DNA from: Cupriavidus sp. D39
GTDB taxonomy: Bacteria; Pseudomonadota; Gammaproteobacteria; Burkholderiales; Burkholderiaceae
Assembly (NCBI RefSeq): GCF_026627925.1
Contig: NZ_JAPNLE010000009.1
Location: 186,001 to 250,000, forward strand
Direction: 5' to 3'
DNA: 64,000 bases
The position numbers and the translations under genes are program-made. The notes under the pieces were generated by a model, which was not told the DNA's origin, did not search any database, and worked only from the letters and a program-made list of their open reading frames with translations. This document shows, one piece after another, positions 1-64,000 of the stretch. Each line of letters opens with the position of its first letter. Within the stretch, counting starts at the first letter, position 1.

Positions 1-744
1 GCGCTGTTCATGCTCGGTGCGGTGCTGGCCTGGATGGGCATGGAGTACGCCGGGCTCAACTACTGGGTGATGCTGGTGCTGTCGCCGCTGGCGGTGGCGC
101 TGATCGGCATCGTGATCGAGCGCACCATGCTGCGCTGGATCTACAAGCTCGACCATATCTACGGCTTGCTGCTGACGCTTGGCATCACGCTGGTGATCGA
201 AGGTATCTTCCGCTCGGTGTACGGCGTGTCCGGGCTGCCGTACTCCGCGCCGCAGGCGCTGGGCGGCGCCACCAGCCTGGGCTTCATGATGCTGCCCAAC
301 TACCGCGCCTGGGTGGTGGCTGCCTCGCTGGTGGTGTGCTTCTCCACCTGGTACCTGATCGAGAGGACCAAGCTGGGCGCCTACCTGCGCGCCGGCACGG
401 AGAACCCCAAGATGGTCGAGGCGTTCGGCGTCAACGTGCCGCTGATGGTGACGCTGACCTATGGCTTCGGCGTGGCGCCGGCGGCGTTTGCCGGCGTGCT
501 GGCGGCGCCGGTGATGCAGGTCTCGCCGCTGATGGGGCAGAACCTGATCATCATCGTGTTTGCGGTAGTGGTGATCGGCGGGATGGGATCCATCATGGGC
601 TCGATCCTGACCGGCCTCGGCCTGGGCGTGATCGAGGGCTTGACCAAGATGTTTTACCCCGAGGCCTCGGCCACGGTGGTGTTCCTCATCATGGCGATCG
701 TGTTGATGTTGCGCCCGTCGGGGCTGTTTGGAAGGAGTCAATGA
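1..744 (+). CDS. livH: Branched-chain amino acid ABC transporter permease LivH, 5' end outside window
   Basis: Inner-membrane permease of an amino-acid or amide-type (HAAT) ABC importer. The reading frame is open from base 1. Its first visible residues align with about residue 45 of the complete LivH at 53834-54736, so roughly 45 residues lie outside the window. The visible 247 residues are almost all hydrophobic segments. The EAA-like stretch EAFGVNVPLMVTLTYGFGVA and the glycine-rich GGMGSIMGSILTGLGLGV near the end are LivH hallmarks. The stop codon overlaps the livM start (ATGA). The matching ATPases and binding protein are not downstream and may lie before the window. Confidence 0.93.
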   Translation, partial: ALFMLGAVLAWMGMEYAGLNYWVMLVLSPLAVALIGIVIERTMLRWIYKLDHIYGLLLTLGITLVIEGIFRSVYGVSGLPYSAPQALGGATSLGFMMLPNYRAWVVAASLVVCFSTWYLIERTKLGAYLRAGTENPKMVEAFGVNVPLMVTLTYGFGVAPAAFAGVLAAPVMQVSPLMGQNLIIIVFAVVVIGGMGSIMGSILTGLGLGVIEGLTKMFYPEASATVVFLIMAIVLMLRPSGLFGRSQ

Positions 745-1760
745 TGGGTCAGTCAACCAGGAAACTGGGGTACGGATTGCTGCTGGCAGCGCTGGTGCTG
801 GCGCCGATGGCCGGGGCGTATCCGGTGTTTGTGCTCAAGGTGCTGTGCTTCGCGCTGTTCGCGTGCGCGTTCAACCTGCTGGTCGGCTATACCGGGCTGC
901 TGTCGTTCGGGCATGCGGCCTTCTTCGGCGGCGCGGGCTATGCAGCGGGCCATGCCATGAAAGTATGGGGCGTCACGCCGGAAGCGGGCATGGTGCTGGG
1001 GACGCTGGCCGGCGGCCTGGCCGGCTATGTGGTGGGGTCGCTGGCGATCCGCCGCCAGGGCATCTATTTCTCGATGATCACGCTGGCATTGGCGCAGATG
1101 CTGTTCTTTGTCTGCCTGCAGGCGCCAGCCACGGGCGGCGAGGATGGCCTGCAGGCGATTCCGCGCGGCAAGCTGTTCGGCGTGCTGCCGCTGGCCGACG
1201 ACCTGACGCTGTACTACGTGGCGCTGGCGGTCATCGTGGCGGCGTTCGCGCTGATCGTGCGCACGGTGCATTCTCCGTTCGGCCAGATCCTCAAGGCGAT
1301 CAAGGAGAACGAGCCGCGCACCATCTCGCTGGGCTACGACACCGACCGCTACAAGCTGATGGCGTTCGTGCTCTCCGCCGCGCTGTCCGGGCTGGCCGGG
1401 TCGATCAAGGCGCTGGTGCTGGGCTTTGCCACGCTGACCGACGTGCACTGGTCGATGTCGGGCTCGGTGATCCTGATGACGCTGGTGGGCGGGCTGGGCA
1501 CGCTGTCCGGCCCGCTGGTCGGCGCCTTCGTGGTGGTCGCGCTGGAAACCCGGCTGGGCGCCATCGGCAATTTCCTGGCTTCCGCCACGGGCATTGCATG
1601 GTTCGGCTCGCTGGGCGAGTCGGTGACCATGGTAACGGGCGTCATCTTTATTGCCTGCGTCTTGCTGTTCCGCCGGGGCCTTGTGGGCCAGCTTGAATTG
1701 CTGGCGGGCAGCCAGGTCTTTAGCCGAAGGCTGCGCGCGCCGCGCGCAGCCCCCGCCTGA
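741..1760 (+). CDS. livM: Branched-chain amino acid ABC transporter permease LivM
   Basis: Second permease of the same importer, 339 residues. I chose the ATG at 741 because it overlaps the livH stop by four bases and follows an AAGGAG ribosome site at 732-737. A longer upstream extension would run inside livH. LivM features seen: NLLVGYTGLLSFGHAAFFG near residue 50, the LAIRRQGIYFSMITLALAQM block near residue 100, the TGGEDGLQ motif near residue 130, and a C-terminal GGLGTLSGPLVGA. The stop lies 10 bp before an IS630 insertion, so any further co-transcribed genes would have been separated from it. Substrate cannot be read from the sequence. Confidence 0.93.
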   Translation: MMGQSTRKLGYGLLLAALVLAPMAGAYPVFVLKVLCFALFACAFNLLVGYTGLLSFGHAAFFGGAGYAAGHAMKVWGVTPEAGMVLGTLAGGLAGYVVGSLAIRRQGIYFSMITLALAQMLFFVCLQAPATGGEDGLQAIPRGKLFGVLPLADDLTLYYVALAVIVAAFALIVRTVHSPFGQILKAIKENEPRTISLGYDTDRYKLMAFVLSAALSGLAGSIKALVLGFATLTDVHWSMSGSVILMTLVGGLGTLSGPLVGAFVVVALETRLGAIGNFLASATGIAWFGSLGESVTMVTGVIFIACVLLFRRGLVGQLELLAGSQVFSRRLRAPRAAPA

Positions 1761-1770
1761 AGCCGGACTA

Positions 1771-1797
1771 AACATGACGACATAAGTATTGCAGCAT
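1771..1797 (+). repeat. IS630 left terminal inverted repeat
   Basis: 27 bases beginning AACATGACGAC directly after TA. They pair with the reverse complement of 2855-2881 at 21 of 27 positions. Confidence 0.85.
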
Positions 1798-1833
1798 GTA
1801 TGATTGCGTGGTTACTCTAATGGAGAGGCAGCC

Positions 1834-2870
1834 ATGCGCAGACTCGAGATTGCAGACGCACAGATCATGCAGTTGGCGATTCGACAGGAGATCGAGCGAA
1901 GCGAGGAGTCGCGGTATGACCACCGCCTGCACGGGGTGCTGCTGGTCAGCATCGGTTACTCGTGCACTGAAGTGGGCCAGATGTTCGGTCAAGCGGCCAC
2001 GACAGTTCAGCGATGGGTCCGACGTTTCGAGCGGGGCGGTTTCGACGGATTGCGGGAAGGTGAACGGCCCGGTCGCCCGCGTGCGTTGAATGACTCGCAA
2101 TGGCGTCGCATCGAGGCGGATCTGCGCAAGACACCACGCGACTTCGGATTTGAAGCGGGCCTGTGGGATGGGCCCGTTCTATCGGAGCACTTGCGTCAGC
2201 GCTATGGCATCAAGCTGGGCGTGCGGCAGTGCCAGAGGCTGTTTCGCCAGATGGGTTTCCGGCTGCGCAAGCCGCGCCCGCAGGTCGCCCAGTCTGATCC
2301 TGTTCGCGTTGCGGCGGTAAAAAACTGCGGCGACTGGCAAAGCGCGACGACATTGAGTTATGGAGCCTGGACGAATGCCATTTCCAGCAACACGGATCGC
2401 GCTGTCGCATGTGGGTGGCCCCGGAAATCCGCGATCCGGTGTTGATGCATGCGCCGACGCGAAAGTCGGTGGCATGTTTTGGCGCCGTCAGTCTGAGCAC
2501 GGGTCGCTTCGTCTGGCAGGTATGTCCTGTCTTCAACGCAGAAACGTTTGCATCCTTTCTTCGCCAACTACTGCGCCATCGACGTCGCGGCAAGCGCATC
2601 GTCGTGGTCCTGGACAACGCCAAGTACCACCATGCCGTTCTGCTCAAACCGTTACTGCACAAATACAGGCGGCACATGACGTTGTTGTTCCTGCCACCAT
2701 ACAGCCCGCAACTGGCGCCTATCGAACGCGTATGGAAACTGACACGGCGCCTGGGGTTACATAACCGGTACTTCGCCACCCTCGTAGAAGTTCTCTCGGC
2801 AGTCGACGCCTGCTTCCAGCAATGGAAGAGACCAAACGAGGTACTACGACGACTATGCTGCATTATTTAA
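1834..2870 (+). CDS. IS630 transposase, two overlapping frames joined at A AAA AAC
   Basis: DDE transposase of about 345 residues. The ATG at 1834 follows GGAGAGG. The first frame carries an N-terminal helix-turn-helix (FGQAATTVQRWVRRF) and a linker (ERPGRPRAL). It ends at 2445 if no shift occurs. A -1 move at 2319-2325 joins it to the second frame. That frame supplies the catalytic acids: SLDECHFQQHG (first Asp), VVLDNAKYHHA (second Asp) and PYSPQLAPIERVW (Glu). The joined protein has normal IS630 length and motif order. The shift may be programmed. It could also be a lost A in a run of six, since base losses occur elsewhere in this window. Confidence 0.9.
2319..2325 (+). promoter_or_regulatory. 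Candidate -1 ribosomal frameshift site in IS630 transposase
   Basis: The heptamer A AAA AAC lies in the phase of the first transposase frame (gtA AAA AAC). Slipping back one base leads directly into the frame coding for the catalytic domain, giving V-K-K-L-R-R. A AAA AAC is a classical slippery sequence, and -1 frameshifting is known in several IS families. Confidence 0.6.
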
Positions 2871-2881
2871 GACGTTGTGTT
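2855..2881 (-). repeat. IS630 right terminal inverted repeat
   Basis: 27 bases whose reverse complement begins AACACAACGTC and ends TGCAGCAT. The repeat is followed by the TA duplication at 2882-2883. Confidence 0.85.
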
Positions 2882-2903
2882 TAGCAACGCGCCGCCACCA
2901 AGC

Positions 2904-3836
2904 TCACAACCCCTTTGGCAACAAAGCCGCCAGCGCTTCCCGCATGGCCCGCGCAATCAGTTGCTGCCGCTCACGCGGCATGCGGGCCAGCGTCGAAGCC
3001 ACGCTGATGCCCGCCACCGGCTCGCCGTCGGCGCTGTGCACCGCCATGCCCACGGCCAGCACGCCGCTGGTGGCGTGATTGCCGATCACGGACCAGCCGC
3101 GCTCGCGCGTGGCCCGCACCAGGATGTTCATGCGCTCGGGCGTCATGCCGCCATAGTGGCCAAGCGCCGCGGCATTGGCGGCGATGCATTGCGCCACGTC
3201 GTCTTCCGGCAGCGCTGCCAGCAGGGCCAGCCCGGCGGCGCCGACGCCCAGCGGCTGGCGCGTGCCGACCTGGATGACGAGGATCTGCACCGGGTGGGTC
3301 CCGACATGGCGCGCGATGCAGTGCGAGATCGCGCCTTCGCGCACGATGGCGAAGGCGGCATCCCCGCAGGCGGCACTCACCCGTGCCAGCACGGGCTGAA
3401 GCCGCGCCGCCAGCCCATCCGTGGCATGCGGCTGCGCCAGCACCGCCAGGCGCGGCCCCGCCACATAGCGAAAGCGTCCGCGCTGGGCCACGTAGCCGCT
3501 CTCCATCAAGGTAGCCAGCAGCCGGTAGACCGTGGCGCGCTCCAGCGCGGCGATGCGGCACAGGTCGACCACGCGCAGCCCTTCGCGGCCGCTGGCCAGC
3601 ACCGCATCCAGCAATTGCAGGCCGCGCCGCAGCGTGCGGCTGCCGCCGTCTTCGGCGGGCTCGGTGGCGTCGGCAGCGTCGGGAAGGGGCTGAGGGCTGC
3701 CTTGCCTTTGGAAGAAACGTCCGTCAGGCGGACGTTTTGACTGGCGATGCGGGCAGGCATGGGGAAGAATTTCTCGGTCGATGGAAGCCACCCGCAGTAT
3801 GCCGCAGCGCGGCCAGAAGGGGGCTCGCGACGGCAT
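2904..3836 (-). CDS. IclR-family transcriptional regulator
   Basis: Likely repressor or activator of the divergent Bug/CoA-ligase cluster. The N-terminal winged helix includes LRRGLQLLDAVLA and LERATVYRLLATLMESGYV. The C-terminal effector domain contains GLALLAALPEDDV and ATSGVLAVGMAVHSADGEPVAG, typical of IclR. The start is uncertain. The frame is open to 3881, with ATG at 3836 and GTG at 3791. No ATG or GTG occurs between 3791 and the helix-turn-helix, so the protein has an unusually long, proline-rich N-terminus whichever start is used. Only 26 bp separate the 3836 start from the divergent receptor gene, so a shorter form is possible. Confidence 0.85.
   Translation of the reverse strand: MPSRAPFWPRCGILRVASIDREILPHACPHRQSKRPPDGRFFQRQGSPQPLPDAADATEPAEDGGSRTLRRGLQLLDAVLASGREGLRVVDLCRIAALERATVYRLLATLMESGYVAQRGRFRYVAGPRLAVLAQPHATDGLAARLQPVLARVSAACGDAAFAIVREGAISHCIARHVGTHPVQILVIQVGTRQPLGVGAAGLALLAALPEDDVAQCIAANAAALGHYGGMTPERMNILVRATRERGWSVIGNHATSGVLAVGMAVHSADGEPVAGISVASTLARMPRERQQLIARAMREALAALLPKGL
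3715..3737. promoter_or_regulatory. Palindrome, candidate IclR operator
   Basis: Perfect 9-bp arms AAACGTCCG and CGGACGTTT are separated by five bases (TCAGG). It lies between the IclR helix-turn-helix coding region and the divergent receptor gene. Arm length and spacing suit an IclR dimer. It falls inside the open frame of the IclR gene, which is one reason to doubt the annotated start. Confidence 0.5.
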
Positions 3837-3862
3837 TGCACCGCCAAACAGGAGACAAACCA

Positions 3863-4867
3863 ATGACCTTGCACAACGCACCGCGCCGACGCCTGCTGGC
3901 GTTGGCGGCGGCCCTCAGCCTGGCCTGCGGCCTGGCGCTGCCCCTTCATGCCCAGCCCAACGCCCAAGCCGCCTGGCCCACCAAGCCCATCAAGCTCGTG
4001 GTCGGCTACTCCGCCGGCGGCGCCACCGACGTGATCGCGCGCATCGTCGCCCTCAAGCTGGGCGAGCAGCTGGGCCAGCCGGTGGTGGTGGACAACCGGG
4101 CGGGCGCCAACAGCAATGTGGGCGCCGAAGTGGTGGCCAAATCCGCGCCCGATGGCTACACGCTCTATGTCTACACCATTGCCAACACCATCAACGCGTC
4201 GCTGTACGACAAGCTGGGCTACGACCCGCAAAAGGATTTCGAGCCGATCGGGCTGATCGCCAGGATCCCCAACATCCTGGTGGTGAACCCGAAGCTGCCG
4301 GTGAAAACCCTGGCCGACTACATCCGCTTTGCCAAGGCGTCGCAGGACGGCATCACCTTTGCCTCGTCGGGCAGCGGCTCGTCCATCCACCTGTCGGGCG
4401 AGATGTTCAAGATGCAGGCCCGGCTGAACATGCTGCACATCCCGTATCGCGGCAGTGCGCCGGCGGTGACCGACCTGCTGGGCGGGCAGGTGCAATCGAT
4501 GTTCGACAACACGCCGTCGGCGCTGCCGCACGTGAAGGCGGGGCGGCTGCGCGCCATCGCCATCACCAGCGCCCAGCGCTCGCCGTTGCTGCCGGAGGTG
4601 CCGACCGTTGCCGAGTCGGGCTTTCCCGGCTTTGACGTGCAATCGTGGTTCAGCCTGGCCGCGCCCGCCGGCACGCCGCGCCCGGTGATCGACCGCCTGA
4701 ACGCCGCCCTCAACAGGGTGCTGGCCGCACCTGACGTGCGCCAGCGCCTGCAGGACCTGGCGGCCACCCCCGAGCCCGGCACGCCGGAGCCATTGCGCCG
4801 CCTGATCGCGGCGGAAACCAAGCGCTGGCACGACGTGGTGAAACAGTCCGGCGCCAAGGCCGAGTAA
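3863..4867 (+). CDS. Tripartite tricarboxylate transporter (Bug) substrate-binding protein
   Basis: Periplasmic receptor of the TTT/Bug family, 334 residues. ATG at 3863 follows AGGAGACAAACCA. A Sec signal peptide (RRRLLALAAALSLACGLALPLHAQ) occupies about residues 8-31. The mature protein starts with WPTKPIKLVVGYSAGGATD, the classic Bug N-terminal motif, followed by VVVDNRAGANSNVGAE. Family knowledge: these receptors bind carboxylates and are often orphan, with no membrane components beside them, as here. It heads a run with a CoA ligase, a citrate-synthase-fold lyase and a dehydrogenase, which suggests the ligand is the acid those enzymes process. Confidence 0.92.
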   Translation: MTLHNAPRRRLLALAAALSLACGLALPLHAQPNAQAAWPTKPIKLVVGYSAGGATDVIARIVALKLGEQLGQPVVVDNRAGANSNVGAEVVAKSAPDGYTLYVYTIANTINASLYDKLGYDPQKDFEPIGLIARIPNILVVNPKLPVKTLADYIRFAKASQDGITFASSGSGSSIHLSGEMFKMQARLNMLHIPYRGSAPAVTDLLGGQVQSMFDNTPSALPHVKAGRLRAIAITSAQRSPLLPEVPTVAESGFPGFDVQSWFSLAAPAGTPRPVIDRLNAALNRVLAAPDVRQRLQDLAATPEPGTPEPLRRLIAAETKRWHDVVKQSGAKAE

Positions 4868-4903
4868 GGAATCAGGAACAAGAGACAAGGAGCGTTGCCC
4901 ACT

Positions 4904-6446
4904 ATGTACCCGATCGACTTCTTCTGGCGCGCGGCGGCGCGCTGGCCCGGCAACATCGCCATCGATGCCCCCGAAGGCGCCATCCGCTACGACGAGCTGG
5001 CCAGCCAGGTGGCCGCGCTGGCCACGGCGCTCAATGCGCTCGACAACACCCTGCAGAGCCGCGTCGGCATTTGCGCCAGGAACAGTGCCGAGCACATCGT
5101 CGCGCTCCTGGCGGTGCTGGCCTGCGGCAAGGTCTGGGTGCCGCTGAATCCAAAAGCACCCGGCCGGAAATCCGCCGCATCATCGACGCTATGGAGCCGT
5201 CCATCCTGGTGCTCGATGTGGCCTGCGCCGACTTGCTGGAAGGCGCCTCCGGGGCGCGCATCTACAGCGGCTTGCCGCCGCCCGGGGAGATGTCGGTGGC
5301 GGCGCTGATCGCGCAGCATGCCGGCGCAGCGCGCCCGGCCTTTGCGCTGCCGGAGCATGCCACGCAGGCGATCAAGTTCACCGGCGGCACCACCGGCGCG
5401 CCCAAGGGCGTGATGCAGCCATACCGCGCCTGGATGACCAACGTTTCCAACCAGATCCACGCCTGGGGCTTCGACGAGCACGAGCGCTATATCGTAGCCG
5501 CGCCGATCACGCATGGCACGTCGACCTACCTGCTGCCCATCCTGGCGCAGGGCGGCTGCCACGTGGTGCTGGCCGAGGCCGGCGCCGAGGCCGTGCGCGC
5601 GGCGTTGCGCGAGCGCGGCGGCACCGTGTGTTTCATGCCGCCCACGCTGGTCTACATGCTGATGGCGCTGCCCGGCGCCTCGCGCGCGGATTTCCCGCAC
5701 CTGCGCCGCCTGATCTACGGCGGCGCCCCGATGCCGCCCGAGAAGATCCGCGAGGTGCGCGCGTTCTTCGGCCCCGTGCTGGGCACCACCTACGGGCAGA
5801 CCGAGGCACCGCAAAGCCTGACCGTGATGCGCCCCGCGGATTTCGAGGACGAGCGCAACTGGGCCGCCGTTGGCCTGCCCACCTGGTTCAGCGACGTGGC
5901 CATCATGGCCCCCGACGGCCGCCTGCTGCCCCGGGCGAGGTTGGCGAGGTGGTCGCGCGCGGCGACCTGGTGATGAGCGGCTACTGGCGCCTGCCGGAGA
6001 AGACCGCCGAGACGCTGGTCGACGGCTGGCTGCACACGGGCGACCGTGGCCTGATCGATGAGCGCGGCTACCTGTACCTCAAGGACCGGCTCAAGGACAT
6101 GGTCATCACCGGCGGCTTCAACGTCTATCCGGTGGATGTCGAGAACGCGCTGGGCCAGCATCCGGCGGTGCACGAATGCACGGTGTTCGGCGTGCCCGAC
6201 GAGAAATGGGGCGAAGCGGTCCAGGCCGCCGTGCAGCTGCGCCCCGGCCAGCATGCCACCGAAGGGGAGCTGATCGCCTTTGTGCGTGAGCGCCTGGGCC
6301 CCGTGCAAACGCCCAAGCGCATCCACTTCCACGCCAGCCTGCCGCGCTCCGCCGTGGGCAAGGTGCTCAAGACCGCCGTGCGCGACCGCGCCATCGCCCC
6401 TGACGCCCACCACACCGCCAACAAATCCACCGGGACCCAATCATGA
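4904..6446 (+). CDS. AMP-forming acyl-CoA synthetase, interrupted by two single-base losses
   Basis: Acid:CoA ligase of the ANL superfamily, about 514 residues once two frame breaks are bridged. ATG at 4904 follows AAGGAG. Breaks are at about 5151 (PLNPK then STRPEIRRIIDA) and in the C run at 5929-5932 (DGRLLP then GEVGEVVARGDL). Both fit loss of one base. Adenylation motif TGGTTGAPKGV is near residue 165. YGQTEAPQ and LHTGDRGLIDERGYLYLKDR follow in family order, and the catalytic lysine region SAVGKVLKT is near the C-terminus. The stop overlaps the next start (ATGA). It could be a true pseudogene, but intact flanking coding makes sequencing error more likely. Substrate unknown. Confidence 0.82.
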
Positions 6447-7270
6447 CCTCCTCCGCTGCCTCCAAGCCTGTTGCCTCCAAGCCTGTTGCCTCCAAGCCTG
6501 TTACCCGCCTTTGCACCCATACCCTCACCAGCCTGCATTACCGCGACGCGGACCTGGTCAAGGACCTGATGGGCAAGAAGACCTTCACCGAGGTCATGCT
6601 CATGCAGATCCTGGGCCGCGAGCCGCGCCCGGTGGACCTGCGCATCACCGACGTGGTGCTGATCGTGCTGATGGAGCACGGCCTCACGCCCAGCGCCATC
6701 GCCACGCGGCTGATCTACATGAGCGCGCCCGAGAACCTGCAGGGCGCCGTCTCCGCAGGCCTGCTGGCGGTTGGCAGCGCCTTCGTGGGCACCATGGAAA
6801 ACTGCGCGCAACTGCTCGACCGCATCGGCGCCGCCGCCGATCCCGATGCCGAGGCCATGGAGATCGCGCGCCACTACAAATCCATCAAGAGCCATGTACC
6901 CGGCTTTGGCCACCACCTGCATAAGCCGGTGGACCCGCGCGCCTGCAAGCTGCTGGAAATGGGGCGCGCCGAGCCCGACCTGGCCGGCGACAAGATCCGC
7001 GCGCTGGAGCGCCTGTCCAGGGCGGTGGATGCCGTGGCCGGCCGGCCCATCACCATCAACGCTACCGGTGCCGTGGCCGCCTTGCTGGGCGAGCTGGGCG
7101 TGCCCACGGCCGTGATGCGCGGCTTTGCCGTGATTTCGCGCGCGGCCGGGCTGGTGGCGCACATCGTCGAAGAGCAGCAAAGCCCCTCCGGCCGCTTTAT
7201 CTGGGACACCGTCGAGCACGCGATTCCGTATGTGGGAGAGGGTGGACATCAGCAAGGGGAGGGTGCGTGA
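6443..7270 (+). CDS. Citryl-CoA-lyase-like protein (citrate synthase fold)
   Basis: 275 residues, the size of the small citryl-CoA lyase branch of the citrate synthase superfamily. Residues 1-20 are a repeated ASKPV linker. The core has LMEHGLTPSAIATRLIY, LLAVGSAFVGTMENCAQLL and VPGFGHHLHKPVDPRA. The last corresponds to the conserved His region (GxGH) of citrate synthases. The segment usually reading NVDG, with the catalytic Asp, reads NATGA here, so classical citrate synthase chemistry may be lost. It is translationally coupled to the CoA ligase. Known lyases of this type split a 3-hydroxy-acyl-CoA to acetyl-CoA plus an oxo acid. The actual substrate is not evident. Confidence 0.78.
   Translation: MTSSAASKPVASKPVASKPVTRLCTHTLTSLHYRDADLVKDLMGKKTFTEVMLMQILGREPRPVDLRITDVVLIVLMEHGLTPSAIATRLIYMSAPENLQGAVSAGLLAVGSAFVGTMENCAQLLDRIGAAADPDAEAMEIARHYKSIKSHVPGFGHHLHKPVDPRACKLLEMGRAEPDLAGDKIRALERLSRAVDAVAGRPITINATGAVAALLGELGVPTAVMRGFAVISRAAGLVAHIVEEQQSPSGRFIWDTVEHAIPYVGEGGHQQGEGA
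6458..6502 (+). repeat. Three exact 15-bp tandem repeats in the lyase-like gene
   Basis: The unit GCCTCCAAGCCTGTT occurs three times without a mismatch and encodes repeated ASKPV at the N-terminus. The unit is a multiple of three, so a change in copy number would alter linker length without breaking the frame. Confidence 0.9.
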
Positions 7271-7271
7271 A

Positions 7272-8132
7272 ATGACGGACACATCGAACACATCCAACGT
7301 GGGCGAAAGCACGGCGAGCGCTGTACGCCCGCCCGCGCTGCCACTCGATCTTTCGGGCCGCACGGTTTTTGTCGCCGGCGCGGGCTCGGCGGGCCCGGGC
7401 TGGAGCATCGGCCGCGCGGCTAGCGTGACCTACGCGCGCCTGGGCGCGCAGGTCTGCGTGGTGGATCGGGACGCGGCATCGGCGCAGGAAACCACGGCGC
7501 TGATCCGGGCCGAAGGCGGCATCGCCGAGACCTTCACGGGCGACGTGTCGGTGGAGGCCGATGTGGTGCGGCTCTTTGCCGCGGCGCGCGAGCGCTTCGG
7601 CATGGTGGACGTGCTGCATCACAACGTAGGCATCGGCAAGACCGGCGGCCCGATGGAGACCACCGCGGACGACCTGGACCGCATCCACGCCGTCAACGTG
7701 CGCAGCCTGCTGCTGGCCAGCCAGCAGGTGCTGCCCGACATGGTGGCGCGCGGGCGCGGTGCCATCATCGCCATCTCGTCGGTGGCCGGCATGCGCTACG
7801 TGGGATACCCGCACCTGGCCTACAGCGTGACCAAGGCCGCCGTGGCGCACTTCACGCGCATGCTGGCGCAGCAATACGCGCCGCATGGCGTGCGCGCCAA
7901 CACCGTGGTGCCGGGGCTGATCGACACGCCGCGCATCGCCACCACGGTGGCGTTCTCCGGCACCAGCCTGGACGAGGCGCGGCAGGCACGCGCCGCGCAA
8001 GTCCCCATGGGCCGCATGGGCAGCGCGTGGGATGTGGCGCACGCCTGCGCGTTCCTGGCGTCGGACGCGGCGGCCTATGTTACCGGCACCGAACTGGTGG
8101 TGGATGGCGGCATCACGGGCAAGTTTGTGTAA
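7272..8132 (+). CDS. Short-chain dehydrogenase/reductase
   Basis: NAD(P)-dependent oxidoreductase of the classical SDR family, 286 residues from ATG 7272, preceded by GGGAGGGTG in the tail of the lyase gene. The cofactor loop is GAGSAGPGWSIGRA near residue 35, a longer variant of TGxxxGxG that is seen in some SDR subfamilies. HNVGIG replaces the usual NNAG. The catalytic set is visible as ISSVAG (Ser, about 168) and AYSVTKAAV (Tyr about 184, Lys about 188). The C-terminus ELVVDGGITGKFV is standard. It closes the Bug/ligase/lyase cluster, and its hydroxy or oxo substrate is presumably an intermediate there. Confidence 0.88.
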   Translation: MTDTSNTSNVGESTASAVRPPALPLDLSGRTVFVAGAGSAGPGWSIGRAASVTYARLGAQVCVVDRDAASAQETTALIRAEGGIAETFTGDVSVEADVVRLFAAARERFGMVDVLHHNVGIGKTGGPMETTADDLDRIHAVNVRSLLLASQQVLPDMVARGRGAIIAISSVAGMRYVGYPHLAYSVTKAAVAHFTRMLAQQYAPHGVRANTVVPGLIDTPRIATTVAFSGTSLDEARQARAAQVPMGRMGSAWDVAHACAFLASDAAAYVTGTELVVDGGITGKFV

Positions 8133-8213
8133 CGCGCAAACCGGCCTGAGCGGGGCTTGATTGGCCAAGGACCAGTAAAATAGCCGGCTAAGGTGGGTTT
8201 TCAAAGGCGGCAG

Positions 8214-10588
8214 GTGGCTCAACGACAACAGGGTTTTCTTCTGACTCGACACTGGCGGGATACGGCTGCCGGCACGGAGGTCGAGTTCTGGCTGGCAACC
8301 GACAGCGGCCCGCAGCACCTGCGCCTGGCGCATCAGCCCTCCGTGGCCTTCATCCCGTCCGAGCAGCGCGAAGCCGCCGAGGCGGTCTTGCGCGGCGAGC
8401 GCAATGTGGAGTTGCGCGAACTCCCTTGGCCGATTTCCATCGCCGCCCGGTGCTGGGCCTCTACTGCCAGCACTATCGCCAACTCTCCAAGCTGGAAAAG
8501 CTGCTGAAGGAAGCCGGCGTCAGCGTCTATGAGGCCGACATCCGCCCGCCTGAACGCTACCTGATGGAGCGCTTCATCACCGCCCCTGTCTGGTTTGCCG
8601 GCGAGCCCAACGCGGCTGACGAAAAGGGTCCCCTCCTCAACTGCCAGATGAAGCCGGGCCCAGCGTATCGGCCGCGGCTGAAACTGGTCTCGCTGGATAT
8701 CGAGACCACCGCCCACGGCGACCTGTACTCCATCGCGCTGGAAGGCTGCGGCCAGCGCCAGGTGTATATGCTCGGCCCGCCGAATGGCGACGACAGCCCG
8801 CTCGACTTCGACCTGGAGTACTGCGCCAGCCACCCGCTGATGCTGCAAAAGCTGAACCAATGGCTGGCGCAGCACGATCCCGATGCCATCATCGGCTGGA
8901 ACGTGGTGCAGTTCGATCTGCGCGTGCTGCAGAAGCACGCGGATCGCTATCAGGTCCCGCTGCTATTCGGCCGGGGCGGCAATGTGCTGGAGTGGCGCGA
9001 GCACGGCTTCAAGGAGAACCATTTCTTTGCCTCCGCCGCCGGCCGCCTGATCATCGACGGGATCGAGGCGCTGCGGTCCGCTACCTGGAATTTCCCGTCC
9101 TTCAGCCTGGAGAGCGTGGCGCAGGCCCTGCTCGGCGAGGGCAAGTCCATCGACAACCCGTATCAGCGGATGGCGGAGATCGACCGCCGCTTCGCGGAGG
9201 ATAAACCGGCCCTGGCCCGCTATAACCTCAAGGACTGCGAACTGGTCACCCGGATCTTTGCCAAGACCGAGTTGCTGACCTTCCTGCTGGAGCGGGCCGC
9301 CGTCACGGGCTTGCCAGCGGACCGCAGCGGCGGCAGCGTGGCTGCGTTTTCGCACCTGTACATGCCGTTGATGCATCGGCAGGGCTACGTGGCGCCGAAC
9401 CTGGGCGAGGTGCCGGAGGGGGCCAGCCCGGGTGGCTTTGTCATGGATTCGCAGCCCGGGCTGTACGATTCGGTGCTGGTGCTGGACTACAAGAGCCTGT
9501 ACCCATCCATCATCCGTACCTTCCTGATCGATCCGCTCGGGCTGGTGGAGGGACTGCGGGATCCGTCCGACGAGAGCTCGGTGCCGGGTTTTCGCGGCGC
9601 GCGCTTCTCGCGCACCCGGCATTGCCTGCCGGCCATCGTCGAGCAGATCTGGCAAGGCCGGGAAGCCGCCAAGCGCGAGGGGAACAAGCCCTTGTCGCAG
9701 GCCCTGAAGATCATCATGAATGCGTTCTATGGCGTGCTCGGGTCCAGCGTCTGCCGCTTTTTCGACCCCCGCCTGGCGTCGTCGATCACCATGCGCGGCC
9801 ACGAGATCATGCACCGCACGCGCGAGCTGATCGAGGCGCAGGGCTACCAGGTCATCTATGGCGATACCGACTCCACTTTCGTCTGGCTGAAGCGGCCGCA
9901 CGCCGAAGCGGACGCCGACAGGATCGGCCGCGCGCTCGTCCAGCACGTGAACCAGTGGTGGCAGCAGCATCTGCAGCAGCAGTACGGGCTGGAGAGCGCG
10001 CTGGAGCTGCAGTACGAGACCCACTACCGCCGCTTCCTGATGCCCACCGTGCGCGGCGCCGAGCAGGGCAGCAAGAAGCGCTACGCGGGGCTGGTCGCCA
10101 AGGCGGATGGCAGCGAGGAGATGGTCTACAAGGGCCTGGAAACGGTGCGCACCGACTGGACACCGCTCGCCCAGCAGTTCCAGCAGGAGCTCTACCAGCG
10201 CGTGTTCAAGAAGCAGCCGTACCGGGAGTACGTGCAGGACTATGTCCGCCGCACCATGAACGGTGAGTTCGACGCGCAGCTGGTCTACCGCAAACGCCTG
10301 CGCCGGACACTCGAAGACTATCAGCGCAACGTGCCGCCGCACGTGCGCGCGGCACGCATTGCCGATGAGTTCAACCGCAAGGAAGGCCGTCCGCTGCAGT
10401 ACCAGAACGGCGGCTGGATCAGCTATGTGATGACCGTGGCTGGCCCGGAGCCGCTGGAAACCCGGCGCTCGCCCATCGACTATGACCACTATCTCACGCG
10501 CCAGCTGCAGCCGGTGGCCGACGCCATCCTGCCCTTCCTGGACGATGCGTTCGAGACGCTGGTGACTGGGCAGAAAGCCTTGTTCTGA
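8214..10588 (+). CDS. polB: DNA polymerase II (family B), one single-base loss near 8424
   Basis: Replicative-type repair polymerase with proofreading, about 791 residues (E. coli PolB has 783). I chose GTG at 8214 because the product then begins [17 protein letters not shown], aligning with E. coli PolB. The frame breaks in a CCC run at 8423-8425 and resumes with [14 protein letters not shown]. Exonuclease motifs are SLDIETTA (about 161), [10 protein letters not shown] and YNLKDCELV. Polymerase motifs are [22 protein letters not shown] and YGDTDSTF (about 549). All catalytic acids are present. In E. coli the gene is SOS-induced, but I found no convincing LexA box in the 80 bp upstream. It converges on the MATE gene with a 6-bp gap. 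Confidence 0.93.
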
Positions 10589-10594
10589 CGGGCG

Positions 10595-11987
10595 TCAGGC
10601 CAAGCGGCTGGCCTCGATGTGCGGCAGCACCCGCGCCAGCGTGATGCCGCGCGCGGCCATGAACAGCAGCAGCGCCGCCCATAGGCCATCGTTGCCGAAC
10701 GGGCCGGCCAGCGCGAGCGCCGCCGCCATGAACGCCGCGAACGACAAGGCCATCGAATGCATCAGTTCGCGCGTGCGGGTGGCGCCGATAAACACGCCAT
10801 CCAGCAGGAAGCCCCACACGGAGACCAGCGGCAGCGCAACGGCCCACGGCAGGTAGCGCACGGCCGCGTCGTGGACGGCCCGCTGGTCGGTCAGGCAGGC
10901 GATGATCCATTCGCCTGCGCTGGCATACACCAGGGAAAAGCACAGTGCGCCCACCGCCGCCCAGATCATCGTGACCCGGACCGCGCGACGGAATGCATGC
11001 CGGTCCCGGGTGCCGATGGCGGCGCCCACCAGCGCCTCGGCCGCATGCGCGAAGCCATCGAGCGCGTAGGCCATGAAGGTCTGGAAGTTGAGCAGCAGCG
11101 CGTTGGCCGCCAGGATCACGTCACCCTGCTTGGCGCCCGCATGGGCGAACCAGCCGAAGCTGGCCACCAGGCACAGCGTGCGGATGAAGATATCGCGGTG
11201 GAGCGCGACCAGCCGCTTGAGTTCGTGCGCGTCGGCAACCACCGCCCAGCGCAGGGAGGCAGCCCGTGGGGGCGCAGCCGCCAAAGCAGGGCGGCGCCCA
11301 GCACGAAGCCGCACGCATCGGCGGTGGCGGTAGCGGCGCCGATCCCCGCGATGCCCCAGTCGAACACGTAGACATAGAGCAGCACCGCGCCAATGTTCAC
11401 CGCGTTGATGAACAACTGGGTGAGCAGGCCAAGCCGCACGTGCTGGCAGCCCAGCAGGTAGCCCAGCACCACGTAGTTGCACAAGGCAAAGGCGCCGCCC
11501 AGATCCGCGCATGGCTGTAGACGCGCGCGTGGTGCTGGAGCGTGTCGCTGCCGCCGATCAGGCCCAGCGCGCCGTGGATCAGCGGCATCTGCACGGCCAG
11601 CACGCCGAGCCCAATGACGGTGGCCAGCAGCAGGGCGCGTACCAGCGTGGCGCGCAACGACGCACCGTCCCGGGCGCCGTACGCTTGCGCGACGAGGCCG
11701 GTGGTACCCATGCGCAGGAAGCCGAAGCCCCAGAACACAAAGCTGAAGAACAGGCCGCCGGCGGCCACACCGCCCAGGTAGGCCGGATCCGGCAGGTGGC
11801 CGGCCACGGCGGTATCGACCGCGCCAAGGATCGGCTGGGTCAGGTTGGCGAGGATGATCGGGAATGCCAGCGCCAGCACGCGGCGATGCCAGCCGGAAGT
11901 GGGGAGGGCCGGCGATGTGCTGGAAGCGCTGCTGCTGGCAGGTGAAGCGGGTGGAGCGGGTGGAGCGGGACTATCGGCGTCTGGCAC
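10595..11987 (-). CDS. MATE-family efflux protein (DinF-like), two single-base losses
   Basis: Multidrug/toxin extrusion transporter, about 464 residues after bridging two breaks, with about 12 membrane segments. The N-terminal half begins after a low-complexity Ala/Pro/Ser tail with LALAFPIILANLTQPILGAVDTAVAG, the MATE signature. Breaks are near 11491 (HARIWAAP then ALCNYVVLGYLLG) and in the G run 11268-11272 (LWRLRP then RAASLRWAVVAD). Both fit a lost G/C. The C-terminal half has GFLLDGVFIGATRTRELMHSM, close to DinF-type members. It is unlikely to be co-regulated with the convergent polB. Substrate unknown. Confidence 0.85.
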
Positions 11988-12063
11988 GTTGTGCAGCGGG
12001 GGCTGGGTGTGTGGGATCGACCGACATTATGGTCGATCCGCTGCACCGTTGCCTCGCCGGGGA

Positions 12064-13137
12064 TCAGAAGCGATGGCGCACGCCCACGCCGTACGTGTCG
12101 GCATGCGACTGCGCGGTCAGCTTGTCGTAGAAGTACGCCGCGTACACGTCCGTGCGCTTGGACAGGTTGTAGTCGTAGGCCAGCGCGGCGGTGTTGCGGC
12201 GGAAATCCCCGACGTTGTTGCTAGTCTTGTCATAGGCGTACGAGACCAGCACATTGCCCGCGCCAACCGGCACCGATGCACCCACCTGCCCGTTCCTGTG
12301 CTTGATGTCGCCGGCGGCGCTGCTGATATCCGACTTGATGTACTGGGCCTGGGCGAACAGCTTGACCACCTTGAAGTCATAGCTGATGCCGCCCTGGACG
12401 GCGTTCTGCTTGTTGAAGCCGGCGAGCGCCGCGGGTGACGTCACGTCACCCGGAGTGGCATTGAACCTGGCCTGCTGGAAGGCCACGGTGGCGCCGAAGG
12501 GGCCATTGAAGTAGGTGAGGTTGCCGCCCCATTTGTTCTGGCCGTTGCTGCCGGGCTGCTCGCCGAAGGCGTAGATCAGGTTCACGGTCAGCCCGCCGAG
12601 CGTTGGCGTGGAGTAGACCACGGAGTTGCTCCAGCCCGAGTCGCCGATGATGCCCGGGTCGTAGACCGCGCCGCTCGTTGCGGTCTTGTACGTGTGGTAG
12701 ATGGACGGCCCGAAGTTGTAGGAGTCCACCAGCGGGTTGAACAGGATCGTGGAGAGGAAGTAGGGCGTGGTGTTGCGCCCCAGCTTGACGGTGCCGTAAG
12801 CGTTGCTCTGCAGGCCGACGAAGGCGTTGCGCGTGAACATGCCATCGGTATCGGAGCGCCCCGATTTGCCCACGTCGGCGCGCAGGAACCCGTTGAGGTC
12901 GAAGATTGCCTTCAGCCCGTTGCCCAGGTCCTCGGTGCCCTTGATGCCCCAGTACGACGTCTGCATGCCGCCGGCGCCCACCACGTAGGCGCGGTCGCCG
13001 CCCGCCGCGCGCGTGCTGCCGACAAACGAGTCGACCTGCCCGTAGAGCGTGACGCTGGATTGCGCCAGCGCGGCGCCGCTGGCGCAGGCTGCGCCCAGGA
13101 ACGCCAGCGCAAGCGTGGCTTTGGTTGTTTGCTGCAT
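12064..13137 (-). CDS. Outer-membrane porin, beta-proteobacterial type
   Basis: Trimeric general-diffusion porin of the Gram-negative porin family, 357 residues. ATG at 13137 follows GAGGAGATCACG. The signal peptide is about residues 1-25, ending ASGAALAQ. The mature start SSVTLYGQVDSFVG, the GIKGTEDLGNGLKAIFDLNGF strand pair and the C-terminal GVGVRHRF with terminal Phe are diagnostic. It is the last gene of the MFS-pyrKD-amidohydrolase-pyrCE run, 31 bp after pyrE. Its role there may be outer-membrane entry of the anionic substrate, which is inferred from position only. Confidence 0.92.
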   Translation of the reverse strand: MQQTTKATLALAFLGAACASGAALAQSSVTLYGQVDSFVGSTRAAGGDRAYVVGAGGMQTSYWGIKGTEDLGNGLKAIFDLNGFLRADVGKSGRSDTDGMFTRNAFVGLQSNAYGTVKLGRNTTPYFLSTILFNPLVDSYNFGPSIYHTYKTATSGAVYDPGIIGDSGWSNSVVYSTPTLGGLTVNLIYAFGEQPGSNGQNKWGGNLTYFNGPFGATVAFQQARFNATPGDVTSPAALAGFNKQNAVQGGISYDFKVVKLFAQAQYIKSDISSAAGDIKHRNGQVGASVPVGAGNVLVSYAYDKTSNNVGDFRRNTAALAYDYNLSKRTDVYAAYFYDKLTAQSHADTYGVGVRHRF

Positions 13138-13168
13138 CGTGATCTCCTCTCAGTCGTTGTGGTTTTTG

Positions 13169-13859
13169 TTAGCGTTGCGTCCCGCTGGCCCCGATGCCGC
13201 CGTGGTCTCGCGACCATCTGGCCGGGTCTTCCAGGAAGCGCTGCAGTTCGTCCAGGCTGCGGCTGTCCACGCCGCCGGAGGCACGCGCAGCTTGCAGGAT
13301 GTCCTGCCAGTTCGCGAGGGCATGCACCTTGGCCTGCCAGGGGCGAGCACGCTTTCGGTGGGGAACGTGCCGTAGTCGAACACCACGAAGATGTCCGTCA
13401 CCACCGCGCCGGCCGCAGCCAGCGCCTCGCAGAAGATCCGCTTGGAGCGCGCAGCGGCCATCATGTCGTCCACCAGCAGGACGCGGTCGCCGGCGTTGAC
13501 GACGCCTTCGATCTGCGCGGCCGGGCCCAGCCCTTGGCCTCCTTGCGCACATAGAGCAGCGGGAGCGCCAGGGCGTCGGCCATCCACGCGCCAAACGCGA
13601 TGCCGCTCGATTCGGCGCCTACCACGGCATCGATGCCGTCGATCCGGTCCTGGTCTTGTAGCAGCGCCAGGCCGCGCTGGATCAGCGCCTTGCGCAGCAG
13701 TGCAAACGAGATCAGCCGGCGGCAGTCGATATAGACCGGGCTGGCCCAGCCGGAGGGCAGCCGGAACGGCTCGTCCGTGCGGAACTTCACGCAGCCGGCA
13801 TCCAGCAGGGCCTGGCCCACCAACGACGACAGGTCCAGTTGAGTGCGTAGTTGAGACAT
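13169..13859 (-). CDS. pyrE: Orotate phosphoribosyltransferase PyrE, two single-base losses
   Basis: Converts orotate and PRPP to OMP in the cytoplasm. About 230 residues after two breaks are bridged, at 13531-13533 (YVRKEAKG then LGPAAQIEG) and in the G run 13340-13343 (SVLAP then WQAKVHALANW). Visible motifs: FRLPSGWASPVYIDCRRLI, the AVVGAESSGIAFGAW loop and the PRPP signature VLLVDDMMAA near residue 125. The start ATG at 13859 has CTGGAG upstream, and a (GTGCTT)7 array sits just before that. Placement in a catabolic-looking operon suggests a salvage role, with a housekeeping pyrE expected elsewhere. Confidence 0.88.
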
Positions 13860-13870
13860 ACAGTGCTCCA

Positions 13871-13912
13871 GTGCTTGTGCTTGTGCTTGTGCTTGTGCTT
13901 GTGCTTGTGCTT
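13871..13912 (+). repeat. Hexanucleotide array (GTGCTT)7 upstream of pyrE
   Basis: Seven uninterrupted copies of GTGCTT (AAGCAC on the coding strand) occupy 42 bp in the pyrC-pyrE spacer. The array ends 11 bases before the pyrE start codon, just upstream of its ribosome site. Confidence 0.95.
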
Positions 13913-13958
13913 CGCCACGACGCGTATCAGCAGCGCGGCGAGGGGGCCATGCGCCGGC

Positions 13959-14998
13959 TCAAGCCAGCTTCCAGCCAAGTTCTTCGCCCGCAAGGAAGGG
14001 GTGGATTGCCTTGCCGTCCGGCAGCGGGATCGATTCGGCCACGCGGTGGCGTTCCCGCCGCAGCGTGACCGTGCCCTCGTTCAGCGGCAGGCCATAGAAG
14101 CGGCTGCCGTTCTCGCTGGCGAAGGCAGCAAACCGGTCCAGCGCGCCTTCTTCGTCAAAGACCGTGAGATAGGCCTCGAGCGCGTTTGGCGCGCTGAAGA
14201 TGCCGGCGCAGCCGCAGGCCGCTTCCTTGGCCGTGCGATCGTGCGGCGCGGAGTCCGTGCCCAGGAAAAACGCGGGCGAGCCGGAGGTGGCGGCGCGGCG
14301 CAATGCCAGCCGGTGCCGCTCGCGCTTGAGCACGGGCAGGCAGTAGAAATGCGGCCGGATGCCGCCGGTGAACATGGCATTGCGGTTGAACATCAGATGC
14401 TGCGGCGTGATCGTGGCGGCAAGACGGCCGCTGGTGTCCCGGCCGACAAAGTCCGCCGCCTGCTCGGTGGTGATGTGCTCCAGCACCACCTTGAGCCGTG
14501 GGAAGCGTGCCAGCAGCGGCTTGAGCGTCTGCTCGATGAACGTGGCTTCGCGATCGAAGACGTCCACGGCCGGATCGGTGCTCTCGCCGTGGATCAGCAG
14601 CGGCATGCCGATTTCCTGCATGGCTTCGAGCACGGCGGCCACCTTGTCGGGCGCGGTCACGCCGTACTCGGAATGCGTGGTGGCGCCGGCCGGGTAGAGC
14701 TTCACGGCCGTGAACACCCCTCGCTGAACCCGCGCCGCACTTCGTCGGGCGGCGTTGCATCGCAGAGGTAGCAGGCCATCAGCGGGACAAAGCGCGCACC
14801 TGGCGGCAGCGCCGCGAGTATCCGCTCCCGGTAGGCGTGCGCCGCGTCGACGGTGGTGACGGGCGGCTTGAGATTCGGCATGACGATGGCGCGCGCAAAC
14901 TGCCGCGCCGTGTGGGGCAGGACGGCGCGCAGCGTATCGCCGTCGCGCAGGTGCAGGTGCCAGTCGTCCGGCCGGGGCAGGGTGAGGCTTTGCGTCAT
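13959..14998 (-). CDS. pyrC: Dihydroorotase PyrC (type II), one single-base loss
   Basis: Zinc amidohydrolase interconverting N-carbamoyl-L-aspartate and L-dihydroorotate, about 346 residues, the length of E. coli-type PyrC. ATG at 14998 follows AGGAGACACC. Metal-binding DWHLHLRDG is near residue 12. The carbamylated-lysine segment [16 protein letters not shown] follows the break in the C run 14717-14720 (GFSEG then VFTAVKLYP). MPLLIHGES and [10 protein letters not shown] supply further His ligands, and [10 protein letters not shown] supplies the catalytic Asp. It lies 24 bp after the amidohydrolase gene. In this operon it may run from dihydroorotate to carbamoyl-aspartate. Confidence 0.92.
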
Positions 14999-15022
14999 GG
15001 TGGTGTCTCCTGTCGGCGCGGC

Positions 15023-16276
15023 TCAGAGGCTGGCGATGGTGTCGTCCAGCACCTGCACGCCAAGCAGGAAATCGTCGATGTCCATCGCTTCATCCGGGTT
15101 GTGCGAGCCGTGCTCGTTGCGCACGAACAGCATGCCGGTGGGGATGCCGGCGTTGGCAAACAGCGATGCATCGTGGCCGGCGCCGCTCGGTACCTGCTCA
15201 ACCGGGAGGTCCCGTTGCCGGCATGCCTGCGCCAGCAGCTCGCAGAGCCTGCCGTCCATGGTGGCCGGGGCCGACTCGATGCGACGGTCGAACTCGAACC
15301 GCACGCCGCGGTCGCGGGAGATCGCCTTGCATTCCGTGCGCAGCAGCTGATAGAAGCCTTCCAGCGTCTCCACGCTCTTGCTGCGCGCCTCGAAGCTGAA
15401 GTTCACCATGCCGGGGATGCGCGAGATCGAGTGTTCCTCCGGGCTGGTGCTGACCACGCCGGTGGTGACGACCAGATCGATGCCGCGCTCCAGCAGCACG
15501 CGCCAGTGCTCATCCAGCCGCGTGATCAGGTCGGCCACGGCAAACATGGCGTCCTTGCGCAGCCACCTTGGCACCGCGCCGGAGTGGCCGGCCTCGCCGA
15601 TGCAGCGGATCCGGTTGTGGCGCACATTGCCGCGGATGCCGGGCACCACCGCGACCGGCAAGCCGCGCGCGACCATCACCGGGCCTTGCTCTATATGCAA
15701 CTCCAGGTAAGCGTGCACCTGCGCCTTGTCGAGCAGCAGCGCCTGCGCGCGGATCGCCTCGACATCGGCGCCGGCTGCCGCCATGCAGGCCGCCAGCGAT
15801 TCGCCGGTATGCCGATGCGGCAGTGCCAGGTCGTCAGCCGAGAGCTTGCCCATCAGGGCGCCCGAGCCCATGTACGCCTTGCCGAACCAGGCGCTTTCCT
15901 CGCCCCGGAAGCCGACCACCTGCAGCGGCACGCGCGAGCGCTGGCCGCTGCGCTGTTGCCGGAGCTGGCACAGCAGGCCGGCGACGATCCCCGCCAGGCC
16001 GTCGAAGTTGCCGCCTTGCGGGACGGAGTCCAGGTGGGAGCCCACCCACGTGGCCGGCGCGCCAGCGTCGGCTTGCGGCAGGCGGAAGACGAAGTTGGCG
16101 GCGCGGTCGGCCTGCGCTTCAAGGCCGTTGCCCAGCGCGAAGTCCCGCAGGTAGCCGGCCGCGGCCGTCTCGCCGGCGCCGTAGCTGGCGCGGGTCACGC
16201 CAACGCCATCTGACGACAGTTCGCGTATGTCCTTGAAGAGCTGCTCGGCGACCGGCTTGAGTTCCAGAATTTCCAT
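15023..16276 (-). CDS. M20-family N-carbamoyl-amino-acid/allantoate amidohydrolase, candidate ureidosuccinase
   Basis: Metal-dependent amidohydrolase of the HyuC/AllC group, 417 residues from ATG 16276. Features: TWVGSHLDSVPQGGNFDGLAG (metal His and Asp), VVGFRGEESAWFG (the metal-site Glu pair), YLELHIEQGPV (His-x-Glu), the GEAGHSGAVP dimerisation-loop region, and a C-terminal SGAGHDASLFA with HNPDE. The family removes a carbamoyl group, giving amino acid, CO2 and NH3. Its place between pyrD and pyrC suggests N-carbamoyl-L-aspartate as substrate, which is inference. Allantoate or other carbamoyl amino acids remain possible, but no allantoinase or hydantoinase gene is nearby. Confidence 0.88.
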   Translation of the reverse strand: MEILELKPVAEQLFKDIRELSSDGVGVTRASYGAGETAAAGYLRDFALGNGLEAQADRAANFVFRLPQADAGAPATWVGSHLDSVPQGGNFDGLAGIVAGLLCQLRQQRSGQRSRVPLQVVGFRGEESAWFGKAYMGSGALMGKLSADDLALPHRHTGESLAACMAAAGADVEAIRAQALLLDKAQVHAYLELHIEQGPVMVARGLPVAVVPGIRGNVRHNRIRCIGEAGHSGAVPRWLRKDAMFAVADLITRLDEHWRVLLERGIDLVVTTGVVSTSPEEHSISRIPGMVNFSFEARSKSVETLEGFYQLLRTECKAISRDRGVRFEFDRRIESAPATMDGRLCELLAQACRQRDLPVEQVPSGAGHDASLFANAGIPTGMLFVRNEHGSHNPDEAMDIDDFLLGVQVLDDTIASL

Positions 16277-16347
16277 GACACGTTTGTTGATCGTTGCAGT
16301 GACGCGCCGGCGGCAGGCGCCGGCGCGAGCGGCTTTGCGTGTGGCGC

Positions 16348-17298
16348 TCAGCCGGATTGCTGCGCAAAGCGCAGCCAGCGGTCGCTTAAGTGCGGGTCGA
16401 GCCGGACCTGGCCCACCAGCTCGCGCAGCGCTTCGGTGCCGGTCTCCTGGCAATAGTCCTGCAGCCCGTCGATGATCTTCTGCATGACGCCGGGATCGCG
16501 GAAGGACGCCGTGCCAACCTGGACCGCGGCGGCGCCGGCGAGCATGAACTCGACGGCATCCTCGGCGTTCTGGATCCCGCCGCAGCCGATGATGGGAATG
16601 CGCACGGCGCGATAGCACTGGTGCACCAGCCGCAGGGCAATCGGCTTGATGGCCGGGCCGGACAGGCCGCCCATGACATTGCCCAGCTTGGGCTTGCGGG
16701 TGCGCACATCGATGGCCATGCCCAGCACGGTGTTGCCCATGACGATGGCGTCCGCGCCCGCGTCTTCCGCCGCGCGCGCCACCGCCGCAATGTTGCTGGC
16801 GTTGGGCGTGAGCTTGACCCAGAAGGGGTGGCGCGTACGCCGGCGGATGGCGCTGACCGCCTTGTAGGTGGTCTCGGGCAGCATGGCAAAGGCCATGCCG
16901 TCGGCTTCCAGGTTGGGGCAGGAGATATTGGCCTCGATCGCGGCAACCTCGGGCAGGGACATCTGCTCGCACGCCAGGGCGAACTCCTGCGCGGTATCGG
17001 CGGAGATCGAGACCACCACGGGCGTGTCGTAGCGGGTGTACGGCGGCAGCACGCATTCGCGGTAGTAGTCGAGCCCCTTGCTCGGGATGCCGATGGAATT
17101 GAGCATGCCGCTATAGGTCTCGGCTACCCGCGGCGTGGGGTTGCCGGCCCGGGACCTGGGGGAGACGCTCTTGATCACCAGCGCGCCAAGCCGGTTGAGG
17201 TCCAGCGCTTCGCGATACTCGATGGCGAAGCAGCCGGAGGCGGGCATGACTGGGTTGCGCAGCGTCAAGTCGCCAACCCGAACGGATAGATCAGCCAA
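16348..17298 (-). CDS. pyrD: Dihydroorotate dehydrogenase, class 1B catalytic subunit
   Basis: FMN enzyme interconverting dihydroorotate and orotate, 316 residues. It probably starts at TTG 17298, inside the tail of pyrK, with GAGGTGGAG upstream. The active-site base is Cys127 in the motif NISCPN, which marks a class 1 cytosolic enzyme. Class 2 enzymes have Ser there and an N-terminal membrane extension, both absent. GNTVLGMAID, NVMGGLSGPAIKPIAL, IIGCGGIQNAEDAVEFMLAGA and VQVGTA give the FMN barrel. The adjacent PyrK makes it the NAD-linked 1B type. Proteobacteria normally use class 2 for biosynthesis, so this looks like a second, specialised enzyme. Confidence 0.92.
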   Translation of the reverse strand: MADLSVRVGDLTLRNPVMPASGCFAIEYREALDLNRLGALVIKSVSPRSRAGNPTPRVAETYSGMLNSIGIPSKGLDYYRECVLPPYTRYDTPVVVSISADTAQEFALACEQMSLPEVAAIEANISCPNLEADGMAFAMLPETTYKAVSAIRRRTRHPFWVKLTPNASNIAAVARAAEDAGADAIVMGNTVLGMAIDVRTRKPKLGNVMGGLSGPAIKPIALRLVHQCYRAVRIPIIGCGGIQNAEDAVEFMLAGAAAVQVGTASFRDPGVMQKIIDGLQDYCQETGTEALRELVGQVRLDPHLSDRWLRFAQQSG

Positions 17299-18139
17299 AC
17301 TCCACCTCCCCGACCACTTCGCGAATGGAAAACACGGGGCCTTCCCGGCAGACCCGCAGGAATTGCTTGTCGCCGTCGCAATCGAACAGCCGCACGCAAG
17401 ACAGGCACACGCCCATGCCGCAGGCCATGCGCTGCTCCATGGCGACTTCGCCCACCACCTCGGGATAATCGGCCAGCACGCGCTGCAGCAGCATCAGCAG
17501 GCGGTGCGAGCCACAGGTGTAGACCGCATCCGGCCGCTGCTGCCCGATCAGGCTGCGCATCAGCACTTCCACGGCGTCCACGGATGAGGAGCCATCGGCA
17601 TCGAACACGCTATGCACTTGCGCGTTGGCCCCGCGCAGGAACTCCTGCTCCATCAGGTCCTCGCGGGTGCGGGCCGACATCACCGCGGTGATGGCCACGC
17701 CGGCATCGGCTGCCTGCTGGATCAGCGGTGCCATGGTGGCCAGGCCCACGCCGCGCGCCACCACCAGGATCCGCTTGAAATCCGGCCTGAAGGTAAAGGT
17801 GTTGCCCAGCGGGCCCACGATTTCCATGTGGCCATCGACAGGCAGGCTGGCCATGGCCCGCGTGCCGACGCCGGTCACGTTGTAGAGGAACTCGATGCGG
17901 CCATCTTCCGGCCCCGCGCCATAGACGCTCATGGGGCGCAGCAGGAACGGCTGTTCCGTTTCGGTGGCGGGGCAGCGGAGCTGGTAGAACTGCCCGGGCT
18001 TCGTGATGCGGGCAATCGGCGCATCCGCTTCCAGGCGGATGTGCCTGTAGCGCCGGTTGACCCACGAATGTTCGACTACGCGGCAGCGATGGGACGCCAC
18101 CGTGGCGGCGCCGTCCGGGCCGCACAAGGTTGCAGACAT
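17291..18139 (-). CDS. pyrK: Dihydroorotate dehydrogenase electron-transfer subunit PyrK
   Basis: FAD/[2Fe-2S] subunit linking PyrD to NAD(H), 282 residues, with AGGAGTCATC before ATG 18139. The ferredoxin-reductase fold is visible: the FAD motif RPMSVYG near residue 78, GPLGNTF, and a nucleotide-binding ILVVARGVGLATMAPLI segment. The C-terminal cluster ligands are Cys240, Cys245, Cys248 and Cys264, in the CGMGVCLSC arrangement. Its end overlaps the pyrD start by 8 bp, so subunits are probably made in step. The pair could run in the orotate-reducing direction with NADH, as known for Clostridium oroticum. Confidence 0.92.
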   Translation of the reverse strand: MSATLCGPDGAATVASHRCRVVEHSWVNRRYRHIRLEADAPIARITKPGQFYQLRCPATETEQPFLLRPMSVYGAGPEDGRIEFLYNVTGVGTRAMASLPVDGHMEIVGPLGNTFTFRPDFKRILVVARGVGLATMAPLIQQAADAGVAITAVMSARTREDLMEQEFLRGANAQVHSVFDADGSSSVDAVEVLMRSLIGQQRPDAVYTCGSHRLLMLLQRVLADYPEVVGEVAMEQRMACGMGVCLSCVRLFDCDGDKQFLRVCREGPVFSIREVVGEVEFG

Positions 18140-18190
18140 GATGACTCCTGATAAATGCGAGGCGAGGCGGGGCGATGCAATGCGGGGCGC

Positions 18191-19450
18191 TTATTCCAGC
18201 TCGACGCCCTTGAGCTCGGGGATGAGGAAGATCGTGGCGATCATGTCCAGCACGTAGATGCTGGCCAGCAGGGCAATGGCCACCTGGAAGGAGTAGCTGG
18301 CGGCCAGCGCGCCGACCACGATGGGCCCGAAGCCGCCCACGCCACGCCCGATGTTGAACAGGACGTTCTGCGCGGTAGCGCGCGCCGCCGTGGGATAGGC
18401 TTCCGAGATCAGCGCGCCGTAGCCGCCGATCATGCCGTTGACGAACATGCCCATGACCGCGCCGGCCCAGAGCATGGTGACGGGGTCCGACATCCGCGAA
18501 TACGCAATCACCATCGCCACCGCGCCGGCCTGGAAGATCAGGAAGCTGGGCTTGCGGCCGATGCGGTCGGCCAACTGGCCGAAGACATAGACGCCGATCA
18601 TCATCCCGACGATGGTGACCGAGGTCCACATGGCGGACTTGGTCAGTGAGAAACCCAGGGCTTTGGACAGATAGGTGGGCAGCCAGATCATGATGCCGTA
18701 GTAGCCAAAGTTCTGGACCGAGCACAGGATCACGATGCCGAGGCTGGTCCGCGTGGTGCGGCCATCGGCAACCAGCAGCTTGAACGCATTCGCTTTCTTC
18801 TTGTCCTGGGTTTCGGCATGGCGCACGAACACTTCCGGCTCATGCAGTTTGTTGCGCACGAACCAGGCCACCAGCGCCGGCACCACGCCCAGCAGGAACA
18901 TGCCGCGCCAGCCGATATGCGGCAGCAGCAGCGGCGTCAGCAAAGACGCCAGCAGCACGCCGCTTTGCCAGCCGAGCGCCACGTACGAAGACACCCGCGC
19001 GCGTTTGCTGGCGGGCCAGGCCTCCGCGGCCAGCGCCATGCCGATGCCGAACTCGCCGCCCAGGCCGATGCCGGCGATGGTGCGGTAGGCCAGCAAATCC
19101 CAGAACCCCTGCGCGAACGCGCACAGGCCGGTGAAGACCGCAAACAGCACGATGGTCCAGGTGAGCACCCGCACCCGCCCGTAACGGTCGCTCAACGCGC
19201 CGAAGACAATGCCGCCGGCAACTGCCCCGATCAGCGTCCACGTCACCAGCGCGCCGGACTGGCCGGTGCTCAGGGCGAGAGCCACGCTGATGGCCGGCAG
19301 CATGAAACCGAGGATGAGCAGGTCGAACCCGTCCATCGCGTAACCGATGGCTGAGCCGGCCAGCGCCTTCCAGGCGTAGGGCGAGGTCCTGTCGGGTTGT
19401 AGGGGTGGGGCGTCGGATGTGGGGACCGATACGCGGGCGTTGGCTTCCAT
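18191..19450 (-). CDS. MFS transporter, aromatic acid:H+ symporter-like
   Basis: Twelve-segment major facilitator, 419 residues. I chose ATG at 19450 because GGAAGG precedes it and the remaining N-terminal tail is short. GYAMDGFDLLILGFMLPAI in segment 1 and GGIVFGALSDRYGRVR between segments 2 and 3 are typical of the AAHS/sugar-porter branch. GQLADRIGRKPS repeats the motif in the second half. It is the first gene of the operon with pyrK, pyrD, the amidohydrolase, pyrC and pyrE, and probably brings in the pathway substrate. Orotate is my inference, since orotate resembles the aromatic acids carried by this family. Confidence 0.88.
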   Translation of the reverse strand: MEANARVSVPTSDAPPLQPDRTSPYAWKALAGSAIGYAMDGFDLLILGFMLPAISVALALSTGQSGALVTWTLIGAVAGGIVFGALSDRYGRVRVLTWTIVLFAVFTGLCAFAQGFWDLLAYRTIAGIGLGGEFGIGMALAAEAWPASKRARVSSYVALGWQSGVLLASLLTPLLLPHIGWRGMFLLGVVPALVAWFVRNKLHEPEVFVRHAETQDKKKANAFKLLVADGRTTRTSLGIVILCSVQNFGYYGIMIWLPTYLSKALGFSLTKSAMWTSVTIVGMMIGVYVFGQLADRIGRKPSFLIFQAGAVAMVIAYSRMSDPVTMLWAGAVMGMFVNGMIGGYGALISEAYPTAARATAQNVLFNIGRGVGGFGPIVVGALAASYSFQVAIALLASIYVLDMIATIFLIPELKGVELE

Positions 19451-19894
19451 GGGGCGTTCCTTCCTCTGTGCCTTTGTTGAGCATGTGCGCTGGTCGGGCG
19501 GGCTTGGTCGTCGACGGGTAGCGCCTTTTGATTCACTTGCTATGCGGATTACCGGTGCTGTCAGCTGGCCCGGGTTACGGGACGGCATCGGCAACCTGAC
19601 TGTTGTCTCAATTTATAGACTGGATGGGCAAAAAATAGCCGGATGGGTCTGGCTGCGAGTAATAACCTGCAAATCGCCTTTGCCATGCGGGTATCGTCTT
19701 TTTTTAGACTACGCGTGGGAAATCGCGTTTGCAAGGGATTTTGAGGGGCTAGGGTAACCCCCGATCGAAGCCGGAAGGTGCCTGTCGGCCGTCCGTAGCG
19801 GACCTGACGACACAATTGTCTAATTATTGAGAAAACCGTGGGCATTCCTGCCGCGGCCATGCCGCGGCGCAGGCATTTGATAAACTCCGCCCCC
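19451..19894. promoter_or_regulatory. Divergent control region between MFS operon and TetR gene, with repeated operator-like sites
   Basis: AT-rich 444-bp spacer without a gene. It holds related near-palindromes built on GTCT/AGAC half-sites: GTCTCAATTTATAGAC at 19605-19620, its diverged reverse-strand form at 19818-19833 (GTCTAATTATTGAGAA), and a tighter GTCTTTTTTTAGAC at 19696-19709. The first lies on the MFS side and the second 60 bp before the TetR start. This fits one regulator controlling both directions. Confidence 0.5.
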
Positions 19895-20593
19895 ATGAAG
19901 AAGCCAGCAACAACACGCAGCAACGCCCCGGTAAAGCGTGGCCAGTCCCAAGGCGGAAGCATCAAGCCGGAAGGGCAATGGCACCACGGCGACCTGCGCG
20001 CTTCGCTGATCGCATGGGGCACCCACCTGCTCGATACCGAGGGAATCGCCGGCATGAGCATGCGCACGGCCGCCAAGCTGGCTGGCGTCTCGGCGGGCGC
20101 GCCGGCGTATCACTTCGGGGACCGGAACGGGCTGCTGGCCGCCATCGCGGCCCAGGCGTTTCGCGACCTGGTGGCGTATCGCCGCCAGCGCGTGGAAAAG
20201 ACCGATCCCGCCGACGCCGCTGGCCGGCTGCGGGCAGTCATGCTCGGCTATGTGGAGTTTGCGCAGGCCCATCCGGCGCGGTTCCACCTGATGTTCGGGC
20301 CGGAGATCGCGGACCGGGAAGCGTATCCCGAGCTGATGGAGGCGGGCGCAGCATCGTTCCAGGTGCTGCGCAGCGCCATCGGGCCCGTACTGCAAGGCCC
20401 AAGCGTCGGCGCGCTCAGCGAGGAGCAGCTGGCGTTCTCCGTGTGGGCCGCCACCCACGGCCTGGCCACGCTGACCATCGACCGCCGCCGCGTGCCGATC
20501 GCCTCCACGCAGCAGCCCACGGCCGAGCAGCTGGCCGACATCGTCGTGCGGTTCTGCCTGGCGGCGTTGCGTGGATCGACAACGGCGCGTTAG
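19895..20593 (+). CDS. TetR-family transcriptional regulator
   Basis: About 232 residues from ATG 19895. An in-frame upstream ATG at 19838 would add a basic tail and overlap the operator region. The DNA-binding helix-turn-helix is GIAGMSMRTAAKLAGVSAGAPAYHFGDRNGLL, about residues 45-80. The C-terminal half resembles the WHG domain (AHPARFHLMFGPEI, FSVWAATHGLATLTID). It is divergent from the MFS/pyr operon, with matching operator-like sites between them, so it is the likely regulator of that operon. The ligand may be a pathway intermediate. Confidence 0.88.
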   Translation: MKKPATTRSNAPVKRGQSQGGSIKPEGQWHHGDLRASLIAWGTHLLDTEGIAGMSMRTAAKLAGVSAGAPAYHFGDRNGLLAAIAAQAFRDLVAYRRQRVEKTDPADAAGRLRAVMLGYVEFAQAHPARFHLMFGPEIADREAYPELMEAGAASFQVLRSAIGPVLQGPSVGALSEEQLAFSVWAATHGLATLTIDRRRVPIASTQQPTAEQLADIVVRFCLAALRGSTTAR

Positions 20594-20818
20594 TGTCCCG
20601 TTCCGGGGATTCGCTCACAAAAGTCTGCCGAGGTTGGTGAGGATTGAATCGGCGGAAGCAGTGTTAGGGAATGCGGTTGCATTTTTGGTTTGGTTTAGTG
20701 GCCCGCTGACGCGGGGGTGTCTCTTGTGGGCGGGGTTTTCATGCTTCTAGCTGCTGTCGCGGCTGTACGGTGTTGCCGTTTTAGAACGTGTGAGATGTCA
20801 CTTTTCTTTACTCGTAAA

Positions 20819-21994
20819 GAGGGTGAGGACAAATTCAGGCATTGGTCAATCGGCGTACGAGCAAACGTGCCTGAGATAGCCAGACCCAGGAGGTTGCGCT
20901 GGCGATGCTGCGATCGTGATGCATGATCAGGCGGCGCGAGCGCTCGTTCCAGGCATGGGTGCGCTCCACCACCCAGCGCATGGGCAAGGGGGGAACGTTT
21001 GATCCAGCGGCCACAGGGACTGCTGTGCATCGTGCCAATGCCCAGCCTTGGGCGGGCGACGCACGATGTGCACGTTCAGGCCGTGAGCTTGCTCGAGGGC
21101 GGCGGCACAGCGCCCGGCATACGCCGAGTCGGCAAACAGCCGCTGCAACGTGCCGGCCTTGGCGCAAGCTTGAGCCACCACCGTTGGCGCCGCGTCGCGA
21201 TCTTGCACGCTAGCGCTGGTAATGCATACCGCCAACAACAGCCCCAGTGTGTCCACCACGATATGTCGCTTGCGCCCTTTGACCTTCTTGCCCGCGTCGT
21301 ATCCTTGGCCTGCCCCTGCGGCGAGATCCGGGTCGACTGTGAATCGATGATGGCGGTTGTGGGCTGGGCCTCGCGCTGGATGCGCCTGCGCCATTGCTGG
21401 CGCAGGCGCTCGTGCAACTGCTCGAACTTGCCTTGCGCGCTCCAACGCAGGAAGGCCTTTTGCACGGCCGGCCAGGGTGGAAAGGACTCGCGCGGCAGCA
21501 TGCGCCAGGAGCAGCCCGTGCGCAGCACGTAGCAGCACGCATCGACCATGCGGCGCCTCTCGTACACCGCAGGTCGTCCCCGATGTCCCTCTGGCTGTTC
21601 GAACAGGTCGGCCGCCAGCGTCCATTCGGCATCGGTCAGGCAACTGGTGTACTTGCCAGGATCGGCCGGCTCCAGGCGATGAGAATCGTTGTAGCCGTAA
21701 TGCGCGGGCTCACTGGGCTTTGCATAGAGTACAGCGCTGGGTTGCGCAACTCGCTTCAATCCAGCGCGGCGCAGAGCCGCCGCCAGCGTGACTGTGCTGA
21801 CCTTGGGGCCGCCTTGCTCGGCAAGGCCTTGGGCCAACTCCCTCATCGTCGCGTTCGGATGGCTTCTCACCAGTTCCCGCAACTGCGCGTGATGCTCCTC
21901 GTCTATGGCCAAGGGCCTTCCCATCTTCCCCATGACTGCATCTCCATGTTCAGTTTAGGAAGAATAGGTCTTTCTTTGTTTTGTCTCCACCCTC
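20819..21994 (-). mobile_element. IS5-like insertion sequence, about 1176 bp
   Basis: Ends are GAGGGTGAGGACAAA at 20819 and, on the other strand, GAGGGTGGAGACAAA ending at 21994. The uninterrupted target is readable from the other arm and from copy B. Comparison shows a 3-bp AAA duplication at the insertion point inside the arm hairpin. One transposase gene on the minus strand fills the element. Confidence 0.85.
20835..21933 (-). CDS. IS5-family transposase with extra N-terminal HTH, two single-base losses
   Basis: DDE transposase of about 366 residues. From residue 95 it matches IS5/DUF4096-type proteins: LTDAEWTLAADLF, GRPAVYERRRMVDACCYVLRTGCSWRMLP, IIDSQS (first Asp), KVKGRKRHIVVDTLG, LFADSAYAG (second Asp) and MRWVVERTHAWN (Glu). 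Residues 1-60 (GRPLAIDEEHHAQLRELV, ATMRELAQGLAEQ, LRRAGLKR) resemble the helix-turn-helix of IS630 proteins and are not usual for IS5. Breaks lie at the C run 21313-21316 and the G run 20988-20993. Each fits one missing base, with motifs continuing in order. Confidence 0.85.
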
Positions 21995-22694
21995 AAAGAA
22001 AAGTAACCAAAGAAAGCGATCCTTGCAGGAGGCTGGCGTGGCGTCATTGGGAACCCCAATGGTTTCGTCGTACGGCCCTGGGTTTTAATGGACTCGTGCC
22101 GTTACCAGTTTAGATCATCACGACACTGCCAATGCCCAGGGTTTCGTGGTGGCCCCCACCGGTAGCCACCACCACGAATTTCAAGCCGTCTGTCGCTCGC
22201 GGCGCGGGCGGCCACGAAGTTGCAGGCGTCCCGTTTTCGTCGTGGGCGCGGTGGCACCGGATTGAAAATCCCAAGAATTTCACCGCCGCGCCCGCCCCAC
22301 CACGAAACCATCACGGCGTGATATATCGTGATGCTCCGATCCGGTACCGGCAGATGGGCGAATGGGCAGGGATGCTGCTACCGGGGGCCTCACCACGAAA
22401 CCAGCGTCATTAACAGGATCGTGGCCTTTTAAACCGGTAACGGCACGAGTTAATTAAAACCCGGGGCCGTACGACGAAATCATTGGGGTTCCCAATGACG
22501 CCACGCCAGCCTCCTGCAAGGATCGCTCTTTTGGTTACTTTTCTTTACGAGTAAAGAAAAGTGACATCTCACACGTTCTAAATCGGCCAACACCGTACAG
22601 CCGCGACAGCAGCTAGAAGCGCTAAAACATCGCCCACTCATGCTATTCTGCATCAGCAGCTAGAAGCATCAAAACCCCACCCACAAGAGACACC
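21995..22694. other. Gene-free remainder of palindromic element A
   Basis: Carries the rest of the left arm, the centre with repeated CCACCACGAA/TTCGTGGTGG motifs, and the full right arm with one 47-bp unit. Only short non-conserved frames exist. The AATTAACTCG-type AT-rich patches and hairpins match copy B in reverse orientation. Confidence 0.8.
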
Positions 22695-22955
22695 CTGGCC
22701 AGCCGCGACCTGATCCTGGCCATCGGCTTCGATCACCTGGGCCACACGCAAGCCGTGCGGGAATATGAGAAGCGCGGCGTGATCGTGTACGAGCGGGTGG
22801 CGTCCAGCCTCTACTCGAAACGGATGCTGGATTCATTCGGGCTGGACGGCGCGGTGCGGGTGTCGCCGCTGCACTGCAATTCGGCGGGAGATATCGACCA
22901 GTTCCTGCGAGTCACGCAGGAACTGGCAGAAACCTGGAACAGGCGTGCCGCGTAA
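22695..22955 (+). pseudogene. 3' fragment of a class V (cysteine-desulfurase-like) aminotransferase
   Basis: The frame begins exactly at the right edge of palindromic element A and reads without a start: LASRDLILAIGFDHLGHTQA, then VIVYERVASSLYSKRMLDSFGLDG, then VRVSPLHCNSAGDIDQFL and a stop. This is the C-terminal domain of a fold-type I aminotransferase of the NifS/isopenicillin-epimerase group. The PLP-lysine domain is absent, and nothing resembling it lies left of the element. The gene was probably truncated by arrival of, or recombination at, the repeat element. Confidence 0.7.
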
Positions 22956-23053
22956 GCCGGTGAGGATGACTTCCGGTCCCAAGGTGATGGCCCGCAGCCT
23001 TCTGCGTGATAGCGGCCAGGACATCATCCGCGCCGGCGGCATGGCATCATGCC

Positions 23054-24475
23054 TCAGCCGGCGGGGCGCCAGTTGCCATGAAAGCCGGCGGGCACGCGAT
23101 GCGACAGGTGTACCAGCGCCACCGGCCCTGCCGCCAGCGCCTGCGCGTTGAAGATCGCCATATCGCTGCGGTTCTCCGCGGCGCGCCAGATCACGGACAG
23201 TAGCCAGCCATCGCCCTCGTCGGCATCGGCCCGGCGCGGGACAAACACGGGCTCTCCGCACTTGTCGCCGGCAGGCGGCTGGTATTGCGCGACCTGCCCG
23301 GTGGCCAGGTCGATATGCGCCAGGCCGCTGCGCAGGCTGTCGCCCTTGGTGGAGGCGGAGATGTCCCCGCTGCAGTAATAGCCGTGCCGGTAGGGCAGCA
23401 TGGCAAAGCGCTCGTCCAGCCGGGGAAACTCGCCCGGCGTATCGCACAGCGGCTGCTCGCGGTATGAGCCGGATTTTCCGGCCAGGTCGAAGGTCCAGCG
23501 GACCAGGCTGGCCACGGGCGCGCCGTTGGAGAGCTGGCGTCCGTCCGGCCCGGGGAAGAGCGGTGGCACATCGTATTTCATCATGTCGCAGACGATGCTG
23601 CCGTCCGGCGCGTCGAAGGCGTTCATCGGATGGAAGACGTAGCACGGATCGCCGGTGAACCAGCGCACATCCGCCGCCGTGCCGTCGCGCGGCAGGATGC
23701 CGATGTGCGTGCCCTTGTCCGGCTCCCACGCATACGGCGGCTGGCCGCTGGTGGCGCGCTCCATCGACCCGGTCAGCGGGAAGATCGGAAACAAGATGTG
23801 GGTGCGCGTCACCACGAAGTCATGGACCATGCTCGGGAAGGGCGCGACGATATGCACGGAGCGCTGCAGCTTGCCTGCGCTGTCGGCCACGTGCAGCATC
23901 AGGTCCGGCGTGAACGGGCCGCGGGCCGCATAGCCGAAGAACACCATCTCGCCATTGACCGGATCGATCTTGGGATGCGCGGTCATGGGCCCGGACAGCT
24001 TCTCGTCGAAGGTCTGGTAGCCGCGCGGCGCCAGCGACACCGGATCCACCTCAAACGGCGCATGCACCTCTTCCAGCGCCAACAGGCGCCCGCCATGCCA
24101 GACCACATTGGTGTTGGCCACGGTGGAGTTCAGCTCGAGCAGTTTCGGGTCCGTCAGGTGCCGGCTTGCCAGCGAGCCCGACATGCCTTCCCCGTTCTCG
24201 TTCTCCATGACCCATTTCGGCGTGCGGATCCAGCGGTTGCGGTAGGACACGCGGCCGCCGTCGAAATGAAATGCGTGCAACATGCCATCGCCCGAGAACC
24301 AATGGTATTTGCCGCGCGGCGCGAACTGTGGATTCGGGCCGTTGCGGTAATACGTGCCGCGCAACCCAGCCGGCACTTCACCCGTCACGGGCAGGTTGGG
24401 CGCGTCGCACTCGGCGTGCAGCGGCGCGAAGTAGCCGGACAAATAGGGCTCGTTGGTGGGGAAGGCGATGGCCAT
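23054..24475 (-). CDS. Carotenoid-cleavage-type dioxygenase (CCO/RPE65 family)
   Basis: Non-heme iron oxygenase of 473 residues, the usual family length, with no signal peptide. The start LRGTYYRNGPNPQFAPRGKYHWFSGDGMLHAFHF is the family N-terminal block. Four iron-ligand histidines are visible in context: TAHPKIDP, SMVHDFVVT, VFHPMNAFD and GFHGNW at the end. It lies 83 bp downstream of an acyl-CoA synthetase on the same strand. Bacterial members of this size cleave lignostilbenes, isoeugenol or apocarotenoids. With a CoA ligase alongside, a phenylpropanoid-type substrate is plausible but unproven. Confidence 0.88.
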   Translation of the reverse strand: MAIAFPTNEPYLSGYFAPLHAECDAPNLPVTGEVPAGLRGTYYRNGPNPQFAPRGKYHWFSGDGMLHAFHFDGGRVSYRNRWIRTPKWVMENENGEGMSGSLASRHLTDPKLLELNSTVANTNVVWHGGRLLALEEVHAPFEVDPVSLAPRGYQTFDEKLSGPMTAHPKIDPVNGEMVFFGYAARGPFTPDLMLHVADSAGKLQRSVHIVAPFPSMVHDFVVTRTHILFPIFPLTGSMERATSGQPPYAWEPDKGTHIGILPRDGTAADVRWFTGDPCYVFHPMNAFDAPDGSIVCDMMKYDVPPLFPGPDGRQLSNGAPVASLVRWTFDLAGKSGSYREQPLCDTPGEFPRLDERFAMLPYRHGYYCSGDISASTKGDSLRSGLAHIDLATGQVAQYQPPAGDKCGEPVFVPRRADADEGDGWLLSVIWRAAENRSDMAIFNAQALAAGPVALVHLSHRVPAGFHGNWRPAG

Positions 24476-24558
24476 GGGTGCTGTCTCCGATCTGTTGGTC
24501 TTACCTGCTTGTTATGGTCATGATGCGGGTGGGAACGGCTTAAGTCAGAGGGCAGATG

Positions 24559-26066
24559 TCAGATGGCGCGCGCCCGGTTCTGCCAGTGCGGCTCGCGCAG
24601 CCGGCGTTTGAAGATCTTGCCGGTGTCTTCACGCGGCAGCAACGCGTGGATCTCGACGATGCGCGGCACCTTGTAGTTGGCGATCCGCTCGCGCAGGAAC
24701 GCTTGCACCTGCGCGCCCTCGATGCTGTGGCCCGGGCAGAGCTGGACCGCGGCGGCCAGGCCTTCGCCGAACTCCGCGTCGGGAATGCCGAAGACCGCGC
24801 AGTCCGCGATGCCCGGCATGGTCTGCAGGACCGACTCGATCTCCGCCGGATAAATGTTCACCCCGCCCGAGATGACCATATCGGCCTTGCGGTCGCAGAT
24901 GTGCAGGAACCCGTCTTCATCCAGGTAGCCCATGTCGCCCAGCGTGATCAGCCCGTCGCGCTCCACGGCCGCGCGGGCTTCGGGCCGGTTGATGTAGGTG
25001 AAGTCGGGCAGGGCGCGCTGGCGCACATAGATCAGGCCGATCTCCCGCGCCGGCAACGCATTGCCGTCCTCGTCCAGGATGCGGACCTGCGCATCGGGCA
25101 GCGGGCTGCCCGCCGAGCCTGGATGGCGCAGCCAGCTCGCGGCATCGGCGAAGGTGGTGTAGCCCGCTTCGCTCGAGCCATAGGCCTCGGTGATGAGGGG
25201 CCCGAACCAGTCGATCATGGCCTGCTTGAGGGGAACGGGGCAGGGCGAGCCGGTCGACGCGACCTGGCGCAGCGCGGACAGGTCATGCCCCGCGCGCGCT
25301 TCGGGCGGCAATGCCAGCAGGCGCTGGTACATGGTCGGCACCAGGTAGGCGTGCGTGACCTTGTGGCGCGCGAGCAGTTCCAGCGCGCGCTGCGCGTCGA
25401 AGCGCGGCTCCAGCACCAGCGTTGCGCCCAGGTTGCAGAAGTGCGAGAGGTAGGCCATGGCCGCACTGTGGTAGATCGGCGCGGACAGGTAGGCGGTGAC
25501 GTCCGTGCCGGTGCCGTAGACGATGTCGGTGACCCGCTGCAGCCGCCGCTCCATGGCAGCGCGCTCTTCGGGCGCGCCGGGAATGCGGCGCACGCCCTTG
25601 GGCTTGCCGGTGGTGCCGGAGGTATAGGTAATCGCGCCATGCGAGGTGCCGGTGCGCGGCGGCATGGCCGGCAGGCCCGCCCCGAAATCCGCCCAGTGAT
25701 GCGCCTGCGGGCTGCATGCCGGCGCGCAGGCGCGCGAGACCAGGATGACGCCGACGCCTTCGGGGATGCCCTCGCGCACCTGGTCGAGCAAGTCCGCGTC
25801 GACAACCACCGCGCGAGCGCCGCTGTCGGTCAGGATATGGTTGGCTTCGAGCGCCTTGAAGTGCCAGTTGATCGATGCCAGGTACAGGCCAGCCTGGCGG
25901 CAGGCCAGCACGAGCGCCACGTACTCCGGACTGTTGCGCAGCATGGCGGCGATGGTGTCGCCCTCCTTGCAGTGCAGATCGTGCAGCCCAGCGAGAATGC
26001 GCTGGATCTCCCCTTCATCCAGTCGGCCGAAAACGCTCGCCCGTCAAACCATAGTGCCGGAACCAT
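24559..26066 (-). CDS. AMP-forming acyl-CoA synthetase, one single-base loss near 26026
   Basis: Long-chain/aromatic-type acid:CoA ligase, about 502 residues. ATG at 26066 follows AGGAGACACG. The opening MVPALWFDGRAFSA is separated from RLDEGEIQRILAGLHDL by a one-base loss at GGCC, 26025-26028. Motifs are AITYTSGTTGKPKGV (about residue 165), YGSSEAGYT, ITLGDMGYLDEDGFLHICDRKADMVISGGVNIYP and the C-terminal DTGKIFKRRLRE with the catalytic Lys. It is first of a two-gene unit with the carotenoid-oxygenase-family protein and could activate the acid produced by that enzyme. Confidence 0.87.
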
Positions 26067-26435
26067 CGTGTCTCCTGTCGTTGGTCTTTGCGCCTGCCAT
26101 GCGGCACGATCGATCTTGCTTTAACTATGCAGTGATTAGTTGTGGACTCTAGCAGGCGAATCGTGGCGGTGCAAGGAGGTTTACGAGAGGGGAGGTGCGG
26201 CGGGAACGCCACCAGCCGTGTTGGCTAGTGTCTCCTGAGCTGGATGCGCTTCTTGGCGCGTCAGCCGGGTGTTTTGGTATGGGTGATACGGTACTGCGAA
26301 GGGGGATTGGGATAACCACCCGCGTTAGGTGGCTTGGGGGAGTTAGAGGGGGCTTTGAGGGGAGTGGTGCTTTTGTCAGCGGCGTTGGCTTTTGGGTGCA
26401 AACGCCATCGCCGCTCAAAGAAACAGCGACCAACC

Positions 26436-26490
26436 CCGCAGGGGGATGTCGTATGGCCTTTGGGTGGGCCTGTACGACATCCCCCTGCGG
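26436..26490. repeat. Perfect 18-bp inverted repeat (REP-like hairpin)
   Basis: Arms CCGCAGGGGGATGTCGTA at 26436-26453 and its exact complement at 26473-26490 surround a 19-base loop. Flanking GACC/GGTC extends the symmetry imperfectly. There is no T run, so a terminator role is unlikely. Confidence 0.85.
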
Positions 26491-26670
26491 CTGTCGGTCA
26501 CAGTTCTTTGCAGCGCCGGCAAAGATGGTTACTGAATACGCGGTGGGACTCCCGATCTCATATGCTGTGACGATTCCCGCGTGTGTCGTCCGCGGGGAGG
26601 GAGCCGCGAAGCGTCAGAGTGCCGTTCATGTGGGGGCGATGAACCGCCTGGGCTGGCTTGGTGCAAATCT

Positions 26671-26710
26671 GTTTAACGCTTGACGTTAAACGTATTGCGT
26701 TATAGTATGG
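26671..26710 (+). promoter_or_regulatory. higBA promoter with overlapping operator palindrome
   Basis: Arms GTTTAACG and CGTTAAAC (26671-26678, 26684-26691) flank CTTGA. A -35-like TTGACG lies inside the palindrome. A -10-like TAGTAT follows 17 bases later, just ahead of the toxin start at 26717. The layout fits repression by HigA. Confidence 0.65.
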
Positions 26711-26716
26711 AAAAAC

Positions 26717-26998
26717 ATGATTCGAACCTTCTCGAACAAAGCGACCGCGGCTGTGTTTGCCAGCAAGTTCGTCAACAGCCTCCCGCACGAGATCCAGCGG
26801 GCTGGGTTACGCAGGCTCCGGGCGCTGGATGCCGAGGTGGCGGTTGAAGATCTGCGCGCTCCGCCGTCCAATCGGCTTGAAGCCCTCATGGGCGATCGGA
26901 AAGGCCAGTGGAGCATCCGGATCAACGACAAGTGGAGAGTTTGTTTCCACTTCGACAACGGCGATGCCTATGACGTGGAAATTGCCGATTATCACTGA
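26717..26998 (+). CDS. higB: HigB-type toxin, RelE superfamily
   Basis: mRNA interferase toxin of 93 residues. The HigB signature is clear: LRALDAEVAVEDLRAPPSNRLEALMGDRKGQWSIRINDKWRVCF, with the basic and aromatic residues (R, K, W) used in ribosome-dependent cleavage. The order toxin first, then antitoxin, 14 bp apart, is typical of higBA. No sign of damage. Confidence 0.92.
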   Translation: MIRTFSNKATAAVFASKFVNSLPHEIQRAGLRRLRALDAEVAVEDLRAPPSNRLEALMGDRKGQWSIRINDKWRVCFHFDNGDAYDVEIADYH

Positions 26999-27012
26999 CC
27001 ATCGAGGCCACC

Positions 27013-27360
27013 ATGACTATCAAACGTGAAGACCTGAACAAGGTCGATTTCTCGGATGTGGCGATCGGCGAAGCGATTGAGCCGATCCACCCGGGAGAAA
27101 TCCTGCGCGAGGACTTTCTCGATCCCTTGAACATGTCCGCGCATGCGCTCGCGATGGCCCTGCACGTACCGGCACCGCGCATCAACGACATCGTGCGCTG
27201 CCGCCGTGCCATTTCGGCAGATACCGCGCTGCGCCTGGCGCGGTTCTTCGGAACGACGCCGGAGTTCTGGGCGAACCTGCAAGCGGCTTACGACTTGCGT
27301 ATTGCCTGGGCTGCCGCAGGCGACGCCATCGCTCGCGAGATTGAACCGCTGGCGGCGTGA
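27013..27360 (+). CDS. higA: HigA-type antitoxin, XRE family
   Basis: Antitoxin and autorepressor of 115 residues. The HigA hallmark HPGEILREDFLDPLNMS leads into a Cro/CI helix-turn-helix with VPAPRINDIVRCRRAIS, then DTALRLARFFGTTPEFWANLQAAYDL. It binds HigB and presumably the palindrome upstream of higB. An extra N-terminal 25 residues precede the core. Confidence 0.93.
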   Translation: MTIKREDLNKVDFSDVAIGEAIEPIHPGEILREDFLDPLNMSAHALAMALHVPAPRINDIVRCRRAISADTALRLARFFGTTPEFWANLQAAYDLRIAWAAAGDAIAREIEPLAA

Positions 27361-27543
27361 CGGCAGGCTAGACTGGGCATCCAGTTCCAGTTCCAGTTCC
27401 AGTTCCAGTTCCCGAACCCTGGCGACCGCCTCATCCCGGCTAGTCACATCCAGCTTCCTGAAAATGTCCCGAAGATGCCACTTCGCGGTCTCGGGCGAGA
27501 GCCCCAACGTCCGCACAATCTTCTTGTTCGGCAGCGTTTGAGG
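27361..27543 (-). pseudogene. 3' fragment of a LuxR-type regulator (HTH only)
   Basis: Reading leftward from the junction at 27543, the frame gives LPNKKIVRTLGLSPETAKWHLRDIFRKLDVTSRDEA, the recognition and dimerisation helices of a MalT/LuxR-type helix-turn-helix. It then runs into an ELELELELEL tail encoded by (CCAGTT)5. No upstream receptor domain exists, because the frame meets an unrelated GntR fragment in the opposite orientation. Confidence 0.7.
27381..27410 (+). repeat. Hexanucleotide array (CCAGTT)5
   Basis: Five exact copies. On the minus strand they encode alternating Glu-Leu at the C-terminus of the LuxR fragment. The unit is a multiple of three, so the frame is kept. Confidence 0.95.
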
Positions 27544-27818
27544 CGCTGATCCGCGCGCTGGTAAAGGAAGACCTTGAAACCAATGACGTCATGCCGGTCC
27601 TCGAAAGCCGGCTGGGTTACCGGCTGACACAGGTCGATACCGAGAGTTCAGCAATTCCTGCCGCTGGCGATGTGGCGCGGCGCCTGGGCGTCGCGGACGG
27701 GACCCCGCTGCTACGCGTGCGGGCAACCCCGATCGAAATCCGCGGCGACGCGGTCTGTACCTCGGAACTGCTGTTCCGGGGCGACCACTATTCGCACAAG
27801 GCGAGGGTGATGCGCTAG
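27543..27818 (+). pseudogene. 3' fragment of a GntR-family regulator (UTRA domain)
   Basis: The frame starts abruptly at the LuxR fragment junction with ALIRALVKEDLETNDVMPVLE. It continues RLGVADGTPLLRVRATPIE and SELLFRGDHYSHKARVMR before a stop. Ligand-domain features of the HutC/UTRA type are present (GTPLLRV, the FRGDHYSH strand). The winged helix is missing. Confidence 0.6.
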
Positions 27819-27943
27819 CCGGCGCCAGGACCCACGCCACCATCGGCTCGCTGGTCCTCACGCAGAACGCCCACCCGCGCGCGGCGCTGGCAGAGGCGAT
27901 CATGCGGCTTGTGGAGGAGGGCCTGGCTGCGTCTGCGCGATAA
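27819..27943 (+). pseudogene. Short 3' coding remnant, family not recognised
   Basis: The frame ending at 27943 reads ARTHATIGSLVLTQNAHPRA, then LAEAIMRLVEEGLAASAR and stop. It has normal coding bias but no start and no identifiable domain. I report it only because it sits within a run of truncated genes. Confidence 0.35.
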
Positions 27944-28121
27944 TGGCAAGCCGGTGTGGATCCTGGTGCCGTTTACGCCGGACTGGCGCTGGCAGCTCGG
28001 GCGCACGGACAGCCCCTGGTATCCGACCGTCAGGCTGTTCCGCCAGCCTGCCAGGGGCGACTGGCGCACGGCCGTGATGGCGGTGAGGGCCGGGCTCCGG
28101 GGCTTCCTGGGCACGATCTGA
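27936..28121 (+). pseudogene. 3' fragment resembling the C-terminus of a TPR/glycosyltransferase-9-like protein
   Basis: The frame RDNGKPVWILVPFTPDWRWQ, then RTDSPWYPTVRLFRQPARGDW, then a stop, is the characteristic end of large TPR proteins with a glycosyltransferase-like domain. Nothing N-terminal to it remains. Confidence 0.55.
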
Positions 28122-28147
28122 TTCTTTGTAAAACGGAGCGAGGGAAC

Positions 28148-29161
28148 ATGGGCTATGGAAGGCCGTCGCTGGAAATGCGACTTCAGCATCTGCTGGCGGA
28201 CAAATCCGTCACCGGCGCCTGCCTGGCGCACGTGCGCCAGGACGCGATCGAGGTAGCTGCCGCCGGCGTGAGGAACAAGGACACCGCCGAGCCGGTCGAT
28301 GCCAGCACCGTGTTCGGCGCGGCATCGCTGACCAAGCCCATCGTCTCGTACGCCCTGCTGCAGCTTGTCGACGCCGGCGTGCTGGATCTTGACGAACCGC
28401 TTTCGCGCTCGACCCTGCCGATCGTGCCGGACGATGCGGCCTCGGCGCGCATCACCATGCGCCATGTGCTCACGCATACCTGTGGCCTGCAGAACCTGCG
28501 CGACAAGAATCCGCTGCGGTTGCACTTTCACCCTGGCGCGTGGTTCAGCTATTCCAGTCTGGGGTTCACGTTCCTGCAGTCCGCCGTTGAGGCAAAAACA
28601 GGGGAAACCCTGGAAGCGATCCTGCGGCGCCTTGTCTTCGAGCCGCTCGGGATGCGTTCCTCGAGCCTGGAGTGGCAGGACCGATTCGTCGGCAATGTGG
28701 CCAACCCGCATGAAGCGGCGCAGCGGCTCGACGTGCATCGCCCGCCGGCGGCGAGCGCCTCCTATTCGCTGCAAACCACGGCCGGCGACTACGGTGCTTT
28801 TGTTGCCGCCGTGCTTCGGGGCGACGGGCTCAGCGCATCGACCTGGAAGCAATGGCTGACGGCAAGCGTCATGGTGCCAAAGGGAGAAATCGTCTACCTC
28901 GATGGCACGCCATCGGCCACGGAGCCGGACATAGGCTGGGGGCTGGGGTGGGGCGTCGAACCCAGCCGGGGCACGTTCTTCCAGTGGGGCAAGATGCAGG
29001 GCGTGAGGGCATTCGTGATGGGCAGCACCGAGCATCAGTCGGGCGTCGTGCTGCTCACCAACAGCAACACCGGCCTGCGGTTGATGGAGGATGCCGCCCG
29101 CGAGACGCTGCCCGGAGAACATCCGGCGATTCGCTGGCTGGCGCATGGGGTCAGCGAGTAG
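28148..29161 (+). CDS. Serine hydrolase, class C beta-lactamase/esterase family
   Basis: 337 residues from ATG 28148, the first start with an A/G-rich leader (GAGCGAGGGAAC). No signal peptide, so probably cytoplasmic. The nucleophile motif is SLTK in FGAASLTKPIVSYALLQL near residue 60. YSSLGFTFLQSAVE provides the Tyr motif near residue 138. Near the C-terminus FQWGKMQGVRAFVM occupies the HxG/KTG position, where W-G replaces H-G or K-T-G. This is common in esterases and D-amino peptidases of the group and unlike true beta-lactamases. It overlaps the next gene tail to tail by 11 bp. Confidence 0.85.
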   Translation: MGYGRPSLEMRLQHLLADKSVTGACLAHVRQDAIEVAAAGVRNKDTAEPVDASTVFGAASLTKPIVSYALLQLVDAGVLDLDEPLSRSTLPIVPDDAASARITMRHVLTHTCGLQNLRDKNPLRLHFHPGAWFSYSSLGFTFLQSAVEAKTGETLEAILRRLVFEPLGMRSSSLEWQDRFVGNVANPHEAAQRLDVHRPPAASASYSLQTTAGDYGAFVAAVLRGDGLSASTWKQWLTASVMVPKGEIVYLDGTPSATEPDIGWGLGWGVEPSRGTFFQWGKMQGVRAFVMGSTEHQSGVVLLTNSNTGLRLMEDAARETLPGEHPAIRWLAHGVSE

Positions 29162-30071
29162 ATGCTGACTGAGGCGCGTCACACTTGCGCCGGCGCAGGT
29201 TCTCCGTGGTTTCGCCAGTGCCGTCCGCGCGCCAGCCGGGCGGCTGGATCACGTAACGGATAGCGGTCCACGCATTGCCCGCCGACGCGATATCCCGCGC
29301 GAGGCTGGCCCAGTGCTCGAACTGATTGACGAGCGGGTTGCGCGTGCACGTCGGCGACACCAGGCCGTAGCGGCACGGTTCGTCCGCGCGTTCCTCGACA
29401 TAGGTGCCGAACAGGCGATCGAACACGATCAGCACGCCGCCGTAGTTCGCATCGAGATAGTCGGCATTCGACGCGTGGTGCACGCGATGCGCCGACGGCG
29501 TGTTGAACACGTACTCCAGCCAGCCGAGCTTGGGCATCCACGTGTTGTGCAGCCAGAACTGATACAGCAGGTTGAACATCAGCGTTGCGAGCACGACTTC
29601 TGGGCGCACGCCGAGCCAGACGAGCGGCGCGAAGAACATCGCCGAGCCGCTCAGCTTGCTGGTCCAGCCTAACCGATAGGCAGACGACAGCGTCAACTGG
29701 TTCGGCGAGTGATGGACCGCATGCGTGGCCCAGAAAAAGCGGATGCGATGCGACGCGCGGTGATACCAGTAGTAGCAGAACTCCTGGCCGACAAACAGCA
29801 GCAGCACCATGAGCGCGCTGTTGATCGTGACCGTAAAGAGGCGATGATCCCAGGCGAGGGCGAAGATCGGCGTCGCCAGCGAAAGCGGCAGCAGCGCGAA
29901 CAGCTTGCCGCCGACCAGGTCGGACAGCGACAGCCAGGTTTCATTCCAGCCGAACGGCGCGGCGCTGTTGCGGCGTTTTCGGGTGAGCACGCAGGCCTCG
30001 ATCAGCGAGACGGCGACGATGAACGCCGTGGCTAACGTGACATAGAGTGCGATTTTTCCAGTGGCAGGCAT
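29151..30071 (-). CDS. Sterol desaturase / fatty acid hydroxylase family protein
   Basis: Membrane di-iron oxygenase of about 306 residues, ATG at 30071. Four to five hydrophobic segments surround the histidine motifs HRASH, HAVHHSPNQLT and HRVHHASNADYLDANYGG, the 8-His pattern of PF04116. Bacterial members hydroxylate or desaturate lipids, and the substrate is not readable. It is convergent with the serine hydrolase. The 258-bp region upstream separates it from the divergent repeat protein. Confidence 0.88.
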   Translation of the reverse strand: MPATGKIALYVTLATAFIVAVSLIEACVLTRKRRNSAAPFGWNETWLSLSDLVGGKLFALLPLSLATPIFALAWDHRLFTVTINSALMVLLLFVGQEFCYYWYHRASHRIRFFWATHAVHHSPNQLTLSSAYRLGWTSKLSGSAMFFAPLVWLGVRPEVVLATLMFNLLYQFWLHNTWMPKLGWLEYVFNTPSAHRVHHASNADYLDANYGGVLIVFDRLFGTYVEERADEPCRYGLVSPTCTRNPLVNQFEHWASLARDIASAGNAWTAIRYVIQPPGWRADGTGETTENLRRRKCDAPQSASTR

Positions 30072-30329
30072 GATGGGTATGGGGCAGGTCGGGGTGGGAC
30101 GCGTCGTCTGCGGCAATGACCGCGGCTGCGTCGGGTGAGGCCACTGTAGTGGGCAGCCGCGGCCAGAACCAGGCGGAAGATATGTCGCCCGATGTCAGTG
30201 GATCTGTCCCCCGGTCCGGTGTAACACCGCGAAATTTTTTCCATGGCGAATGTTTCGCGCCCTCGTCCTATAGTTCGTCCCGTTGCCACGCCGCAGTGCG
30301 TGACCTGATCCGAACCTGAAGGACATCCC

Positions 30330-31266
30330 ATGAAGCTCCATCACGTTGTCTCAGCGACCGCCTCGCTGATCCTCCTCGCCAGCACCCCGGCTTTCGCCGC
30401 CTGGTCCGGCCACGGCACGGCCTACACGCCGCACGGCGTCTACAACGGCGCGCATGCCGGGTCATGCGCAGGTGGAGTTGTTCGCACGCCGGTGGTGTCG
30501 TCGGCCCCTACGGCGGGATCGCGACGAATACCGGCACGGTGAACCGTACCGCGCCGGGGCAGTTCTCGAACTCGGGCACGGCGACCGGACCTAACGGCCG
30601 CTCGGTGCAGCACGCTGGCGACACCAGTTGCGCAGGCGGCACCTGCTCGCACACGGGCAACCTCACCGGGCCCAACGGCCAGACCACCTCCACGGCGGGC
30701 AGCGTGACGCGCGACGCGCCGGGCCAGTATTCGTCCTCCGGCACGATCACCGGGTCGAACGGCAACACGGTCAGCCACGCTGCATCGACCACTTGCGCTG
30801 GCGCTACGTGCGCCCATTCGGGGACAGTGACTGGCGCGGACGGCGGCACCGTCACCCACTCGGGCACCGCGACTCGGGTGGCGCCGGGTGTCGTGACGAC
30901 GGGCGGCGGGGCGACGGTGGTGCATGGCGGCACAGTCACGGCCGGCGCAACGATGACCACCGTGGGCGCCACCGTGGCCGTCGGCACCGCACCGGTGGTC
31001 GTCACGCCCGCGCCAGTGGCTTATGTGCCGCCGCCTCCGGCGGCCTATGTGCCGCCCACGCCGGTTTATCTGCCGCCTGCGCAGCCCCGAAAGCCGTCTA
31101 CGTTGCCCAGCCGGCGCCCAGGGTGGTGGTGGCTGCGCCGCCGCCCCCGCCGAGGGTTCTGCATTTCGCGCCGCGTGTCGTCTATGTGGCACGGGCGCCG
31201 CGTGCGGCGGTCATGGTGCCCGGACACTGGGCCGGCCGCGTCTGGGTGCCCGCGCACTGGGCCTGA
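30330..31266 (+). CDS. Secreted repeat protein rich in G/T/N/S, two single-base losses
   Basis: About 312 residues after bridging breaks near 30476 (GSCAGG then CSHAGGVVGPYGG) and 31088 (PPAQPRK then AVYVAQPAPRV). The signal peptide is about residues 1-23 (LILLASTPAFAA). Three imperfect repeats of about 40 residues follow, each with CAGGTCSHTGN-like paired cysteines and TGPNGxTxxxAG, resembling glycine-rich beta-structure. The C-terminal third is rich in Pro and Val (PPPPAAYVPP) and ends VMVPGHWAGRVWVPAHWA, the motif of YXWGXW-like cell-surface proteins. Function unknown. It precedes an EF-hand-like protein and a two-component system. Confidence 0.7.
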
Positions 31267-31306
31267 CAGTAATCACTCATATCGGATCGATTCGGACCGA
31301 TTACCC

Positions 31307-31329
31307 CAGCCGACATCGAGTGTCGGCTG
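31307..31329 (+). promoter_or_regulatory. Hairpin in leader of EF-hand-like gene
   Basis: Arms CAGCCGACA and TGTCGGCTG are exact complements around TCGAG. It ends 16 bases before the ATG at 31346 and lacks a T run. It could be a weak terminator of the repeat-protein gene, an mRNA processing site or a translational control element. Confidence 0.5.
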
Positions 31330-31345
31330 CACCACGGAGAAAACC

Positions 31346-31639
31346 ATGAAGCAGATGATCGCGGTTCTGATTTTGTGTATTGTTTCTGCAGGCGCATCCG
31401 CGCAGAGCCTCGCACCGCCAGCGGGCAGCAGCGCGCGGGTTGAGCGTGCGATGCAGCAATTGCAGATGCGCTTCGCCAATGCCAACACGACACGCGACGG
31501 CAAGCTGACCCGGGACCAGGCGGCAGCCGGCATGCCGATGGTCTCTAGCCACTTCGACGAGATCGACACGCAGCAGGCCGGATACGTCACGTTGGCGCAG
31601 ATCGAGGGGTTCATGAGACAGAAGGCAATGGCCCGCTGA
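31346..31639 (+). CDS. Small exported EF-hand-like protein
   Basis: 97 residues with a signal peptide (about 1-20, ending GASA). Two helix-loop-helix stretches follow: MRFANANTTRDGKLTRDQAAAG and HFDEIDTQQAGYVTLAQIEGF. Both resemble EF-hand loops but lack some acidic ligands (NANTTRDGK, IDTQQAGYV), so calcium binding is doubtful. It lies 26 bp before a response-regulator gene, as small EF-hand proteins often do in beta-proteobacterial envelope-stress loci. Confidence 0.75.
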   Translation: MKQMIAVLILCIVSAGASAQSLAPPAGSSARVERAMQQLQMRFANANTTRDGKLTRDQAAAGMPMVSSHFDEIDTQQAGYVTLAQIEGFMRQKAMAR

Positions 31640-31665
31640 TTCCCGAGCATCGCCGGAGACGCACC

Positions 31666-32379
31666 ATGGAGCAGGTGAACAGGATTATCGTGCTCGATGA
31701 TGAAGCCGAGCTTGCGCAACATGCTGCAACGGTTCCTGACCGGGCACGGTTTCCAGGTGCGCGCAATCGCCGACGGCAAGCGGCTCGACCGCTACCTGCA
31801 GCGCGAGCCGTACGACCTGCTCGTGCTGGACCTGATGATGGAACCGGAAGACGGCCTGGCCATCTGTCGCCGGCTGCGCGCCGAAGGACAGACGCTGCCG
31901 ATCCTGATGCTGACCGCGAAGGGCGATCCGGTCGACAGGGTGGTCGGGCTTGAGACTGGCGCCGACGACTATCTCGCCAAGCCGTTCCTCCCGGACGAAC
32001 TGGTGGCACGGATCCGCGCGCTGCTGCGCCGGCAAAAATGGCAGCTGGCGATCCGACCGTGACCTCGCAGACCTTGCACTTCGGTGAATTCGCGTTCGAT
32101 GTCGGCAAGCAAACGTTGCTGCGCGACGGCGAACCGGTCGAAGTGCATTCCGCGCAGATGCTGCTGCTGCACGCGCTCGGGTCGTCGCCAAACCGCCCGG
32201 TGAGCCGCGAGAACCTGCTGGCGCGGGCCCGCGGCCGGGACCACGACGCGCTCGACCGCAGCATTGACGTACAGATCCTTCGCCTGCGCCAGATCGTCGA
32301 AGACGATCCGTCCAAGCCGCGCTTCATCAAGACCGTGTGGGGCGTCGGCTACATGCTGGTCGCCGGCATCGGGCCGTGA
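31666..32379 (+). CDS. OmpR-family response regulator, frame broken twice
   Basis: About 237 residues, normal OmpR length. The receiver domain has the acidic pair VLDDEAEL (about 10), the phospho-Asp in LLVLDLMMEPEDG (about 55), LMLTAKGD and ADDYLAKPFLPDELVARI. The winged-helix domain follows (FGEFAFDVGKQTLLRDGEPV, RSIDVQILRLRQIVEDDP, IKTVWGVGYML). The first break, at 31712, is one extra T (EAEL then RNMLQRFL). The second, at the A run 32034-32038, is one lost base. It overlaps the kinase start by one base, so the two form a pair. Confidence 0.88.
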
Positions 32380-33734
32380 TGCGGCTCGCGCTGCCCCGCT
32401 CGCTGCTCGCGCGCAACATCGCCCTGCTGGTGGCGCTCGTCGCGCTGACCCAGGTCAGCTCGCTCACTGTGTTGCTGCATTTCGTGCAGCGCCCACACAT
32501 CGAACGCGCGGCGATCATCTTTTCCGACTACGTGAAGACGCTAGACCGCGTCTTTGCCGCCATGCCGGCCGAGGAGGGCCGTGCGGCGGCCGCACGGCTC
32601 GGGGGGCAGGCGCAACCGCCGGAGCAGGGCGTACAGGAGCCGCATCCCAGTCCGCTGCACTTCTTTCGTACGTATCAGCGCGACGTCTTCATGGAGGCAT
32701 TGCAGCGCTACCTGCCGGCGGACATGGCGGTGCGATGGCAGGCGGGGCAGCCGGGGACGACGGGGACGACGGGGGAGAGGGAGCAACTATGGATTCGCGT
32801 GCACGTGGCCGGCGCGCCCCGCTGGATCGCCTTGCCGATGACCGAAGACGCGCAGGCCAGCGGCGTTGCCACCGCGCTGGTGCTGTCCGCGGCCTTCGCG
32901 CTGCTCGCGGCGCTCACGGGTTACCTGATCCAGTTGCACATCAACCGTCCGCTGCAGGATCTGGCACGGGCAGCGCGCCACGTCAGCGCCGGCGAAGCCC
33001 CCGTGCCGCTGCCCACGACCGGGCCGACGGAAATCTCCCAGGTGAGCTGCGCGTTCAACCAGATGACGCAGGCATTGCAGCAGGCCGAGGCGACGCGCGC
33101 GCTGATGCTGGCCGGTGTCTCGCACGACATCCGCACGCCGCTCACCAAGCTGCGTCTCGCGATGGCCATGTCGATTCCACGCGGCGCCGCCAATCCCTTC
33201 GTGGCATCGGCGGAAGGCTATCTCGATCAGATCGACACGATCCTCCAGCAGTTCATGGACTACGCGGGCAGCGGCGAGCGCGAGGTGCCGCAGCCCGGCG
33301 ACCTCAATGCGCTCGTTAGTCAGCTCGCGGCGGATTTTGCGGGGCTTGGGCACGAGTTCGCGCTGTCGCTCGGCGACGTGCCGGCGCTTTCGTTCAGGCC
33401 GGTGAGCCTGATGCGGCTGCTGATGAACCTGATGCAGAACGCGGTCGTCTACGGACGGACCGGCCTTTTCGTGCGCACCTGGGCCGAAGGCAATACGGCC
33501 TATGCCGCCGTGTGCGACCGGGGCAACGCCATCACCGCGCAGGAACTGGAGCAGCTCAAGGCGCCCTTTAGCCGCGGCAGCAACGCGCGCAGCCATTCGG
33601 GCGGTACCGGCCTGGGCCTTGCGATCGTGGAGCGCATTGCGCGGCTGCACGGCGGCTCATTGCAGTTCCGTGCACGCGAGGGCGGTGGTCTCGAGGCGGT
33701 GGTGGCTTTGCCGCTGCACCGGCCATCGTCCTGA
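32379..33734 (+). CDS. EnvZ-type sensor histidine kinase
   Basis: 451 residues from ATG 32379, overlapping the regulator stop by one base. Membrane segments are at about 10-32 and 165-190, enclosing a periplasmic sensor of about 130 residues. HAMP follows, then the H-box LAGVSHDIRTPLTKLRLAM, the N-box LMNLMQNAVVYG, and GGTGLGLAIVERIARLHGG. All kinase residues are present. The periplasmic part contains a low-complexity QPGTTGTTGERE stretch. Signal unknown. Neighbours suggest an envelope-related regulon. Confidence 0.92.
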   Translation: MRLALPRSLLARNIALLVALVALTQVSSLTVLLHFVQRPHIERAAIIFSDYVKTLDRVFAAMPAEEGRAAAARLGGQAQPPEQGVQEPHPSPLHFFRTYQRDVFMEALQRYLPADMAVRWQAGQPGTTGTTGEREQLWIRVHVAGAPRWIALPMTEDAQASGVATALVLSAAFALLAALTGYLIQLHINRPLQDLARAARHVSAGEAPVPLPTTGPTEISQVSCAFNQMTQALQQAEATRALMLAGVSHDIRTPLTKLRLAMAMSIPRGAANPFVASAEGYLDQIDTILQQFMDYAGSGEREVPQPGDLNALVSQLAADFAGLGHEFALSLGDVPALSFRPVSLMRLLMNLMQNAVVYGRTGLFVRTWAEGNTAYAAVCDRGNAITAQELEQLKAPFSRGSNARSHSGGTGLGLAIVERIARLHGGSLQFRAREGGGLEAVVALPLHRPSS

Positions 33735-33989
33735 GACGAAACCACACATTCCCATGCGTGCCCGTGCCCGAGTCCAAGGCAAGGGTGACATCGCATGACA
33801 TATTTCCTGCGTGGCGCGCGCCGCCTGTTCCTCCCATACTTGCTTGCGTGGGTTGCGGCTCACACGGATAGCAGAGGAGCCGCACGCAAGCAGGCGTGAT
33901 CTCCGATGGCTTCTGATCCTGTGGATCGAACGATTGTCGGCGACATTTTCGGCAATGGGCGGCACGATGGTGCCGATGACAGGATCGAC

Positions 33990-34747
33990 ATGCGGACTAC
34001 ATTCAAACTCCTCGCGAACAACGCGCGTCTGGCGGTGACAGCATTGGCGGCGGGATCGCTCTTGATGACGGGCTGTGCCTGGGGCGTCACCGGCGTAAGC
34101 CAGGCTAGCTTCCAGCCGCAGGTGCAGGCGGACGTCATCTATGTCTATGCATTCGATGCCAGCCCGGATCAGGTGAAACTGGACAGCGGCATGGCACAGA
34201 AGCTCAAGACGATGGTCGCCGGCGGCTCGGCCGCCAGCGAACAAAGGCAGGCGGCGCGCGAAGCGAGCGAGCAGGTGTCCAATGAAATCGTGCGGCAACT
34301 GCAGTCGAAGGGACTGCGCGCGGTACGCGCGGACGGCCCCGCGCCCGCGCACAGCAACGCGTTGATCGTCGAGGAAGCTTCCAGAAGATCGGTGCAGGCA
34401 AGCGTCGGCGTCGCCTGTTGATTGGCCTTGGCGCAGGCAAGAGCGAGGTTGGCGCGTCGGTCCAGATCCTGTACAAGCCGGCCGACGGCGCGCCCATGCC
34501 GCTGCAAAGCTTCGCGGCCGAGGCGGACAGCGGCCACATGCCGGGCGTGGCCGAAACAGCCGGCGTCGGCGCGGCCGCCGGCCGACTCGCGACGTCCGCC
34601 GCGGCCGGCGCGGGCTTGCATGGCGTGTCCGAGGTCAAGCGCGACAGTATCTCCGCGGATGCCACGCGCCTGGGCGATTCGATCGCGAAACAGGTGGTGG
34701 AGGCAAGCGCGGCAAACGGGTGGATGCCGGCGGTGCGGGTGGATTGA
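33990..34747 (+). CDS. DUF4410-like outer-membrane lipoprotein, one single-base loss
   Basis: About 252 residues. I chose ATG 33990 because it begins a lipoprotein signal with lipobox LMTGC near residue 27. DVIYVYAFDASPDQVKLDSG, then VSNEIVRQLQSKGLRAV and, after the break at 34371-34374, SFQKIGAG, RRRRLLIGLGAGKSEVGASVQIL fit DUF4410. Glycine-rich MPGVAETAGVGAAAGR follows. The break fits one missing G (GAGGGAAG read as GAGGAAG). The gene is 255 bp after the kinase on the same strand and may belong to the same envelope cluster. Confidence 0.75.
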
Positions 34748-34780
34748 TGGGAGCTTGCGAGGAGGTATCTTGCGCGCACC

Positions 34781-35985
34781 CTATCTGAAGCTTCCTGCGG
34801 GCCAGGAAGCCTGCCGGCCCGGTCTTGCCTGTTCGCGCCGGAGCAGCGGAGCATAGCCGTGCAATTCCTGCGGCGCGATATCGTAGGCGCGGCGAAATGC
34901 CCGTGTAAAGCTCGATGCATTGTTGAAACCGAGCCCTGAGGCGATGTCCTGCACCGCGATATGGGGAAAGCGGACCAGTTCATCGGCCGCCGCCCGCAGC
35001 CTGCGGCTGCGGATATAAGCGGCCAGGCCACCTTCATGCGCGAACAGACGGTACACGCTGGCGCGCGACAGGCGCAGCGATTGCAATACGCTGTCGGGGG
35101 TCAGGTCGGGGTCGTGCAGATTGGCCTCGACATGGCGCCGCACCTGTCCGTACACAGCGGCCCGCACCGCCGCGCTGGCGCTGCCGGAAAGCCCTGCTTG
35201 CCGGCTGAACACCGCGGCCAGCAGTTCGATCGCGGTGCGAAAGGACCGATCGGCTTCGTCTTTGCTCAGGCCGACGATCTGTCGATTCAATGCCACCAGA
35301 TGCGAGATCAGCACGCGCATCAGGGGCGTGGTGGCCTCAACCAGGCGGCCATGCAGCGAGGCGGCATCGGGGAAGGCCATTTCCACCAAGGCGCGCGGCA
35401 CAAAGAACAGCAGCATGCGGCTATGAAAGCTACGGATGGTGCACGGCTGGTCCATGTCCAGCGCGAGGATGCTTGGCACGGACGGCCGCCGCGGCGCGTC
35501 GAGCCCTGGCTTGCCGCCCTGGAAGTGCGCGGGGTGCCTTCCAGGAACACGCTGAAGGTAATGTCGCGAATGCTCTCTGTCGACACGCGCCCCAACGAGC
35601 GCTCAGCCACATTGGGGCTGGTGCGGATGTCGAAGAAGCTCAGGTCGTCGATGGAATAGCGCGACAGCGAGGCGTCGAACGTCTCCTCGCCATGCGTCGG
35701 GGCAGGCCGGATGTCGTAGACCGGACTCATCCTCTCCTGCCAGGCCAGCAAGCTCAGGCGGGCGTCGCCTTGCACGCTGAATTGGCTGTGCACGATGCCC
35801 GGCGCAAGCATCGGCGGCTCTGGCGGCAACCACAATTGGCTTAGCGGCATAGGCGCGGGCAGCAGGTCGTTCGAGAGTGGATGCACATCGATGATTTCCG
35901 TCCAGATGAGGCCCGCCCGGTGCAAGGGGATTTCAATAACGAGCGCTAGCTTGCCCGGTGCGCGCCATTGTGCGGACCAAAGCAT
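34781..35985 (-). CDS. AraC-family regulator, one single-base loss
   Basis: About 401 residues. The C-terminal double helix-turn-helix is clear: LTPDSVLQSLRLSRASVYRLFAHEGG and IAVQDIASGLGFNNASSFTRAFRRAYDIAPQELH. The N-terminal half fits the AraC_binding_2 sensor domain (LSFFDIRTSPNVAER). The break is near 35521 (FLEGTPRT then QGGKPGLDAPRRPS). ATG 35985 has ACAGGAT just ahead. An inner start at 35850 would give a more usual length. The target is not evident. The gene is convergent with the DUF4410 gene. Confidence 0.82.
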
Positions 35986-36077
35986 ATCCTGTCCGGGCTG
36001 CCGAGGCTAGGGGCGGCTTCGGGCGGCCAAACTCGGAGACCCGGGCTTGGCCAGATCCGGGCATTCCCGCCGTGTTC

Positions 36078-36566
36078 TCAGCCGGCGTGGATGGTCCTCT
36101 TCTGCGTAGCGGCGCCAGTGCTGCTGGCCGACCCGTTCAGCGTAGCCGCCGCCTGGCTGAGCTTTTCGAACATATCCCGCACTGGCGCAGGCAGCGAAGC
36201 GGTGCTCCCGGCCTGCTGCAGCGTCGCGGCCTGGCAGCGCTGCCAGGTCTCGCCGGCTTCCCGCAGTTGTTCCACCATGGCGGTCTGGTTGTGGATGGCA
36301 AGACTCATCCTGGCTTGCATACGCTGCGCGTAATGCTCGACCTGGCTGCGCAGGAAGGTGGCCGGCAGGGTGGAGAGCGTGGCGAAGTCGCCGGCATTGG
36401 CCAGTTGCGCGCCCGCCTCGTGCAAGATCTCGATGTCCTTGCGTACCGCATCGAGCTGGAGTTCGAGAAAGCGCTGCCGGCTCTCCTGCATCAGGGTCAG
36501 CACGCGCAGGCCCGCCTCGCAATTGGCGGTGAACAATGCGAGTGGGACGTCGGTCTGGTCTGTCAT
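36078..36566 (-). CDS. Phasin-family protein
   Basis: Small helical protein of 162 residues coating polyhydroxyalkanoate granules. ATG at 36566 follows AGGAGATACACC. Long amphipathic helices without cysteine or catalytic motifs include VLTLMQESRQRFLELQLDAVRKDIEIL, FLRSQVEHYAQRMQARM and VEQLREAGETWQRCQ, the Phasin_2 pattern. It fits a PHA-accumulating Cupriavidus-type host. No PHA enzyme is adjacent. Confidence 0.75.
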   Translation of the reverse strand: MTDQTDVPLALFTANCEAGLRVLTLMQESRQRFLELQLDAVRKDIEILHEAGAQLANAGDFATLSTLPATFLRSQVEHYAQRMQARMSLAIHNQTAMVEQLREAGETWQRCQAATLQQAGSTASLPAPVRDMFEKLSQAAATLNGSASSTGAATQKRTIHAG

Positions 36567-36948
36567 GGTGTATCTCCTGGATGCGCGCGATAGCGAGCGT
36601 CGATTGGCCACGGTTAAAGAGGGCGGGCACGTCTCATGCGGATCGCGCGACGACTGCAAATCACGATGTCGCCCGTCAGAGGATTCTAGAAGCGTGCCGC
36701 CGGCGCTTGTTGATCCGCGTCAAGCTTGTGCGTTCCATCGCGCGGCAAGGGCGTGCTGGCGGCGAGCCTCAAGCTTGCGGCGCATCAAGCATGTTGCAAA
36801 TGCTTGGTCCAGACTGGATGCAGCGATCCCGCGCTCAGCCTGAGCGCGCAGATCGCCAGAAGCCCGAGGTTGAGCCAGCGGTGGCAGGCGAGGCTGCGCA
36901 GGCGCCATTTGGCCATCAATCCGCCATCGATCCGCCATCAATCCGCTA
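36567..36948. other. Gene-free spacer upstream of phasin, with 11-bp tandem repeats at its end
   Basis: Carries the phasin promoter side. No convincing -35/-10 pair or protein frame stood out. The last 37 bases enter the CCATCAATCCG repeat array. Confidence 0.5.
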
Positions 36949-36955
36949 TCAATCG
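36912..36955 (+). repeat. Four near-identical 11-bp tandem repeats
   Basis: CCATCAATCCG, CCATCGATCCG, CCATCAATCCG and CTATCAATCGC follow directly, differing by one to three bases. The array overlaps the last codons of the DUF883-type gene. Confidence 0.85.
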
Positions 36956-37284
36956 CGGCGCAGGATCGACATGGCAACCAGCACCCCGCATAGGGCGCCA
37001 ACCGCTGCGGCCGCGCCAAGCGTGCGCCATGGGTGCGCTTGCACATACTCCTCTCCCGCATCGGCCCAATCGCGGACCTGATCGCGGCCTTGCGCTTGCA
37101 GCTTCCGCAGGCGCAGCTGCAGCGCCTCCAGCCGCACCTTGAACTGTTCACGGGCTTGGCCGGCTTGCTCGCCGGTCAAGGCGGCGGCGTCGCGCAGCAA
37201 TGCCTGCACATCGGATAGCAGGACGTTGACATCGTGCTGTAGCGTGGCGCGGTGTACGGAAAATGCGGATCTGACGTCGTTCAT
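36949..37284 (-). CDS. DUF883 (ElaB/YqjD-like) membrane-anchored protein
   Basis: 111 residues, ATG 37284 after CCAGGAGTGCGCA. It has a long N-terminal helix (VNVLLSDVQALLRDAAALTG, EQFKVRLEALQLRLRKLQ), then the family motif DAGEEYVQAHPWRTLGAAAAVGALCGVLVAM, a glycine/alanine-rich C-terminal membrane anchor. Family members bind stationary-phase ribosomes and tether them to the inner membrane in E. coli. The Arg-rich end LRRD is conserved. Confidence 0.88.
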   Translation of the reverse strand: MNDVRSAFSVHRATLQHDVNVLLSDVQALLRDAAALTGEQAGQAREQFKVRLEALQLRLRKLQAQGRDQVRDWADAGEEYVQAHPWRTLGAAAAVGALCGVLVAMSILRRD

Positions 37285-37679
37285 TGCGCACTCCTGGCTG
37301 GTTGAAACGATGAAGATACTGCGGGATGAAGCTAAGCCACATACCACTATAGATACGGCGCAGGCCCGCCGGTTGACCGGCATCAAGCCGCACAGCCTTG
37401 AAACGCGCAACGCCGAGGGCACGGACACAAGCGCTCTGACGCACGCCCCGCTGGCGGGTATCGCGTGCGCCGCCTGGTGACAGGCGCCACCCCCGATCCG
37501 TGCGCATCGTTCCAAATCTGGGACGCTGATATGCGCTGGTGGCACCTATTCGGCCGCTTGTGCAGAAAGCATACTTCCCTTTTTTCGCGCGAAGCCCAAC
37601 CCGAAGCGGCGGGCAGCCCGGGACCAGCGCGATGCAACGTGTCACCAAAGCAAGAATTACCCTTCACAAGGCCTTCGTC
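37285..37679. other. Gene-free divergent spacer between DUF883 and PagL genes
   Basis: 395 bp holding both promoters. I see no confident promoter elements. A short GC-rich hairpin around 37468-37490 (GCGCCGCCTGGTGACAGGCGCC) is the only structure noted. Confidence 0.45.
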
Positions 37680-38246
37680 ATGCTTCGATCTGTCTTCTCC
37701 TTCGTCCTGATTTCCAGCGCGTTTGCCAGCGCCGCGGCGCTTGCCGCGCCCGCCGGGGAGGATGCCTCGTGGTTCGATCCGGTTCGTCTCGGGGCCGCGC
37801 TGGGTGCGGGCGGTGAGGCTTCGATCGCACGCCTGGAGGCGCGATGGAACCTGAAGAACGACCTGTGGGCGACGAGCTCGCAGTCAATCCGCGTTCGCCT
37901 GGGTCTTGAAGCTTCCGTGGGTGGCTGGAATCCGCATGGCAGCAATAGCAACCTCATGGGCGATGTGGGCTTTACGCCCATCTTCCGGGTCCAGGGGGCG
38001 GGTCGCTCGGGGCCCTTCGCCGAGATTGGCGCCGGCGTGCACTTGCTGTCCCGCACGCGCATCTCGGACGCCAAGGTCTTCTCGACGGCGTTCCAGTTTG
38101 GCGATCGCATTGCGGCAGGCTACCGGTTTGGCGACGCGATCGACTCGGAACTGGCGGTGCGTTTCCAGCATTACTCCAATGCCGGCATCAAGGAACCGAA
38201 CCCCGGTATCAACTTCTACATGCTTCAGTACTCGGCACGCTTCTAA
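37680..38246 (+). CDS. pagL: Lipid A 3-O-deacylase, PagL family
   Basis: Outer-membrane beta-barrel esterase of 188 residues that removes the 3-position acyl chain of lipid A. ATG 37680 gives a signal peptide of about 23 residues (ALAAP). An in-frame ATG at 37632 would add 16 residues. The active-site block FQHYSNAGIKEPNPGINF near the C-terminus carries the His-x-Ser and Glu of PagL. Barrel strands alternate throughout and the terminal residue is Phe. No damage seen. Confidence 0.88.
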   Translation: MLRSVFSFVLISSAFASAAALAAPAGEDASWFDPVRLGAALGAGGEASIARLEARWNLKNDLWATSSQSIRVRLGLEASVGGWNPHGSNSNLMGDVGFTPIFRVQGAGRSGPFAEIGAGVHLLSRTRISDAKVFSTAFQFGDRIAAGYRFGDAIDSELAVRFQHYSNAGIKEPNPGINFYMLQYSARF

Positions 38247-38304
38247 GCGGTATCGGGGCCCGGGCTCAGGCGGGAGCGATGCCGTACCGGCAGCCAATGC
38301 GCAG

Positions 38305-39344
38305 CGGGGTTTTGATGCTTCTAGCTGCTGATGCAGAATAGCATGAGTGGGCGATGTTTTAGCGCTTCTAGCTGCTGTCGCGGCTGTACGGTGTTGGCCG
38401 ATTTAGAACGTGTGAGATGTCACTTTTCTTTACTCGTAAAGAAAAGTAACCAAAGAAAGCGATCCTTGCAGGAGGCTGGCGTGGCGTCATTGGGAACCCC
38501 AATGATTTCGTCGTACGGCCCCGGGTTTTAATTAACTCGTGCCGTTACCGGTTTAAAAGGCCACGATCCTGTTAATGACGCTGGTTTCGTGGTGAGGCCC
38601 CCGGTAGCAGCATCCCTGCCCATTCGCCCATCTGCCGGTACCGGATCGGAGCATCACGATATATCACGCCGTGATGGTTTCGTGGTGGGGTGGGCGCGGT
38701 GGTAATCTCCCCGGAATTATTTTTCGGTGCCACCGCGCCCACGACGGAAACGGGACGCTTGCAACTTCGTGGCCACCCGCGCCGCGAGCGACAGACGGCA
38801 TGAAACATGTGGTGGTGGCTACCGGTGGGGGCCACCACGAATCCCCGGGCATTCGCAGCGTCGTGGTGGTCTAAACTGGTAACGGCACGAGTTAATTAAA
38901 ACCCGGGGCCTGACGACGAAACCATTGGGCTGCGCAACCCCGACACGCCAGCCTCCTGCAAGGATCGCTTTCTTTTGGTTACTTTTCTTTACGAGTAAAG
39001 AAAAGTGACATCTCACACGTTCTAAAACGGCCAACACCGTACAGCCGCGACAGCAGCTAGAAGCGCTAAAACATCGCCCACTCACGCTATTCTGAATCAG
39101 CAGCTAGAAGCGCTAAAACATCGCCCACTCACGCTATTCCGCATCAGCAGCTAGAAGCGCTAAAACATCGCCCACTCACGCTATTCCGCATCAGCAGCTA
39201 GAAACGCTAAAACATCGCCCACTCACGCTATTCTGCATCAGCAGCTAGAAGCGCTAAAACATCGCCCACTCACGCTATTCTGCATCAGCAGCTAGAAGCA
39301 TGAAAACCCCGCCCACAAGAGACACCCCCGCGTCAGCGGGCCAC
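38305..39344 (-). repeat. Palindromic non-coding repeat element, copy B, intact
   Basis: About 1.04 kb. Left and right arms of roughly 190 bp are inverted copies of each other. Each includes ACTTTTCTTTAC/GTAAAGAAAAGT hairpins, GATCCTTGCAGGAGGCTGG and AATTAACTCGTGCCGTTACC. The roughly 350-bp centre holds repeated TTTCGTGGTG motifs in both orientations and a large GC-rich inverted repeat (GTGGGCGCGGTGG / CCACCGCGCCCAC). Read from the end GTGGCCCGCTGACGCGGG, arms and centre are in the same order as copy A. No shared open frame, so it behaves as a non-autonomous repeat. Confidence 0.88.
39052..39286 (+). repeat. Five 47-bp tandem units at the right end of element B
   Basis: Units start at 39052, 39099, 39146, 39193 and 39240, each beginning AGCAGCTAGAAGCGCTAAAA and ending near CTATTCTGCATC, with one or two substitutions. 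A diverged partial sixth unit starts at 39287. Copy A has no full unit at its equivalent end. Both copies have one unit at the other end. Confidence 0.95.
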
Positions 39345-39526
39345 AAGCAATACACATCGCACACTTCCCCCAACCTACTCGGGGTGCGCGGCCCTGGATT
39401 CGGAAACCAACGGCTGGTGCCGTTCATAGAGCCCGCCGCCGAGAAAGCCAATCTTCAACAGACGCGATTTGCCCGCCGCCTGCTGCTTGCCGTCCGCGAT
39501 CGCCCCCTTGAGCTGGACGATAGGTT

Positions 39527-40342
39527 CTAAGACAGGCGTGCGATCTCCTCGAGCAGCGCCGCCTCCATCGCCTCGATCGGCGCGCGTGCACAGCCGGTGT
39601 AGAACTCCACCTGGGCACATGCCTGGTGCAACATCATGCGCGTGCCGTCGATGGTGCGACAGCCAAGCGCGGCGGCATCCCGGATCAGTTTGCTCCTGAC
39701 CGGGATAAACGCAGCATCCATGACAATCAAATGGGATGCGAGTTGCCCCGTGACAGGGTTGACATCGGGTGCGCGAAAGCCGGCGGCCGTCGCGTTGGCG
39801 AGCATGTCGAAGTCTGCCGCACGGAAGTCGGCCAAGGCGCCACCGAAGCGCAGGCCAAGCGAGGCGGCCAGTTCCTCGCCGCGCGCCGCGGTGCGATTGA
39901 ACACGGTCACTGCGGCGCCGGCCTCAACCAAGCCGTAGGCCATGGCACGCGCGGCGCCGCCAGCGCCAAGCAGCGCGATGCGCTTGCCCGCTAGCTCGGT
40001 CACTTCCTCGAAGGCACGCACGGCACCGATGCAATCGGTGTTGTAACCGGTCAGCACGCCATCGATATTGTTGATGGTATTGACCGCGCCAATGGCGCGC
40101 GCGGTCTCGTCGAGCCGGTCGAGGTGGGGGATGACGGCCTGCTTGTGCGGCATCGACACGTTCATGCCGCGCACGCCCAGCGCCCGGATCGACTGCACGG
40201 CGCCAGGCACGTCCTGCACGCCGAAGCACACAAAGGTGTAGTCGATCTCGAGCGCCCGATAGGCAGCGTTGTGGATGCGCACGTTGAAAGTGAAGGGCTC
40301 GCCCATGATCGAGCCGCACAGCGTGGGAATGGAACGGGGCAT
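39527..40342 (-). CDS. aroE: Shikimate dehydrogenase homologue (AroE family)
   Basis: NADP(H)-dependent shikimate/quinate-type dehydrogenase, 271 residues. The substrate domain has NVSMPHKQAVIPHLD (catalytic Lys) and GYNTDCIGAV (catalytic Asp). The nucleotide loop is LLGAGGAARAMAYGLVEAG, followed by VFNRTAARGEELA. It is the last gene of the kgu-type operon, 36 bp after kguD. This suggests a catabolic or side role, with the biosynthetic aroE probably elsewhere. It may act on a polyol or sugar acid related to the imported substrate. Confidence 0.88.
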   Translation of the reverse strand: MPRSIPTLCGSIMGEPFTFNVRIHNAAYRALEIDYTFVCFGVQDVPGAVQSIRALGVRGMNVSMPHKQAVIPHLDRLDETARAIGAVNTINNIDGVLTGYNTDCIGAVRAFEEVTELAGKRIALLGAGGAARAMAYGLVEAGAAVTVFNRTAARGEELAASLGLRFGGALADFRAADFDMLANATAAGFRAPDVNPVTGQLASHLIVMDAAFIPVRSKLIRDAAALGCRTIDGTRMMLHQACAQVEFYTGCARAPIEAMEAALLEEIARLS

Positions 40343-40378
40343 TGCGGATTGTCCTTGCGGGGAAAATTGGACCGCGGC

Positions 40379-41356
40379 CTAGGCGGCATGGGCTGACAGA
40401 TCGAAGCGCGCGGCGGGTGGCCGGCCGGCCAGCGCGTCCAGCAGATTGCGGGTGGCCAGTTCGGCCATGGCGCGACGGGTCTCGTGCGTGGCCGAGCCGA
40501 TATGGGGCAGGGCTGTCACCCGCGGATGGCTGCGCAGCGGCGAATCCAGCGGCAGCGGCTCGGTGGCGAAGACGTCGAGCCCGGCCGCGCGCAGGTGGCC
40601 GCTGTCGAGCGCATCGAGCAGCGCGCCTTCCTGCACGATCTGGCCGCGGGCACCGTTGACAAAGATGGCGCCCGGTTTCATCAGCGCGAACTCGCGCCGG
40701 CCCATCAAGCCGCGCGTGCTCTCGGTCAGGGGCAGCGTGACGGCGACGACATCGGCCCGCCGCAAGGCGTCGTCGAGGTCCGTCCGGGTGGCGCGTCCCA
40801 CGAGATCGGGCGGTTCCCCGGCAATCTCGTTGACGTAGAACACTTCCATGCCGAAGCCAAGCGCTGCGCGGCGCGCCACCGCCTGGCCGATGCGCCCGAA
40901 GCCGAGGATCGCCAGGGTCTTGCCGTGGACGTCCCAGCCGAACAGGTTCTCACCGATATTGGCAGCCCATCGGCCTTCGCGTACATGGGCGGCAAGTTCG
41001 ACCAGGCGGCGGCTGGTTGCCATGATGAGCGCAAAGACGGTGTCTGCGGTGGTTTCGGTGAGTACGCCGGGTGTATGGCACAGCGCAATCCCGCGCCGGC
41101 GCAAGCAGGCAAGGTCATAGTTGTCGACCCCCACCGAGATACTCGAAATCACCTCCAGCTGGCCGGCGTCGGCCAGTTCGGCCGCGCCGAGCTTGACGCT
41201 GGAGCCGATCAGGCCGTGGGCGGTTGCCAGCGCGGCGCGAAAGGCCGGCTGCTGTGCCGGCTGGCGCGGGTCGGCGACGATCACGTCATGCTCCGACTCG
41301 ATCCTGGCGAGCAGGTCATGCGGAATGGGACGGAACACCAGAACATTCTTGCGCAT
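40379..41356 (-). CDS. kguD: 2-hydroxyacid dehydrogenase, probable 2-ketogluconate(-6-phosphate) reductase KguD
   Basis: D-isomer-specific NAD(P) dehydrogenase, 325 residues from ATG 41356. Cofactor motif is LAILGFGRIGQAVARRA near residue 150. Catalytic Arg is in FVNGARGQIV, Glu in VFATEPLP and His in ALPHIGSATHE. The KguD role is assigned from context: kguE, kguK and kguD are consecutive, under a PtxS-like regulator with the known PtxS palindrome. In pseudomonads KguD reduces 2-keto-6-phosphogluconate to 6-phosphogluconate. Confidence 0.82.
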   Translation of the reverse strand: MRKNVLVFRPIPHDLLARIESEHDVIVADPRQPAQQPAFRAALATAHGLIGSSVKLGAAELADAGQLEVISSISVGVDNYDLACLRRRGIALCHTPGVLTETTADTVFALIMATSRRLVELAAHVREGRWAANIGENLFGWDVHGKTLAILGFGRIGQAVARRAALGFGMEVFYVNEIAGEPPDLVGRATRTDLDDALRRADVVAVTLPLTESTRGLMGRREFALMKPGAIFVNGARGQIVQEGALLDALDSGHLRAAGLDVFATEPLPLDSPLRSHPRVTALPHIGSATHETRRAMAELATRNLLDALAGRPPAARFDLSAHAA

Positions 41357-41376
41357 AGGAAATCCTTGCTGTGGTT

Positions 41377-42333
41377 TCACAGGCTGGCGGCAGCCAGCAG
41401 GGCACGGGTCGGCAGGCCTTCCGTATCGCCCCGTACCTGCACCGCCCGCGCGCCGATCCATGCGCCTCGCCGGACGGCGTCGGCCACCGGCCGGCCTTCC
41501 AGCAGCGCGCTGATGACGCCCACGGCAAAGCCATCGCCGGCGCCGACGGTGTCGACAACACGCTTGACGCTGAACGCCGGGACATGGCCGGTGCCGGCCT
41601 CGCCATCGAAGTAGGCGCCGTCTGCGCCCAGCTTCACGACTACCAGCCTGGCACCGCGTTCACGGTAGAAGGCGGCAATGCGTTCCGGCTCGGCTTGCCC
41701 GGTGAGGAAGCGGCCTTCCTCGATGCCGGGCAGCACCCAGTCGCACTGTTGCGCCAGGTCGTTCAGCGTCTCGCGCATCATCTCGGGCGTGGCCCACAAG
41801 GCGGGCCGCAAATTGGGATCGAACGAGATCGTGCGGCCGGCAGCCCGCATGGTGGAGATGGCCTGGCGCGTGGCGGCCTGCGTGCCTTCGGCGAGCGCAG
41901 GGAACACGCCGGTGACGTGCAGGTGCCGTGAGCGCCGCAGCCACCTGTCGTCGATGTGAGCAGGGTGCATGCGGCTCGCCGCCGAGCCGCGGCGATGGTA
42001 CTCGACGGGCGGATCACTGCCGTCGTCGACCCGGCCCTTGAACTGAAAACCCGTGCGCTCGCCGGGCTCGCACACCACCTGGCTGCAATCCACGCCTTCC
42101 CGGCGCATTTCACCGAGCAGGTAGCGCGCCATCGAATCATCGCCCAGGCGGCTGGCCCAGCCGACCTTCAGGCCCAGGCGCGACAGGCCAATGGCCACAT
42201 TGGTCTCGGCACCTGCGGTGCGCTTGTGAAAGGTCTGCACGCCTTCGAGCGGCCCGGCTTCGCCGGCCACCAGCATCAGCATCGCCTCGCCCAGCGTTAC
42301 CACGTCAAGACCGACGTCAAGATCGGGGCTCAT
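41377..42333 (-). CDS. kguK: PfkB-family sugar kinase, probable 2-ketogluconate kinase KguK
   Basis: 318-residue ribokinase-fold enzyme. Substrate/N-terminal region GEAMLMLVAGEAGPLEGVQTF and KRTAGAETNVAIGLSRLG match KDG/2-ketogluconate kinases. The C-terminal signature VDTVGAGDGFAVGVISALLEG contains the catalytic Asp and anion hole. The start codon overlaps the kguE stop by four bases. Phosphorylating imported 2-ketogluconate is the expected step. 2-keto-3-deoxygluconate is the alternative substrate. Confidence 0.85.
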   Translation of the reverse strand: MSPDLDVGLDVVTLGEAMLMLVAGEAGPLEGVQTFHKRTAGAETNVAIGLSRLGLKVGWASRLGDDSMARYLLGEMRREGVDCSQVVCEPGERTGFQFKGRVDDGSDPPVEYHRRGSAASRMHPAHIDDRWLRRSRHLHVTGVFPALAEGTQAATRQAISTMRAAGRTISFDPNLRPALWATPEMMRETLNDLAQQCDWVLPGIEEGRFLTGQAEPERIAAFYRERGARLVVVKLGADGAYFDGEAGTGHVPAFSVKRVVDTVGAGDGFAVGVISALLEGRPVADAVRRGAWIGARAVQVRGDTEGLPTRALLAAASL

Positions 42334-43122
42334 GCGGGGATCTCCACCGAGCGCAGCAGTTCGACATGACTACGCGTGACCCGCACCAGGTCTTCCAGGT
42401 CTTGCCCTTGCAGCGGAAACTCAATGGCGCGCGCAACGTCGGCGGGCAGGCGGCGCAATACGCTGCGCCACGGGGCCGCCGATTGGTCCAGCGGCACCGC
42501 GATCCACTTGGCAGGCGTGCGCAGCACGCCTTGCAGTGCACGTAGCCGACCTGGGCGGCGAAGGCCTGCGCGGCATCGAGCGGATCCTCGCCCGTCCAGT
42601 GCCAGTTACCCATATCGAAGGTCATCGGCACGCGCTTGCCGAGGGCCGTGGCACGCGCGAGGAAGTCGCGCAGCGGCGGTACGGTGCCGGCACGGGCGGT
42701 CTGGTCGTTCTCCACGACGAGTTCGATGCCGTCGTGGCGCAACCAAGGGAGCAACCCTTCAAGCGCCGTGCCTTCGCGGTAGCCGCCCAGCGACATCTTG
42801 ACCCGGGTGGCACCGATCGCCAGCGCCGTCGTGAAGGCCCGGTCGAGCGCGGCGGCATCGAGGCTGCCGGTTTCGCTCCAGAGGCCTTCCGGGCTCGACC
42901 AGACCACGGCCAGCCCGTGCTGCTCGGCGACCTCGCGCTGTTCCCTGACTTCATCGTTGTGGCCGCGCTGGAGTTCGCCGCGGTATTCCACGCCGTCCGC
43001 GCCTGCTGCCGCGGCAATCCGCGCCAGCGCGGCCTGTCCGTCGCGGCGGGCGAGGTCGGCGCCATAGGCGGTGAGCGAAATCAGCACCGGCGGCGGGGAA
43101 GAGCTACCTTGTTGGCGCTGGG

Positions 43123-43126
<4 letters not shown>
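42330..43126 (-). CDS. kguE: Xylose-isomerase-like TIM-barrel protein, KguE type, one single-base loss
   Basis: About 265 residues of the sugar isomerase/epimerase barrel (AP_endonuc_2 superfamily). Features: GADGVEYRGELQRG, VKMSLGGYREG, ELVVENDQTA (metal Glu), FDMGNWHWTGEDP (metal Asp and His) and VGYVHCK. The break at 42529-42530 is followed by GVLRTPAKWIAVPLDQS and a C-terminus typical of KguE. ATG overlaps the ATPase stop. The exact reaction of KguE is not settled in the literature I know. Operon position supports the name. Confidence 0.8.
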
Positions 43127-43843
<717 letters not shown>

Positions 43844-43857
<14 letters not shown>

Positions 43858-44494
43858 GGAGCCTCCTTTCCATGCGCCTTGCTGCCGACGAAAGCGGGAA
43901 GCAAAGCGCGAAGTAGATAAGTGCGACGACGACGAAGACCGCGAAGGGCTGGAAGGTCGCGTTGTTGATCAGTTGGCCGGCGCGGGTCAGTTCGATGACG
44001 CCGATGATGGAAGTGATCGAGGTGTTCTTGACCAGCTGGACCGAGAAGCCCACCGTGGGCGGCAGGGCCAGCCGGACGGCTTGCGGCAGCACGACGAAGC
44101 GCAGTTGCTGCCAGCGGGTGAGGGCGAGCGCTTCGCTGGCCTCCCACTGCCCTTGCGGCACGGCCTCGATGGAGCCGCGCCAGATCTCGCCAAGATAGGC
44201 GCTGGCGTAGATCGACATCGCCAGCATGGCCGCGACCATCGGCGACAGCTTGAGGCCAAGCACGGAGAGGCCGTAGTAGCTCAGGAACAGCACGATCAGC
44301 ACGGGCGTGCCTTGCACGACCTGGATATAGACCGTGCTGGCGAGGCGTAGGAAGGCGCTTCTCGAGGTGCGCGCCAGCGCCACCATGAAACCGGCCAGCG
44401 TGCCGCCGATAGCGGCCAGCAAGGTCACCCACAGCGTCCAGCGTGCTGCCAGGAGCAGGATTTCAAGATGATTCCAGGAGAACTCGGTGATCAT
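43844..44494 (-). CDS. Polar amino acid-type ABC transporter permease, distal
   Basis: 216 residues, five hydrophobic segments. VYIQVVQGTPVLIVLFLSYYGL and the EAA loop QWEASEALALTRWQQLRFVVLPQAVRLALPP are the HisMQ-family hallmarks. Its start overlaps the stop of the other permease by four bases, so the two probably form a heterodimer. Confidence 0.92.
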
Positions 44495-45249
44495 TTTGCG
44501 CTCCCTGCAACCGCCGGCGTCAGCTGCGCATGCGCCATGGGCTGAACGCGGGCAGTGCGCGCGACCTTTCTAGCGCGTGCCACCACGCGGCGCCGCCTGA
44601 AAACGAGATTGCCGATCAGGGCGAACATGGCGCGCAACAGCAGGGCCAGCCCGATATAGATGAACATGACGAGGATGTAGCTCTCGAAGGTGCGGAAGGT
44701 CTGCGAATCGATCTGGCTTGCGACCGCCGTCAACTCTTCCACCGAAATCGCCGACACTACGCTTGAGGTCAGCATCATCAGCGTGAACTGGCTGGTCAGT
44801 GCCGGATAGACCTTCTCGAAGGCCGGCACCAGGGCGACGTGGCGGATCAGTTGCCAGCGCGTCATGCCCAGCGCCGCGGCGGCTTCGAGTTGCGAGCGGT
44901 GAACCGCCTGCAGGCCGGCCCGGATGATCTCGGTCGAGTAGGCGCCGAGGTTGACGGTCATGGCAATCACCGCTGCGGTGATGGCATCGATCTGCAGGCC
45001 GACGGTAGGCAAGCCGAAGAAGATGATGAAGAGCTGGATCAGGAACGGCGTGTTGCGGATGGCCTCGACGTACGCCCTGGCGGCGCGCTGGAGCCAGGGA
45101 CCGCCGAAAGCGGCGGCAATGGCGCCGGCTGTACCGACCAGGGTGCCTAGCAGGATCGAGCCGAAGCTGAGCGCCAGCGTCATGGCCGCGCCCTCCGCGA
45201 AGCGATCCAGCTGCGACAACACCGGGGTCCATTCAAATTGGTAGTTCAT
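44491..45249 (-). CDS. Polar amino acid-type ABC transporter permease, proximal
   Basis: 252 residues from ATG 45249, preceded by CCAGGAGACCCGC. Upstream in-frame codons have no ribosome site. YVEAIRNTPFLIQLFIIFFGLP and the EAA loop QLEAAAALGMTRWQLIRHVALVPAFEKVYPAL mark HisMQ permeases. The C-terminus has a basic RRRRVVARARK tail. Confidence 0.92.
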   Translation of the reverse strand: MNYQFEWTPVLSQLDRFAEGAAMTLALSFGSILLGTLVGTAGAIAAAFGGPWLQRAARAYVEAIRNTPFLIQLFIIFFGLPTVGLQIDAITAAVIAMTVNLGAYSTEIIRAGLQAVHRSQLEAAAALGMTRWQLIRHVALVPAFEKVYPALTSQFTLMMLTSSVVSAISVEELTAVASQIDSQTFRTFESYILVMFIYIGLALLLRAMFALIGNLVFRRRRVVARARKVARTARVQPMAHAQLTPAVAGSAK

Positions 45250-45304
45250 GCGGGTCTCCTGGCGCGCCGGCTGGCGCTGGCGCGCAACGTCGGGCTTGCC
45301 GGGT

Positions 45305-46108
45305 TCAGAACGTCTGCAGCGCGGGCAGTGGCTTGCCGGTCCACTTCTGTGCAATGGCGTCGAGTTCGCCATTGAGCTTGACGTAGGAGATGGTGGTGTT
45401 GAGCCACTGGCGCAGCTCGAAGGCGTCCTTGCGCACGGCCATCGAGTTCGGTTGTACCGAGAAGGCGAACTTGGCGTCGAACTTGCCGGCGCCGCGTGCC
45501 TTCATGATCTCGTTGCCGGTGGTGCTGGGCAGGGCGATGGCGTCGACCTGGTTGCTGATCAACGCTTGCGCGCAGGTGGCGTCATCCTCGAAGCGGACGA
45601 CATTCATGCCCGGCACGGCCAGCCGGGTCAATGCCGTGTCCTGCGTGGTGCCGCGTGTCACGCCAACCTTCTTCTTCCCAAGTTCGGCCAGCTTGGCGTA
45701 CTTGGCCGCGACAGGCGCGAAGAGGGTCAGCTCGAAGGCGCTGTAGGGCGAGCTGAACATGATGGCCCGCGCCCGCTCGGGCGTCGGCGCCAAGGTAGCG
45801 ACCAGGAAATCGACCTTGCCGGCTTCCAGCGCCGGAATCCGGCTGGGCGAAGTGAGCGGCACGATATCGACCGGCACGCCAAGGTATTTGCCCAGCAGGT
45901 TGGCCACATCGACGTCATAGCCGGCGGGCTTGCCGGTGGCGTCCGTGGTGCCGAAGGGCGGCGCACCGGTCACCACGCCGATGGTGACCTTGCCCCGCTT
46001 GACGATCTCGGCGACGGTCTGTGCCTGGACCCCGATCGAGGCGCTCGCCAGGACCAGCAACGTGAGCACGGGCGCGGCCATGTGGCGCAACAAGCGTTGG
46101 ATATTCAT
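45305..46108 (-). CDS. ABC transporter periplasmic binding protein, family 3
   Basis: 267 residues, signal peptide about 1-30 (ASIGVQAQ). ATG follows CAGGAGACATAG. Family-3 features: VAEIVKRGKVTIGVVTGAPPFG, GYDVDVANLLGKYLGV, RIPALEAGKVDFLVATLAPTPERA and KKVGVTRGTTQD. The usual amino-acid-binding Arg of this family sits in TPERARAI. First gene of the operon, with two PtxS-like operators at 46171-46210 upstream. Given the enzymes that follow, the ligand may be 2-ketogluconate or a related sugar acid. Confidence 0.9.
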   Translation of the reverse strand: MNIQRLLRHMAAPVLTLLVLASASIGVQAQTVAEIVKRGKVTIGVVTGAPPFGTTDATGKPAGYDVDVANLLGKYLGVPVDIVPLTSPSRIPALEAGKVDFLVATLAPTPERARAIMFSSPYSAFELTLFAPVAAKYAKLAELGKKKVGVTRGTTQDTALTRLAVPGMNVVRFEDDATCAQALISNQVDAIALPSTTGNEIMKARGAGKFDAKFAFSVQPNSMAVRKDAFELRQWLNTTISYVKLNGELDAIAQKWTGKPLPALQTF

Positions 46109-46170
46109 CTATGTCTCCTGCACGTTCTGTGGAATGTGTCGCTGGCGTCGCAGCGCTCGGCAAATACGGT

Positions 46171-46210
46171 TCTGAAACCGGTTTCAGAATTATAGGAAAC
46201 CGGTTTCAGA
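46171..46210. promoter_or_regulatory. Two PtxS-type operators upstream of the kgu/ABC operon
   Basis: TCTGAAACCGGTTTCAGA at 46171-46188 is a perfect 18-bp palindrome. GGAAACCGGTTTCAGA at 46195-46210 repeats it, with centres 22 bp apart (two helical turns). The core TGAAACCGGTTTCA is the published PtxS site of pseudomonads. They lie 63-102 bp before the binding-protein start, suited to repression. Confidence 0.88.
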
Positions 46211-46279
46211 TCTCTAGCGGTGGAAACCCTTAGGGGTCGGAGCGGGGGAGCGGGGGAGTGGTTACGCTGTCGTGCTGGA

Positions 46280-46560
46280 AAACACCGCGGGCTTCGCTTG
46301 AAGTGGCTCCTAGCTAAGCCACCCCTCTCCCCGGCCCTCTCCCCCTGAGGGGAGAGGGAGAGACAGTCGTCATGGCGCGCGGATTTGGCCCGTTCGGCGG
46401 CTTCGGCTAATGCTTCAGGTCCGTCAGCAGTCTGAGGCTGCCTAAGCGGCAGCCTTCGCTTGCTGACCAAGCCGGATCTGCGTTGTCGTGCTCCCCTCTC
46501 CCGCGCGCGGGAGAGGGGCTGGGGAGAGGGCGGGCGCTCGTTACGCCGGCGCGCGGCAAG
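46280..46560. repeat. REP-like intergenic repeat, copy 1
   Basis: Contains GTGGCTCCTAGCTAAGCCA, then facing CTCTCCCC/GGGGAGAGG blocks and GGGCGGGCGCTCGTTACGCC. Closely related blocks occur at 58990-59215 and 59220-59350. No coding frame is conserved among the copies. Confidence 0.8.
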
Positions 46561-46580
46561 GAACCACTGCAGGGTTCCTG

Positions 46581-47636
46581 TCAGCCGCGGCGTGTCGACC
46601 CGCGCTTGACCAGGGTCCCGGGCAACAGGACCTGGCGCGGCGCAAGCTGCGCGCCTTGCAGGCGCTCGATCAGGCAGTTGGTAGCGACGCGTCCGATATC
46701 GTCGGTCGGCTGGGAAATGGTGCTCAGGCCGGGGCCGACCAGGGCGGCCCATTCCGGATCGTCGAAACCGATCAGGCCGAGGTCGACGCCGAGTTGCCAC
46801 CCCAGTCTGGCTGCTGCGCCGGCCACGCGTAGCGAGATCACCGCGTTGGCCGCCAGTACGGCTATGGGCGCCTTGCCGGCACCACGGCGCAGGGCGCGCA
46901 ACGCTTCATCCAGGCCATCGTCATCGCTGGTACGGGCTTCGAAAACGGTCCCGCTCAGCGAGTCCGCCTGCTCCGCGATGAAGTTCTGGAAGGCACGGGC
47001 CCGCTCGTTGCGCGAGCTGATCGCCTTGATTGGCTCGCTGATGAAGAGCAGGTGCCGGTAGCCGGCTTCGAGCAGGTGCCCGGCAGCCGCCTGGACCGCG
47101 GAAAGGTTGTCCAGGGCGACCAGGTCGACCTCCGCGTCGCCAACCTTACGGTCGACCAGCACCACCGGTTTGCCCAACTGCGCGGCATCGGCGAGGGCAC
47201 CGGCGTCGTGGCCCAGCGTGTGCAGGATGAAGCCTTCGACCCGGTAGGCCGACAGCGAGCGAATGGCTTCGCGCTCCAGTTGCTCGTCATTGCCGAGATT
47301 GAACAGCATCACCATGTAGCCCGCGTCCCGGCAGGCCTTTTCCACGCCACGGAGCACGGCCACCGAGAACGAGTTGGAGACATCCGCCACCACCAGCCCG
47401 ATCAGGCGTGACTTGCCACGCTTTAGCGCCTGCGCCATGGGACTCGGGCTATAGCCCAGCGCGCGTACGGCCGCGGCGACGCGCGCCTCCACGTCGGCGG
47501 ACAACTGCTCGCCGCCCCGGTTCAGATAGCGCGAAACGGTGGCTTTCGATACCCCCGCATAGGCGGCAACGTCCTGAATGGTGAGTTTCCCTGCGGGTTT
47601 CGAGGTGGACTTGGGCTGAGTCACAGGGCGCGGCAT
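46581..47636 (-). CDS. ptxS: LacI-family repressor, PtxS-like
   Basis: 351 residues from ATG 47636. The HTH and hinge are typical (LTIQDVAAYAGVSKATVSRYLNRG, LSADVEARVAAAVRALGYSPSPMAQALKRGKSRLIGLVV), with a periplasmic-binding-protein-like core (GFILHTLGHD, PVVLVDRKVGD, LGLIGFDDPEWAALV). It faces away from nothing else: the operon lies downstream on the same strand. A copy of the PtxS operator lies just upstream of its start and two more before the operon. In pseudomonads PtxS represses kgu genes and releases DNA on binding 2-ketogluconate. Confidence 0.9.
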   Translation of the reverse strand: MPRPVTQPKSTSKPAGKLTIQDVAAYAGVSKATVSRYLNRGGEQLSADVEARVAAAVRALGYSPSPMAQALKRGKSRLIGLVVADVSNSFSVAVLRGVEKACRDAGYMVMLFNLGNDEQLEREAIRSLSAYRVEGFILHTLGHDAGALADAAQLGKPVVLVDRKVGDAEVDLVALDNLSAVQAAAGHLLEAGYRHLLFISEPIKAISSRNERARAFQNFIAEQADSLSGTVFEARTSDDDGLDEALRALRRGAGKAPIAVLAANAVISLRVAGAAARLGWQLGVDLGLIGFDDPEWAALVGPGLSTISQPTDDIGRVATNCLIERLQGAQLAPRQVLLPGTLVKRGSTRRG

Positions 47637-47654
47637 AAGGAGGATAAGTCTCGG

Positions 47655-47668
47655 TGAAACCAGTTTCA
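47655..47668. promoter_or_regulatory. PtxS-type operator upstream of its own gene
   Basis: TGAAACCAGTTTCA differs by one base from the consensus TGAAACCGGTTTCA. It lies 19 bp before the ptxS start, consistent with autorepression. Confidence 0.82.
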
Positions 47669-47985
47669 CAGTTTTCACGATTATGCCTCGTGCTTGCATC
47701 GATTTGCCAGCACATAGCAGGCCCGCTGACGCATGGCCAGCGGGTTGGGAATTGCCGATCACCGTGGACAGAGGCACCGGAACGATCGAGGGCGTTCAAG
47801 CAGGGGGCGCCAAGGCGGGGCGCTGGGTCGTGGGCCGGGCAGGTCGATTGCGACTTCTTCCAGCAGTCATCCGACACTGTCCGGCCGCTTCCCGCCAGAT
47901 CCCTCAACCGTATTTGGCGGCGCCGTCATCCGATTTGCGCCTAAGCTCGGCGTGGAGGAGCCTGTTCAGTCTTGGCCGCAATGAT

Positions 47986-48009
47986 TCAAGCACTCAAGCA
48001 CTCAAGCAC
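47986..48009 (+). repeat. Three exact octamers TCAAGCAC
   Basis: Perfect triple repeat followed by a diverged fourth (TCAAACAA), ending 23 bases before the start of the LprI-type lipoprotein gene. Confidence 0.9.
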
Positions 48010-48031
48010 TCAAACAACATCCGGGTGATTT

Positions 48032-49128
48032 ATGGGCAGATCGATGTCGCGCAGGTTCGCAACCGGGGGACTTCTGGCCGTGTCTCTTGTTTTTTTAGTG
48101 TCGCCCTGGTGGGATGCGGCCAGTCCAATGGACCCAGTCAGACGACTGCCGCACCCGATCCCGCAACCGTCAAGACAACGGCCTTCCTGGGTGACATCTC
48201 AGGCGTGTGGTCAGCGCGCAGCATTGGCGTCCTCACGCTCGCCTATGATGGCCAGAACAAGACCCTGCAGGTGATTGCCGACGACACGCCCATTGCCGCC
48301 CGCTTGGGGGATGTCGACACGCAGTCAGAAACAGCAAATCTCCTCGTGACCCTCAAGGAAACGAACAAGGAGGTGGTCTGGACGCTGCGTCGAGTATGGG
48401 ACGCAAGCAAGACGACATTTCATCTCGCGTTGATACTGAACGATGGCGAGTCCGTCGATCTCTCATTCATTCGAAAGATCGGCGTCGATGACAAGAACCG
48501 CATTGCCAATATCTACAAGGAGCAGGAGCAAGCGCTATCCACGCAGCGCGAATCGCTAAAGGATAAGGCAGCAGCCGAACTGGCAAGCAGTGCGCCTCCC
48601 CAGAGGATCGGCCCGACCCTGGCCCCTGCGCCAAATGCACCCGCCACGCCCCTGAATAGCGCCAAAGACGGTGTTCAGGCTGCTGTCGCACCGTCAGAAG
48701 ATCGGCTCCGTGATTGCCAGGCGACGAAGATGGAGATCTATAAACGCCGGTATAAGGCATCCGTCGGCAACCAGGCCCCGGAACGGCAACCAAGCGCGGA
48801 ACAACAGCAAGCCACGATGGAGTTGGCTGCTGCCGGCGCAACGCGCTCGTGCGAGCGAGAACTCACGGCGCTGGCGACCGGTCGACCCTCGTTCGACTGT
48901 GCCAAGGCATCAACGGCGGCAGAATCCCTGATCTGCAGCGACCCTCAGTTGGCTCAGTTGGACGTAGTGCTCGGTAACGCTTACGCCGCGGCAAAGCTCT
49001 TCGCGCCTGACAAAGAAGCTATACAAAGCGCTCAGGTCGAATGGCTCAAAGCACGCAACGAATGCCAGGATGTCGCTTGTGCCAGGAAATTGTACGATTC
49101 ACGAATTTCCGCATTGAAGGCGCTTTGA
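48032..49128 (+). CDS. LprI-domain lipoprotein, one single-base loss
   Basis: About 365 residues. The ATG at 48032 begins a lipoprotein signal whose lipobox LVGC appears only after bridging the CCC run at 48104-48106 (VFLVSP then LVGCGQSNGP). The middle has a beta-rich domain (GVWSARSIGVLTLAYDGQNKTLQVIADD) and a charged linker. The C-terminal LprI/DUF1311 domain carries Cys pairs (FDCAKASTAAESLICSDPQLAQLD, ARNECQDVACARKLYDSRI). LprI of Mycobacterium is a lysozyme inhibitor. Function here is not established. Confidence 0.82.
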
Positions 49129-49161
49129 AGCCGCACGGGCGAACAGGCCGAGGCTTGCCTT

Positions 49162-49560
49162 CTACTGGAGTATCGTTTCTATGCTTGTGGTGCCCTTCAA
49201 GAACAATGTCACCGGGGTTCGCTCACAGAGCTCGGCAAGTTGGGCACGTTCAGCTTCACCAAGTTTGCCATCCACCGAGACTTCCCGGAGGATGAAACGG
49301 ACATGACCGAGTTGCTCGAAGGTGGCAAAGACACGTATTTGCCCGAGGTCCCATTTCTTGCGCTCAGCGTACATCTTCAGTGTGGCCGCCGTGCACGAAA
49401 CGAGCCCGCAAAGAACAAACGCAAACGGCTCGGGGCCACGGTCTGCGCCGCCAAGCTTTGCCGGTTCGTCACCCGTGAGAACATGGTTGTCTACCTGAAG
49501 GCTCACCAGGTAGTTGGGGGCATTGGCCTCGATCGTGGCAATGGCTTGTGCGCTATGCAT
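49162..49560 (-). CDS. OsmC-family peroxide-reactive protein
   Basis: 132 residues, ATG 49560 after CTGGGAGATATGCC. Only one family cysteine is clear: GLVSCTAATLKMYAERKKWDL carries the second redox Cys with the Glu/Arg environment. The region of the first reads LGGADRGPEPFAFVL with no Cys, so classic two-cysteine peroxidase chemistry is doubtful. C-terminus LCERTPVTLFLKGTTSIET is typical. Neighbour of an NRAMP-related transporter on the same strand. Confidence 0.85.
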   Translation of the reverse strand: MHSAQAIATIEANAPNYLVSLQVDNHVLTGDEPAKLGGADRGPEPFAFVLCGLVSCTAATLKMYAERKKWDLGQIRVFATFEQLGHVRFILREVSVDGKLGEAERAQLAELCERTPVTLFLKGTTSIETILQ

Positions 49561-49640
49561 GGCATATCTCCCAGGAACATGACCACACGAATCGCCTGCG
49601 GCATGGCACCCCAGGCAAAACGATGGGTGCGTATCCAGCA

Positions 49641-51286
49641 CTAAGCCGTTACCAGATTGACGATGCGGACCAGGACCAACCCGGCTGCCACAAGCAGGTA
49701 GCCTCGCAACACGAACATCCATACCTTGTTCAGTAGCGTAAGCCTCGGCGCAGGCAACGCCTCCAGAGGAGGCATGGTCCAGCTGGCCCGGTCAGCCACA
49801 TATGGCAACTTCGCGGGAGTTTCCCCGGACGCATGGTGCTTCTCATAGAGTTTAGCCAGTACCGACACGATCAGCGCGAGCATGGCTCCCCCACCAAGAT
49901 GCCCAGAATCTCCCGCTCGCCGATCTGCGGGAATAGCACCGATGCCGTCAGGATGATGGAGAGCGTGACCAGGCCCGCCACCACCGTGCCCGTGAACAAG
50001 TTCGTCCAGCGCCCATTGACCCACGGCCCGAGCACAGCTTTGTCATTGCAAAGCAACAGCAGGAACACCGTGGCACTGGGCAGGAGAATGCCAGCCAGGG
50101 ACTGGACCGCATTGGTGAGCAGCCCTAGCGGCACGCCAGGCGTCAGCACCAGACCGGCTGCCAGCAGGGTTAGCCCGAAGTAGACGGCGTAGAAGCCCTT
50201 GGCTTGCGCTGGCTTGCTGTGCAGGGAATGGCGCACGGCAAAGACATCTCCCAACGCATACGCCGTTGACAGGGAGACGGCGCAGGCGCCGATGATGCTC
50301 GCGTCCAGCAAAGCGATGGCGAACAGAACGCCGGTCAGCCGGCCCGAATGCTTCTCGAGCCCGACGGCAGTACCCAGCGCGTCGGTGTAGTTTCCGAATC
50401 CGGCCGTGCCGCGAAACGCCTCGGCGCTGAAGGCAATCATGGCCACCGCGCCAGCGATGACGAGTGCAATGCCCAGCCAGAGATCGGTCTGCTCATAGCC
50501 GATGAAGCGTGTCGTAATCCGCTTGTCAATGACGTAGCTCTGCTGAAAGAAGAGTTGCCATGGTGCCACTGTGGTGCCGACGATAGCGATGATCAGCAGC
50601 ATGACCTCGCTCAGTGGCGCATGCGCTGGCATGGCCGGGACGAAGAAGCCTCGCGCGACCTGGCCTAGGGCGGGGTGCACCAGCAGGAATACAGGAATCA
50701 GTGTCAGGCTCCCGGCGACAAGACCCATGGCGAACCGCTCGAAGCGCCGGAAATCTCCGGTCGAAGCGGCCAGCATCACGAGCAGCGCCGAAGCGCAAAC
50801 GCCCCAGCTGCGGGGGATTCCCAGGTACTCCAGCGCGAGGCTGATGCCAATGAACTCGGTCACCAGTGTCAGCGCGTTGACGAGAAACAGGTCGATGACG
50901 CTGAAGCTGCCCCATAGCCTGCCGAAGCGCTCGAAGATGAGCCGAGCATGACCCACGCGGGCCACGGCGCCGAGTCGCACCACCATCTCCTGATTGACGT
51001 AGAGCACGGGTATCAACAACAGCAGCGTCCACAAGAGCGTCGTGCCGTAGTTCTGCCCCGCCTGCGCATAGGTACCGAAGGCCCCAGCATCATTGTCTCC
51101 CACCATGACAATGAGGCCGGGGCCAAGAATGGCGAGTAGCGTGTTGAGCCTTTGGCGCCATCCGGTGCGAGGGCCGGTGTCGTGCTGGGAAATCGTCCCC
51201 AGAGCGCCTCGAATGTCACCGTCGTGCGCCTCATCAAGCGCTTCTTGATGAGGTGGGGCAGCCATGTCGGTAATGAAGTTCGCCAT
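49641..51286 (-). CDS. NRAMP-related divalent metal transporter, one single-base loss
   Basis: About 548 residues, 11 or more membrane segments. ATG 51286 follows GAGGAGAACGAAA. TM1 reads LGPGLIVMVGDNDAGAFGTYAQAGQ, in place of the DPGN of MntH. TM6 reads GTTVAPWQLFFQQ, with Ala where MntH has Met (VMP). The break in the C run 49888-49892 joins ILGILVG to AMLALIVSVLAKLYEKHH. A cytosolic tail follows (KLPYVADRASWTMPP) and a final membrane segment. Loss of the soft Met ligand suggests a harder ion such as Mg2+. Confidence 0.82.
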
Positions 51287-52176
51287 TTTCGTTCTCCTCG
51301 GGATTTATGCTTTTGCTCGTTGGTGACGCTGGCGTTGCGGCCTGCACGGCGCTGTTATTGGAGGGTCCGGTTTATCCGAATGGCGGCGTCGGCGAATTCC
51401 CGATTGGTTTGTGGCGCGCGCGCATCCGAAGGCCGAGAATGCGGACTGTTTGTGGACGCCATGCTGGAGGTGCCTGGGTCAACCCGGAGGAGGGAAGGGA
51501 ATGCCAGCCGCGCGATGAGGGCGAGCATCCGGCCAGGTGGGGTGAGAATCTTGCGCATGCTCGACTCCTCACTGCCCCATAACGCTGTAACGCGGTTCGC
51601 AGGGCAGCACAGCGCCAGATGGTTCTGGCGGGATACGACAAAGGAGCGGGGCTGGCCGAATGGCCTGATGACACCGCTGCCTTACCTTGCAGGCAAGACA
51701 GCGGTCGGGGAACGACGGATGGCTTGCCTAGAAACGATACAAAGGTCGACTAGAACAACTGTCCACTTGGTTTCCTCTTTTGGTAGCTAAGCCAGGCCCG
51801 GCTCGCTCAAGGCAGAGCGCTCCGGGTCTCAACATTGGACGTCAGGCACGACCTAAAATTCCCCATGAACGCGCGTGCCGATGATTTTCGTTGGCCCGCG
51901 GTCATGGCGCCGCCGGGGTTCTGGATCAGCTGAAAATCGGCGCGCGGCATCCCGCCCTTGACCGGCTGGAAGCTGTAGAACGCATCGATGGTCCGCTCCC
52001 TGGGTCGGACGGCCCATCTGTGCTCCGGCCAAAGCCGCCAGTCGGCCTGGTCGTGGGGGCGCGCAAGAAGTGTCCGCCTTGAAGAGCGCCGAACTTCCGC
52101 TCCGGGCGCCATTGGGCACGGCGGCATTGGGCGCGGACTGGAAGCTGGCGCGGCGCCTTATCCTGTGCCGCACCGC
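51287..52176. other. 890-bp stretch without a supported gene
   Basis: Frames exist on both strands (minus 51355-51558, minus 51807-52127, plus 51152-51790) but none shows a family motif or a good ribosome site. The minus frame near 51950-52100, with DQADWRLWPEHRWAV and FYSFQPVKGG, has the best coding look and may be a remnant. Upstream is the NRAMP promoter side. Confidence 0.4.
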
Positions 52177-52839
52177 TCAGTTGTCGATGACCCGGCGCGC
52201 AAACCGCTCCAGGTAGTCCAGCAGCGCATCGGCTCCCGCTTGGGCGGCTTTTTCGTCACCTGTGGCGATGCCCCGGGCCAGTTCCATATGGAAGCGGGCG
52301 CCTTCCTTGATCTCGCCTTCGTGCTGGTAGGCGTACCAGAACCGCCGGCATTGCACGATCAGCGGAATGACCGCCTTGACCGCCGAATGGTTGCGGGCGG
52401 CATGGTGGGTGACTTCGTCCAGCTCCCGGTCCGCTTCCATATAGGCGTCGAGCCTGCCGCGCACCGCCGCTTTCTCCATGCGCTCCGCGCAGGCCAGGAT
52501 GGCCTTGCGCTCCACCGCGCTGGCCCGCCGCGCTGCGCATGCTGCGATGACGTGTTCCAGCACGCGGCGGGTCTGGATCACGTCGAGATGATCCGCCAGG
52601 TCGATATTGGAGACCAGCAAGCCGCGCCGCGGCTGCTGCACGATCAGTCCGATGGACACCATGCGCAGCAGTGCCTCGCGCACGGGCGTGCGGCCCAACT
52701 CGGTCAGCTCGGCCAGCTCGGCCTCGTTGACCGGGCTGCCTGGCGTCAGCTGCAAGGTGCAGATCAGCGCTTCAATGGCGTCGTATGCAACGTCAGCGGC
52801 CCGGCGCTTTGCTACGGATGGTCGGGAAGGATGATGCAT
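52177..52839 (-). CDS. GntR-family regulator, FadR/FCD type
   Basis: 220 residues, ATG 52839. The winged helix is clear (DVAYDAIEALICTLQLTPGSPVNEAELAELTELGRTPVREALLRMVSIGLIVQQPRRGLLVS). The FCD effector domain follows (LDVIQTRRVLEHVIAACAARRA, ADRELDEVTHHAARN). The start overlaps the end of livM by 47 bp, so it is co-transcribed with the liv/DHDPS operon as its last gene. A candidate operator palindrome lies upstream of the operon at 58678-58696. Confidence 0.9.
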   Translation of the reverse strand: MHHPSRPSVAKRRAADVAYDAIEALICTLQLTPGSPVNEAELAELTELGRTPVREALLRMVSIGLIVQQPRRGLLVSNIDLADHLDVIQTRRVLEHVIAACAARRASAVERKAILACAERMEKAAVRGRLDAYMEADRELDEVTHHAARNHSAVKAVIPLIVQCRRFWYAYQHEGEIKEGARFHMELARGIATGDEKAAQAGADALLDYLERFARRVIDN

Positions 52840-53832
52840 TGTCTCTCTTGGTTTGACGACGTTCCAGCCATGCCTGCAGTTCTCCCACGATCCCCAGCCG
52901 GAAGAACGACACGCATACAACAAAAGTGAACCCGATGATAATGGTGACCATGCCGCCCAGCGCGGCGAGGTAGTTCTGCAGGCTGACCACCAGGGCTGCG
53001 CCGACCACCGGCCCCCATGCCGTGCCCAGGCCGCCCAGCAAGGTCATCAGCAAGACCTCGGTCGACGTCGACAACATGACATCGTTGAGCGACGCGAGCT
53101 GCAGCACCAGCGCCTTGACCGAGCCCGCCAGCCCGGCGAGCGCTGCGGAAAGCATGAAGGCGTAGAGCTTGCAGCGGTCGGTGTCGTAGCCCAGCGAGAC
53201 GGCGCGGGGGCATTGTCCCGCAGCGCCTTGAGTACCTGGCCAAACGGCGAGTTGATGATGCGATGGATCGCCAGGAAGCCCAGTACGAAGACAGCCAGGG
53301 TGAAATAATACATGTGGTTGTCGGACGCCAGGTCGATGAAGCCCAGCAGCTTGCCGCGCGGAATGCCCTGCATGCCGTCCTCGCCGCCCGTCCAGGGAAT
53401 CTGTACGGCCAGGAAGTACGCGACCTGCGATAGCGCCAGCGTAATCATCGAGAAATAGATGCCCGTGCGGCGGATCGCCAGGCTGCCGATGATGAACCCG
53501 ATGGCCGTGGCAACCAGCACGCCCGCCAGGATCGCCAGCTCCACCGGCAGGCCCTTGTCGGCCAGGCGGATCATCAGGATGCCGGTGGTGTAGCCGGACC
53601 AGCCGAAGAACGCCGCATGCCCGAAAGAGGTCAGGCCGGTAAAGCCGATCAGCAGGTTATAGGCGAGCGCAAACAGTCCGAAGCAAAGCACCTTCATGAT
53701 GAACACCGGGTAGACGATGTCCGGGAAAGCGGGGGCTAGCAGGGCGGGCACCAGCAGCACCAGCAGGATGCGGATGGATAGAGGGACACCCTTCACACCC
53801 TTCACACTATTCACACCATTCAGCTTATTCAC
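52793..53832 (-). CDS. livM: Branched-chain amino acid ABC transporter permease LivM, one single-base loss
   Basis: About 346 residues. GTG 53832 follows AAGGAGAATTAAG and begins a tandem-like VNSVKGVKGV stretch. LivM motifs: NLLIGFTGLTSFGHAAFFGWSGY, LAIRRTGIYFSMITLALSQ, TGGEDGMQGIPRGKLLG. The break in the G run 53206-53210 separates ALRDNAP from RAVSLGYDTDR, CKLYAFMLSAALAG. The C-terminus ends in WLERRQTKRDNASS and overlaps the GntR gene. It is separated from livH by only 1 bp. Confidence 0.9.
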
Positions 53833-53833
53833 C

Positions 53834-54736
53834 TTAATTCTCCTTGCCGAACAGGCCGGCGGGACGCGTGAGCAGCACCAGGGCCATGATGACGAACACC
53901 ACCACGGTGGACGCTTCCGGGTACAGCAGCTTGGTCAGGCCCTCGATCAGGCCAAGGCCCAGGCCGGTCAGGATGGCACCCAGGATGGAACCCAGCCCGC
54001 CGATCACCACCACGGCAAAGACGATGTTGAGCAGGTTCGATCCCATCAGCGGATTGATCTGCATGGTCGGCACCGCCATGACCCCGGCCACGCCCGCCAG
54101 CGCCACGCCAAAGCCATACGTCAGCGTGATCATCAACGGGATGTTGACGCCAAAGGCCTGCAGCAGCTTGGGGTTCTCCGTGCCGGCGCGCAGCAGCGCA
54201 CCCAGCTTGGTCCGCTCGAACAGGTACCAGGTGCCGGCGCAGATCGCCAGGGAGAACACCACCACGAAGGCGCGGTAGACCGGCAGGTACATGAAGCCAA
54301 GATCCACGCCGCCTTGCAGCAGGGGCGGCGGATCGTAGCTGGCGCCGGAGATCCCGTAGAAGTGCCGGAACAATCCCTCCAGCATCAGCGAGACGCCGAA
54401 GGTGAGCAGCAGCCCGTAGAGGTGGTCCATATGGTAAAGCCGCTTGAGCAGGGTCTTTTCCAGCAAGATGCTGACGGCGCCCACCAGGATTGGCGCCAGC
54501 ACCAGCGCCAGCCAGAAGTTGATCCTGAACTCGGTGCCCAGCAACGCGGGGAGCTGGGTGAAGCCCATCCACGTGAGGAACGCGGCAACCATGAACTGCG
54601 CGCCATGCGCGAAGTTGATGATATTGAGCAGGCCGAAGATGATGGCCAGGCCCATGCTCAGCATGGCGTAGAAGCAGCCGTTGATCAGGCCAACCAGCAA
54701 CTGGGCCAGCAAGGCCTGCGAAGTGATATCGGACAT
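53834..54736 (-). CDS. livH: Branched-chain amino acid ABC transporter permease LivH
   Basis: 300 residues from ATG 54736, the complete length that the truncated copy at the window start lacks. LLVGLINGCFYAMLSMGLAIIFGLLNIINFAHG, the EAFGVN-like QAFGVNIPLMITLTYGFGVALAG and GGLGSILGAILTGLGLGLIEG are LivH motifs. Operon with livK, livF, livG and a DHDPS-family gene. Confidence 0.93.
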   Translation of the reverse strand: MSDITSQALLAQLLVGLINGCFYAMLSMGLAIIFGLLNIINFAHGAQFMVAAFLTWMGFTQLPALLGTEFRINFWLALVLAPILVGAVSILLEKTLLKRLYHMDHLYGLLLTFGVSLMLEGLFRHFYGISGASYDPPPLLQGGVDLGFMYLPVYRAFVVVFSLAICAGTWYLFERTKLGALLRAGTENPKLLQAFGVNIPLMITLTYGFGVALAGVAGVMAVPTMQINPLMGSNLLNIVFAVVVIGGLGSILGAILTGLGLGLIEGLTKLLYPEASTVVVFVIMALVLLTRPAGLFGKEN

Positions 54737-54809
54737 GGTGTGTGCAGGAAAAGGGTAGGCAAGTGGCCAGCCAGCCCGCACCGGGCCCTGGCCGGATAAC
54801 GCGCTTGGC

Positions 54810-56003
54810 CTACCTGGTGATCGGGCAGGCCGGATTGATCGGCGGGAACACGTCGGGGCCCTTCAGCACAGCCTTGACCTTGTAGTAGTCCCACGGCGCC
54901 TTGGACTCCGCCGGCCGCTTGACCTGCAACAGCAGCATGTCGTGCACCAGCGCACCATCCTCGCGCAGCTTGCCGTTGCGGATCACCGCATCGTTGATCG
55001 TCATCTTGCGCAGCTGCGTCATCACCGCCTTGGCCTCGTCGGTGCCGGCAGCCTGCACCGCCTTCAGGTAGCTGAGCGTCGCCGAGTACACGCCAGCCTG
55101 GGCCGCGGTGGGCATGCGCTTGGCCTTCTCGAAGAACTTGCGCGACCACACGCGCGACGGCTCGTCGTAGTCCCAGTAGAAGGCTTCGGTGAGGTACATG
55201 TTCTGCGCCTTCTCCAGGCCGATGCTATGGATGTCCGAGATATACGTCAGCAGCGGCGCAACGATCTGCTTGCGGGTGATGCCATACTCGTTCGCCTGCT
55301 TGATGGCGTTGACCGTGTCGTTGCCGGCATTGGCCAGCGCGATCACGTCCGCCTTGGACGCCTGCGCCTTGAGCAGGAACGATGAGAAGTCATTGCCCGG
55401 GAAGGGGTGGCGCGACATGCCCAGCACCTTGCCGCCATCGGCATTGATGACCTGGGTGGCATCGCGTTCGAGCGAGTGGCCAAAGGTGTAGTCGGCGGTG
55501 ATGAAGTACCAGGTCTTCTTGCCTTCCTTGACCAGCGCCCGGGCCGTGCCGGCCGCCAGCGCATAGGTGTTGGCCGTCCACTGCGCATTCAGGGGCGAGC
55601 ATTTCTCGCCCAGGATCGCGGTGGCCAGGCCGGAAGAGGGCATGGTGACACGGTTCTTCTGCCTGGCGATTTCCATCACCGCCAGCGCCGTCGACGCCGT
55701 GGGGAAGTCCGTCACCATGTCGACCTTGCCCTGGTCGAACCAGCTGCGGGCCAGGTTAGCCGCCACGTCCGGCTTGTTCTGGTGGTCGGCGAAGACCACT
55801 TCCACGGGTTTGCCCAGCACCTTGCCGCCCATCTCTTCCACCGCCAGCCGCGCGGCAATCACGGATCCTTGCCCGGAGAGGTCCGAGTACACGCCGGAGA
55901 GATCGTTGAGCACGCCGATCTTGACCGTGTCGTCGCTGACCTGCGCATGCGCGGTGCAGGCAAGGCAAGCGGCCGCGGCCGCCGCGAATTCTTTGAGCTT
56001 CAT
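54810..56003 (-). CDS. Branched-chain-type ABC transporter substrate-binding protein
   Basis: 397 residues, signal peptide about 1-20 (ACTAHAQ). Peripla_BP_6/LivK features: DDTVKIGVLNDLSGVYSDLSGQGSV, VEVVFADHQNKPDVAANLARSWFDQGKVDMV, TWYFITADYTFGHSLERDA and GALVHDMLLLQVK. These HAAT receptors bind amino acids, amides or aromatic acids. Substrate is not readable. It lies between livH and livF. Confidence 0.92.
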   Translation of the reverse strand: MKLKEFAAAAAACLACTAHAQVSDDTVKIGVLNDLSGVYSDLSGQGSVIAARLAVEEMGGKVLGKPVEVVFADHQNKPDVAANLARSWFDQGKVDMVTDFPTASTALAVMEIARQKNRVTMPSSGLATAILGEKCSPLNAQWTANTYALAAGTARALVKEGKKTWYFITADYTFGHSLERDATQVINADGGKVLGMSRHPFPGNDFSSFLLKAQASKADVIALANAGNDTVNAIKQANEYGITRKQIVAPLLTYISDIHSIGLEKAQNMYLTEAFYWDYDEPSRVWSRKFFEKAKRMPTAAQAGVYSATLSYLKAVQAAGTDEAKAVMTQLRKMTINDAVIRNGKLREDGALVHDMLLLQVKRPAESKAPWDYYKVKAVLKGPDVFPPINPACPITR

Positions 56004-56137
56004 GACTTTGACTCCATTAGGGGATTCGTGGAAAAACGATCTGCCGTACTAACTGAATGCCAACTGAATGCGAGATGAATGCGAGCCGGATGCAGATGGA
56101 TTGCGGATGGATTGCGGATGGATCCGGGGTGCGGCCG
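56004..56137. repeat. Short spacer with imperfect direct repeats
   Basis: AACTGAATGC occurs twice with a related GAGATGAATGCGAG, followed by GGATTGCGGAT tandem copies (56098-56122). No gene. Confidence 0.6.
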
Positions 56138-56860
56138 CTAGATACCCAGCAACGCATTGAGCCGATCCTGCTTGGCCTCCACCTCCGCGCGCTCGATCAC
56201 CTCCACCACCTCGCCGTGCTCGATCACGTAGTGGCGGTCCGCCAGGTGCTTGGCGAAGCGGAAGTTCTGTTCCACCAGGACCAGCGTGAAGCCGCGCGCC
56301 TTCAACTCGCGGATCACCTCTCCCAGTTTCTGCACGATGACCGGGGCCAGGCCTTCGGTGATCTCATCGAGCAGCAGCAGGTTGGCGCCGGTACGCAGGA
56401 TGCGGCCCATCGCCAGCATTTGCTGCTCGCCGCCGGAGAGCCGCGTGCCGGGGCTGCCGGCGCGCTCCTTCAGGTTCGGGAACATGCCGTAGATCTGCTC
56501 GACCGACATGCCGTCGTTGCCGACCTTGGGCAGCAGGGTCAGGTTCTCCTCGGCGCTGAGCGAGGCGTAGATGCCCCGTTCCTCCGGGCAGTAGCCCACC
56601 CCCAGGTGCGCCACCTTATGCGGCGGCAGGCCGATGACTTCCTTGCCCGCCAGCTGGATCGACCCTGTGCGCCGTCCTACCAGGCCCATGATGGCGCGCA
56701 GCGTGCTGGTGCGGCCCGCGCCGTTGCGGCCCAGCAGGGTCACGCACTCGCCGGGCATCACTTCCAGGTCGATGCCCTGCAGTACGTGGGACTCCCCGTA
56801 CCAGGCGTGAAGGTTGCGGATCGACAGCATCGGCTGCACGGAGCGGGCGTGGTCATGCAT
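56138..56860 (-). CDS. livF: Branched-chain amino acid ABC transporter ATPase LivF, Walker A Lys replaced by Arg
   Basis: 240 residues, ATG 56860, overlapping the livG stop by 8 bp. Walker A reads GRNGAGRTS: the invariant Lys is Arg50, confirmed in the DNA (GGC CGC ACC). Other motifs are normal: Q-loop region GYCPEERGIYASLSAEENL, signature LSGGEQQMLAMGRIL, Walker B LLLLDEITEGLAP, and LVLVEQNFRFA in place of the usual switch His. Catalysis may therefore depend mainly on LivG. Arg-type Walker A in LivF occurs in some relatives to my knowledge. Confidence 0.92.
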   Translation of the reverse strand: MHDHARSVQPMLSIRNLHAWYGESHVLQGIDLEVMPGECVTLLGRNGAGRTSTLRAIMGLVGRRTGSIQLAGKEVIGLPPHKVAHLGVGYCPEERGIYASLSAEENLTLLPKVGNDGMSVEQIYGMFPNLKERAGSPGTRLSGGEQQMLAMGRILRTGANLLLLDEITEGLAPVIVQKLGEVIRELKARGFTLVLVEQNFRFAKHLADRHYVIEHGEVVEVIERAEVEAKQDRLNALLGI

Positions 56861-57611
56861 GGTCTTCGGTCCCCATATAGGCTTCGCGCACCGCCGGATC
56901 GACCGAGACCGTGGCGTAGGGGCCTTCGGCAAGGATTTCGCCACGCTGCAGTACCGTGATGGTGTCGCTGATGTCCGCCACCACCTTCATATTGTGTTCC
57001 ACCATCAGGATGGTGCGGTTGGCCGACACCGTCTTGATGAGATCCTTGATGCGGTCGACGTCTTCATGCCCCATGCCCTGCGTGGGCTCGTCGAGCAGCA
57101 GCATTTCCGGGTCCAGTGCCAGCGTGGTGGCGATTTCCAGCGTGCGCTTGCGGCCGTAGGGCAGGTCCGCCGCCAGCACCGAAGCAAAGGCGGCAAGGCC
57201 GACCTGCTCCAGCAGCGCATGCGCGGGCTTGTTCAGCGCGCCAAGCGTGCCGATGGAGCGCCAGAAGTGGTAGTCGACGCCGAGCTTGCGCTGCAGCGCT
57301 ACCTTCACGTTCTCCAGTACCGTCAACTGTGGGAACACCGCCGATATCTGGAAGGAACGCACGATGCCGCGGCGCGCGGTCCGGGACGGTTTCTCCTGCG
57401 TGATGTCATCCCCGTTGAACAGGATGCTGCCCTGCGTCGGGATGTGGAACTTGGTGAGCAGGTTGAATACCGTCGTCTTTCCTGCGCCATTGGGGCCGAT
57501 CAGCGCGTGAATCGAGCCGCGCCTGACTTTCAGATCCACGTTGCGCACGGCAACGAAGCCCCGGAACTCCTTGGTGAGTTCCTTCGTCTCGAGAATGATG
57601 TCCTGGGTCAT
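56853..57611 (-). CDS. livG: Branched-chain amino acid ABC transporter ATPase LivG
   Basis: 252 residues. Canonical Walker A GPNGAGKTTVFNLLT near residue 38. Q-loop SFQISAVFPQLTVLENV. Signature ADLPYGRKRTLEIATTLA, shortened versus LSYGEQR. Walker B MLLLDEPTQGMGHED. Switch His LMVEHNMKVV. C-terminal LivG extension ATVSVDPAVREAYMG. It carries the intact ATPase motifs that its partner lacks. Confidence 0.93.
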   Translation of the reverse strand: MTQDIILETKELTKEFRGFVAVRNVDLKVRRGSIHALIGPNGAGKTTVFNLLTKFHIPTQGSILFNGDDITQEKPSRTARRGIVRSFQISAVFPQLTVLENVKVALQRKLGVDYHFWRSIGTLGALNKPAHALLEQVGLAAFASVLAADLPYGRKRTLEIATTLALDPEMLLLDEPTQGMGHEDVDRIKDLIKTVSANRTILMVEHNMKVVADISDTITVLQRGEILAEGPYATVSVDPAVREAYMGTEDHA

Positions 57612-57688
57612 GCGGAGGGTCGAATGAACGAGTGATCGGATGCGCGAGAAAGACGCTGGCCGGGACGGGACGCCGCGGCATGCGGGCC

Positions 57689-58603
57689 TCAGGCCACGGA
57701 TTGATACTTCGCCGGGCGCGTGGCCAGCGCCTTGGCAACGATCTGCTCGATGGCCTCGCGCTCGGCGCCCACCAGCGGCAGGCGCGGGCGGCGGACGTTT
57801 TCATTGCCCACGCCAACCAGCGTTTCCACCAGCTTCAGGTTCTGCACCAGCTTGGTCGAGACATCGAGATGCAGCAGCGGCGTGAACCACTGGTAGAGCT
57901 TGAGGGCCTCGGTGTAGTTGCCGGCCTTGACCAGGTCATGGAGCGCCACCGTCTCGCGCGGGAACGAGGTGACCAGGCCGGCCAGCAGGCCGTCGCAGCC
58001 AAGGGCAAGGCCTTCGTACGACAGGTCGTCCACGCCCAGGAACAGCTGGTAACGGTCGCCGACCGTATTGCGCAGGTCGGTGATGCGGCGGATGTTGTCC
58101 GTGCTCTCCTTGATGGCGACGATCCATTCGCAATCCGCCAGCTCCGCCATGTGTTCGGGCTTCAGGTCCACGCGGTAAGCCACCGGGTTGTTGTAGACCA
58201 TGACGGGCTTCTTCGCGGCTTGCGCGATGGTGCGCACGTTCTGCATGGCCTCGCGCGCGTCGGCCACATAGATGACGGACGGCATGACCATGAAGCCATC
58301 CACGCCCAGCTCCACCGCGGCCTTTACATAGCGCAGGGCGTCCCTTGTGCTTGTCTCCGAGACATTGGCCAGCACCGGCACGCGGCCGTTGCTGGTCTTG
58401 ACGGCAATGTCTGCTACCTGGAGCTTTTCTTCCAGGCTCAGCGTGCTGGCTTCGCCCAGCGAGCCGCAGGTGACGAGGCCGTGGACCCCGTTCTTGATGA
58501 GGAACTCGATGTGTTGCGCGGTACCGGCGGCGTCAAGGCTTTCGTCCGCGTGGAACTTGGTGGTGATGGCCGGGAAGACGCCTTGCCAGCGTGGATTGCT
58601 CAT
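57689..58603 (-). CDS. Dihydrodipicolinate synthase-family lyase/aldolase
   Basis: 304 residues of the DapA/NAL barrel. The Schiff-base Lys is in EWIVAIKESTDNI near residue 160. The Tyr is in PVMVYNNPVAYR. GSLGEASTLSLEEK is the carboxylate-binding region. It is the first gene of the liv operon and likely degrades or makes the transported compound. Known relatives act on 2-keto-3-deoxy sugar acids, hydroxyproline-derived pyrroline or aldol substrates. The exact one is unclear. Confidence 0.88.
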   Translation of the reverse strand: MSNPRWQGVFPAITTKFHADESLDAAGTAQHIEFLIKNGVHGLVTCGSLGEASTLSLEEKLQVADIAVKTSNGRVPVLANVSETSTRDALRYVKAAVELGVDGFMVMPSVIYVADAREAMQNVRTIAQAAKKPVMVYNNPVAYRVDLKPEHMAELADCEWIVAIKESTDNIRRITDLRNTVGDRYQLFLGVDDLSYEGLALGCDGLLAGLVTSFPRETVALHDLVKAGNYTEALKLYQWFTPLLHLDVSTKLVQNLKLVETLVGVGNENVRRPRLPLVGAEREAIEQIVAKALATRPAKYQSVA

Positions 58604-58677
58604 GGGAACTCCTTCGGTGTCAGGTGTGGACGGATCGCATTTCCCGGCTTGTTCCCCGGGCTCGTAAATATATTAGC

Positions 58678-58696
58678 AACATATTTCAAATATGTT
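58678..58696. promoter_or_regulatory. Palindrome upstream of DHDPS/liv operon, candidate GntR operator
   Basis: Arms AACATAT and ATATGTT around TTCAA, within an AT-rich patch 75-93 bp before the first start codon. Position and symmetry fit a FadR-type dimer such as the GntR protein encoded at the far end of this operon. Confidence 0.55.
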
Positions 58697-58989
58697 CGAT
58701 AGGGTACTACAGCAGTATCTGTGCCACCGCGGGGAGGGTAGCTTTTCGAACTTTTGGGCGCGTTTTTGCCTCAGTCTGGCGCGTGCATGCCCGCCTGGGA
58801 TGAATGGCGGAAGAGGGCGCGCACCAATACCCGGCGGCATGGTGGGGGCGTGCCCATTCGCGGTGCCGCTGACGGCAAGCGGCCCGGTGCCTCGGGTATT
58901 GGTGCCGGGAGGATCGGGAATTGCGCTGGGATGGGCCAGCCGGTGTACGCGGTCTCCCTGGCGGGAACCCGGCCAGCAGGGGCGCGTTG

Positions 58990-59215
58990 CGCTAGCAACA
59001 GCGACTGGAGAACACCACGGGCTTCGCTTCAAGTGGCTCCTAGCTAAGCCACCCCTCTCCCCGGCCCTCTCCCCCTGAGGGGAGAGGGAGAGACAGCCGT
59101 CGTCATGGCTCGCGGGTGTTGGCCCATCCGTCGGCTTCGTTCTGTGCCGCTGGTTTGCTCCCCTCTCCCACTTGTGGGAGAGGGGCCGAGGGAGAGGGCG
59201 GGCGCTTGTTTATGC
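58990..59215. repeat. REP-like intergenic repeat, copy 2
   Basis: GTGGCTCCTAGCTAAGCCA, opposed CTCTCCCC and GGGGAGAGG blocks, and GGGCGGGCGCTTGTTTATGC, matching copy 1 at 46280-46560 base for base over long stretches. Confidence 0.8.
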
Positions 59216-59219
59216 CTGC

Positions 59220-59350
59220 GTGCTGGAAAAAACCGAGGGCTCCACTTCAAGTGGCTCCTTGCTAAGCCACCCCTCTCCCCGCCCCTGAGGGGAGAGGGAG
59301 AGACAGCCGTCGTCATGGCGCGCGGCTTTGGCCTGTTCGGCGGCTTCGGC
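59220..59350. repeat. REP-like intergenic repeat, copy 3
   Basis: Shorter copy, lacking the GGCCCTCTC spacer, with GTGGCTCCTTGCTAAGCCA and GGGGAGAGGGAGAGACAG. It ends in TTCGGCGGCTTCGGC, like copy 1. Confidence 0.75.
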
Positions 59351-59377
59351 TTGTGCACCAGGTTTGTCGGCAGGCTG

Positions 59378-59399
59378 AAAGCCGCCCGAAGGCGGCTTT
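59378..59399 (-). terminator. Rho-independent terminator for the PAP2 gene
   Basis: Stem AAAGCCGCC / GGCGGCTTT with loop CGAA (TTCG on the minus strand), 17 bp downstream of the PAP2 stop. T-rich on the minus-strand side (GGCGGCTTT). Confidence 0.75.
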
Positions 59400-59415
59400 C
59401 TTCGTTGTCACAATA

Positions 59416-61389
59416 TCAAGCCGTCCCGTCGATCCGCACCGACAAGCCCGTGGCCGTGTAGATGGCCGTGGTCTTGTACCCCGGCACCGAGATGGTGGTG
59501 AACTGGCCCTTCAGGCTGGCGCTGGAGAGCAGGCTGATGGTGTCCCCCACCGACGGGCGGAAGCCGCTGCTGAAGTTCACCGTCAGCGTGCCGCCCGCCA
59601 CCGTGGCGATGCCGCTGACCGCCAGGCGGCCGGCGCCGCCGCTGCCCAGGTCCAGTTGCAGCGTGGTATTGGCCAGCTGCGTGTAAGCGCCGGCGATCAC
59701 CAACTGCGCGTTGACGCTGGAAGCCAGCGTGCCGCCGCCGAGGTAGAGGTCGCCTTTGCCGAATGCGGTGGCCGAGAGGGCCTGCAGCGTGCCGGCGGCG
59801 ACCTGCGTGCCGCCGGTGTAGCTGTTCTGGCCGCCCAGGCGCAGCGTGCCGCTGCCCTGCTTGTTCAGCTTGCCGGCGCCGCCGATGTCGTTGCGCCAGG
59901 TGTCGAGCGCATTGAAGCCGCCCTGGGAGGCATCCATATTGACCACCACGTCGCCGTTGAAGGCGCCGTAGCCGTCCGCCGCGGCGAACAGGTTGAGGCG
60001 GCCCCAGCCTTCGGCGTCGTCCATCACCGGATAGCCCGACGGCATCGCCGTGGTCTTCAGCACCACGCGGCGCTGGTTGGCATCCAGGTACGGCAGGCGC
60101 GTTTCCAGCAGCACCTCGGCGCCCTTGGGCACCACCGCCGGCTTGGTGGTGTCGGCGATCTGCGCGAAGCCGAAGGTCATGCGCCGGTTGTAGTTGGCCT
60201 TGTTGGTGGCGTAGTCCGCGAAGCGGTCGGTGGCCGTGGTGCCGGAGTGCGCGAAGTCGTTGAAGGCCAGCTTGGTGTCGGTCCTGGCCGCGGCCATCAG
60301 CGTGCTGTGGGCCTGGTCATAAGCGGCGGCCTTGCGCGCGGCGTTGGCGCCGGTGGCGATGCTGGCGGCAGCGGTGGCCTGGCCCAGCATGCGGCCGCTG
60401 ACCACGTCCAGCGGCGAGTGCATGCCGGCGACGATGCGGTTCTCGCCCAGTTCCAGGCCGCGCGTGACCATTTCCTGGAAGCGCTCGGGCACGGCGTAGG
60501 CCATGGCGATGGCGTCGCGCACGGCTTCGGCGGTGTGGCCGCTGGTGAAGCCGCCATCGGTGGCGGGCGTGCCGCTCTTGGCCGGCTCCAGCGCGGGGAC
60601 CACCTTGACGCTGCTGCTCCAGCGCCACGGGCGCGCGTACTTGTAGAAGCGCTTGGCCGGCTCGGTGGAGCCGTTCTCGCCGATGTTGCTCACAAAATCC
60701 ACCACGGTGCCAAAGCTGGCGTTGGTGCTGCCGCCCACGCCGACGTTGTTGCCGCCGTCGTTGTACAGCACGGTGGTGGCGTCGCCGGCGATGCTGGTGA
60801 TGGTGGTGGTTTGTTGCGCGGCGGCCTGCCAGGTGGCCGTCAGGGGGCCCAGGCCGTCGCTGACGCTGTAGCCCTTGTTGCGGCGGTCGTCCAGGTAGGC
60901 GGCCAGTTCCTGCGCGGCGGTGCGCTGCGCGGTCACGTTGGCCACGTACTGGATGTTGGCGCCGAGCACGCTGGCGTTGAGGATGGTGCCGTCGGTACTG
61001 TCGCCGGGGATGCCGGTCCAGCTGGACGCGACCACGGCGGGGAAGCTGCCGTTGGCGGCCGCGGTGACGCCGGCATCGACGATCAGCGTGGGGGGCTTCC
61101 ACAGGTCCAGGAAGCCGGTCAGCACGCGCACGCCGGCGTTGGTTTCCTTGGTGGCGTAGCGCGCGTCGCCGCGCTGGTTGGTGTAGGCGTAGTCCACGAA
61201 GGGCAGCACGGCGGCCCGGTCGGCTACCGGTGCGGAGTCGGCGAAGCCCAGGTCCTTGGGCGCGGCGGGGATCGACAGCGGCTGCGCGAGCGCGGAGGTG
61301 GTGGCATCGTCGCCACCGCCGCAGGCGGTCAGCAACATGGCGCCGATCAGCGCGGCGGTCAGGGCACGGAGGGAGCTTGGAGGAAACAT
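59416..61389 (-). CDS. PAP2/vanadium-haloperoxidase-like phosphatase lipoprotein with autotransporter-type repeat
   Basis: 657 residues. A lipoprotein signal ends in LLTACGGG. PAP2 motifs: KRFYKYARPWRW (about 250), GGFTSGHTAEAVR (about 285) and ENRIVAGMHSPLDVVSGR (about 323), with His and Asp of the phosphate site present. A further C-terminal region includes LNKQGSGTLRLGGQNSYTGGTQVAAGTLQ (about 510), the autotransporter-associated beta-strand repeat, then LSVRIDGTA with no membrane barrel. The fusion suggests a surface-attached acid phosphatase. Substrate is unknown. Confidence 0.85.
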   Translation of the reverse strand: MFPPSSLRALTAALIGAMLLTACGGGDDATTSALAQPLSIPAAPKDLGFADSAPVADRAAVLPFVDYAYTNQRGDARYATKETNAGVRVLTGFLDLWKPPTLIVDAGVTAAANGSFPAVVASSWTGIPGDSTDGTILNASVLGANIQYVANVTAQRTAAQELAAYLDDRRNKGYSVSDGLGPLTATWQAAAQQTTTITSIAGDATTVLYNDGGNNVGVGGSTNASFGTVVDFVSNIGENGSTEPAKRFYKYARPWRWSSSVKVVPALEPAKSGTPATDGGFTSGHTAEAVRDAIAMAYAVPERFQEMVTRGLELGENRIVAGMHSPLDVVSGRMLGQATAAASIATGANAARKAAAYDQAHSTLMAAARTDTKLAFNDFAHSGTTATDRFADYATNKANYNRRMTFGFAQIADTTKPAVVPKGAEVLLETRLPYLDANQRRVVLKTTAMPSGYPVMDDAEGWGRLNLFAAADGYGAFNGDVVVNMDASQGGFNALDTWRNDIGGAGKLNKQGSGTLRLGGQNSYTGGTQVAAGTLQALSATAFGKGDLYLGGGTLASSVNAQLVIAGAYTQLANTTLQLDLGSGGAGRLAVSGIATVAGGTLTVNFSSGFRPSVGDTISLLSSASLKGQFTTISVPGYKTTAIYTATGLSVRIDGTA

Positions 61390-61940
61390 GAGGCGCTGGC
61401 GCTAGGGCCGGTGGCATTGGGATCGGCGGAATGCTACGCAGCCATTGTGTACTCATTATGACTATTAATGCACTTCTGTGGTGCGCTTCGGAGCGGGAGC
61501 CACTTCGTCTCAGCCGACGGTCGATCGCCGCCCGCATGACGCTCGAAAAGGGACAACTGCTCGGTGGGCATCGCGATGGGAACGCGAGTGCAGGTCCCTC
61601 CCAACTTACCCGGTGGGCCACGATGTCAAGGCACCGTATGCCATTCGCATAGGTTGCAGCGCACCGAGACCCTTGTCGCGCGGATGCTATCCTTCCCGCC
61701 GACACGCATCAAGACAGAAGGCATGCGAAAAAGCTGGCAACGATGGCGCTGACAACGATGGCGTCTTCCTGTTCGACCGCGGAAGAGGGTGTCGGCTGAT
61801 ATGACGCGGGCCCATTGACTCCGTGGCCTGGCAATCGAGAGGGAAGTCAGCACGTCAACTGTTTTGGCCCGTCGACCAAGCCGTTTATCCGAGACCACGC
61901 GGGCATGGTGCGCATTGCCAATGCCCGCCAACAATGAGCC
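61390..61940. other. Gene-free divergent spacer
   Basis: 551 bp between PAP2 (minus) and a small plus-strand gene. The upstream PAP2 end is AT-rich (GTACTCATTATGACTATTAATG), likely its promoter. No protein features in the rest. Confidence 0.5.
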
Positions 61941-62348
61941 ATGGCCCAAATGCCGCCGTACCTCGATTACCCCGCCCTGATGGCGCTTGCCGTTCGCTCA
62001 GAGAGCGTGGCGCAGGCGTGCTCGTGCTGCAAGACGCTTTCGTCTGCTAGGGAAAGCCAGCCCGTCTCCTATCCGGAGGAACAACTCCGCGAAGCCGGCA
62101 CGCTGCGGGCGGCTGACGATGAATCAAACGACGAACCGACGTTTGACGAATACCATCCGGACCGCACGCAGTTCTGGTCTCCGGCTGCGCCGATCGCCCC
62201 GCGGTATTTTCCATATAACCGGTGCGACGTCTGGGAATGTACCGTTTGCGGCCGCCACTTCTTGCGCTACGTCGAGGGCGGCGGCTATTTCGTTGACCGA
62301 CGGATTCGCCAGCTTAGGGCTTCGCTGGTGGTCGATGCCGCGCTCTGA
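61941..62348 (+). CDS. Small cysteine-rich protein of unknown function
   Basis: 135 residues. The N-terminal part has CSCCK, and the middle is acidic ([17 protein letters not shown]). [37 protein letters not shown] holds a second CxxC pair, consistent with a zinc ribbon. No family named with confidence. Coding quality is good and ATG is preceded by ACAATGAGCC without a strong ribosome site. It stands alone between divergent/parallel neighbours. Confidence 0.6.
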
Positions 62349-62630
62349 AGCGCCCGACGAAATCAGCAGTCCCGCCACCAGTAGCGGAAACGGCACGGCA
62401 CGCGCCTTCTTCGTCTGCTCCTTTTTGCCCCGGCGCTTGCGCGGGGCGGCAAGCTGCATCCGTCACATCGATAACGAGGGTGCTTTGCAATCCTCTTGGT
62501 GACGCGCAAGGCTTAAAAGCACACCGTTGCCCGCAGGGTTCCAGTTCGTCACATGTCTGCCTATTCTTAGTGGTGAGAGTGCATCGTCGTGTCCAACGCA
62601 ATGCGGACCAGGCTTGCTACTCATTACCCC

Positions 62631-63835
62631 ATGACAGACCATTCCCCCTCAGCGCCGGACCGGGCAACGCGCCGCCGGCTTGCCATCCGCCTCTCGGCTG
62701 CCGCCGCGGTGCTTGCATTCATCGTCTGCGCAGCCTGGTATGCGACCCGGGCCGAGCCGGTGGCGGTGCAGACAGCCAGGGTCGACACGGGGCGGGTCGA
62801 GGCCACGGTCGCCAATACCCGGGCCGGTTCGGTGTCCGCCTGCCGGCGGGCAAAGCTGGCGCCGCCGGCGGCAGGGCGCATCGAGGTGCTGAAAATCCGC
62901 AAGGGCGACCGCGTGAAGACTGGCCAGGTCCTGCTGGAACTCTGGAACGAGGACCTGCTCGCGCGCGATCGCCTTGCCCAGGAGCAGTTGCTGACGGCCA
63001 CGGCGCATGTGCGCGAAGTGTGCGAACTGGCCAAGGTGGCGGCCAGCGACGCCAGGCGCTCGCGCGGGCTGGTGGCCAGGGGTTTTATTTCCTCCCAGGC
63101 CTTGGAGCGGGCCGACGCCGACGCCAGCTCCAGGAGCGCCGCATGCGAATCCTCCAAGGCCCAGGTGAAAGAGGCCGGTGCGCGGATCGCGGGATCCCGC
63201 GCCGATATCGCGCGCACGGTCCTCAAGGCGCCTTTCGACGGCGTGGTCGCCGAAGTGAATGGCGAAATAGGCGAGTACCTGACGCCGTCGCCGCCCGGCA
63301 TCCCGACACTGCCAGCGGTGGACCTGATCGACGACTCCTGCCTCTACGTGTCGGCCCCGATCGACGAGATCGACGCGGCGCGCCTGCGGGTGGGCATGCC
63401 GGCACGGGTCACCCTGGACGCCTATCGGGGCAAGCACTTTGTGGGCAAGGTGCGGCGCGTCGCGCCCTATGTGCTGGCCCAGGAGAAGCAGGCCCGCACC
63501 GTCGAGGTCGAGGTGCAACTCGACAACCCGGACCCGGCGCACTACCTGCTGGTCGGCTACAGCGCGGACGTGGAGATCGTGACCGACGCGCACGACCCGG
63601 TCTTGCGCGTCCCCACCACGGCCCTGAGATCCGGCAATGCGGTACTGGTGCTGACCGCCGGGGGCAAGCTGGAGGCGCGCAAGCTCGATACCGGGCTATC
63701 CAACTGGGAGTTCACCGAGGTAAAGGCGGGCCTGGAGCGCGGCGCGCGGGTGGTCACCTCGCTGGACCGCAGCGGTGTCCGCGCTGGCGCCGCCGCTGTC
63801 GAAGAACAGCCGGCCCCCGCGGGAGGCACGGCGAA

Positions 63836-63839
<4 letters not shown>
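62631..63839 (+). CDS. HlyD/MacA-type periplasmic adaptor protein
   Basis: 402 residues from ATG 62631. An in-frame upstream start at 62589 would add 14. A single membrane segment ([18 protein letters not shown]) near residue 30 anchors it. Then comes a lipoyl half ([29 protein letters not shown]), a coiled-coil hairpin, the second lipoyl half ([21 protein letters not shown]), a barrel and an MP domain ([17 protein letters not shown]). It overlaps the following ATPase start (ATGA), as in MacAB-like ABC exporters. Confidence 0.9.

Positions 63840-64000
<161 letters not shown>

Follow-up and report, generated by a model that had tools for sequence, protein, structure and literature searches.

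A candidate operon for reductive orotate catabolism in Cupriavidus sp. D39 and related Proteobacteria

The window, a 64,000-nucleotide stretch of the Cupriavidus sp. D39 genome (contig NZ_JAPNLE010000009.1, 186,001 to 250,000; coordinates here are window positions), carries seven genes on a single strand (-) at 12064-19450, encoding an MFS transporter, PyrK, PyrD, an M20 amidohydrolase, PyrC, PyrE and a porin, with a TetR-family gene diverging from them (Table 1). All eight genes named in the original prediction were recovered with the same strand, coordinates and families, and the short gaps it described between the operon genes were borne out, with PyrK and PyrD overlapping by 8 bases. In profile searches, the MFS protein scored over the MFS_1 cut-off, its best NCBIfam family being the aromatic acid/H+ symport family TIGR00895 at 346.9 bits, below the cut-off of 418.55. 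The porin passed Porin_4 (PF13609, 194 bits), and the regulator carries the C-terminal domain PF13305 (51 bits, cut-off 26.8) and falls just short with TetR_N (22.8 bits, cut-off 24). The shared operator-like sites of the original prediction are partly supported, as an inverted pair (I1, 77% complementary) has both arms inside blocks conserved in two relatives, G003 and OR16, and the sites themselves are putative. A promoter and terminator scan gave no excess over shuffles (1 found against 1.0 expected, and 4 against 5.0).

Table 1 Features of the locus, in window positions.
Feature	Position	Strand	Basis
MFS transporter, candidate orotate/H+ symporter	18191..19450	-	MFS_1, TIGR00895 comparison
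PyrK, FAD and [2Fe-2S] electron-transfer subunit, NADH-linked by family	17291..18139	-	PF10418, PF00970
Class 1B PyrD, predicted orotate to dihydroorotate	16348..17298	-	PRK07259, NISCPN
M20 amidohydrolase, candidate N-carbamoyl-L-aspartate amidohydrolase (ureidosuccinase)	15023..16276	-	TIGR01879, subfamily residues
PyrC dihydroorotase, two reading frames, break near 14700	13959..14998	-	TIGR00856 (C-terminal piece)
PyrE orotate phosphoribosyltransferase, three reading frames, two breaks	13169..13859	-	Homologue in G003
General porin, likely outer-membrane entry	12064..13137	-	PF13609
Divergent TetR-family regulator; GTG start at 19838 also possible	19895..20593	+	PF13305
Operator-like arm by MFS start	19599..19620	no strand	Inverted repeat I1, conserved block
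Operator-like arm by TetR start	19818..19839	no strand	Inverted repeat I1, conserved block

The original prediction did not mention that pyrC is spread over two frames in the D39 operon and pyrE over three. The C-terminal piece of PyrC is enough to pass TIGR00856, separate searches with the two PyrE pieces gave scores below the pyrE cut-offs, and the G003 operon has an intact PyrE homologue of 230 aa. D39 has one dihydroorotase gene in the operon and one housekeeping copy, both frame-split in the assembly, and because the housekeeping pyrC is split too, the operon breaks are perhaps assembly errors. Alternatively, the D39 operon may be a decaying remnant in which pyrC and pyrE are true pseudogenes, a somewhat unlikely reading that is compatible with orotate catabolism in the relatives. 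Besides the broken frames, it draws on the loss of most of the operon in G007 and on alignment to G003, where the pyrE stretch shows five 1-2 base losses per 742 aligned columns and the MATE stretch two per 1489, although such gap counts are a rough measure only, since the open MFS-PyrK-PyrD-M20 stretch also shows six in 4508 columns. Those four genes nevertheless keep open frames, and the MATE gene, split in D39 yet whole in G003 and G007, points together with the split housekeeping pyrC to assembly indels. As the G003 operon has no pyrC and G007 lacks most of the operon, decay does occur in some lineages.

The first check set by the original prediction was a search for separate housekeeping genes, and all three, a quinone-type (class 2) pyrD, pyrE and the split pyrC, were found elsewhere in the D39 genome; the operon thus stands apart from the biosynthetic pyr genes, as an orotate catabolic pathway would. 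The predicted gene association also held in a wider survey, for which we kept 80 PyrD loci from 174 relatives, 60 bearing M20 and 20 without it (probe genes pass family cut-offs, except the type-I PyrC probe, which passes the pyrC_multi subfamily only). The M20-bearing loci are all proteobacterial, every one has PyrK, and M20 adjoins PyrD on the same strand in 55. An M20 orthologue is present in 15/60 genus genomes, and the same 15 have a closely related PyrD, either whole, broken into pieces or fragmentary. CarA, CarB and PyrF, the neighbours expected in a pyrimidine biosynthesis operon, were found in 0/60 M20-bearing loci, whereas among the 20 loci without M20, CarB is present in 11, PyrF in 11 and at least one biosynthetic neighbour in 16.

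Other members of the operon are less constant. Across the 60 M20-bearing loci, relatives of the MFS transporter occur in 45 and of the porin in 27, PyrE is present in 32, and at least one of PyrC, PyrE and aspartase in 39, with none of these three in the 16 Pandoraea loci; PyrC was seen in just 19, which means that ring opening must in many cases fall to a gene outside the locus. Aspartase relatives are present in 18/60 (the operon aspartase exceeds the TIGR00839 cut-off, 690.9 vs. 681.2) and malic enzyme in 5/60, the latter also matching 2/20 loci without M20. Some genus genomes that lack the operon (G010, G023, G025, G026, G039 and G046) also have an aspartase of this kind, thus this gene is not exclusive to it. 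Taken together, the constant M20, the missing CarA, CarB and PyrF and the recurring aspartase fit degradation, not synthesis. The TetR regulator has relatives only in L102, L112 and L113 among the loci scanned, most relatives having an XRE-type regulator instead. A companion protein of 108 residues gives a confident, all-helical predicted model (pLDDT 94.3), which had no match in the PDB with E <= 0.001.

PyrD passes PRK07259 (373.5 bits, cut-off 269) and TIGR01037, and its NISCPN motif lies at residues 124-129, placing the catalytic cysteine at Cys127 as originally predicted; the motif is kept in 70/70 operon PyrDs. PyrK passes PF10418 (49.6 bits, cut-off 23.9) and, barely, PF00970 (21.5 vs. 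21.1), scores under the PyrK equivalog cut-offs (best 118.7 vs. 219) and has iron-sulphur cysteines (Cys240, 245, 248 and 264) that are kept in 70/70. With the family score, active-site cysteine and PyrK partner of a class 1B dihydroorotate dehydrogenase, and with a PyrK that adjoins PyrD and keeps its cluster ligands, the enzyme is predicted to be of the PyrK-bearing, NAD-linked type. PreA (dihydropyrimidine dehydrogenase) was rejected as its identity, PRK08318 giving 143.7 bits against a cut-off of 335. In the PyrD tree, a branch with 100/100 support parts 70 M20-linked rows and three others from 20 rows, and 24 alignment columns separate the operon PyrDs from biosynthetic class 1B PyrDs. 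L120-L122, PyrKD loci without M20, fall within the proteobacterial side, thus the substrates of this PyrD group may not be limited to orotate.

The M20 protein passes TIGR01879 (266.1 bits, cut-off 204), its best subfamily is PRK09290.1-5 (391.6 bits, just under the cut-off of 399), and its closest solved chain is 3n5f, an N-carbamoyl-L-amino acid hydrolase. It shares metal-ligand and catalytic motif residues with allantoate amidohydrolase, L-carbamoylase and ErtE, but falls below the equivalog cut-offs of AllC, the allantoate deiminase (TIGR03176, 193 bits vs. 597.75), and of ErtE, both of which were rejected, and it has a residue signature of its own at Arg238, Ser286 and Arg287. Position 238 is Arg or Lys in 72/72 operon rows and Met or Leu in 6/6 paralogues, position 286 is Ser, Thr or Ala in 72/72 operon rows and Asn in 6/6 paralogues, and Arg287 is present in 68/72 operon rows. 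The operon proteins thereby have common basic residues missing from the six paralogues, a pattern to be expected of an enzyme that has to bind a second carboxylate. Carbamoylase family membership and this signature make the protein a candidate ureidosuccinase.

The operon could instead degrade another ureido or pyrimidine compound (a substituted hydantoin, a barbiturate or another pyrimidine carboxylic acid), in which case orotate would be no more than an analogue. The M20 relatives with solved structures take their names from several ureido substrates, and related PyrKD loci have diverse neighbours: Rieske and intradiol dioxygenase domains in L120, a molybdenum hydroxylase with UbiD in L137 and L138, and, in L084, a Rieske oxygenase alongside an AtzD/TrzD ring-opening amidohydrolase. 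We regard this as improbable, given that NISCPN is identical in the operon and biosynthetic PyrDs, that PyrE and a PyrC passing the dihydroorotase equivalog occur with the operon PyrDs, and that aspartase fits aspartate as the product. An additional, NADH-linked set for pyrimidine biosynthesis, of use when the quinone-linked class 2 PyrD fails, would account for the biosynthetic families of PyrC, PyrDK and PyrE and for class 1B PyrD sitting with carAB and pyrF in most loci without M20, but is highly improbable and was rejected on synteny, as the M20-bearing loci lack those neighbours, in 60/60 carry a carbamoyl-amino-acid amidohydrolase that would destroy the intermediate, in many cases include transporter, porin and aspartase, and have PyrDs that the tree separates from biosynthetic class 1B rows.

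We conclude that the operon probably encodes dedicated reductive orotate catabolism, and infer the substrates, flux direction, regulation and activity of the D39 copy from sequence and gene context. The originally proposed degradation of orotate by PyrDK, PyrC and the amidohydrolase is supported by the separate pyr genes, synteny and co-occurrence, and the enzymology would run as follows. Orotate would enter through the porin and then the MFS symporter, electrons from NADH would reach PyrD through the FAD and [2Fe-2S] cluster of PyrK for its reduction of orotate to dihydroorotate, PyrC would open the ring to N-carbamoyl-L-aspartate, and M20 would cleave this to L-aspartate, CO2 and NH3. Aspartate would pass into central metabolism, in many relatives via the same-operon aspartase (to fumarate), with malic enzyme extending the route to pyruvate in some. 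The D39 genome, searched for a close aspartase, gave only a 24% match, so transamination is likely there. Orotate or one of the pathway's products is the probable signal for the regulator, which is a TetR protein in D39 and of the XRE type in most relatives. Part of the orotate may be salvaged to UMP by PyrE; this is the weaker part of the original prediction, as PyrE was found in 32/60 loci, its catalytic loop is variable and the D39 copy is frame-broken.

A route for orotate degradation has been known from enzymology since the 1950s. On balance, we favour the view that the M20 operons provide the genes for this old route, chiefly the one for the M20 ureidosuccinase, as a dedicated and partly mobile set that spans Alpha-, Beta- and Gammaproteobacteria and extends to Klebsiella plasmids, with a PyrD clade of its own, commonly an XRE regulator and the 108-residue companion, and that sister PyrKD clusters with Rieske, molybdenum-hydroxylase, UbiD or AtzD/TrzD-type genes may apply the same scheme of reduction and ring opening to other heterocycles. 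The Klebsiella version was found on 55/72,556 plasmid records, the annotated ones showing the same gene blocks, and the cassette had no match among 20,395 E. coli records at the near setting. Milk is rich in orotate and urine contains it, and among 30 plasmid records listed, four name milk and six urine; this link is only a hint, since other records mention sputum, blood, faeces or wastewater. Among the papers listed in literature searches, none of the titles and abstract openings describes a proteobacterial orotate-degrading operon. If the reading is correct, genes can be assigned to the old pathway, biosynthetic enzymes have been recruited, within a single operon, to work in reverse, and Klebsiella plasmids carry a metabolic cassette. 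In Proteobacteria, copies of class 1B PyrD, PyrC or PyrE may then be catabolic, and M20 genes named hydantoinase/carbamoylase family amidase, N-carbamoyl-L-amino-acid hydrolase or allantoate amidohydrolase may deserve a more exact name.

Among known systems, the biosynthetic class 1B PyrD-PyrK pairs of non-proteobacterial loci share family and motif with the operon PyrD, but lie on the opposite side of the tree, many with carAB or pyrF nearby. The neighbours given for the uncharacterised dehydrogenase clades X1 and X2 in PMC4016543 differ from those of the operon. In E. coli and Salmonella, external orotate is salvaged via DctA and PyrE (PMC13328217); uptake of external orotate is common to both systems and PyrE is present in many operons here, whereas salvage ends in UMP, and section 9 of that article mentions no degradation. 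Reductive uracil and thymine catabolism (PreA/PydA, hydantoinase, beta-ureidopropionase) follows the same logic of reducing, opening and decarbamoylating, but the operon PyrD fails the PreA model and the ring opener is PyrC. In Clostridium (Zymobacterium) oroticum, an NADH-linked dihydroorotate dehydrogenase and a ureidosuccinase take part in converting orotate, by way of dihydroorotate and carbamoyl-aspartate, into aspartate, CO2 and NH3. This is the same sequence of steps as proposed here, likened by pathway rather than by sequence, but in Proteobacteria it would be encoded in one operon with uptake genes, a regulator and a dimeric-type PyrC, to which relatives of the D39 operon add aspartase and malic enzyme.

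All operon genes and the divergent TetR gene are present in the window as the original prediction named them (see table), and its functional reading, a predicted uptake and degradation of orotate, is very probably correct. To this our analysis adds frame breaks, an aspartase and a malic enzyme in relatives, co-occurrence of the operon genes, an M20 signature and plasmid occurrences. The closest relatives by operon are two genus genomes, G003 (PyrD 95%) and G007 (M20 92%), and Cupriavidus basilensis OR16 (locus L102).

Positions of the operon genes and the adjoining regulator in the window
Feature	Position	Strand	Remarks
MFS transporter	18191-19450	minus	first in transcription order
PyrK	17291-18139	minus	second in transcription order
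PyrD	16348-17298	minus	third; 8-base overlap with PyrK
M20 amidohydrolase	15023-16276	minus	fourth
PyrC	13959-14998	minus	fifth; one frame change
PyrE	13169-13859	minus	sixth; two frame changes
Porin	12064-13137	minus	last in transcription order
TetR	19895-20593		divergent from operon

The operon is a second pyrimidine gene set, not the sole one. The housekeeping genes that the original prediction would place elsewhere in the genome were each found outside the operon: a PF01180 search of the genome reached two places, the operon PyrD and one at C9:5231986, the latter over the quinone-dependent (class 2) equivalogs (TIGR01036, 416.7 vs 200 bits), a full pyrE lies at C9:3862114 (TIGR00336 search) and a second pyrC, in two pieces, at C9:4227534-4228549 (TIGR00856 search). 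The housekeeping PyrE differs in its motif spellings from the operon PyrEs, and the best solved relative of the operon PyrE from locus L083 is 4ohc, named orotate phosphoribosyltransferase.

The gene set also recurs in relatives. PyrD relatives were scanned with tblastn for neighbouring genes, and as the best 80 of 174 matched were kept, the locus set is biased to near relatives of the window's PyrD. M20 was found in 60 of the 80 loci, whose PyrD shares 57–93% identity with the window's copy and whose record titles are all proteobacterial, and CarA, CarB and PyrF were detected by tblastn in none of them. These 60 carried PyrK (60), MFS (45), TRAP DctM (4), porin (27), PyrC (19), PyrE (32), aspartase (18), malic enzyme (5), an XRE-type regulator (48), TetR (1) and either of two small companion proteins (43), although some absences may be false because contig ends shorten 13 of the loci to under 16 kb, and the rows are not independent, 16 being Pandoraea loci without PyrC, aspartase or PyrE (outside Pandoraea: PyrC 19/44, aspartase 18/44, PyrE 32/44). 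In 55 of the 60, M20 and PyrD are same-strand neighbours no more than 350 bases apart; L074 and L084-L087 are the exceptions. The 20 loci without M20 had PyrD 42–52% identical; 19 were titled as other phyla and L094 as uncultured bacterium only. Here we found PyrK in 19, CarA in 10, CarB and PyrF in 11 each, biosynthetic-type PyrE in 11, type-I PyrC in 13, and operon-type PyrE and malic enzyme in two each, with MFS, aspartase and XRE in 0 of 20 by tblastn; at least one biosynthetic neighbour was present in 16, and none was in view at L094, L098, L100 and L103. The biosynthetic probes were taken from L093 and exceed the cut-offs for CarA, CarB, PyrF and pyrE_Therm as well as that of the pyrC_multi subfamily.

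Two operon-type loci, L034 and L036, lie on separate contigs in Caballeronia cordobensis. A 108-residue protein (L083:4370-4696, P0121-P0164), with no Pfam or NCBIfam match over cut-off, a confident five-helix model and no match in a PDB search, occurs in 21 of the 60 operon loci (an XRE regulator accompanies it in 20) and also beside the Klebsiella plasmid operon; Pandoraea has a 111-residue protein at a similar place.

In the PyrD tree (93 rows, rooted for drawing only, one locus entered twice as L039 and L127), a 100/100 branch parts the 70 M20-linked rows and L120-L122 from the other 20, and the window's PyrD clusters with G003 (100/99). Fifteen of 60 genus genomes have an M20 orthologue at E up to 1e-100, and the same 15 have a PyrD of at least 86% identity; this PyrD is complete in 13, broken into pieces in G005 and a fragment in G007. 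PyrD genes 55–56% identical, with no adjoining M20, occur in G014, G019 and a second G020 locus. An order-wide sample of 250 genomes gave a PyrD (E up to 1e-95) in 12, counting the genome of the window itself; of four of these regions examined, two have M20 and two lack it.

Relatives give the strongest hint at the direction of the pathway through their aspartase and malic enzyme genes. Between PyrC and PyrE, L083 has a gene over the aspartate ammonia-lyase equivalog (690.9 vs 681.2 bits), and ahead of the porin L032 has one with malic enzyme domains over the Pfam cut-offs, though its 683.7 bits fall far short of the 1178 required for the longer NADP-malic-enzyme subfamily. The route in relatives would run from orotate through dihydroorotate, carbamoyl-aspartate, aspartate, fumarate and malate to pyruvate. 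This should not be over-read: 37 of the 60 genus genomes have aspartases at E up to 1e-150, some of these genomes lack the operon, and no aspartase reaches this threshold in the genome of the window.

Assembly indel errors are a fair explanation for the frame breaks in pyrC and pyrE, because the housekeeping pyrC is likewise split over two frames and a neighbouring MATE-type transporter gene (window 10595-11987), whole in G003 and G007, lies in several frames here. The pyrE gene may nonetheless have truly decayed, since against G003 its stretch shows five 1–2 base losses in 742 columns, compared with two in 1489 for the MATE stretch and six in 4508 for the open MFS-M20 stretch. In G007 the operon has been lost naturally, leaving only M20, the end of PyrD, a short PyrE-like match and the TetR gene (L113:6900-9485).

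Two related inverted blocks near the MFS and TetR starts are kept in G003 and OR16, and because the second, on the TetR side, overlaps a possible GTG start at 19838, the ATG at 19895 appears the favoured TetR start. Directly after TetR the window has an IS4/5-family transposase frame (DUF4096, 20927-21933), whereas in G003 no gene is called from TetR to the next gene.

Searching plasmids with the PyrD protein gave matches in 191 of 72,556 records, 134 under 60% identity, the best four being one Cupriavidus and three Variovorax records. In a Klebsiella plasmid (L117), copper and lac genes flank a set of MFS, PyrK, PyrD, a Zn-dependent hydrolase, PyrC, XRE and the small companion protein, with no PyrE or aspartase. 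Near-identical DNA occurs in 55 of the 72,556 plasmid records, all Klebsiella (53 cover at least 80%; 20 typed conjugative, 3 mobilizable, 32 non-mobilizable), whereas no E. coli record among 20,395 has it. On a Leclercia chromosome (L081), PyrD lies at zero tree distance. On two Variovorax plasmids the gene block is accompanied by XRE, PyrE and the small companion protein.

PyrKD also occurs in other settings. L137:5092-14702 and L138:6627-14077 combine PyrK, PyrD (NISCPT) and PyrC, lack M20 and have molybdenum-hydroxylase domains alongside (Fer2_2 and MoCoBD, respectively), L137 also with XRE and UbiD and L138 with a putative UbiD-like reading; their hosts have a second DHO_dh-family gene, and this variant cluster perhaps acts on another heterocycle. 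The genus mates L120-L122 have a PyrKD pair without M20, ~55% identical to the window's PyrD, in L120 (3554-9917) with a Rieske domain and an intradiol dioxygenase of the catechol type close by. In Roseomonas (L084:2964-10278) PyrE and M20 have an AtzD/TrzD ring-opening amidohydrolase as neighbour, and PyrK-PyrD is next to an ornithine-cyclodeaminase-like gene and a Rieske oxygenase; in Polaromonas (L064:2637) relatives of the amidohydrolase and the cyclodeaminase-like gene lie ahead of PyrK. Among titles and abstract beginnings dealing with orotate catabolism, with ureidosuccinase or with C. oroticum, where subscription journals are thinly covered, none describes an operon like that of the window, though an earlier description may exist.

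NISCPN is present in 70/70 operon and 16/16 biosynthetic PyrD rows, which are separated by 24 columns, and PyrK Cys240, 245, 248 and 264 are kept in 70/70. The PyrC motif (29 rows) reads GTDSAPH in 27 and GTDTAPH in one, with one departing. The predicted activity of PyrE is the least sure among the operon enzymes, because its catalytic loop varies across 38 rows. Names of the M20 relatives (120 of 7,973 matches listed) include hydantoinase/carbamoylase family amidase, Zn-dependent hydrolase, N-carbamoyl-L-amino-acid hydrolase and allantoate amidohydrolase. In the 72 operon M20 rows (71 loci, one of them twice, and the window), His82, Asp93, Glu127, Glu128 and His195 are invariant and His393 is present in 71, the remaining row being gapped. 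Six paralogues from the same genome served for comparison, of which L131 (281 aa) and L134 (366 aa) are incomplete. At position 238 the operon rows have Arg (69) or Lys (3) and the paralogues Met or Leu; at 287 the operon rows have Arg (68/72) and the paralogues Val or Thr; at 286 the operon rows have Ser (59), Thr (12) or Ala (1) and the paralogues Asn in 6/6. In yeast beta-alanine synthase and bacterial carbamoylases this Asn helps to hold the substrate, and the new basic residues near it would be apt for binding the second carboxylate that carbamoyl-aspartate carries.
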